Positions 1-32,429 of a stretch of DNA of 32,429 nt are shown here, piece after piece (the stretch's first letter is position 1; the number at the start of each line of letters is the position of its first letter). The translations under genes and the position numbers were made by a program. A model generated the notes under the pieces. It was not told the DNA's origin, did not search any database, and was given only the letters and a program-made list of their open reading frames with translations. Source of the stretch: Gammaproteobacteria bacterium (GTDB taxonomy: Bacteria; Pseudomonadota; Gammaproteobacteria; Francisellales; CACEW01); assembly GCA_029240715.1 (NCBI GenBank), contig JARDZR010000005.1:1-32429 (forward strand), given 5' to 3'.

Positions 1-72
1 CAGCATCAATTGCCGTTTGTGATAGAGACTGAAAGAGGCCTTGGCTATCAGTTTAAAGTAGAGCATCGATAA
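1..72 (+). CDS. phoB: 3' end of an OmpR/PhoB-family response regulator (partial)
   Basis: The first 23 codons read in frame to a TAA at 70-72. The C-terminal residues RGLGYQF are the last beta-hairpin of the winged-helix DNA-binding domain of OmpR/PhoB response regulators, where the family usually has RGxGYxF. The receiver domain and most of the DNA-binding domain lie upstream of the window. The stop codon overlaps the start of the next gene by one base (TAATG), so regulator and kinase should be translationally coupled as a two-component pair. The name PhoB rests mainly on the PhoR-like neighbour; another OmpR-family regulator is possible. Confidence 0.75.
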   Translation, partial: QHQLPFVIETERGLGYQFKVEHR

Positions 73-797
73 TGTCAGAACAGGACGAATTAGAAAGACT
101 GCATAAGATGCGCCAGGATTTTGTGGCGAATGTTTCTCATGAATTGCGTACTCCTCTAACCGTTATTCATGGCTATCTAGAGATGCTATTAAGTTCTTAT
201 AAAGAGGTTGATTCCAAGCTCTATGAAATTTGGAAAAAGGTATTTGAGCAGACTGAAAGAATGGAACATTTGGTGGCTGATTTGCTATTGTTATCCAAAT
301 TGGAAAGCGAGGAACCTCTTGCTAAAAAAGCTGCCTGTGAGCTGCCAAAGTTAATTGATAAAATTATGCAAGATGCCAAGGAGCTTAGCCAGGGCAGACA
401 TCACTTCAAAGTCAATATCGATCGATCTTTAGATATATTGGGTGAAAGCTCAGAACTCCGTAGCGCTTTTTCCAATTTGGTGATGAATGCAGTCCACTAC
501 ACCCCGCTCAAGGGAGAAATCAGCATTAGCTGGTATGCTGATAAAGACGGCGTGCATTTTGAGGCGAAAGACAATGGCATTGGCGTCCCTGCTCAAGACA
601 TTCCAAGACTAACTGAGCGGTTCTATCGGGTGGATAAAGGACGCTCTCGTCAATCAGGCGGTACAGGCCTTGGGCTTGCTATTGTTAAACACGTATTAAT
701 GCGTCATGAAGCAAAATTAACCATTCAAAGCGAGCTTGGAAAGGGCAGTGTTTTCACGGCTACTTTCCCGGCTAACCGAAAGCTTGTTACAAACTAA
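72..797 (+). CDS. phoR: PhoR-like sensor histidine kinase lacking any sensor domain
   Basis: This is the catalytic half of a histidine kinase of 241 residues. The H-box NVSHELRTPLTV puts the phospho-acceptor at His23, followed by the N-box near Asn139, the DNGIGVP G1 box and GTGLGLAIVKH from about residue 197. The H-box and the following GYLEML match PhoR of the phosphate regulon. E. coli PhoR is about 430 residues, with membrane segments and a PAS domain before the H-box. Here only 22 residues precede the His and no hydrophobic segment exists. An in-frame TGA at 30-32 rules out a longer N-terminus, so the protein should be cytosolic. It probably phosphorylates the regulator encoded just upstream. 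Its input is unknown; it may be constitutive or controlled by a partner protein. No good Shine-Dalgarno is visible, so translation likely depends on coupling. Confidence 0.85.
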   Translation: MSEQDELERLHKMRQDFVANVSHELRTPLTVIHGYLEMLLSSYKEVDSKLYEIWKKVFEQTERMEHLVADLLLLSKLESEEPLAKKAACELPKLIDKIMQDAKELSQGRHHFKVNIDRSLDILGESSELRSAFSNLVMNAVHYTPLKGEISISWYADKDGVHFEAKDNGIGVPAQDIPRLTERFYRVDKGRSRQSGGTGLGLAIVKHVLMRHEAKLTIQSELGKGSVFTATFPANRKLVTN

Positions 798-805
798 GGA
801 AAACC

Positions 806-1732
806 GTGCATCAATCCGTGTTGTTAAAAGAGGCAGTTGAGGCCTTAAATATAAAAGCTGATGGCATCTATATAGATGGCACTTTCGGTAGAGGGGGCCA
901 TAGTGCTGCTATTTTAGCTCAGCTATCTGATCAAGGCCGTTTGATTGTGATCGACAAAGACCCGCAAGCAATTGAAGTGGCTCAATCGCAATATGCTCAT
1001 GACCCTAGAGTCAGCATTGTTCATCAGGGTTTTGGCGAGCTTGAGAATATTGCTGAGCAACTCAATATAATCGGCAAAGTGGATGGGCTGTTGCTGGATT
1101 TAGGCGTGTCTTCCCCGCAATTGGATGAAGCTGCGCGAGGATTTAGCTTTATGCGAGACGGCCCGCTTGATATGAGGATGAATACCAGCCAAGGTGAGTC
1201 AGTGGCTGAATTTTTGCAGCATGTGGATGAAAAAACCTTAGCTGATATTATCTGGCGTTATGGCGAAGAAAAGTTTTCAAGAAAAATTGCTAAGGCAGTG
1301 ATTGAAACTCGTACTGAGTCTCCTATTCAAACTACTTTACAGTTGGCAAAGTTAATCGAACAGTCTATTCCAAAAGTAGATAAGTTCAAACATCCTGCAA
1401 CTAGAAGCTTTCAGGCTTTGCGGATATATATAAACCGTGAACTTGAAGAACTGGAGCAAGCCTTAAGCTCTTCTGTTAAGGTACTAAAAACAGGAGGCAA
1501 ATTGGTCGTAATCAGTTTCCACTCTCTAGAGGACCGTATTGTTAAACAGTTTATGCAATCTCAGTCTCAGCCTGCAAATTTACCTCGCGGTTTACCTATT
1601 CGCCAATCTGAAATAAACTCACAGCAAAAAATGCGCTGGTGTATTAAAATGCAACGAGCTGATGAAAATGAAATTGCACAAAACGTTCGAGCCAGGAGTG
1701 CAATCTTGCGCGTAACGGAGAAAACAGGATGA
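806..1732 (+). CDS. rsmH: 16S rRNA (cytosine1402-N4)-methyltransferase RsmH (MraW)
   Basis: RsmH uses S-adenosylmethionine to methylate N4 of C1402 in the decoding centre of 16S rRNA. The 308-residue product has the family length and shows the SAM-binding start IDGTFGRGGHS, then LLLDLGVSSPQLD, GFSFMRDGPLDMRM, FKHPATRSFQALRI and ISFHSLEDRIVK in the expected order. The start is a GTG with AAGGA seven bases upstream. It begins eight bases after the kinase stop and overlaps ftsL by four bases (ATGA). In most bacteria this gene follows mraZ at the head of the dcw cluster. Here mraZ is missing and a two-component pair stands in its place, so expression may follow that operon. Confidence 0.97.
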   Translation: MHQSVLLKEAVEALNIKADGIYIDGTFGRGGHSAAILAQLSDQGRLIVIDKDPQAIEVAQSQYAHDPRVSIVHQGFGELENIAEQLNIIGKVDGLLLDLGVSSPQLDEAARGFSFMRDGPLDMRMNTSQGESVAEFLQHVDEKTLADIIWRYGEEKFSRKIAKAVIETRTESPIQTTLQLAKLIEQSIPKVDKFKHPATRSFQALRIYINRELEELEQALSSSVKVLKTGGKLVVISFHSLEDRIVKQFMQSQSQPANLPRGLPIRQSEINSQQKMRWCIKMQRADENEIAQNVRARSAILRVTEKTG

Positions 1733-2124
1733 GACAAGCTAACGATTATAATGGATTGGGCGTATTGCTGGCATTGCGCAATACCTTTACTAACCCTAGA
1801 TCAAAAAAGGTAATGAGCTTTGTCCTGGCTTTATTTATTAGCGCCTTATTGGTGGTTTATGTCAAAAACCGTTACCGCCTTACTTTTATCCAATACCAGC
1901 AATTACAAACTCAGCAGCAACAGTTGCATACTCAATGGATGAATATATTGCTTGAAGAAAGTACCTGGGGCAACTACGGCAGGATAGAAAAAATAGCCAC
2001 AGAAAACATGGGAATGATGGTGCCTACCGCACAAAATATCAAAATTTTAGTTTTGCCAGGCAATACACCGGTCAATGGAGTGCCAGACTTAACTGATAAC
2101 AATTCCATTACTAGCGGGTCCTAA
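1729..2124 (+). CDS. ftsL: Cell division protein FtsL
   Basis: FtsL is a small bitopic inner-membrane protein that joins FtsB and FtsQ to activate the FtsWI septal peptidoglycan synthase. The 131-residue product has a short cytoplasmic N-terminus, one membrane segment at about residues 29-45 (core FVLALFISALLVVYV) and a Gln-rich periplasmic coiled-coil stretch (QYQQLQTQQQQLHTQW). It ends in a short tail rich in small polar residues. FtsL is poorly conserved, so the call rests on length, topology and position between rsmH and ftsI. The start overlaps the rsmH stop by four bases, and its own stop overlaps the ftsI start by one (TAATG), implying tight translational coupling. Confidence 0.92.
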   Translation: MRQANDYNGLGVLLALRNTFTNPRSKKVMSFVLALFISALLVVYVKNRYRLTFIQYQQLQTQQQQLHTQWMNILLEESTWGNYGRIEKIATENMGMMVPTAQNIKILVLPGNTPVNGVPDLTDNNSITSGS

Positions 2125-3800
2125 TGAATAACAAATACCGATATTGGTTTGTAGTAGGTTTTTTGACTTTGATTTTGGCTGTTATTGTCAGCCGCCTTTT
2201 TTATTTACACGTTATCGACAGAAACTTTCTGCTCAAGCAAGGTAATTCCAGGGCATTGCGCAGCCTTGTGCTTCCAGCTCAAAGAGGAATTATTTATGAC
2301 CGCAACAATATTCCTATCGCGGTGAGTGTTCCAGTCAGCTCAGTTTGGGTTGACCCGCAGTTTTTAGAAGTAAACAACCCAAATTGGCCCAAAGTATTAA
2401 GCTTGCTTAATTTAAATCCGGCTAAAGCGAATAAAATATTAGAGGCTACTGACGTTCAAGCGGATAAAAAGCAGATCCGATTTATTTATTTAGCCAGACA
2501 AATTCCCCCTCAGTTAGCTGATCAAATCGCTTCTCTTCATGTAAAAGGGGTTTATTTCCAAAAAGAATATCGGCGTTATTATCCCGATAGCGAAGTCATG
2601 GGCCAGGTTTTAGGAATAACTAATGACAGTAACCATGGCATTGCCGGAATCGAATTAAAATATGATAAACAACTGGCAGGAAAAAGCGGAAGCATTACCA
2701 TTGTTCGTGATTTAAAAGGCAATATTGTCGATGTGCCGGGCAATCAAGTTGATCCTGTGCCAGGTCAGTCCCTGGTTTTAAGCATTGATCGACGCTTGCA
2801 ATATATTACATACAGGGCTCTGCTTAAAGCAGTGCAACAAAATAATGCCGATGCAGCCACTGCCGTCATTATTAATGTAAAAACAGGCGAAATCATGGCG
2901 ATGGCAAGTGTGCCAAGTTTTAACCCCAATAACCGTCAAGTTTTTGACCCTGATGCGATGCGTAGCAGGGCGGTAACCGATGTGTTTGAGCCGGGTTCGA
3001 CCATTAAGCCTTTTGCTATGGTAGCTGTTTTACAAAGTGGAAAAATTCCTACTGATACTGTAGTGGATACCGATCCTGGCTATTACTCTATCGGTAAATA
3101 TACCGTAAAAGATGTACATGAATATGGCCAGTTGACCTTGACGGGTATTCTGCAAAAATCGAGCAACGTTGGCATCTCTAAATTGATTTTACAGATCAAT
3201 TCCAAAGCATTAGTGAATACTTTAGATCAAGTTGGGTTTGGCCAGGAAACATCCTTGCAGTTTCCTGGAGAGCGTTCTGGCTATGTGCCCCATCCTTTTG
3301 TATGGGCGCCATTTGCTTTAGCAACCCTATCGTTCGGTTATGGTATGAATGCCACTGCTTTGCAATTAGCCCAAGCTTATGCAGCGATAGCTAATCATGG
3401 TATACAATATCCTTTAACTTTATTGAAGTTAAATTCGCCTCCTGAAAATGGAGAGCAGGTTATGCCTTCTGCGGTAGCTGACCAAGTTTTAAAAATGCTG
3501 CAATCGGTTATTGAAGAAGGGGGCACGGGCTTAAAAGCTCAGGTTGCCGGTTATTCTATAGCAGGTAAAACGGGTACTTCTCGTAAATCTGTTGATGGTC
3601 GCTATGTTAATCAATACATAGGAATTTTTGCCGGAATTATTCCCGCTGATCATCCGCAATATGTTATGGTCGTGGTCATTGACCGTCCTCGTAAACAATA
3701 TTATGGTGGTGAAGTAGCGGCCCCCGTATTTGCGGATGTTATGCGCCAGGCAGTGTATTTATTTACTATCGCACCCAATGTAAACCGTAAGAAAGTTTGA
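2124..3800 (+). CDS. ftsI: Peptidoglycan D,D-transpeptidase FtsI (penicillin-binding protein 3)
   Basis: FtsI crosslinks septal peptidoglycan. The 558-residue product has an N-terminal membrane anchor (about residues 8-28), a pedestal region containing QRGIIYDRN, and a C-terminal transpeptidase domain. The three active-site motifs are present: STIK with nucleophile Ser292, SSN at 346-348 and KTGT at 482-485. All are intact, so the enzyme should be active and beta-lactam binding. It starts within the stop of ftsL. In standard dcw clusters murE follows directly; here a cytochrome b561 gene starts 14 bases later, so the cluster is cut after ftsI. Confidence 0.97.
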   Translation: MNNKYRYWFVVGFLTLILAVIVSRLFYLHVIDRNFLLKQGNSRALRSLVLPAQRGIIYDRNNIPIAVSVPVSSVWVDPQFLEVNNPNWPKVLSLLNLNPAKANKILEATDVQADKKQIRFIYLARQIPPQLADQIASLHVKGVYFQKEYRRYYPDSEVMGQVLGITNDSNHGIAGIELKYDKQLAGKSGSITIVRDLKGNIVDVPGNQVDPVPGQSLVLSIDRRLQYITYRALLKAVQQNNADAATAVIINVKTGEIMAMASVPSFNPNNRQVFDPDAMRSRAVTDVFEPGSTIKPFAMVAVLQSGKIPTDTVVDTDPGYYSIGKYTVKDVHEYGQLTLTGILQKSSNVGISKLILQINSKALVNTLDQVGFGQETSLQFPGERSGYVPHPFVWAPFALATLSFGYGMNATALQLAQAYAAIANHGIQYPLTLLKLNSPPENGEQVMPSAVADQVLKMLQSVIEEGGTGLKAQVAGYSIAGKTGTSRKSVDGRYVNQYIGIFAGIIPADHPQYVMVVVIDRPRKQYYGGEVAAPVFADVMRQAVYLFTIAPNVNRKKV

Positions 3801-3814
3801 GGAGAGCTTATTAT

Positions 3815-4318
3815 ATGTCAGCACATCAGTGGAGTAAGTCTAGTTTAATTTTACATTTTATCTTTGCTACAGCGGTCATTTCCCAGTTGATAACCAGCCG
3901 ATTTATGCAAAACAATACCCCTATATTTTATTTGCATGTAGCGGGAGGCGTAACAGCTTTGCTGTCCTTGCTGGTCTATTTTAGTTTGAAAATTAAACAG
4001 AATAAGCTTTCTGGTTTCTATCCATATTCAAAAACAGGATTGACTGAAATTAAAGATGATTTGCTCAATCTTTTAAAGTTCAAAGCTTTGCCCGATAGAG
4101 CAATAGGAGGGCTTCCCGGCTTGATACAAGGCTTAGGGCTTTTATTAATTTTAGGCATGGCCTTAACAGGTGCAAGTGGGTTTATCATTTACCATTGGTT
4201 GCCTTGGAAACAAATAGCTTCCAGCTTAATTAATGTTCATGGCACATTGGCCAGCTTAGTGTGGATTTATATTATTGGGCATGCAAGCATGGCTTGTCTG
4301 CATTGGATAAGCAAGTAA
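3815..4318 (+). CDS. Cytochrome b561-family membrane protein
   Basis: The 167-residue product is an integral membrane protein of the prokaryotic cytochrome b561 family, di-haem proteins that pass electrons between quinol or other donors and acceptors in the inner membrane. It shows four hydrophobic segments and His residues suited to haem ligation at positions 14, 41, 142 and 156. The family pattern LHFxFA near the N-terminus and VHGxLA before the last helix supports the call. A TTG at 3797 would extend the frame by six codons. The ATG at 3815 is preferred because GGAGAG lies about nine bases upstream and family members start near the first His. It follows ftsI by 14 bases and its TAA overlaps the next ATG by one base. 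Its natural substrate cannot be told from sequence. Confidence 0.82.
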   Translation: MSAHQWSKSSLILHFIFATAVISQLITSRFMQNNTPIFYLHVAGGVTALLSLLVYFSLKIKQNKLSGFYPYSKTGLTEIKDDLLNLLKFKALPDRAIGGLPGLIQGLGLLLILGMALTGASGFIIYHWLPWKQIASSLINVHGTLASLVWIYIIGHASMACLHWISK

Positions 4319-5454
4319 TGAATCCTTTAGAACAGAGGCACCGTTTAACTAAAAAAGCCAATTGGATCAGCACGTTATTAAATAGTTTTTTGGCGCTGAT
4401 TAAAATTGTCTTTGGTTTAGTTGGGGCTTCCTCTGCTCTGTTTGCCGATGGGGTTCATTCTTTAGCCGATCTGTTTTGCAACGCATTGGTTTTTATCGCC
4501 AATCACTATAGCCGCCTAGACCCTGATGAAAATCATCCTTATGGACATCGACGCTTTGAAACGGTCGCTACCTTTGGCCTGGGTTTATTTTTAGTGATAG
4601 TCGGCTTAGGTCTGGGCTATGATGCTATTTATCGAATCACCCATCACTTAACCGATAAACCCGATGAATTTACTATCTGGGTAGCCGTGGTTTCGGTGTT
4701 GGCTAATGAAATCTTATTTCGTTATACCTTAACGATAGCAAACCGGATTAATTCAGATTTGCTGAGGGCTAACGCTTGGCATAGCCGCAGCGATTCTTGG
4801 GCTTCTTTAGTAGTCTTGGCTGGACTTTTGGGCGCATTTGCCGGATTTGTGTTTTTAGATGAAGTCGCTGCTTTAATCGTGGCGTTTTTCATTATTAGAA
4901 TGGGCGGTGCGTTAGGATGGCAAGCTTTGGCAGAATTAAGCGACATTGGGCTGTCAGCTAAGGAATTAAAGCATATCGAGGCCACTATTATGAGTTTGCC
5001 TGGGGTAAAGCATTTACACCAGCTTAGGACCCGTAAAATGGCTGGCAAAGTGTTTTTGGATGTGCATATCTTAATTGAACCCTATTACGTGAGTGCCTCG
5101 GAAGGACATTTTCATGCCCAATCCGTACAGGTGGCTTTATCTAAAAGCTTCCCTGAAATAGAAGACGTCACGGTGCATGTGGATACTGAAAACCATCCTG
5201 AGGGGCTGCCTGAGCATTTGCTGCCGGATCGTAGCAGCTTGCTTAATGAATTTATGCCTAAATGGCGAGAGATTGTGCCTGAGGCAATGATTTCTCGGGT
5301 TATTTTGTATTATTTTCAGGAGCATTTAGAAATTAGCTTGCAGCTATCTTTAACTGCGCTTGAGCAATCTAGCCATGAGCAATTAAAGCAAGCTTTTGGC
5401 GCAAGTGTATTGAACCATACTTATGTCAGTTCAATTACTGTGATGTATGCTTAG
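4318..5454 (+). CDS. Cation diffusion facilitator (FieF/ZitB-type metal efflux)
   Basis: This CDF transporter exports divalent metals such as Zn2+ or Fe2+ in exchange for protons. It has six predicted membrane segments. The metal-site motifs are FADGVHSLAD in helix 2, HPYGHRRFET in the following loop and AWHSRSDSWAS in helix 5, giving the His/Asp set typical of zinc and iron CDFs. A C-terminal cytoplasmic dimerisation domain follows (GVKHLHQLRTRKMAGKVF). At 378 residues it is about 80 longer than E. coli FieF, with the extra part in the C-terminal soluble region. A GTG at 4261 would add 19 residues inside the upstream gene; ATG 4318 is better because it is coupled to that gene's stop (TAATG). 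The last 20 bases overlap the end of prmA on the other strand. The metal cannot be assigned with confidence. Confidence 0.88.
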   Translation: MNPLEQRHRLTKKANWISTLLNSFLALIKIVFGLVGASSALFADGVHSLADLFCNALVFIANHYSRLDPDENHPYGHRRFETVATFGLGLFLVIVGLGLGYDAIYRITHHLTDKPDEFTIWVAVVSVLANEILFRYTLTIANRINSDLLRANAWHSRSDSWASLVVLAGLLGAFAGFVFLDEVAALIVAFFIIRMGGALGWQALAELSDIGLSAKELKHIEATIMSLPGVKHLHQLRTRKMAGKVFLDVHILIEPYYVSASEGHFHAQSVQVALSKSFPEIEDVTVHVDTENHPEGLPEHLLPDRSSLLNEFMPKWREIVPEAMISRVILYYFQEHLEISLQLSLTALEQSSHEQLKQAFGASVLNHTYVSSITVMYA

Positions 5455-6325
5455 TTCCGCTTAGCCTTACCCATTCATTGTCATAAACAACGGGGTCTAA
5501 TTTGAAAAATGTGGCGTAGCGCTCAGCGACTTGCTCAGCCTGTGACTCCAAAATCCCTGATAGGGCAATTTTAGCCTGATTTTTGGCTAAATTCTGAAGC
5601 AGTTCAGCCAGTTCCAGCAAGGGGCCTGCTAAGATATTGGCTATAACGATATCCGCTTGAACCTGTGGAAGTTGATCAGGCAATAAAGTGATAATCTGCT
5701 CTGAATTTAAGGCATTTTGTAAGGCATTATTTTGGGTAGCAATAAGGGCTTGAGGGTCATTGTCTATGCAGTAAGCTTGCTTTGCGCCTAACATCACAGC
5801 TGCAATGCCTAAAATACCTGAGCCACAGCCATAATCGATCACCGTTTTACCATCAAGGTTTTGCTGTGCCAGCCATTTTAAACACAAAGCAGTAGTAGGA
5901 TGGGTGCCTGTTCCAAAAGCTAAGCCTGGATCTAGCATCACATTGACTGCAGAGGCATCAATAGGTTGATGAGCGCTGGGGCAGATCCATAGCCTCTCGC
6001 CAAACTGCATAGGCTTAAAATCATCCATCCATGCTTGTACCCAGTTTTGTTCAGGGATTTTTTCAATATGAATCTGGCTTAGGTCCATATTGGGCATGTT
6101 GCTTTTAATTTCTAGCAAAACTTGGTCCATGTCAGTCTCTTCTGTATAAAGTGCTACCATGGTCACTTTATCCCACAGAGGCATTTCACCTACGCCCGGT
6201 TCTAAGATGGGCTGATCTTCTGCATCTTGCAGGGTGACTGAAACGGCTGAACTTTCTAGCAAGAGCTCTTCAAAACTTGCAGTGAGTGAGGAAGGGCAGG
6301 CAAAGCTTAATTGGATCCAGTTCAC
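5435..6325 (-). CDS. prmA: Ribosomal protein L11 methyltransferase PrmA
   Basis: PrmA trimethylates amino groups of ribosomal protein L11 using S-adenosylmethionine. The 296-residue product matches the family length. The N-terminal L11-recognition domain begins NWIQLSF, close to the family's MxWIQ. The catalytic domain carries DPGLAFGTGTHPTT, the SAM-binding loop DYGCGSGILGIAA and the NILAGPL motif. The start is GTG at 6325, with AAGAG upstream as a modest ribosome site. The gene is convergent with the CDF transporter and overlaps its 3' end by 20 bases, so no room exists for a separate terminator. PrmA is dispensable in E. coli. Confidence 0.96.
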   Translation of the reverse strand: MNWIQLSFACPSSLTASFEELLLESSAVSVTLQDAEDQPILEPGVGEMPLWDKVTMVALYTEETDMDQVLLEIKSNMPNMDLSQIHIEKIPEQNWVQAWMDDFKPMQFGERLWICPSAHQPIDASAVNVMLDPGLAFGTGTHPTTALCLKWLAQQNLDGKTVIDYGCGSGILGIAAVMLGAKQAYCIDNDPQALIATQNNALQNALNSEQIITLLPDQLPQVQADIVIANILAGPLLELAELLQNLAKNQAKIALSGILESQAEQVAERYATFFKLDPVVYDNEWVRLSGTKHTSQ

Positions 6326-6346
6326 ATTATTTCTCTTATCAATCTA

Positions 6347-6476
6347 TGAGCGGATATATTAACCGCTCAGCCTGAGCTTGTCGAAGGGTAGGCTTAAGCC
6401 TTCTGGTTCGACAAACTCACCACAAACGGGTATTATACTTCCCTCATCCTGGGTTCGACAGGCTCATTATGAGCGG
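6347..6476. repeat. Cluster of REP-like inverted repeats (three copies of a TTCGACA...GAGCGG unit)
   Basis: Three related units lie between prmA and the Bax-like gene. Unit A is 6363-6385 (starts CCGCTCA, ends CTTGTCGAA). Unit C is 6454-6476 in the opposite orientation (starts TTCGACAGGCTCA, ends GAGCGG). Unit B is 6407-6429, oriented like C but more diverged (starts TTCGACAAACTCA). A and the reverse complement of C agree at 19 of 23 positions. A further 7-bp arm TGAGCGG at 6347-6353 pairs with CCGCTCA at 6363-6369. The core TTCGACAGGCTCA / TGAGC(T/C)TGTCGAA recurs, to my knowledge, as a dispersed repeat in many proteobacterial genomes. No transposase is nearby. It may also shape the prmA/bax promoter region. 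Confidence 0.8.
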
Positions 6477-6520
6477 GATATGACAAGATGCTTACTAAAC
6501 GGGCTGCAGATGCCGTATGG

Positions 6521-6549
6521 TTGATAAAATGATAAGTTTACGCTATCTT
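6521..6549 (+). promoter_or_regulatory. Predicted sigma70 promoter for the Bax-like gene
   Basis: TTGATA at 6521-6526 (5 of 6 to TTGACA) and TATCTT at 6544-6549 (4 of 6 to TATAAT) are separated by exactly 17 bases. A start site near 6556 would give a leader of about 23 bases containing AAAGGA before the ATG at 6579. It lies just downstream of the REP-like cluster. This is pattern reading only. Confidence 0.5.
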
Positions 6550-6578
6550 GAAACATCGAGATTAAAGGATTTAAAAGC

Positions 6579-7337
6579 ATGAAACGTTATGGTGTAGCTT
6601 TGGCAATATTGCTCGCAGGTTCTTTTGTGGCGGGGGTATATGCAATGCCAAGTCTAGTTCAACTTCCCGATTTCAAAAAAGTTACTTCGTCTACCCAACA
6701 AAAACAGCAGTATTTTATTGATTTTATGTTGCCTAAAATAGAAGCGGCTAACTTACAGTTATTGGTCACTCGACAAAGAATTCAGCATTTGGCTGAAAGC
6801 TATGATCGCTACGGTAGAATAGACAAAGCTGATCAGGAATGGTTGCAAGAAATTGCTGAGGAATATCAAGTTCCTCCCTTCCAGTTCAAATCCAGAACGC
6901 TTGATATCAGCGCACTCTTAAACCGGGTCGATATTATTCCACCTTCTCTGGTCCTAGCCCAAGCTATTAATGAATCAGCCTGGGGTACCTCTCGTTTCGC
7001 CCAGCAGGCCAATAACATATTCGGACAGTGGTGCTTTACTCCTGACTGCGGTCTAGTTCCTGCACAAAGACCAGCAGGAGCAAGCTATGAGGTACAAAAA
7101 TTCCCAGATGTACTGGCCTCTGTAGATGCTTATATGTACAACCTTAATACCAATCCTGTATTTCAACCATTCCGTACTTTAAGAGCACAGCTGCGTGCTT
7201 CAGGCCAGCCTTTAACAGGGCAGTCTTTAGTACCTGGATTAATGAACTATTCACAGCGGCATCAGGACTATATTGATTCTATTCAAGCTGGAATTACTAA
7301 CTATAATCTGGCGCAGTACGACAATCTGAATAGGTAA
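6579..7337 (+). CDS. bax: Secreted Bax-like glucosaminidase-domain protein (peptidoglycan hydrolase)
   Basis: The 252-residue product begins with a signal peptide (about residues 1-22, cleavage near VYA-MP). The rest resembles E. coli Bax and related glucosaminidase-family N-acetylglucosaminidases that cut the glycan strands of peptidoglycan. Family hallmarks are RVDIIPPSLVLAQAINESA and WGTSRFAQQANNIFGQWC, with the presumed catalytic glutamate at Glu132. Then come the Bax-type KFPDVLASVDAYMYNLNTNP and a C-terminal YSQRHQDYI. The start is supported by AAAGGA upstream and by the signal peptide starting at once. It is transcribed alone, away from prmA and towards accC. It should act in the periplasm in wall turnover. 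The physiological role of Bax proteins is poorly known, so hydrolase activity is a family inference. Confidence 0.88.
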   Translation: MKRYGVALAILLAGSFVAGVYAMPSLVQLPDFKKVTSSTQQKQQYFIDFMLPKIEAANLQLLVTRQRIQHLAESYDRYGRIDKADQEWLQEIAEEYQVPPFQFKSRTLDISALLNRVDIIPPSLVLAQAINESAWGTSRFAQQANNIFGQWCFTPDCGLVPAQRPAGASYEVQKFPDVLASVDAYMYNLNTNPVFQPFRTLRAQLRASGQPLTGQSLVPGLMNYSQRHQDYIDSIQAGITNYNLAQYDNLNR

Positions 7338-7368
7338 GATTTTACCGCTCTCACGAATCTAGCATTAT

Positions 7369-7408
7369 GCTGAGTCGGGAACCCAGTGATCTGGCTTCCC
7401 GACTCAGC
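7369..7408. terminator. Perfect 13-bp inverted repeat between convergent genes (possible bidirectional terminator)
   Basis: The left arm GCTGAGTCGGGAA (7369-7381) is the exact reverse complement of 7396-7408. Inside, CCAG and CTGG can add four more pairs around a TGAT loop after one mismatch. It sits in the 81-base gap between the convergent bax and accC ends, where a shared terminator is expected. No T-run directly follows either arm, so it is not a textbook intrinsic terminator. It may instead stop 3' exonucleases or be a palindromic repeat element. Confidence 0.4.
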
Positions 7409-7418
7409 TGTAGTCCGG

Positions 7419-8768
7419 CTATTTTTTGCTGGGCATCAATATTTTTTCAAGATAATGAATATTGGTGCCGCCTTTGCGGAAGTTTGTATCAGCTAAAATG
7501 CGTTTATGCAAAGGAATATTGGTTTTAATCCCTTCAACGATGGTTTCTAATAGAGCATTTTCCATTCTGGCAATACAGTCTTCACGGGTATCAGAATAGG
7601 TAATGACTTTCCCTACCAAGGAATCATAGTTGGCCGGCACTTTGTAACTTGAATACATATGGGAATCTATCCTCACTCCTGGGCCGCCAGCTGGATGATA
7701 AAGCTCAATAGTCCCTGGGCAGGGCATAAAAGTTTCAGGGTCTTCAGCATTGATTCTGCATTCAATAGCATGACCTTGAATTTTGATATCATCTTGTTTA
7801 TAGCTTAGGCCAAGTCCTGCAGCCACTCGAAGCTGTTCTCTTACAATATCTACGCCGGTAATCAGTTCAGTTACAGGATGCTCTACCTGAACTCGGGTAT
7901 TCATTTCAATAAAATAGAACTTGCCTTTTTCATAAAGAAACTCAAAGGTGCCTGCACCGCGATATTTCATTTTTTCACAAGCTTTTACGCAAATTTTACC
8001 GATTTTTTTGCGTTGTTCTTCGCTAATGCCAGGAGCGGGAGCTTCTTCCAGCACTTTTTGGTGGCGGCGCTGCATAGAACAGTCGCGTTCACCTAAATAG
8101 ATGGCTTTACCATTGCCGTCACCGATTACTTGAATTTCGATGTGACGGGGGTTTTCCAAAAATTTTTCCATATAAACTGTGCTGTTGCCAAATGCGGCCG
8201 AAGCTTCAGTTTTGGTCATTTGAATGGACTGAACGAGTTCCTGAGCATGGCGAACGATTCTCATGCCTCTTCCGCCTCCGCCTCCCGCTGCTTTAATAAT
8301 AACGGGATAGCCGATTTTCTCAGCCATTTTAAGGTTGGCTGGCTGGTCTTGGCCTAAAGGCCCATCTGAACCCGGGACACAAGGGACCCCTAGTTTTTTC
8401 ATGGTGGCAATGGCAGAAACTTTGTCGCCCATCATGCGGATGCTTTCTGGCCGAGGCCCGATAAAAATAAAACCGCTTTTTTCAACTCTTTCAGCAAAAT
8501 CAGCATTCTCTGCCAAAAAGCCATAGCCAGGGTGAATGGCAGTGCTATGTGTGACTTCAGCTGCGCTGATAATGGCTGGAATATTAAGGTAGCTGTCGCG
8601 CGAATTAGCAGGGCCTATGCAAACAGATTCATCAGCCATCCTTACGTGCTTTAAGTTCCGGTCCACTGTAGAATGTACAGCAACGGTTTTAATTCTTTGT
8701 TCACGACATGCTCTGAGAATGCGAAGCGCAATTTCGCCGCGATTAGCTATTAAGACTTTTTCTAACAT
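7419..8768 (-). CDS. accC: Acetyl-CoA carboxylase, biotin carboxylase subunit AccC
   Basis: AccC uses ATP and bicarbonate to carboxylate the biotin carried by AccB, the first half-reaction of malonyl-CoA synthesis. The 449 residues equal the E. coli length. It starts with the biotin-carboxylase pattern [18 protein letters not shown] and continues with [14 protein letters not shown]. The ATP-grasp glycine loop [47 protein letters not shown] and the C-terminal INAEDP block complete it. The ATG has AAAGGT upstream. It is the last gene of the aroQ-accB-accC operon, 41 bases after accB, and is convergent with bax. No unusual residues were noticed. Confidence 0.98.
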
Positions 8769-8809
8769 AGAGTTACCTTTCGCTGAAGCCGGAGTTTTGT
8801 ATAAATGTT

Positions 8810-9274
8810 TTATTCTTCAATGATAAATAGCGGCTCGTCAAATTCCACAGGCTGAGCGTTTTCTTTTAAAATAGCCTTAATTACGCCGCTTTTATCTGCT
8901 TCGATTTGGTTCATCATTTTCATTGCTTCAATAATGCACAAAGTCTCACCCGCTTTCACTCTTTTTCCTACATGGGTGTAAGGAGCGGAGTCAGGTGATG
9001 GAGCTAAATAAAGGGTGCCGACCATAGGTGATTTTACTTCATGGCCTTTAATCGCTTTTGCAGCTGGAGCTGCAGCGGGGGCCGCTGTGGGCACTGGGGC
9101 AGCCACGGGTGCAGGAGCAGGGGCTGCTGGAGCAGTTAGGATGGGGGCAGGGCTTACTGAGCTGGCTCTGCTAACTCTTACAGATTCCTCGCCTTGTTTG
9201 ATTTCCATTTCGGCAATAGTAGAGCCTTCCATCAGTTTGATTAATTTTTCTAAATCACGAATGTTAATATCCAT
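8810..9274 (-). CDS. accB: Biotin carboxyl carrier protein AccB
   Basis: AccB carries the biotin that shuttles CO2 from AccC to the carboxyltransferase. The 154-residue product has the N-terminal [17 protein letters not shown] segment, then an Ala/Pro-rich flexible linker at about residues 45-75. A C-terminal biotinyl domain follows, with EAMKM placing the biotinylated lysine at Lys119. A TTG one codon upstream (9277) could also start. ATG at 9274 is preferred because AGGA sits six bases before it but only three before the TTG. It lies eight bases after aroQ and 41 before accC, in a common gammaproteobacterial operon. The linker gives long antisense frames that are not genes. Confidence 0.96.
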
Positions 9275-9282
9275 CAAGGTTC

Positions 9283-9732
9283 CTATTTGTTCTCATGAGT
9301 TTGACAATGCTGGATGGCAGCTTCTAAGGCAAATTCATAGCCTTGAGCACCTAATCCCATAATTTTTCCTAGCGCGATATCAGAAAGATAAGAATGCTGA
9401 CGAAAGCTCTCTCTGGCATCGGTATTAGATAAATGTATTTCAATAAACGGAATAGCGACAGCAAGGAAAGCATCACGCAGGGCAATACTGGTGTGAGCAA
9501 AAGCCCCCGGGTTAATTATAATAAAGTGAATACGATCCTTGGCAGTTTGTACGGCGTTAATGATCTCATGCTCCGCATTGCTTTGCATGGTCTGTAATTG
9601 AGCGTTGTTTTGTTTGGCTAATTTTGCCAGCCGCTCGTTAATCTGTTCTAAAGTAGCAGACCCATAAATTTCTGGTTCGCGAGTTCCGAGCAAATTGAGG
9701 TTAGGGCCGTGTATTACCAATATGTTTTTCAT
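9283..9732 (-). CDS. aroQ: 3-dehydroquinate dehydratase, type II (AroQ)
   Basis: AroQ dehydrates 3-dehydroquinate to 3-dehydroshikimate in the shikimate pathway. The 149-residue product is the type II enzyme: [17 protein letters not shown] near the N-terminus (with the catalytic Tyr), [15 protein letters not shown] in the centre, and [17 protein letters not shown] near the C-terminus (substrate-binding and catalytic His region). It heads the aroQ-accB-accC operon. No clear Shine-Dalgarno precedes the ATG. On the minus strand, TATACT at 9741-9746 ends only eight bases before the ATG, so the message could be nearly leaderless if that hexamer is the -10 box. Confidence 0.97.
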
Positions 9733-9923
9733 AGTAGTTTAGTATAGTCTTAATCGACTAATACTGCCTGATTTACCGCTGTTTGTCCAGATTGCTTAGT
9801 TCAGTATGTTTTGCTGTAAGCAATTCAATAAGCTTTCACGTTCTTTTTATCATTGATGAATAGCTGGGCCCATTTAGGCTTCAATCACAAAATGAAATGT
9901 ACAAGCTTGAATTAAGCTAGAGT

Positions 9924-12227
9924 TCATTCTGCCAAATCAGGCGCATCTTCCACAAAGCCGCATTCTTTTTGCGGGCAGACTTTTTGAGTGCCATGACGTT
10001 TGGTGGTTTTGACTGTCAGGATCGGCCACTGGCATTTAGGGCAGGGTTCTTTGATCGGCTTGTTCCAGGTGGCATAGTTACAGTCTGGATAACGACTACA
10101 GGAATAGAACAGTTTGCCATAACGGGACTTTCTTTCCATCAGCTCGCCCTGTTTGCACTGCGGACAGGCAATACCTAAGTCTTTAGGTTTGTTCAAAGGC
10201 TCCATATGTTTGCATTTTGGATAATTTCCACAGCCGATAAATTTGCCATAGCGGCCTTGCTTAATATGCAGTTCTCCACCGCAGTCCGGGCAGGTTCTTC
10301 CTTCAACTACGGTTGGGGCGGCTGGCTCTGCCGGCGCCTCGCCTGATGTTGTCATAGGGCGGGTATATTTGCATTCTGGGTAAGCGGTACAGCCGATGAA
10401 TTTACCGCGCTTGCCTAATCGAATAGACAAAGGCTTGCCGCAATCAGGGCAGGCTTCATCAAGCTGTTCTTGAGTGACGTCTTTGCGTTGAACATTGACT
10501 CCAATATCATCAATCAGTTTTTTAAAAGGGCCCCAGAACTGGTCTAATAGCGGGACCCATTCCATCTCTCCGCGAGAGACGGCATCAAGCTCATCTTCAA
10601 GAGAGGCGGTAAAGCCATAGTCGACATATTTTTCAAAGTATTCGGTTAAAAAGCGGTTGACCACTCTACCCACATCGGTTGGCTTAAATCTTTTATTTTC
10701 TAAAAGGGCATATTCGCGTGCTTGCAGAGTTGAAATAATGCTGGCATAGGTTGAAGGTCTACCGATCCCATGTTCTTCTAAAGCCTTAACCAGGGAAGCT
10801 TCTGAATATCGAGGAGGAGGCTCGGTAAAATGTTGTTCTGGGCTAATGTCGATTAGTCGAACTTTATTGCCTATTTCAAGGGCAGGCAAGGTTTTTTCAT
10901 CTTCCTCTTCTTCAGGTTTTTTATCATCAAAGCTTTCCTGATAGACCTGCATAAAACCTGGTTTTACGATAATAGATCCGGTGGCCCTAAAAGTAGCGCC
11001 GTCTGCACAGTTAAAATCAACAGAAGTGGTGTCAATTAAAGCATGCTGCATTTGGCAGGCCATAGCTCTTTTCCAGACTAAGCTATAAAGTTTAAATTGG
11101 TCTGGGCTTAAATGGGCTTTTAATGAGTCTGGGGTGCGAAGTACAGAAGTTGGGCGAATGGCTTCATGGGCTTCTTGAGCATTTTTGGACTTGGTTTTAA
11201 AAAATCTTGGCTCATCTGGTAAGGCTTCTGCGCCATATTTTTTACCAATAAATTCACGCATTTCACCCAGGGCATCATTGGATAAATTCAATGAGTCGGT
11301 ACGCATATAAGTGATCAAACCTACCGATCCTTCGCCAATATCGACCCCTTCATAAAGTTGCTGAGCGATCTGCATGGTTTTTTTGGTAGAAAAACCTAAT
11401 TTTCGGGAAGCCTCTTGTTGTAATGTGGAGGTGGTAAAAGGGGGCGAGGGGTTGCGCTTTCTTTGCTTTTTCTCAACATTACTTACCGTTAAACTGCCTT
11501 GAGTGGCAGCTAATAACGCGTCTTTAATGCTGTTTGCTTGTTCTGCATTGTTAATATCAAACTGTTTTAAGCTGTCTGAATTCCAATGAATCAGCTTTGC
11601 CTTAAAATCAATATTATCTTTATTAAGGCTGGCTTCTATAGTCCAATATTCTTGGGTTTGAAACTTTTCAATTTCTTCTTCACGCTCGACTATCATGCGC
11701 AGTGCAGGGCTTTGAACCCTTCCTGCAGAAAGTCCTCTTCTTACTTTTTTCCAAAGCAAAGGGGATAAGTTAAAGCCGACTAAATAATCTAAGGCGCGGC
11801 GAGCTTGCTGAGCATTCACTAAATCCATCGATAATTCGCGTGGATTTTGGATGGCTTGGTTCACTGCATTCTTTGTGATTTCGTAAAAAGCGACCCGATG
11901 CACGGGCTTATCTTTCAAGGTTTTTTTAGCTTTTAAAATTTCATATAAATGCCAGGAAATGGCCTCTCCCTCTCTATCCGGGTCAGTGGCCAGATATAAA
12001 GCATCAGCTTCTTTCATGGCTTTAACAATGGCATCAACATGCTTGGCATTTTTATCAATTAAGGTATAGGTCATGGCAAAATGATCTTCTGGTATCACTG
12101 CGCCCTGTTTAGCTGGTAAATCACGCACGTGACCATATGAAGCCAAGATTTGGAAATCGTTGCCTAAATACTTTTTAATAGTCTTGCTTTTCGCAGGAGA
12201 CTCAACAATGACCAAATTTTTTGTCAT
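9924..12227 (-). CDS. topA: DNA topoisomerase I (TopA)
   Basis: TopA relaxes negative supercoils by single-strand passage. The 767-residue product opens with the Toprim domain (NLVIVESPAKSKTIKKYLG, then the metal site DPDREGEAISWH). It continues through the type IA core with GLITYMRTDS, placing the active-site tyrosine at Tyr307. The C-terminus carries four Cys4-type zinc ribbons starting near residues 593, 646, 688 and 729. The first three have the RxGKxxxC spacing; the last is more diverged (CPKC ... CPQKEC). An acidic insert (KKPEEEEDEK) lies mid-protein. AAGGA lies six bases before the ATG, and the gene starts eight bases after smg. It is the last gene of a fis-to-topA run. Confidence 0.98.
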   Translation of the reverse strand: MTKNLVIVESPAKSKTIKKYLGNDFQILASYGHVRDLPAKQGAVIPEDHFAMTYTLIDKNAKHVDAIVKAMKEADALYLATDPDREGEAISWHLYEILKAKKTLKDKPVHRVAFYEITKNAVNQAIQNPRELSMDLVNAQQARRALDYLVGFNLSPLLWKKVRRGLSAGRVQSPALRMIVEREEEIEKFQTQEYWTIEASLNKDNIDFKAKLIHWNSDSLKQFDINNAEQANSIKDALLAATQGSLTVSNVEKKQRKRNPSPPFTTSTLQQEASRKLGFSTKKTMQIAQQLYEGVDIGEGSVGLITYMRTDSLNLSNDALGEMREFIGKKYGAEALPDEPRFFKTKSKNAQEAHEAIRPTSVLRTPDSLKAHLSPDQFKLYSLVWKRAMACQMQHALIDTTSVDFNCADGATFRATGSIIVKPGFMQVYQESFDDKKPEEEEDEKTLPALEIGNKVRLIDISPEQHFTEPPPRYSEASLVKALEEHGIGRPSTYASIISTLQAREYALLENKRFKPTDVGRVVNRFLTEYFEKYVDYGFTASLEDELDAVSRGEMEWVPLLDQFWGPFKKLIDDIGVNVQRKDVTQEQLDEACPDCGKPLSIRLGKRGKFIGCTAYPECKYTRPMTTSGEAPAEPAAPTVVEGRTCPDCGGELHIKQGRYGKFIGCGNYPKCKHMEPLNKPKDLGIACPQCKQGELMERKSRYGKLFYSCSRYPDCNYATWNKPIKEPCPKCQWPILTVKTTKRHGTQKVCPQKECGFVEDAPDLAE

Positions 12228-12235
12228 AGCTTTCC

Positions 12236-12718
12236 TTAATGTAATACTCGTTGCGGGCTATCTGCCTGCAAGATGGTATGTTCTAGCCATTCTGCATAAG
12301 CCTGATTTTTGAATTCAGCCGATGCTAACATGACTACGATCCATTTCAACTGATTTAAGTTAATTTCAGTCACTTCTAAGTCCATAGCGCAATCTAGTAT
12401 GTGCTCTAGAGTATGCGCATCAATGGCACCAAATTGTACTAGCTGCAATAAAAAACTACGGCCTTGCAAATTTATTTTCCGGCATTCTTGCTCACTGAAA
12501 ACCCTGAGTGCTGCCCTATGGTGGCTAATATCTGTTTGCTTGTCTTTGGAAAATTTATCCAACCAAGTTAAAGCATGGTTAAGATCATGCTGACTAAGCC
12601 CCGCTGCTTTTAAAGTTTTTACACAATATTGAAAATATTCAGCATCATTTTGCCTGCTTGTACCCATAGCTTCAAACAGCTGGATCAATAAATTAAAAAT
12701 ATTTGCTTTCACAATCAT
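12236..12718 (-). CDS. smg: Smg family protein (DUF494)
   Basis: The 160-residue product belongs to the Smg/DUF494 family, small cytosolic proteins of unknown biochemical role found mainly in Beta- and Gammaproteobacteria, often between dprA and topA. The start region (FNLLIQLFEAMG) and the end (LKWIVVMLASAEF, then a short tail) fit the family. The length is close to E. coli Smg (157). It overlaps dprA by four bases (ATGA) and ends eight bases before topA, so all three are likely co-translated. No catalytic motif is visible, and I assign no function beyond the family. Confidence 0.93.
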   Translation of the reverse strand: MIVKANIFNLLIQLFEAMGTSRQNDAEYFQYCVKTLKAAGLSQHDLNHALTWLDKFSKDKQTDISHHRAALRVFSEQECRKINLQGRSFLLQLVQFGAIDAHTLEHILDCAMDLEVTEINLNQLKWIVVMLASAEFKNQAYAEWLEHTILQADSPQRVLH

Positions 12719-13794
12719 GCCTTATTTCGTATATAGCCCCCGGGTACTTGGCTAACAAAACCTTTTAGCTCCATCATCAGTAAAATAGAGGAGACTTGCT
12801 CTATCGTCAAACCTGTTTGTGCAACAAGATGATCTATTGATAGGGTATCTGAACCTAGCTGCTCTAGTATTGCTGTGTACTCGGCCGGTGCTTTTTTATC
12901 ATTATCACGCTCTTTTATCAATTGTAAATCTGTTACAGCAACTTTTATTTTTTCATTGAGCTGAGGTTTAAGCTCAAGCAAAATGTCTTGGACCGATTCT
13001 ATTAGCACTGCTCCCTGCCGGATTAGTTGATGGCAGCCTTTGGACTGGATGCTGTGAATGGAACCGGGAACGGTAAAAACCTCTCTGTTTTGCTGCAAGG
13101 CATATTTTGCTGTGATTAGAGAGCCGCTTTTAATAGCGGCTTCTACCACTATAATGGCGATGCTCATGCCGCTAATTAAGCGATTACGTTGTGGAAAGCT
13201 TAGTTTATTGGCCTGCATATTGAGGGGAAATTCTGAGACTAAAGCACCTTTTTCACTAATTCTTTGCGCCAGCTCCCTGTGTGAATTCGGATATATTCTT
13301 TCAAGGCCACTGCCTAAAACCGCAATGCTATGGCCGCAGCTGAGCGCTCCTTGGTGACTTTGTGCGTCAATGCCAATGGCAAGACCGCTCGTTATCACGA
13401 TGCCAAGCTCTGCTAAACTTTTAGCAAATTGATAGGCAATATTTTTGCCATACTGGCTCATTCGCCGACAGCCTACCATGGCAATTTGGCACTCATTTAA
13501 AACAGCAAGACTGCCTTTTACAAATAAAATGGGGGGAGCATCTGAAATTTCCAGTAAAAGCTTTGGATAGGCCTTATCTGTATAGCTTAGAATATGATGA
13601 TTTTTCTGTTCGGCCCATCTTAAGCTAAATTCAACCAAGTCCCAGTCAAGCTTGGCCTTAAGCTTATGTGTAGAGCGGGCTTGAAAAAAAGCTTGAATAG
13701 AGCCGTTTTCTTGCAAAATTTTTTTAAAAAATTTGCAATTTACTTTAGGTTGATGAGCTAGAGCAAGCCAATAAGCCAGTTCTTCTTGGTCCAT
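12715..13794 (-). CDS. dprA: DNA processing protein DprA
   Basis: DprA binds incoming single-stranded DNA and loads RecA during natural transformation. The 359-residue product has an N-terminal helical region and a Rossmann-like DNA-binding core with MVGCRRMSQYG, TSGLAIGIDAQSHQGAL, VLGSGLERIYP and FPQRNRLISG. A C-terminal winged-helix domain follows, at about residues 295-355. A TTG at 13809 would add five residues but has no ribosome site; ATG 13794 has a weak TAGG. It follows the acyltransferase closely and overlaps smg by four bases. No other competence genes are in the window, so competence itself is not shown. Confidence 0.95.
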   Translation of the reverse strand: MDQEELAYWLALAHQPKVNCKFFKKILQENGSIQAFFQARSTHKLKAKLDWDLVEFSLRWAEQKNHHILSYTDKAYPKLLLEISDAPPILFVKGSLAVLNECQIAMVGCRRMSQYGKNIAYQFAKSLAELGIVITSGLAIGIDAQSHQGALSCGHSIAVLGSGLERIYPNSHRELAQRISEKGALVSEFPLNMQANKLSFPQRNRLISGMSIAIIVVEAAIKSGSLITAKYALQQNREVFTVPGSIHSIQSKGCHQLIRQGAVLIESVQDILLELKPQLNEKIKVAVTDLQLIKERDNDKKAPAEYTAILEQLGSDTLSIDHLVAQTGLTIEQVSSILLMMELKGFVSQVPGGYIRNKA

Positions 13795-13835
13795 TAGCCT
13801 ATTGTACAAAAAATAAACTGACAGGCAATGCTGTA

Positions 13836-14762
13836 TTAATAAAATCCAGCTTCGTTATTGGGCCTTCTTCTAAATCTTTTATAAGACCATTCATATTGAG
13901 CAGGAATATTGCGGATGCAGGCCTCTATATCTTTGTTCATAGCGGCAGCAGCTTGGCTTAAATCTTCGTTCATAATGTCTGCAGTGGCTGGAACAAAGTG
14001 AATATGAAAGCCTTTTGAATGAGCTAAGCGTTCCGCATAACAATAAAAAACAGCAGCATCTGACTTTTGAGCTAGTTTTGCGGCTAGCGTCATGGTATTG
14101 GCTGGAATGCCAAAAAAGGGCACATAAACTCCGCCGTTTTTACCAGGGTCATGGTCTGGCAGCATGCCGATCCACTTTTTATCGGCCATAGCCCGGTATA
14201 AAGCTTTCACTCCTGAAGTGGTGGTCGGGTACAAGGAAACATTGCCGCGCTTTTCTCTGGCTTGCCGAATGATGACTTCTTGATAGGCCTTTTTGCGAGG
14301 CTTGTAAAGACCAGCTGCCGGATGTAAGACACAGCTGTATAAGTTAAACATTTCCCAAGAGCCTAAATGGGGGGCTAAAATAAGAACGCTTTTTTGCGCC
14401 TGAGTAGCCTGCATAATGATATCTTGCCCGCTTACTTGTTTAACATATTTTAGCGCTTTTTCTGGTTCTGAAAACCAAATGTACGGCATCTCTGCAAGAC
14501 AATATAAAGTGTGTCGAATGGATTGATTAATCAGTTTCTTTTGTTCGCTGGGGCTGAGATCTTTAAAGCATAGCTTAATATGGATAGCGATGACTTTTTT
14601 AAACTTTAATGGCAGCAACTTAGCAATAAAATAAATGACATCGCTTAATCGGTGCACCGCCGGCAAGGAAAGTTTAGCCATGCTTTTTAGAAGAATTAAA
14701 AAAAAATGATCTTTGAGGCTTAATTCAATGACAGGGTTGTTTGTTTTTTGATCTATTGACAT
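13836..14762 (-). CDS. LpxL/HtrB-like lipid A late acyltransferase
   Basis: The 308-residue product belongs to the lysophospholipid/lipid A acyltransferase family (LpxL/LpxM/HtrB), which adds secondary acyl chains to lipid A precursors at the inner membrane. The HX4E catalytic motif is HLGSWE, with His132 and Glu137. Further family blocks are MLPDHDPGKNGGVYVPFFG and TMTLAAKLAQKSDA. The first 60 residues hold hydrophobic stretches fit for membrane association. It lies 66 bases after fis and just before dprA on the same strand. Which acyl chain and position it uses cannot be read, so I give no gene symbol. Only a weak ribosome site is visible at the ATG. Confidence 0.9.
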   Translation of the reverse strand: MSIDQKTNNPVIELSLKDHFFLILLKSMAKLSLPAVHRLSDVIYFIAKLLPLKFKKVIAIHIKLCFKDLSPSEQKKLINQSIRHTLYCLAEMPYIWFSEPEKALKYVKQVSGQDIIMQATQAQKSVLILAPHLGSWEMFNLYSCVLHPAAGLYKPRKKAYQEVIIRQAREKRGNVSLYPTTTSGVKALYRAMADKKWIGMLPDHDPGKNGGVYVPFFGIPANTMTLAAKLAQKSDAAVFYCYAERLAHSKGFHIHFVPATADIMNEDLSQAAAAMNKDIEACIRNIPAQYEWSYKRFRRRPNNEAGFY

Positions 14763-14828
14763 AATGGGTATAAACCAGGCTCACAAGGCCAGCCGCTGCT
14801 GACCTTTGGCAATGTGTTGGACTTTATA

Positions 14829-15104
14829 TTAAAGCATGCCGTAAAAAGCTAATTTTTTACGAAAAGTGCCGCGATTGATGCCAAGGATTTGGGCTGATTG
14901 GCTTTGATTGTTATTGGTAAACTTCATAACTGCTTCTAAGAGGGGGTGTTCTACTTCGCTTAATACTAAATTATATAAATTTTCCGGAGATTCGCCTTTC
15001 ATTCCCTCAAAATAGGTTTCAAGTACCGAGACCACGTGATCACGCAATGGGACGGTTTTTTTAACACGGTTTTGTGGTCGAACATAATGCATAGTCGCTG
15101 GCAT
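14829..15104 (-). CDS. fis: Nucleoid-associated protein Fis
   Basis: Fis is a small dimeric DNA-bending protein that controls rRNA, supercoiling and recombination genes. The 91-residue product has the N-terminal arm region and core helices (PLRDHVVSVLETYF). Its C-terminal helix-turn-helix reads NNNQSQSAQILGINRGTFRKK, very close to the E. coli recognition helix GINRGTLRKK. AGGGGGG eight bases before the ATG is a strong ribosome site. In enterics fis follows dusB; here it stands first in a run ending with topA. Because Fis modulates topA expression in E. coli, the shared transcription unit may be meaningful. That link is inference. Confidence 0.96.
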   Translation of the reverse strand: MPATMHYVRPQNRVKKTVPLRDHVVSVLETYFEGMKGESPENLYNLVLSEVEHPLLEAVMKFTNNNQSQSAQILGINRGTFRKKLAFYGML

Positions 15105-15151
15105 AATAGAGCCCCCCTAATTTCTTAAATGAATTATTCCTCTGTGTGCCA

Positions 15152-15180
15152 ATTGTACGGTTGATCTATTTTGAATGCAA
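15152..15180 (-). promoter_or_regulatory. Predicted promoter for fis
   Basis: Read on the minus strand, TTGCAT (15175-15180) and TACAAT (15152-15157, 5 of 6 to TATAAT) are spaced 17 bases apart. They lie in the 81-base gap between rsmG and fis. The start site would fall near 15145, giving a leader of about 40 bases. It suggests fis and its downstream genes are expressed apart from rsmG. Confidence 0.45.
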
Positions 15181-15185
15181 TCATA

Positions 15186-15821
15186 TTATTGATTTATAAT
15201 GCAAATTATATGGCGTTCTGCTGATAAAAATGGCAGTTTAAGTCGTTGACTTTTTATGAAATAATGATCAGGGAGCGCTTCCAGTTCATCTTTGGGGAAG
15301 ATTCCTTTCATAGCAAGAAACTGACCCTTTTCTGCGCACAGATGATGAGCAGAATCCAGCATATCTTTTAAAGAAGCATAAGCACGGCTTAATACAAAAT
15401 CAAATAGCTGTTGGGGGCGGTATTCCTCAACTCTGGAATGAATAACAGAGGTGTTGCTTAATCCGAGCTCATGGCAGGCTTGAGTTAAAAAACGGGTTTT
15501 CTTACTATTGCTATCCAATAAGCTAAAATGCGCATCGGGATAGCAAATTGCTAAGGGGATGCCAGGAAGACCTGCGCCAGTTCCCACATCGATGTAGCGT
15601 CCCTGCTTTTTAACAAAAGGAGTAATCGCCAGGCTGTCTAGCAAATGCAGGCTGACCATTTCCTGTAAATCAGTAATGGCAGTGAGATTATAGGTTTTGT
15701 TCCATTTTTTAAGTAAGTTTAAGTATTGAAGTAATTGCTCAATTTGTTTTTCACTAACGTATACGCCAAGTTCCTGAAGCCCTTGCTCAAGTTTTTTTCT
15801 AGCACATTCCATTTCTGACAT
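15186..15821 (-). CDS. rsmG: 16S rRNA (guanine527-N7)-methyltransferase RsmG (GidB)
   Basis: RsmG methylates N7 of G527 of 16S rRNA; its loss in other bacteria gives low-level streptomycin resistance. The 211-residue product shows LLKKWNKTYNLTAI, HLLDSLAI, the SAM loop DVGTGAGLPGIPLAI and LLDSNSKKTRFL in order, at the family length. The usual gammaproteobacterial order is gidA-gidB-parA-parB-atp. Here rsmG lies on the opposite strand from parAB and is separated from it by the reductase and the 192-residue unknown, with no gidA (mnmG) in the window. The ribosome site before ATG 15821 is weak (GAGAA, distant); a second ATG at 15812 is possible. Confidence 0.96.
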   Translation of the reverse strand: MSEMECARKKLEQGLQELGVYVSEKQIEQLLQYLNLLKKWNKTYNLTAITDLQEMVSLHLLDSLAITPFVKKQGRYIDVGTGAGLPGIPLAICYPDAHFSLLDSNSKKTRFLTQACHELGLSNTSVIHSRVEEYRPQQLFDFVLSRAYASLKDMLDSAHHLCAEKGQFLAMKGIFPKDELEALPDHYFIKSQRLKLPFLSAERHIICIINQ

Positions 15822-15911
15822 GATGTTAAAATTCTCATAATTTTTTTGCTATTATGATACATTATCAAAAAATTTGTCATCCCCGATTAAATAGGGGGCT
15901 TAGGAGATATA

Positions 15912-16646
15912 ATGGCAATCGAACAATTTAACCTTGTCCTTAAGTCAGCCAAAATGCTGACCCCCAACACCAGGCATATGATTTTTGTCAGAGAAGATGG
16001 CAAAAAACTGGACTACCTTCCAGGGCAGTTTATTACCTTTACTTTTGATGGTTCAGACGGCAAGCCTAAACGTAGAAGCTATAGTATTTCAAGCTTACAT
16101 GGCCAAACCGATGAGATTGAAATTGCCATTTCCTATATAAAAGGCGGTGTTGCCAGTGAGGCTTTATTTGCTATGCAGCCCGGCCAAAAATTTCCAGCCA
16201 TGGGCCCAGCCGGCCGCTTGGTTTTACAGGAAGAACCGATTTCAAGATATATATTAATTGCAACGGGAACAGGGGTAGCCCCTTATCGCTGTATGCTGCC
16301 GAACATTGCGGAAAAACTGAATAATCCAAATTTTAGCATCGAGCTTTTTTTAGGGGTGCGTTTAAAAGAAGATCTACTATATGGCGAAGACTTTGTTGAG
16401 TTTGCTAAAACTCATCCCAACTTTAAGTTTCATGCTTATTACAGCCGGGAACAAAGTGCGCTAGAGCCTTATGAGCATAAAGGCTATGTCCAGCATGCTT
16501 TTGATCAGCTTAATTTAAAGCCTGGCTCTGATGTGATCTATCTTTGTGGTAATCCCAATATGATTGACGAGGCTTTTCAAAAGCTCGTCGCTATGGGCTT
16601 TGCTACTAAAGACATTAGAAGAGAAAAATATATATCCTCCAATTAG
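15912..16646 (+). CDS. Ferredoxin/flavodoxin-NADP(+) reductase-like flavoprotein
   Basis: The 244-residue product is an FAD-dependent oxidoreductase of the ferredoxin-NADP reductase superfamily. The FAD-binding beta-barrel holds YLPGQFITF and the RRSYSISS motif. The nucleotide-binding domain has ATGTGVAPYRCML and a C-terminal LCGNPNMIDEAF. Likely it moves electrons between NADPH and a ferredoxin or flavodoxin, or reduces flavin or another small acceptor. AGGAGA six bases before the ATG is a strong ribosome site. It diverges from rsmG and converges on the next gene with a four-base overlap. No iron-sulphur domain is fused, so it is a stand-alone reductase. Fpr is the closest name, but the partner is unknown. 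Confidence 0.85.
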   Translation: MAIEQFNLVLKSAKMLTPNTRHMIFVREDGKKLDYLPGQFITFTFDGSDGKPKRRSYSISSLHGQTDEIEIAISYIKGGVASEALFAMQPGQKFPAMGPAGRLVLQEEPISRYILIATGTGVAPYRCMLPNIAEKLNNPNFSIELFLGVRLKEDLLYGEDFVEFAKTHPNFKFHAYYSREQSALEPYEHKGYVQHAFDQLNLKPGSDVIYLCGNPNMIDEAFQKLVAMGFATKDIRREKYISSN

Positions 16647-17221
16647 TTAGAAGGCGTGCTCTGGTAAGTTTCTTGGCGTGATATTCTTGCTTCGGGTGTT
16701 GCCCTGGGAAGAGCGAGTGCAGTGGCTTCCTGAGCTCGCATAATTCTAAAATTATCGCCGTGTGCATCTCCTTCCATCATGCGTCCAATATGTCCAATAC
16801 AGGCTCCTAAGATCGAGGAAAGCTTAGTAAAGCGCCGAGAGAGAGAAAGTTTGGCAACTCTTTGCAAGCGTGCTTGTAAATAATCAGCAGTGGCGCGAAT
16901 AATGTGAGCAGTGGGCGTGGCATCGTTTGGAAGTTCATACCCTGGTTCATCAAATTGGATAGCTATTCCATAGATTTTACGAGGAAGCAGGTTGGCATTA
17001 CTTGTATCTAGGGCGTTTCTGACTTGTGCTATTAAGTTGAGCAACTCAGTTTTAAGTTCACGGGCGTCAGAAACTGCTATGGTATTATAGTTTGCAAAGC
17101 ATAGGGCCATACAGCCTGGAGGGGCCTGTATAAAATCATCAAGGCCTTCAGCGATACATTGGTTAAGAGTATCCCAAGTTGGATGTGGGTTTGTAAGATA
17201 GGTTTTATAATTAAATGGCAT
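16643..17221 (-). CDS. Hypothetical protein, 192 residues
   Basis: I do not recognise this protein. It has no signal peptide and no membrane segment. The middle has a predicted mixed fold (KIYGIAIQFDEPGYELP) followed by a basic helical stretch (YLQARLQRVAKLSLSRRF). The C-terminal 40 residues are Ala/Thr/Arg-rich and look disordered. The frame is likely real: AGGGAGA lies six bases before the ATG, codon use is like its neighbours, and the 579-base frame fills the space between two oriented genes. Its stop overlaps the reductase stop by four bases on the other strand, and it diverges from parA. A lineage-specific cytosolic or secreted protein is possible, but nothing here proves that. Confidence 0.7.
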   Translation of the reverse strand: MPFNYKTYLTNPHPTWDTLNQCIAEGLDDFIQAPPGCMALCFANYNTIAVSDARELKTELLNLIAQVRNALDTSNANLLPRKIYGIAIQFDEPGYELPNDATPTAHIIRATADYLQARLQRVAKLSLSRRFTKLSSILGACIGHIGRMMEGDAHGDNFRIMRAQEATALALPRATPEARISRQETYQSTPSN

Positions 17222-17341
17222 ATGTTCTCCCTAATATTTTAAAGAGCTCTTGGCATTTAATGAGACGAATTTAAATTCTATCATTTTTAATGATAAAAAC
17301 GTATAGTATTACTGGATTTTGGCTAGAGGGATGTTAGCGTG

Positions 17342-17352
17342 CTAGAATCTAG
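17342..17352. promoter_or_regulatory. Short palindrome CTAGAATCTAG upstream of parA
   Basis: CTAGAATCTAG (17342-17352) is a perfect odd-centred palindrome just before parA. It overlaps a possible -10 box (TAGAAT, 17343-17348) that lies 18 bases after TTGGCT (17319-17324). Autoregulation through a promoter-overlapping operator is usual for plasmid-type parAB. Short palindromes arise by chance in AT-rich DNA, so confidence is low. Confidence 0.25.
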
Positions 17353-17388
17353 GGTATCATTATGGCATTTGGAAATGAGGATAAGATA

Positions 17389-18087
17389 ATGGCTCAAGCA
17401 AAAACCATCGCACTGTTGCAGCAAAAAGGCGGCTCCGGCAAGACCACTACAGCGGTCAATCTGGCGGGCGGGCTGCGCGAGCTAGGCTTTAAAGTGATTA
17501 TCGCCGATATGGACAAAGACAAGCCAGATGCATGGTCATGGGCGGCGAAAAGCGAAAGCTTAAAAGATATGGTGTTTCAGGTTGATGAAAAAATGGCGCG
17601 TGAGCAGTTAGGCGAGCTTAAAAACCAATGCGATTATTTAGTGATCGATACCCCTCCTAATTTCCAAACTGCCGCCTTAAAAGCTGCTTTGCTGGCTGAC
17701 TTGGTTGTGATTCCAGCAGCACCCAGCGGCATGGATTTGTCAGGTTTATTAGAAGCTAAAGATTTAGCCATGACTGCAGGCCGCCCATACAAATTATTAG
17801 GTAACCGTGTTGCTAAAAACACTACCATGAGCCGAAGCTTATTAACCGTACTTGAAGAAGATGGGCATGCTTTTGAGTCTTCCGTTCCACAAAGTGTGAA
17901 ATTTGTCGAGGCGGAAGCCGCTGGTCTGTATATTGGAGACTATGCTCCAGAATCCGATGCGCATTTTGCGGTAAGACAAGTCGCTAAAGAGTTGAATGCT
18001 TATTTTACTGGTGAGAAATTAGCTAAAGTAGAACAAGCAGAGTCTCAGTCTGAAGCTGAAGCAGAACCTGCCGCAAGCGAGGTTTGA
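17389..18087 (+). CDS. parA: ParA-family partition ATPase (plasmid-like type)
   Basis: The 232-residue product is a ParA/MinD-superfamily ATPase that drives DNA segregation with ParB. The deviant Walker A is KGGSGKTTTAVNLA, with signature Lys13 and Lys18. The Walker B region is YLVIDTPPNFQ. Where chromosomal Soj proteins have DLDPQGNAS, this one has DMDKDKPDAWSW, more like short plasmid-type ParAs that carry a Trp here. The C-terminal tail is Glu/Ala-rich and probably disordered. An upstream ATG at 17362 with AGGG is possible. I prefer 17389 because GAGGATA precedes it and the family starts a few residues before the Walker A. It ends one base before parB. The position next to the atp operon is the classic chromosomal parAB site. 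Confidence 0.88.
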   Translation: MAQAKTIALLQQKGGSGKTTTAVNLAGGLRELGFKVIIADMDKDKPDAWSWAAKSESLKDMVFQVDEKMAREQLGELKNQCDYLVIDTPPNFQTAALKAALLADLVVIPAAPSGMDLSGLLEAKDLAMTAGRPYKLLGNRVAKNTTMSRSLLTVLEEDGHAFESSVPQSVKFVEAEAAGLYIGDYAPESDAHFAVRQVAKELNAYFTGEKLAKVEQAESQSEAEAEPAASEV

Positions 18088-18088
18088 T

Positions 18089-18994
18089 ATGGACAAGAAA
18101 GACCTGCTTTTAAACCGTAAGCGTTCAAGTGAGCTGAGCAACGAACTTCACGAAGTATCTCTTGGCAAAAAAGATGAGCTTTTGGCACTTAAGCTTCAGG
18201 TAATGAATGATATTGCTGAAGCCTCAGGGAAGTTATTCGAATTGCCGATCGAAAGATTGCAAGCTGACCCTAGTCAGCCTCGTAAAACCTTTCGTAATAT
18301 TGAAGGTTTAGCAGAAAGCATTAAGTTTAAAGGCATTATTCAGCCTATTATCGTGCGCGCACGCAATCAGGACGGTAAATACGTTATTATTGCAGGGGAG
18401 CGTCGTTTTCAGGCAGCTAAGTTAGCGGGATTGGCCACCATACCCTGCATTATTCGGGATGAAGAAGATGCCAACATTCTGATTTTACAATTGCTGGAAA
18501 ATGATCAGCGCGATAACGTTTCACCCTTTGAAGAATCTGCAGCCTTAAGCCGTTTAGTGGAAAACATGGGGGTGTCAAAAGCCCAGGTGGCCGCAGAACT
18601 TGGCCGCGATCCGGCTTGGATCTCCATTCGTTTAGGTTTGCAGGGTGCTAGCGAAGACATTAGAGAGTTAGCACAGGATGGAATTATTGAAGATATTCGA
18701 ACCTTACATGAGCTTCGTAAGCTTGAAAAAGAAAGCCCAGCGCAAGCTAAAGACTTAATTGAAAAAATCCGTAACAATCAATTAAGCGGTTCTTATCGAC
18801 AAGTGATTTCAAACTTTCGTTCTACTCGCAAAGTAAAATCCCATCAAGCCCCTAAGCTTAAAAAAGTCCAGCGGATTGAAATAGTGGGGGACCAATTGCT
18901 CTTGCACGTTGGAGGTAAACATCCATTGCAGTTTGCTGTTAACGGTGATGTAATGAATGAGTTTCTGGCAGAGTGCCTGGCAAGCCTTCTATAA
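18089..18994 (+). CDS. parB: ParB/KorB-type partition protein
   Basis: ParB binds centromere-like sites and loads onto DNA as a CTP-dependent clamp. The 301-residue product has the N-terminal ParB core: PSQPRKTF, GIIQPIIVRA, GERRFQAAKLAG at 103-114 and LLENDQRDNVSPFEE. A helix-turn-helix follows (SKAQVAAELGRDPAWISIRL). After it, the Spo0J signature GHARALL is absent. Instead DIRTLHELRKLEKESP follows, as in KorB-like plasmid proteins, with a compact C-terminal domain (RIEIVGDQLLLHVG). In the CTP motif GERRxR the last Arg is Gln108. The start follows parA after one base, with GAGG upstream. I noticed no canonical parS sequence in the surrounding intergenic DNA, but I could not scan exhaustively. 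Confidence 0.88.
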   Translation: MDKKDLLLNRKRSSELSNELHEVSLGKKDELLALKLQVMNDIAEASGKLFELPIERLQADPSQPRKTFRNIEGLAESIKFKGIIQPIIVRARNQDGKYVIIAGERRFQAAKLAGLATIPCIIRDEEDANILILQLLENDQRDNVSPFEESAALSRLVENMGVSKAQVAAELGRDPAWISIRLGLQGASEDIRELAQDGIIEDIRTLHELRKLEKESPAQAKDLIEKIRNNQLSGSYRQVISNFRSTRKVKSHQAPKLKKVQRIEIVGDQLLLHVGGKHPLQFAVNGDVMNEFLAECLASLL

Positions 18995-19031
18995 TTTGTT
19001 GTTTTAGCAGTGGGTCTTTGATGAGGAAAGC

Positions 19032-20354
19032 ATGGCTATTTTCAGAATATTGCTGTTATTGATTTTGCCTGTTCAAATTTTTGCTGCAGCTATCAGTACC
19101 CAGCAGCTTCCCTTGGCAATAGACCAATACAACCAAAATGCCTTGATCTATGCCGGCAATAATCCAGACCAGCTATTGATGGATTCTGCTACTCAGGCTA
19201 AAGTTTCCAAAGCATTTCTGCTTCGATATTTTTCGGCTTGGACTGGTAATAGTGTCGCCTTTACTCAATCCGGCACCCTTGACGCGGAAAACTCTATTAT
19301 CAAGCTTTATGCTGCTAAACCTGGTTTTGGCAGTAATATGCACCCGCTTTCCGTGTCTTGGGTAGAGGGTTTAGCCAATAACATGAATCTCAATGCTTTC
19401 CCCAACATGAAAGTTAAAGCTATAGTCGTCAACTCAGATAATTTAAGGCAGCTTCCTACTGATATACCGAGCTATAGCAAGGTATCAGCTATAAGCACCG
19501 ATTACCCATTTGATAGTTTGCAACAATCTTATGTTGCAGCAGGCTCTCCTGTTTATATATGGCAAGTCAGCCGAGATGGTGCCTGGTATTTGATTATGAA
19601 TGATAACCAGTTGGGTTGGGTTCACAGCAACTCTGTGGCTATAGTCAGTGATAGCTTTGTACACAAATGGCAGACCAGCCAATTTGTAGTGGCTAATGAT
19701 GATAATATTGCAATAGTCGACAATGATCATATTTTCAGAATGACCACTCGCTTGGGAACTTTGTATCCATTAATTGGTCAAAGCAGCCATGCTTATAATA
19801 TTTATGTGCCGGTAGTTAATACAGATCGCCATGCCATTATCCGCCAAGCCAGCCTATCTAAAACCTATGCCACTTTATTCCCTTTGCCGCTTACTCAAAA
19901 TGATATTGCCATGATTGCCAATAAGATTATTGGAGATTCCTATGGTTGGGGTGGGCTATATGGATATAGAGATTGCTCACTTACCATGAAGGATATTTTT
20001 GCCGTCTTCGGGATTTGGTTGCCTCGTAACTCAGCCTATCAAGCTAAATTTGGGCAGTATATTTCTTTGTCAGGCTTGAGTAACCAACAAAAGCTTAACA
20101 AAATTCGCCAGTTAGCTCAGCCTTTTGTAACATTTATTAGCCTGCCGGGCCATATCGCGCTTTATCTTAATACCACGCAAAATAAAGTGATGACGCTTCA
20201 GACCATTTGGGGTTTGCGTATCAGTGGCGATGGCCGAGCTGTTATTGGTGAAACCGTTATTATGCCGATGGATTTTGATTCCCAATATTCAAATATTTCC
20301 AGCACATTATTGAGTCGAGTGACTGGAATAACTTTAATTGTTCCTAGTACTTAA
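19032..20354 (+). CDS. Secreted SH3/NlpC-P60 cell wall peptidase
   Basis: The 440-residue product has a signal peptide (residues 1-19, AIFRILLLLILPVQIFA), a long N-terminal stabilising domain and bacterial SH3 domains in the middle (AAGSPVYIWQVSRDGAWYL, WVHSNS). The C-terminal NlpC/P60 peptidase has GWGGLYGYRDCS giving nucleophile Cys315 and LPGHIALYL giving His374. This architecture is that of periplasmic gamma-D-Glu-diamino acid endopeptidases that trim or recycle peptidoglycan stem peptides. GAGGAAAG lies just before the ATG. It follows parB by 37 bases and may be co-transcribed with parAB. It ends before the atp promoter. Its exact bond specificity is inferred from the family. Confidence 0.85.
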   Translation: MAIFRILLLLILPVQIFAAAISTQQLPLAIDQYNQNALIYAGNNPDQLLMDSATQAKVSKAFLLRYFSAWTGNSVAFTQSGTLDAENSIIKLYAAKPGFGSNMHPLSVSWVEGLANNMNLNAFPNMKVKAIVVNSDNLRQLPTDIPSYSKVSAISTDYPFDSLQQSYVAAGSPVYIWQVSRDGAWYLIMNDNQLGWVHSNSVAIVSDSFVHKWQTSQFVVANDDNIAIVDNDHIFRMTTRLGTLYPLIGQSSHAYNIYVPVVNTDRHAIIRQASLSKTYATLFPLPLTQNDIAMIANKIIGDSYGWGGLYGYRDCSLTMKDIFAVFGIWLPRNSAYQAKFGQYISLSGLSNQQKLNKIRQLAQPFVTFISLPGHIALYLNTTQNKVMTLQTIWGLRISGDGRAVIGETVIMPMDFDSQYSNISSTLLSRVTGITLIVPST

Positions 20355-20362
20355 GAAATCTA

Positions 20363-20391
20363 TTGCTCACAGGCCTTGAAATGATTATAAT
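20363..20391 (+). promoter_or_regulatory. Promoter of the ATP synthase operon
   Basis: A perfect -10 box TATAAT (20386-20391) follows TTGCTC (20363-20368) with exactly 17 bases between. The start site would be near 20398, about 23 bases before atpI. It is the best sigma70-like promoter I saw in the window, and it stands directly upstream of a nine-gene operon. Confidence 0.65.
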
Positions 20392-20420
20392 CGCGCTGCG
20401 AATTTTTTGGGGCAAAGTAA

Positions 20421-20789
20421 ATGGAGAACCCAACAAGAGCTTATATAAAACAATGGCTTTATTATCAAGCTGTGGCAGGCTTGATCATTGCGATAGGCTT
20501 GTGTTTAGTAAGGTTTAAGTTGGGATATTCGAGCGGATTAGGCAGTCTTGTTATCCTGTTAGCTAATAGCTACCAGGCTTTAAGAGTCATGCTGAGTCGA
20601 CAGCAATATAATCCGGTTGAACTGCTTAAAAATTTTTATAAAGGTGAGCTGGGAAAATTTATCATTTTAGCGATTTTTGTGATAGTGTTCGCAAAATTTT
20701 TAAATTTGATCTGGTGGGCGTTTATAATAGGAATTTTGGGGACGCAGGTAGGTGGTGCCGCCCTGTTAATGATGCGACGTGCGAGGTGA
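20421..20789 (+). CDS. atpI: ATP synthase accessory protein AtpI
   Basis: AtpI is a small membrane protein at the head of F1Fo operons that helps assemble the c-ring and may aid Mg2+ uptake. The 122-residue product has four hydrophobic segments (about residues 13-29, 35-50, 76-92 and 96-117). The SLVILLANSYQALR block between segments two and three fits the family. It is poorly conserved, so the call relies on topology, length and position before atpB. A short hairpin (TCAGCG-AAAA-CGCTGA, 20816-20831) lies in the 74-base gap to atpB; it has no T-run and is not a terminator. Confidence 0.9.
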   Translation: MENPTRAYIKQWLYYQAVAGLIIAIGLCLVRFKLGYSSGLGSLVILLANSYQALRVMLSRQQYNPVELLKNFYKGELGKFIILAIFVIVFAKFLNLIWWAFIIGILGTQVGGAALLMMRRAR

Positions 20790-20854
20790 ATTTGCACGAA
20801 AACATCGCGTAAGGTTCAGCGAAAACGCTGAGAGTAGAAAATGTTTATTATTAA

Positions 20855-21661
<807 letters not shown>

Positions 21662-21667
21662 TTGGCT

Positions 21668-21801
21668 GGCTATCGCTGCGAAGCGATTGCCCTTATTGTT
21701 TTGAACGCCTGGCTGAATTCAGACTGTGGCGGCAAACAGAGAGATATCGCGATTCTCTCCTTTGCAAAACCCTATCGCGAAAGCTCAGCAGTTACTGCTG
21801 A
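21668..21801 (+). promoter_or_regulatory. Hairpin-rich leader before atpE (translation or mRNA processing element)
   Basis: The 171-base gap before atpE holds three clear hairpins. The first is 21668-21691: stem ATCGCT/AGCGAT with a GCGA (GNRA) loop, extended by GGC/GCC after a T-T mismatch. The second is 21739-21759: GAGAGA/TCTCTC around a 9-base loop. The third is 21785-21801: seven perfect pairs TCAGCAG/CTGCTGA with a three-base loop. A T7 run follows ten bases later, then the strong ribosome site GAGAGGAG. In E. coli the atpE initiation region boosts c-subunit synthesis to match ring stoichiometry; a similar role is likely here. The last hairpin plus T-run could also act as a leaky terminator. 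Confidence 0.5.
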
Positions 21802-21820
21802 ATGATTGATTTTTTTATGA

Positions 21821-22138
<318 letters not shown>

Positions 22139-22168
22139 TTGAGTTGAATAAACAAAAGGGTATTGAGC

Positions 22169-22639
22169 ATGGATATTAATGCAACGCTCATAGGGCAGAT
22201 GATTACTTTTGCAATCTTCATTATATTTACTATGAAGTTTGTATGGCCGCCATTGATGAAAATCTTGGAAGAGCGCCGCAAAAAAATTGCGGACGGGCTT
22301 GCTGCAGCAGAGCGCGGACAACACGATTTAGAAGTCGCGCACTTCAAAGCAAAAGAAATTATTAGGGAAGCTAAGGCCCAGGCTTCTGTCATTATTGAAC
22401 AAGCTAATCAGCGTGCTCATCATATTGAAGAGCAGGCCAAGCTTGAAGCAAGACATGTTGCTGACAGAATCAAACAGACAGCTGAGCTTGAAATTGAGCA
22501 TGAAAAAATGAAAGTGCTGGGTGTTTTACGTAGCCAGGTTGCTGATGTAGCCGTAAAAGGGGCTGAAAAGCTTATTAAACGCAATATTGATAAAGCGGCC
22601 AATCAGGATTTACTGTCTGCTTTAGCGGGTGAGATCTAA
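22169..22639 (+). CDS. atpF: ATP synthase Fo subunit b
   Basis: Subunit b is the membrane-anchored peripheral stalk that holds F1 against rotation. The 156-residue product equals the E. coli length. It starts [10 protein letters not shown] like E. coli MNLNATILGQ, has one N-terminal membrane helix with KFVWPPLM at its end, and continues as a long charged, Ala-rich coiled coil ([17 protein letters not shown]) to the delta-binding C-terminus. A TTG two codons upstream (22163) is less likely. AAGGG lies before the chosen ATG. It ends one base before atpH. Confidence 0.97.
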
Positions 22640-22640
22640 T

Positions 22641-23177
22641 ATGGCAACTGCAAGTACGCTAGCAAGGCCTTATGCAAAAGCTGCGTTTGAATATGCAATG
22701 GAGCAGCATAATGAAAAAGTCTGGGCTACTGCTTTAGAAAGCTTAGGTGATTTTTTTGCAGCGAAAGAAGTGCATGAATTGCTGCACCATCCTAAATGCA
22801 CCCAGTCTGAACTTGCAGAAATCTTATTGGAAAAAAGCTTGAGCTCATTTGACAAGCCCATCCAAAACTTTATTAGAGTTTTGGCTGAAAATTCTCGTCT
22901 CGCTTTGCTGCCGCAGATTAGTGAAATTTATGCTGAATATTTGGCAGAAAGCCAAAAGGCTTGCAAGGCTGTTTTAATCAGTGCAACTTCAGTTGATCCA
23001 GCTTATGTCGAACAAATTAAAAAGGCTTTAAGTAAAAAGCTTAATCAGTCTATAGAGCTTAATGTAGAAGTCGATGAAAGCTTAATAGGTGGAGCAATAA
23101 TCAAAGCGGGCGATTTAGTGATTGATGGCTCAGTTAAGGGCCAGTTGAATCGTTTGGCACAAGAACTTAGAAAATAG
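22641..23177 (+). CDS. atpH: ATP synthase F1 subunit delta
   Basis: Subunit delta joins the top of F1 to the b-stalk. The 178-residue product matches the family (E. coli 177). It begins STLARPYAKAAFEYA, the usual ARPYAxAxFE start, and ends with GGAIIKAGDLVIDGSVKG, the typical GGxxIxxGDxVxDxSxxx block. A GTG at 22629 would add four residues inside atpF. ATG 22641 is chosen because it matches family starts and has GGTGAG upstream. It begins one base after the atpF stop. Confidence 0.96.
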   Translation: MATASTLARPYAKAAFEYAMEQHNEKVWATALESLGDFFAAKEVHELLHHPKCTQSELAEILLEKSLSSFDKPIQNFIRVLAENSRLALLPQISEIYAEYLAESQKACKAVLISATSVDPAYVEQIKKALSKKLNQSIELNVEVDESLIGGAIIKAGDLVIDGSVKGQLNRLAQELRK

Positions 23178-23192
23178 TAAAAGGTGGATAGC

Positions 23193-24734
23193 ATGCAATT
23201 AAACCCCTCAGAAGTAACTGATTTAATTAAACAGCGGATAGCGCATTTTGATACCAAGGCTGAGTCCCGCAACGAGGGGATTATTGTCAGCGTTCGCGAT
23301 GGTATTATCCGTATTCATGGTCTTAGCAATGTTGCCTATGGCGAAATGATTGAGCTGCCAGGCAATGTATTTGGCTTAGCGCTTAACTTAGAAAGAGATG
23401 CAGTAGGCGCGGTAGTGTTGGGTGAATATGATCATCTTATGGAAGGTCAAGTTGCCCGTTGTACCGGCAGAATTTTAGAAGTACCTGTAGGGGAAGCCTT
23501 ATTAGGTCGTGTGGTAGATGCTTTGGGTAATCCAATTGACGGTAAAGGCCCAATTAATAGCACTTTAACTTCTCCTATTGAAAAAGTAGCTCCTGGGGTT
23601 ATTGCCCGTCAAAGCGTGGACCAACCTGTGCAAACCGGTTTAAAAGCAATCGATGCAATGGTGCCAATCGGAAGAGGTCAGCGTGAGTTGATTATTGGAG
23701 ATCGTCAAACCGGAAAAACCGCGGTAGCGATCGATGCTATTATCAACCAGAAAGACAGCGGCATTAAATGTATATATGTGGCTATTGGCCAAAAAGCTTC
23801 CTCCATTGCAAACGTAGTGCGCAAATTAGAGGAACATGGTGCTCTAGCTCATACTATTATCGTCGCAGCTTCTGCGGCTGAAGCGGCGGCACTGCAATTT
23901 ATCGCCCCTTATTCCGGATGTGCGATGGGTGAATATTTTAGAGATATTGGCCAAGATGCTTTGATTATCTATGATGATTTAACCAAACAAGCTTGGGCTT
24001 ATCGTCAAATTTCTTTGCTATTGCGCCGCCCACCAGGACGCGAAGCTTATCCAGGAGATGTATTCTATTTACACTCAAGACTGTTAGAAAGGGCAGCTCG
24101 AGTTAACGCTGAATACGTTGAGAAAATGACCAAGGGTGAAGTTCGCGGCAAGACAGGTTCTTTAACTGCTTTGCCTATTATTGAAACCCAGGCTGGTGAT
24201 ATTTCAGCTTTCGTTCCAACTAACGTTATTTCTATTACTGACGGTCAGATTTTCTTGGAAACCGGTTTGTTTAACTCGGGAATTCGCCCAGCGATTAATG
24301 CAGGGGCTTCTGTATCTCGTGTTGGCGGAGCGGCCCAAACTAAAATTATTAAAAAGCTGGGTGGCGGTGTACGCTTGGCATTAGCACAATTCCGTGAATT
24401 AGAAGCCTTTGCTCAGTTTGCATCTGATCTAGATGAAGTCACTCGTAAACAGTTAGAGCGTGGTCAGCGTGTAATGGAATTAATGAAGCAAAAACAATAC
24501 AGTCCATTAAGCGTAGCCCAGATGGCAGTATCATTGTTTGCAGTTGAAAAGGGTTATGTAGACGATGTGGCAATCAATAAGGTGGTCTCTTTTGAATCAG
24601 CCTTGCATCAGTATATGGATTCTCAGCATAAGGCATTGTTGGATGACATTAATAAACACTGCAAATATGACGATGAAGTGGCTAAAGCCTTAAGTTCGGC
24701 AATTGAGAAATTTAAACAAACCCAAACTTGGTAA
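23193..24734 (+). CDS. atpA: ATP synthase F1 subunit alpha
   Basis: Subunit alpha alternates with beta in the F1 head and carries the non-catalytic nucleotide sites. The 513 residues equal the E. coli length. The Walker A motif GDRQTGKT is at 169-176, the same position as in E. coli. Walker B ([18 protein letters not shown]) and the [20 protein letters not shown] block are intact. GTG at 23184 would add three residues; ATG 23193 has AGGTGG six bases upstream and gives the standard start (MQLN). It lies 15 bases after atpH and 12 before atpG. Confidence 0.98.
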
Positions 24735-24746
24735 AGGTATCGGTAG

Positions 24747-25607
24747 ATGGCAACAGCCAAAGAAATCAAAGCCCAAATAAGCAGTATTGGTAATACCAAG
24801 AAGATTACTCGGGCCATGGAAATGATTGCGGCTAGCAAGCTTAGAAAAGCGCGCGACCGTATGGAAGCCAGCCGTCCTTACGCCCATAAAGCGCGTGAGG
24901 TGATTGGTCATTTGGCTTTATCTCATCCTGAATATCACCATGTCTATATGGAAAACCGGGAAGTGAAAAGAGTGGGCTTTATTGTGATTTCTACCGATAG
25001 AGGGCTTTGCGGCGGTTTAAATATCAATTTATTTAAAAAGACTTTTGCTGAAATGAAAACCTGGGCCGATAGAAACGTCGAAATTGATGTGGCTATTATT
25101 GGCCATAAAGCAGAAGCTTATTTTAAAAGAACAGGCATGAATATCTTAGCTTATGCGCATCACCTGGGTGAGCAGCCAGCTATTAAGGACTTGATCGGTT
25201 CCATTAAAGTGATGCTGGATGCATTTGCCCAAGGCAAGATTGATAAATTATTTCTGGTGTCCAACCATTTTAGCAATACCATCACCCAGACTCCGCATTG
25301 TGAGCAGCTTCTACCCGTAGTGCCTTCAAGTGAAGAATCACAGCAGCATTGGGATTATATTTATGAGCCTGATGCTAAATCCTTGTTAACTTTGTTGCTA
25401 GAGCGTTATGTCGAATCACAGGTTTATCAAGGAGTGGTTGAAAACGTGGCATGCGAACAGGCTGCAAGAATGATGGCGATGAAAAATGCCACTGAAAATG
25501 CCGGGGAAGTGATTAAAGAATTAAAACTGGAATATAACAAAGCCCGCCAGGCAGCGATTACCAAAGAGCTGGCTGAAATTGTTTCTGGTGCAGAAGCAGT
25601 CGGGTGA
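24747..25607 (+). CDS. atpG: ATP synthase F1 subunit gamma
   Basis: Subunit gamma is the central rotor shaft linking the c-ring to the catalytic head. The 286-residue product (E. coli 287) has the N-terminal helix [17 protein letters not shown] and [14 protein letters not shown], the central [11 protein letters not shown] motif and the C-terminal helix [20 protein letters not shown] followed by [18 protein letters not shown]. Both terminal helices that form the coiled-coil rotor are intact. AAAGGT lies upstream of the ATG. It is in the standard position between atpA and atpD. Confidence 0.98.
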
Positions 25608-25624
25608 CATTAGATTTATTTTAA

Positions 25625-27016
<1,392 letters not shown>

Positions 27017-27040
27017 AAAATTGTCGTTTCCGCATAGGCC

Positions 27041-27068
27041 GGGCCCGGTTTTTTAAAAAATTGGACCC
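27041..27068 (+). promoter_or_regulatory. Inverted repeat between atpD and atpC (possible attenuator or processing hairpin)
   Basis: The stretch GGGCCCGGTTTTTT (27041-27054) faces AAAAAATTGGACCC (27055-27068). As RNA it pairs G-C three times, has one C-A mismatch, pairs C-G twice, G-U twice and then U-A. The left part also contains the self-complementary CCGGGCCCGG followed by six T. It could reduce transcription into atpC or mark an mRNA end. Epsilon is needed at one copy per complex, so partial attenuation is plausible but untested. Confidence 0.4.
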
Positions 27069-27103
27069 CAATAGGTTCGGAGATGACAAAAGGAAATGCA
27101 AGT

Positions 27104-27529
27104 ATGACTAAGACTGTAAAACTCGACATAGTAAGCCCAGAAGGCCAGATTTTTTCAGGCGAAGCAGCCGCTTTGTTTGTAAAAGGTGCTGAAGGTGAGC
27201 TCGGCTTATATCCGGGGCATTTACAGTTGTTAACTAAAATTGCTCCTGGTGCAGTGCGTATTCAACAGGCAGATGGACATGAAGAACTGCTTTATATTTC
27301 AGGGGGGATGCTTGAAGTCCAGCCCCATCATATCAGCATTTTGGCTGATAGCGTGGAACGCCCTCAGGATGTAAATGAAGCAGCTGCTTTAGAAGCCAAG
27401 CAGGAAGCGGAAAAACTTCTGGCCAGTAAGAGCGGCACTCATGACTATAAAAAGACCCAGCAGGATTTGGCCGAAGCCATTGCTAAATTAAGAGTATTGG
27501 AGTTGATGCGACTCCGCAAAAAACATTAA
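27104..27529 (+). CDS. atpC: ATP synthase F1 subunit epsilon
   Basis: Subunit epsilon sits on the rotor and can inhibit ATP hydrolysis. The 141-residue product (E. coli 139) has an N-terminal beta-sandwich with DIVSPEGQIFSGEA, GELGLYPGHLQLLT and YISGGMLEVQPHHISILADS. Two C-terminal helices follow, ending in KLRVLELMRLRKKH. ATG 27083 would add seven residues but has GGAG directly against it. ATG 27104 is preferred for the AAAGGA about nine bases upstream and the family-like start. It is the last gene of the atp operon. Confidence 0.96.
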   Translation: MTKTVKLDIVSPEGQIFSGEAAALFVKGAEGELGLYPGHLQLLTKIAPGAVRIQQADGHEELLYISGGMLEVQPHHISILADSVERPQDVNEAAALEAKQEAEKLLASKSGTHDYKKTQQDLAEAIAKLRVLELMRLRKKH

Positions 27530-27537
27530 TCCATTAT

Positions 27538-27566
27538 TTGACTTATAGCAGAAAAAAATTTAATTT
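27538..27566 (+). promoter_or_regulatory. Weak candidate promoter after atpC
   Basis: TTGACT (27538-27543, 5 of 6 to TTGACA) is followed after 17 bases by TAATTT (27561-27566), a poor -10 box. It lies in the 66-base gap before the first small unknown gene and could start transcription of the small genes and glmUS apart from the atp operon. Confidence 0.25.
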
Positions 27567-27595
27567 GTCTGTAAATTGCATGACAAGGAATGTTA

Positions 27596-27835
27596 ATGCT
27601 AAGTAGAAAAGACCTTTACGATTATTTTAAACCTTATGTTGAGCTGAGAACCAAGGAATATAGATCGGCTCTCTGCCCTATTCCCGAAGATAAAGAAGTG
27701 GTCGAATTCGCCACAGCTAGCCCTCTTGATAGCTCATCTGAGCCAGTTTCTGTCGGCATTTCTTTGATGGCCCCTTTTTATCAAGCTAAAAAGCCACAAA
27801 ATAATGTAGAACCTATTGTAAATAAACCTGAATAA
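27596..27835 (+). CDS. Small hypothetical protein, 79 residues
   Basis: I do not recognise this protein. It starts MLSRKDLYDYFKPYVELRTK, a charged amphipathic region, then has an acidic, Ser/Pro-rich middle and a Lys/Pro/Asn-rich tail. There is no signal peptide and no membrane segment. AAGGA six bases before ATG 27596 is a good ribosome site, better than for the ATG two codons upstream (27590). Codon use is like that of neighbours. It lies between atpC and glmU, genes that are usually adjacent in gammaproteobacteria, and 34 bases before another unknown small gene. A lineage-specific protein is likely; function unknown. Confidence 0.6.
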   Translation: MLSRKDLYDYFKPYVELRTKEYRSALCPIPEDKEVVEFATASPLDSSSEPVSVGISLMAPFYQAKKPQNNVEPIVNKPE

Positions 27836-27869
27836 TTTTTTTTAAAACAAGTCAGCATGGAGGCTGCAA

Positions 27870-28172
27870 ATGTCACTACGTTTTTTTTCACGCTCATCAA
27901 GAATTGTTCCAAGCCAATCAACCGAACAGGCTCGAGCAGCTCAAAGACCCGGAATTTTTCATAGCGCCGCAACATTTTTTTCCAATTTATTTAAAATAGA
28001 CCCTGCAATGTATACCTCAGAAGCTGAGCTGATGAGTACCATTTCAAGAACCAGACAAGGCGAAGATGACACCGCCTTAGTTTCCAGAGGGTTTGGGGTG
28101 ATTGGAAATACAGGTTCTTCTGAAAGCAGTTCAGCTTATTCGAGTGAAGAGGCCCATTCCAACTCACGCTAA
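27870..28172 (+). CDS. Small hypothetical protein, 100 residues, Ser-rich C-terminus
   Basis: I do not recognise this protein. It begins with a basic, Ser/Phe-rich segment (SLRFFSRSSRIVPS) that is not a normal signal peptide. A short hydrophobic-aromatic stretch (FHSAATFFSNLF) follows, and it ends in a Ser/Glu-rich, likely disordered tail (SSESSSAYSSEEAHSNSR). GGAGG seven bases before the ATG is one of the strongest ribosome sites in the window, so I take it as real. Together with the preceding small gene it interrupts the usual atpC-glmU junction. The polar Ser/Glu tail resembles C-terminal signals of some type IV-secreted effectors, but that is only a loose likeness. Confidence 0.6.
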   Translation: MSLRFFSRSSRIVPSQSTEQARAAQRPGIFHSAATFFSNLFKIDPAMYTSEAELMSTISRTRQGEDDTALVSRGFGVIGNTGSSESSSAYSSEEAHSNSR

Positions 28173-28257
28173 TAAGCGGATTTATTTTTTAAGTTACCGT
28201 GCTTTCTGGTTGAACTTCAAATAAAATACTCAAAAAGCTTAAATGAGTGGGAAATTT

Positions 28258-29262
28258 ATGGCGTTGAGTATTGTTATTTTAGCTGGCGGCAGTGGCACCC
28301 GTATGGGTTCCAATCTGCCTAAAGTATTGCACAAACTGGCTGGCAAAACCTTATTAGATCATGTCATTGACAGCGCAGAAGCTTTAGATAATGTGACTGA
28401 AGTTTTTGTAGTTTACGGTCATATGGGTGAAACTGTCTTAACTGCAATGCAGCATCGCGATAACGTAAAATGGATTGAACAAAAACAAAGGCTTGGTACA
28501 GGCCATGCTGTGCAGCAGGTATTGCCTTATTTAAATCCAAATAACCAAGTCTTAATTCTATATGGCGACGTCCCTTTAATTACTCCAAACACTTTATCTA
28601 ATTTCGTGACTGCTTCAGGTAAAAACCAATTGGGTCTTTTGACCGCAGTGGTATCCGACCCATCAGGTTTGGGGCGGATCTTGCGAGATGAACATCAACA
28701 CGTATTGGGCATCGTTGAAGAAAAAGATGCGAGTGACCTTGAAAAACAGATTAAAGAAATTAATACCGGTATTTACTGTGTGCCTGCCGAGTTATTACTA
28801 AAATGGTTGCCTAATCTTTCTAATAACAATGCGCAAAAAGAATATTACTTAACCGATATTGTGACTATGGCTCATCAGGAACAAATTAACATTAGTGTTT
28901 CTCGCCCTAAAAAAGTTGAAGAGATTTACGGGGCTAATACTCGAGTTGAGCTAGCAAGATTGGAGCGGATTTATCAACAGTGGCAAACCCAGGATTTAAT
29001 GCTGCATGGGGTTACTATGTACGACCCAGCAAGAGTAGATATAAGAGGCCGTGTGATCCCTGCCAGAGACTGCATTATTGACGTCAACGTCATATTTGAA
29101 GGCGATGTGACTTTAGGTGAAAACTGCATTATTGGCCCAAATGTGCTGCTTAAAAATGTGCAGCTAGGGCACAATGTGGAAATCAAGGCCAATTCGGTAT
29201 TAGAAGACTGCATGATTGAACGAGGTGCTATTATGACGGAGCTAATAAACATCAAACTGTGA
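28258..29262 (+). CDS. glmU: GlmU, N-terminal uridylyltransferase part, truncated by frameshift
   Basis: GlmU normally acetylates glucosamine-1-phosphate and then makes UDP-GlcNAc for peptidoglycan and lipid A. The uridylyltransferase domain looks complete: [48 protein letters not shown] and [14 protein letters not shown]. The left-handed beta-helix of the acetyltransferase domain then begins ([19 protein letters not shown]) but the frame breaks after [12 protein letters not shown], adding a short out-of-frame tail. Compared with E. coli GlmU about 60 residues (roughly 327-386) are missing, and the rest continues in another frame (29232-29441). The lost part includes catalytic His363 and Arg333, Lys351, Tyr366 and Asn377 (E. 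coli numbering). Acetyltransferase activity should be gone. ATG 28243 would add five residues; 28258 fits family starts better. Confidence 0.85.
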
Positions 29263-29441
29263 TTGAGGATGAAGCCTTTATTGGTTCTGATGTACAATTG
29301 GTAGCGCCTGTAACAATTGGGAAAGGGGCAAGCATTGGAGCAGGTTCCACGATAACAAGCGATGCTCCTGCCGGCAAATTAACTTTGTCTCGTTCCAAGC
29401 AAACAACTATTGAAGGCTGGACCAGGCCAAGCAAAAAATAA
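29232..29441 (+). pseudogene. glmU: 3' remnant of glmU in a shifted frame
   Basis: From 29232 the second frame reads [20 protein letters not shown] and then [20 protein letters not shown], and ends GWTRPSKK. This aligns without gaps to the last 70 residues of GlmU (E. coli from Tyr387 to the end). It is out of frame with the upstream part, so the two cannot be one protein without a frameshift. A GTG at 29259 could in theory start a 60-residue fragment, but no convincing ribosome site was seen. It ends nine bases before glmS. High conservation of this remnant suggests the deletion is recent or is an assembly fault. Confidence 0.85.
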
Positions 29442-29450
29442 GGATTTGAT

Positions 29451-31283
29451 ATGTGTGGAATTGTTGGGGCCATAGCAGAGCGCAACGTTGTGCCCATTTT
29501 AATAGAGGGTTTAAAGCGTCTTGAATATCGAGGCTATGACTCAGCGGGTTTGGCTGTTATTGATGAGCAACCAAGCATCCTAAGAAAGCGTGCAGTAGGA
29601 AAAGTAGCGGAGCTGGCTGGCAAGATCAGCCAAGAACCCTGCTTTGGCAAGATCGGGATTGCCCATACTCGCTGGGCTACTCATGGCAAACCTTCGGAAC
29701 GCAATGCTCATCCTCATATGTCAGGCAAAAAAATCGCCATAGTCCACAATGGCATCATTGAAAACTATGCTGAACTCAAAGCTGAGCTTCAAGCTCAAGG
29801 TGTTGAGTTCCATTCTGATACCGATACTGAAGTCATCGCGCATTTAATTCATCAGGCTATGCAGTCTGGGAAAAATTTGATCTTAGCCATCAGAGCAGTG
29901 GTATCCCGTCTAAAAGGGGCTTATGCCATTGTTGCCATGAATTTAGATGAACCAGACCGATTGGTAGCAGTACGTTCAGGCTCTCCATTGGTGATTGGTT
30001 TAGGAATTGAAGAAAACTTTATTGCTTCAGACAGTTTGTCTTTACTGCCGGTTACTCATCGTTTTGTTTACTTGCATGAAGGAGATATTGCCGAAGTGAC
30101 TCGGCATATGATCAATATCACCGATCTGCATGGTCATGCCGTGACCAGGCCCATTGAAGAACAAAATATTTTAAGCGATGCTGCCAGTAAGGGGCATTAT
30201 AAGCATTTTATGCTGAAAGAAATTTTTGAGCAGCCTGATGTGGTGACTCAAACTATGAGCGGTTGTATGGATTCAGAAGGACGAGTTCAGATTAATTCAT
30301 TTGGTCTAAAAGCCGCTGATATTCTGCCTGAAATTGAAAACATTAAAATTGTAGCTTGTGGTACAAGCTATCACGCCGGCATGCTTGCTAAAAATTGGCT
30401 GGAAGAATGGGCAAAAATCCCCTGTGATGTCGAAATAGCCAGCGAACTGCGCTACAGGCAAACGGTGGTGCGTCCCAACACTTTGTTTTTAGCGATTTCC
30501 CAATCAGGTGAAACGGCCGATACCTTGGCTGCTTTGCGCCAAGCCCAAACTCTGGGCTATGCAGCGACTATGGTAATTTGCAATGTGCCAACAAGCTCTC
30601 TGGTAAGAGAGTCTGATTTAGTATTTATGACCCGGGCAGGAGCAGAGGTAGGGGTGGCTTCAACCAAGGCTTTTGTCACTCAGCTAGTCGGCCTGTATCT
30701 ATTTACTGCCTTATTAACCAGACTGAGGGGAATGGCAGATTTAGAGCTTAAACTAACTACCGCTTTACGCCAAGTTCCAGGCTTATTGCAGATGGCTTTG
30801 GGGCTGGATGCTGAGATCCAATTAACAGCCAATCAATTTATTGAAAAACAGCATGCTTTATTTTTGGGAAGAAGCTGTTTTTATCCTTTGGCATTAGAAG
30901 GGGCTTTAAAGCTTAAAGAAATTTCCTATATTCATGCCGAAGCTTATCCGGCAGGTGAGCTCAAGCATGGGCCTTTAGCCTTGGTAGATCCTGAAATGCC
31001 GATTGTTATTTTGGCCCCTAGAAATGCTTTGTTGGATAAACTTAAAGCCAATATTCAAGAAGTCGAAGCCCGCGGTGGGCAGCTTTTTGTGGTGACCGAA
31101 TCCAGCTTAAAAAAGGAGCTGCCGGCTAATGTTCATGTGATTGGACTTCCAGCTATTGCAGAGGAAATCGCAGCGATTGTCTATACGGTGCCTCTGCAAT
31201 TGCTTGCTTATTATGTAGCGGTATTAAAAGGCACCGATGTCGATCAGCCAAGAAATTTAGCTAAAAGCGTCACGGTGGAGTAA
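29451..31283 (+). CDS. glmS: Glutamine--fructose-6-phosphate aminotransferase GlmS
   Basis: GlmS makes glucosamine-6-phosphate from fructose-6-phosphate and glutamine, the entry to amino-sugar synthesis. The 610-residue product (E. coli 609) begins MCGIVGA, where Cys2 becomes the N-terminal nucleophile after Met removal. The glutaminase domain contains RLEYRGYDSAG, HTRWATHGKPSERNAHPH and VHNGIIENY. Two SIS sugar-isomerase domains follow (CGTSYHAGMLAKNW, SQSGETADTLAALR, EISYIHAEAYPAGELKHGP), and it ends DVDQPRNLAKSVTVE. All motifs are intact. AAGGA lies upstream of the ATG. It follows glmU by nine bases in the conserved glmU-glmS order and is convergent with tpx, with a four-base gap. No ribozyme leader is present. 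Confidence 0.99.
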   Translation: MCGIVGAIAERNVVPILIEGLKRLEYRGYDSAGLAVIDEQPSILRKRAVGKVAELAGKISQEPCFGKIGIAHTRWATHGKPSERNAHPHMSGKKIAIVHNGIIENYAELKAELQAQGVEFHSDTDTEVIAHLIHQAMQSGKNLILAIRAVVSRLKGAYAIVAMNLDEPDRLVAVRSGSPLVIGLGIEENFIASDSLSLLPVTHRFVYLHEGDIAEVTRHMINITDLHGHAVTRPIEEQNILSDAASKGHYKHFMLKEIFEQPDVVTQTMSGCMDSEGRVQINSFGLKAADILPEIENIKIVACGTSYHAGMLAKNWLEEWAKIPCDVEIASELRYRQTVVRPNTLFLAISQSGETADTLAALRQAQTLGYAATMVICNVPTSSLVRESDLVFMTRAGAEVGVASTKAFVTQLVGLYLFTALLTRLRGMADLELKLTTALRQVPGLLQMALGLDAEIQLTANQFIEKQHALFLGRSCFYPLALEGALKLKEISYIHAEAYPAGELKHGPLALVDPEMPIVILAPRNALLDKLKANIQEVEARGGQLFVVTESSLKKELPANVHVIGLPAIAEEIAAIVYTVPLQLLAYYVAVLKGTDVDQPRNLAKSVTVE

Positions 31284-31287
31284 AGCT

Positions 31288-31956
31288 TTATCCAAGAGCT
31301 TTTAGCGCTGCTTCATAATTAGGTTCATGGGAAACTTCAAAAACCTGCTCTGTATAAAGCACTTTGCCGTTTTCATCTAAAACGATAACTGCTCTGGACA
31401 TTAAGCCTCTGAGCGGGCCGTCAGTGATCCTGACTCCAATCTTGTCAGCAAATTCAGGATGGCGAAATACTGAACCGGTTATAACGTTATTGATATTTTC
31501 AGCTCCGCAAAAACGCTTTTGGGCAAAAGGCAGGTCAGCTGAAATGCAGATTACTTTAACATTGGGGTGCTCGGTAGCCTGTTCGTTGAATTTGCGAACT
31601 GAGAGGGCGCAGGTCGGGGTGTCCAAACTTGGGAAAATATTCAAAATTAGTTTATGGCCTTTAAATTCGCTTAATTTGAGCTCGCTCAAATCCGTTTTAG
31701 TGACAAGGAAGTCGGGGCATAGCTGGCCCACTTTAGGTAGTTCGCCATTGGTATGGATGGAATTGCCTTTAAAAGTTATCATTGCCATTTTTATTCTCCC
31801 ATGATCATGCTCATGATCGCAACAAGCATGTTCTTCAGCATGCTTTCTGGCTTGGTTCATGCGAAGCAAGGTTTTCTTTTTCGCAGCAACTTGGGCTTTG
31901 CGTTTATTGGTTTTCTGGGTTTGTTTTTTTTGTTTGGCTTTTGCTGATAATGCCAT
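31288..31956 (-). CDS. tpx: Thiol peroxidase Tpx with basic, His/Cys-rich N-terminal extension
   Basis: The last 166 residues are a typical thiol peroxidase: FPSLDTPTCALSVRKFN with the peroxidatic Cys60, LPFAQKRFCGAENINN with the resolving Cys94 (short-form numbering, E. coli Cys61 and Cys95) and DGPLRGLMSRAVIVLDENG. It reduces alkyl hydroperoxides with thioredoxin. Before it the frame runs on for 56 residues: a Lys-rich stretch (MALSAKAKQKKQTQKTNKRK) and then a metal-site-like HAEEHACCDHEHDHG. Both starts have ribosome sites: AGAGAGGA before ATG 31956 and GGGAGA eight bases before the internal ATG 31788. Two proteins from one gene are therefore possible. The extension is not part of the Tpx family and is not a signal peptide. 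The Tpx call is sure; use of the long start is less so. Confidence 0.9.
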   Translation of the reverse strand: MALSAKAKQKKQTQKTNKRKAQVAAKKKTLLRMNQARKHAEEHACCDHEHDHGRIKMAMITFKGNSIHTNGELPKVGQLCPDFLVTKTDLSELKLSEFKGHKLILNIFPSLDTPTCALSVRKFNEQATEHPNVKVICISADLPFAQKRFCGAENINNVITGSVFRHPEFADKIGVRITDGPLRGLMSRAVIVLDENGKVLYTEQVFEVSHEPNYEAALKALG

Positions 31957-32039
31957 ATTTTCCTCTCTTGTTTGCCATTCCCGTCAAGGCGGCGAGCTAG
32001 TTAATATCTGGATTTTTGGCCAGTCAGTTATGACAGTGG

Positions 32040-32429
32040 CTAATGATTTCTTGCTACTGCTAAATCACATAATGCAAGCAAGGCTTCTTTGTAGGGGGAT
32101 TCAGGTAAAAACTTGAGTTTGGTTTTGGCTTTCTCGGCTTCTTGCATAGCTTTGTTTCTTGTGAGTTCAATGGCGCCGGTTTTCCCCAAGATTTCCTGAA
32201 TGGCAGCAAGCTGTTCTATGCTGCTGTTTCTAATAGCTTGGCGGATAATTTCAGCTTCCTGGTTTGAGCCATGTTGCATAGCATAGATTAAAGGCAAAGT
32301 GGGTTTGCCCTCTGCCAAATCATCTCCAATATTCTTGCCCATTTCCTTAGCAGAAGCAGTGTAGTCCATAATGTCATCCACTAATTGGAAAGCTGTGCCT
32401 AAATGCATGCCATAATCTGCTAATTCCTG
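32040..32429 (-). CDS. ispB: Polyprenyl diphosphate synthase IspB, C-terminal part (partial at window edge)
   Basis: This frame is open to the window edge and encodes the last 129 residues of a trans-isoprenyl diphosphate synthase. It shows the second aspartate-rich motif GTAFQLVDDIMDY and the Mg2+-diphosphate block GKNIGDDLAEGKPTLPLIYA. The final helices match octaprenyl diphosphate synthase IspB (LPESPYKEALLALCDLAVAR). IspB makes the ubiquinone side chain by successive IPP additions. The N-terminal half with the first DDxxD lies beyond 32429. An internal Met at 32408 is not the true start. The 83-base gap to tpx shows no clear terminator. Confidence 0.93.
   Translation of the reverse strand, partial: QELADYGMHLGTAFQLVDDIMDYTASAKEMGKNIGDDLAEGKPTLPLIYAMQHGSNQEAEIIRQAIRNSSIEQLAAIQEILGKTGAIELTRNKAMQEAEKAKTKLKFLPESPYKEALLALCDLAVARNH

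Follow-up and report, generated by a model that had tools for sequence, protein, structure and literature searches.

The PhoR protein encoded in the window, by which we mean the whole analysed stretch of 32,429 nucleotides, is a histidine kinase in which, judged from its sequence, the enzyme part is complete and the sensor is missing. Such a core-only PhoR adds a new architectural variant to a known family. The lack of the transmembrane (TM) part is a trait common to several families and not a one-off, and throughout our sample a TM-less PhoR accompanies an undetectable PhoU without exception, yet with few independent events behind the pattern. We suggest, with a probability of roughly 0.6, that the protein would be a working PhoB kinase/phosphatase that is uncoupled from Pst-PhoU and acts at a default level or in response to a cytoplasmic input.

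The kinase starts with an ATG and carries its phospho-acceptor histidine at residue 23, i.e., only 22 residues precede it. Pfam matches the HisKA and HATPase_c domains (Table 1), while no PAS domain was found by the Pfam and NCBIfam profile searches. The protein has no hydropathy peak, and there are no residues for an N-terminal membrane-spanning region. The best NCBIfam model is TIGR02966 (PhoR, 1e-96, 323.9 bits), where the alignment begins at profile position 106 of 333 and the score lies below the cut-off of 334.2. The E. coli-type PhoR model NF008235 gives 258.1 bits against a cut-off of 390, with an alignment from position 196 of 431. The protein does not reach the score of either curated equivalog; it does contain the PhoR-subfamily HisKA and HATPase_c core, and its gene adjoins phoB with a one-base overlap. 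The H, N, G1 and G2 boxes are intact (N box NLVMNA, G1 DNGIG, G2 GGTGLGL). The first-pass annotation had described a catalytic core that begins 22 residues before the histidine, has no membrane or PAS part and keeps its kinase motifs; open reading frame, Pfam, NCBIfam, hydropathy and the four boxes all agree with this.

In the structural model (ColabFold, alignment of 16 sequences, mean pLDDT 80.4, pTM 0.73) an unbroken helix covers residues 3-43 with His23 in its middle, and a second helix (48-79) is followed by the CA domain, which is modelled with low confidence in some parts. A fold search with the model returns DHp+CA kinases such as HK853 as the nearest solved structures, i.e., the fold is that of an ordinary DHp+CA kinase. 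By sequence, the nearest PDB entries are 4jas, the PhoR chain 8h70 (CA part only) and 2c2a. The protein is probably a soluble DHp+CA dimer.

The window is an entire contig (C40) of the genome G000, which has 1.37 Mb in 135 contigs and is 77% complete. Bases 1-69 in frame 1 read QHQLPFVIETERGLGYQFKVEHR, followed by the stop codon. This is the C-terminus of PhoB, as it aligns with the ends of six compared PhoB proteins with scores of 30-51, and one base is common to the phoB TAA and the phoR ATG. The regulator gene thus appears to be coupled to the kinase gene, as had been claimed, but only 23 of its codons are visible, and the contig edge removes the rest together with the phoB promoter.

This edge lies 71 bases 5' of phoR, and three other short PhoRs in our sample of the class (G065, G190 and G212) are contig-edge cases, so it has to be asked whether an assembly or gene-call artefact conceals a longer PhoR. 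We regard this as very improbable. The phoB gene ends one base into phoR and two in-frame stops lie just 5' of the start, which leaves no room for a longer protein, and the relatives likewise have a short PhoR; together these rule out the contig edge as the cause. One of the stops, the TGA, had already been taken to bar a longer version; it is confirmed, and the TAA comes in addition. With an alternative genetic code, in which TGA is read as Trp, this TAA still closes the frame. Among the TIGR02966 and NF008235 matches in G000 at strict thresholds there is no N-terminal PhoR fragment elsewhere. The sole other match in G000 DNA to the first 2400 bases of the window (83% over 48 bases, at the G2 box) lies in a 417-aa open reading frame, L002 (G000:C17:5997-7250), probably a kinase.

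Table 1. Features at the start of the window and genes next to phoBR in other core-only genomes
Feature	Position	Strand	Basis or remark
phoB 3' end, last 23 codons and TAA (70-72)	1..72	+	truncated by contig edge; alignment to PhoB ends
phoR core, 241-aa histidine kinase, DHp+CA only	72..797	+	ORF, NCBIfam, Pfam, AlphaFold2 model (mean pLDDT 80.4)
TAATG stop/start overlap of phoB and phoR	70..74	+	sequence; likely translational coupling
In-frame TGA 5' of phoR	30..32	+	sequence
Second in-frame stop (TAA) 5' of phoR	54..56	+	sequence; absent from the first-pass annotation
HisKA (DHp) domain, residues 13-80	108..311	+	Pfam PF00512
Phospho-acceptor His23 codon, in SHELRTP	138..140	+	sequence
HATPase_c (CA) domain, residues 126-235	447..776	+	Pfam PF02518
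rsmH (mraW)	806..1732	+	8 bases 3' of phoR
PHS (Pho84-like) symporter gene	L106:5613-6938		beside phoBR (G002)
PHS (Pho84-like) symporter gene	L171:6596-7927		beside phoBR (G059)
PHS (Pho84-like) symporter gene	L172:10062-11453		beside phoBR (G196)
Polytopic-looking protein	L169:4154-5527		directly ahead of phoB (G117)
Polytopic-looking protein	L170:10504-11688		directly ahead of phoB (G175)
Polytopic-looking protein	L107:11204-12370		directly ahead of phoB (G001)

Two other genomes of the same family, G001 and G002, were compared. Close relatives with a full-length PhoR would speak against a genuine loss, but both are core-only. The PhoR of G001 is 57% identical to that of the window and also has 22 residues before the histidine; that of G002 is 41% identical, has 33 residues before the histidine, and its ATG overlaps the phoB stop. 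In G001, phoR is coupled to a carboxymuconolactone-decarboxylase gene and stands tail to tail with phoB; this decarboxylase-family gene (L004:1118-1492) overlaps the start of the core phoR, with phoB on the opposite strand.

In the sister family PhoR is found in 12 of 30 genomes, and all 12 proteins have residues in the PAS region while none has the TM part. Their alignments to TIGR02966 start at position 10-12, the open frames are 341-360 aa long, and phoR lies behind phoB in the loci inspected. In the three proteins scanned, Pfam detects the PAS only weakly, if at all. The rest of the family, 17 genomes of genus g4 and one 57%-complete genome, gives only weaker kinase matches. In G027 of the sister family the gene order is phoB-phoR-trpB-trpA-rsmH (trp and rsmH named by eye), so phoBR lies upstream of rsmH as in the window, which supports the orthology of the core kinase with the PAS-bearing PhoR. 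Since PhoR of the gammaproteobacterial outgroups has both TM and PAS, a series is seen: TM and PAS in the outgroups, PAS only in the sister family (12/12), and the core only in the family of G000. The membrane part is thus missing in both family genomes and in all 12 PhoR-bearing sister-family genomes, and the PAS part in the family genomes.

Core-only PhoRs occur in seven genomes from four families (G000, G001, G002, G117, G175, G059 and G196). Genomes with a TM-less PhoR are as large as 3.2 Mb, which shows that the trait does not depend on strong genome reduction. In one genome two contigs, G029:C23 and G029:C24, show identical kinase and permease matches shifted throughout by 158 bases; this is probably a duplicated contig.

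The architecture of PhoR was compared with the presence of PhoU. None of the 33 genomes of the order gave a match to PF01895 (PhoU), while the same search detected it in 14 of 18 other genomes; its controls gave a signal in 13 of 14. A wider census used 185 genomes evenly drawn from the class, with NF008235 at E up to 1e-52 for PhoR and E up to 1e-8 for PhoU. PhoR was detected in 137 and PhoU in 134 of them; at this threshold, PhoU occurs without PhoR in eight genomes. Four of the 137 were excluded, the contig-edge cases G065, G190 and G212, in which PhoU is present, and G132, which has eight stops in its PhoR match and where PhoU was not found. Of the 133 that were counted, 123 are full-length (profile start at 51 or less, except G184, which starts at 107 and was classed as full-length with a 423-aa frame and a TM peak; the match of G168 holds one stop). 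The other ten are TM-less, five of them core-only (G000, G117, G175, G059, G196) and five with PAS kept (G158, G126, G055, G056, G061). These classes are based on the profile start, as hydropathy alone separates them imperfectly: among the proteins of the tree below, a peak of at least 1.6 before the histidine is present in 25 of 28 full-length and 2 of 24 TM-less rows, the two exceptions being G031 (within the PAS region) and G056 (at the very beginning of the open frame, dependent on the start codon).

PhoU was found in all 123 genomes with a full-length PhoR and in none of the ten with a TM-less one. The order adds 14 TM-less genomes, again without PhoU, so that it goes undetected in 24 of 24. 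A Fisher test of architecture against PhoU gives 3e-15, a value that overstates the case and is not usable as a probability since the contrasts are not independent. The first-pass annotation had proposed a search for pstSCAB-phoU as a check; neither PhoU nor PstC was found in G000 (77% complete) and G001 (85%), while G002 has PstC and no PhoU was found there. With 77% completeness, single absences in G000 are weak. In a search of the open-access literature we found no description of a core-only PhoR or of its tie to the absence of PhoU.

How often the membrane part was lost was addressed by a maximum-likelihood tree of 52 kinase cores (28 full-length and 24 TM-less rows). It places 22 of the 24 TM-less proteins together (support 80/84), with G158 and G061 outside. 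All TM-less proteins may nevertheless form a single clade, which is not rejected (p-AU 0.49). With one to three independent contrasts, either one ancient loss of the TM part and PhoU or a few such losses would fit. The core-only proteins of G117, G175, G059 and G196 group with that of G002 (99/97), apart from G000. A single core-only clade is compatible with the data (p-AU 0.52) and several losses of PAS fit as well. Neither the family (p-AU 0.30) nor the order (p-AU 0.22) is rejected as a clade.

The output of the system was traced through Pho boxes, defined as TGT[C/A]A[T/C] twice with an 11-base period, in 19 loci of together 280 kb; these were picked around phoBR, pst and a few others, and the rate of hits is not genome-wide. 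Six perfect double half-sites were observed, against a mean of 0.53 and a maximum of 3 in 30 first-order Markov simulations, and all six lie 6-52 bases 5' of the first possible gene start. They precede pst (G006, G018), the PHS-type symporter gene beside phoBR (G059 and G196; L171:7968, L172:10038) and the gene of a membrane protein leading into phoB (G117, G001). A weaker site with 11 of 12 half-site bases (L106:5532) is found ahead of symporter-phoB-phoR in G002, and another weaker one precedes pst in G019. A scan that allows one mismatch gives several hits also away from phosphate genes. The scan gave no Pho box in the window and the three other G000 stretches read, and none before pst in G002 or close to phoBR in G175, G019, G006 and G027. 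Pho boxes before phosphate-importer genes in relatives, several of them beside phoBR, indicate that the pair probably still serves phosphate.

These sites also bear on whether the kinase is a relic on its way to being lost and retained by chance. Systems have been lost elsewhere: G132 (1.4 Mb, one contig), in which neither PhoU nor PstC was found, has a PhoR match interrupted by stops, and the 17 genomes of g4 show only weaker kinase matches. However, in all seven core-only proteins the H, N, G1 and G2 boxes are intact (the N box of G059 reads NIIINS) within an open frame, even though those of the family are just 41-57% identical to that of the window, phoB is kept adjacent, and relatives have Pho boxes. 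A relic is therefore quite unlikely. The interrupted match in G132 (L150, G132:C1:8200-12500) is probably a case of decay in another lineage.

The transporters that could be connected to the kinase differ between the genomes. PstC above the family cut-off is found in 11 of the 12 PhoR-bearing sister-family genomes and in G002. It was not found in 12 of the 24 TM-less genomes, namely G031, G000, G001 and the nine outside the order, which were searched at E 1e-10 and where G061 gives only 44.9 bits. The pst loci read in G002, G019, G018 and G006 contain pst genes (named by eye) without phoU. A PHS-type phosphate:H+ symporter (best hit TIGR00887, 298-304 bits, below the cut-off of 610) adjoins phoBR in three of the seven core-only genomes, directly 5' in G002 and 3' in G059 and G196 (430-670 bases away). 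G000 has a homologue on contig C55, which matches the G002 protein with 34% identity and 233 bits and for which the scan gives no Pho box; no homologue was found in G001 at E 1e-15. The polytopic proteins linked to phoB in G117, G175 and G001 have no Pfam or NCBIfam match; in a single comparison those of G117 and G175 are 26% identical (E 8e-6) and share GxGNRxG-like stretches, and the genes in G117 and G001 are the ones preceded by a Pho box.

PitR (PF01865) is over its cut-off in seven of the nine TM-less genomes outside the order. A divergent PitR, which scores around or under the cut-off or is picked up by a profile made from such sequences, is present in eight PhoR-bearing sister-family genomes, which gives 15 of 24 TM-less genomes against none of six PhoU-bearing controls (5+5 searched, six distinct). 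In six sister-family loci read, one of them from g4, PitR lies just 5' of a pit gene (named by eye). At L156-L161, sister-family genomes including g4, which lacks a PhoR ortholog, carry the divergent PitR near or below the Pfam cut-off. No convincing PitR was found in G000, G001 or G002, the best hit in G000 having 15.9 bits (E 0.005).

Kinases under the control of a transporter are known, as BceS and UhpB. As the main alternative we tentatively consider control of the core kinase in trans, by a separate protein that may be the PHS-type symporter, the polytopic protein linked to phoB or, in other lineages, PitR. The symporter gene adjoins phoBR in three core-only genomes, two of which have perfect Pho boxes there and the third the 11/12 site; in another three, a polytopic protein is encoded immediately before phoB; and PitR is confined to the TM-less side of the comparison above. 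A survey of PhoU, PitR and transporters in 926 genomes, whose section 5 does not treat PhoR architecture, describes PitR as PhoU-like, associated with Pit transporters and repressing PhoR in S. aureus (PMC13170248). However, the family of G000 has no convincing PitR, the symporter homologue of G000 lies elsewhere and G001 has none at the threshold used, Pho boxes denote targets and not sensors, and the region 5' of phoB lies outside the window. A more specific proposal, with PhoU and often also Pst missing, is that the PHS-type symporter, whose gene beside phoBR has its own Pho box in some relatives, would be both importer and sensor steering the soluble core PhoR; this appears unlikely.

We consider a kinase set free from Pst-PhoU to be the better reading, and published work is consistent with it. 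In E. coli, PhoU together with PstSCAB turns PhoR down (PMC4423584), and the interaction of PhoU with PhoR depends on the PAS domain (PMC4423584, PMC9239213). The signal sensed by PhoR is intracellular (PMC10055408). The parts lost here are thus those that, in E. coli, bring PhoR to PstSCAB-PhoU and permit shut-off by PhoU. E. coli PhoR lacking the TM region was shown to autophosphorylate in vitro and was then assayed for transfer (PMC5458449). As the simplest account, we propose that PhoU was lost first and that the membrane and PAS parts, then without a partner, could have been shed stepwise, with the core still serving PhoB. As PhoU is undetectable in the lineage, and the Pst permease was not found in G000 and half of the TM-less genomes, the kinase would be uncoupled from transport sensing. 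Given its motifs, the coupled gene and the Pho boxes of relatives, it most likely continues to act on PhoB as both kinase and phosphatase. Its output may be a fixed setting or follow a purely cytoplasmic input, e.g., the nucleotide level acting on the CA domain. Some input is likely, since an always-on kinase is expected to be costly.

Two published cases limit how far this can be generalised. In Salmonella, PhoU acts also on the kinase domain of PhoR and the PAS domain alone is insufficient for binding (PMC9239213), so the loss of PAS need not free a kinase from a PhoU. In Bacillus subtilis PhoR is a membrane protein. This bacterium is described as having no PhoU homologues and yet a phosphate kinase under other control (PMC13170248), so the link between the TM part of PhoR and PhoU is not universal.

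The series from TM and PAS with PhoU, via PAS only without PhoU, to the core only without PhoU suggests that the membrane part serves to meet Pst-PhoU in these bacteria. This bears on how PhoR reads phosphate and why it is membrane-bound without a large periplasmic sensor. Each core-only pair is a minimal kinase/regulator system ready for use, and together the pairs form a natural experiment on the step between PhoU and PhoR.

Compared with PhoR of E. coli and Salmonella (PRK11006, NF008235; TIGR02966), the window protein shares the DHp and CA domains, the motifs and the coupling to phoB, while it lacks TM and PAS, and no PhoU was found in G000. The sister-family proteins (e.g., G019, G027 and G006) are as in G000 coupled to phoB, without a membrane part and without a detected PhoU; unlike the window protein they keep the PAS region, and PstC is kept in 11 of 12 genomes. 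The same architecture is seen in G117, G175, G059 and G196 from other families of the class, in which PhoR has only DHp and CA and lies directly behind or overlaps phoB, and where, as in G000, PhoU and PstC were not found; they have 35-39 residues before the histidine compared to 22 here. Structurally, the cytoplasmic parts of HK853 (4jas, 2c2a), WalK and VicK have the same DHp+CA fold, aligned over residues 3-236 of the window protein. These PDB entries are constructs or portions of longer kinases, whereas here the DHp+CA part is the whole natural protein.
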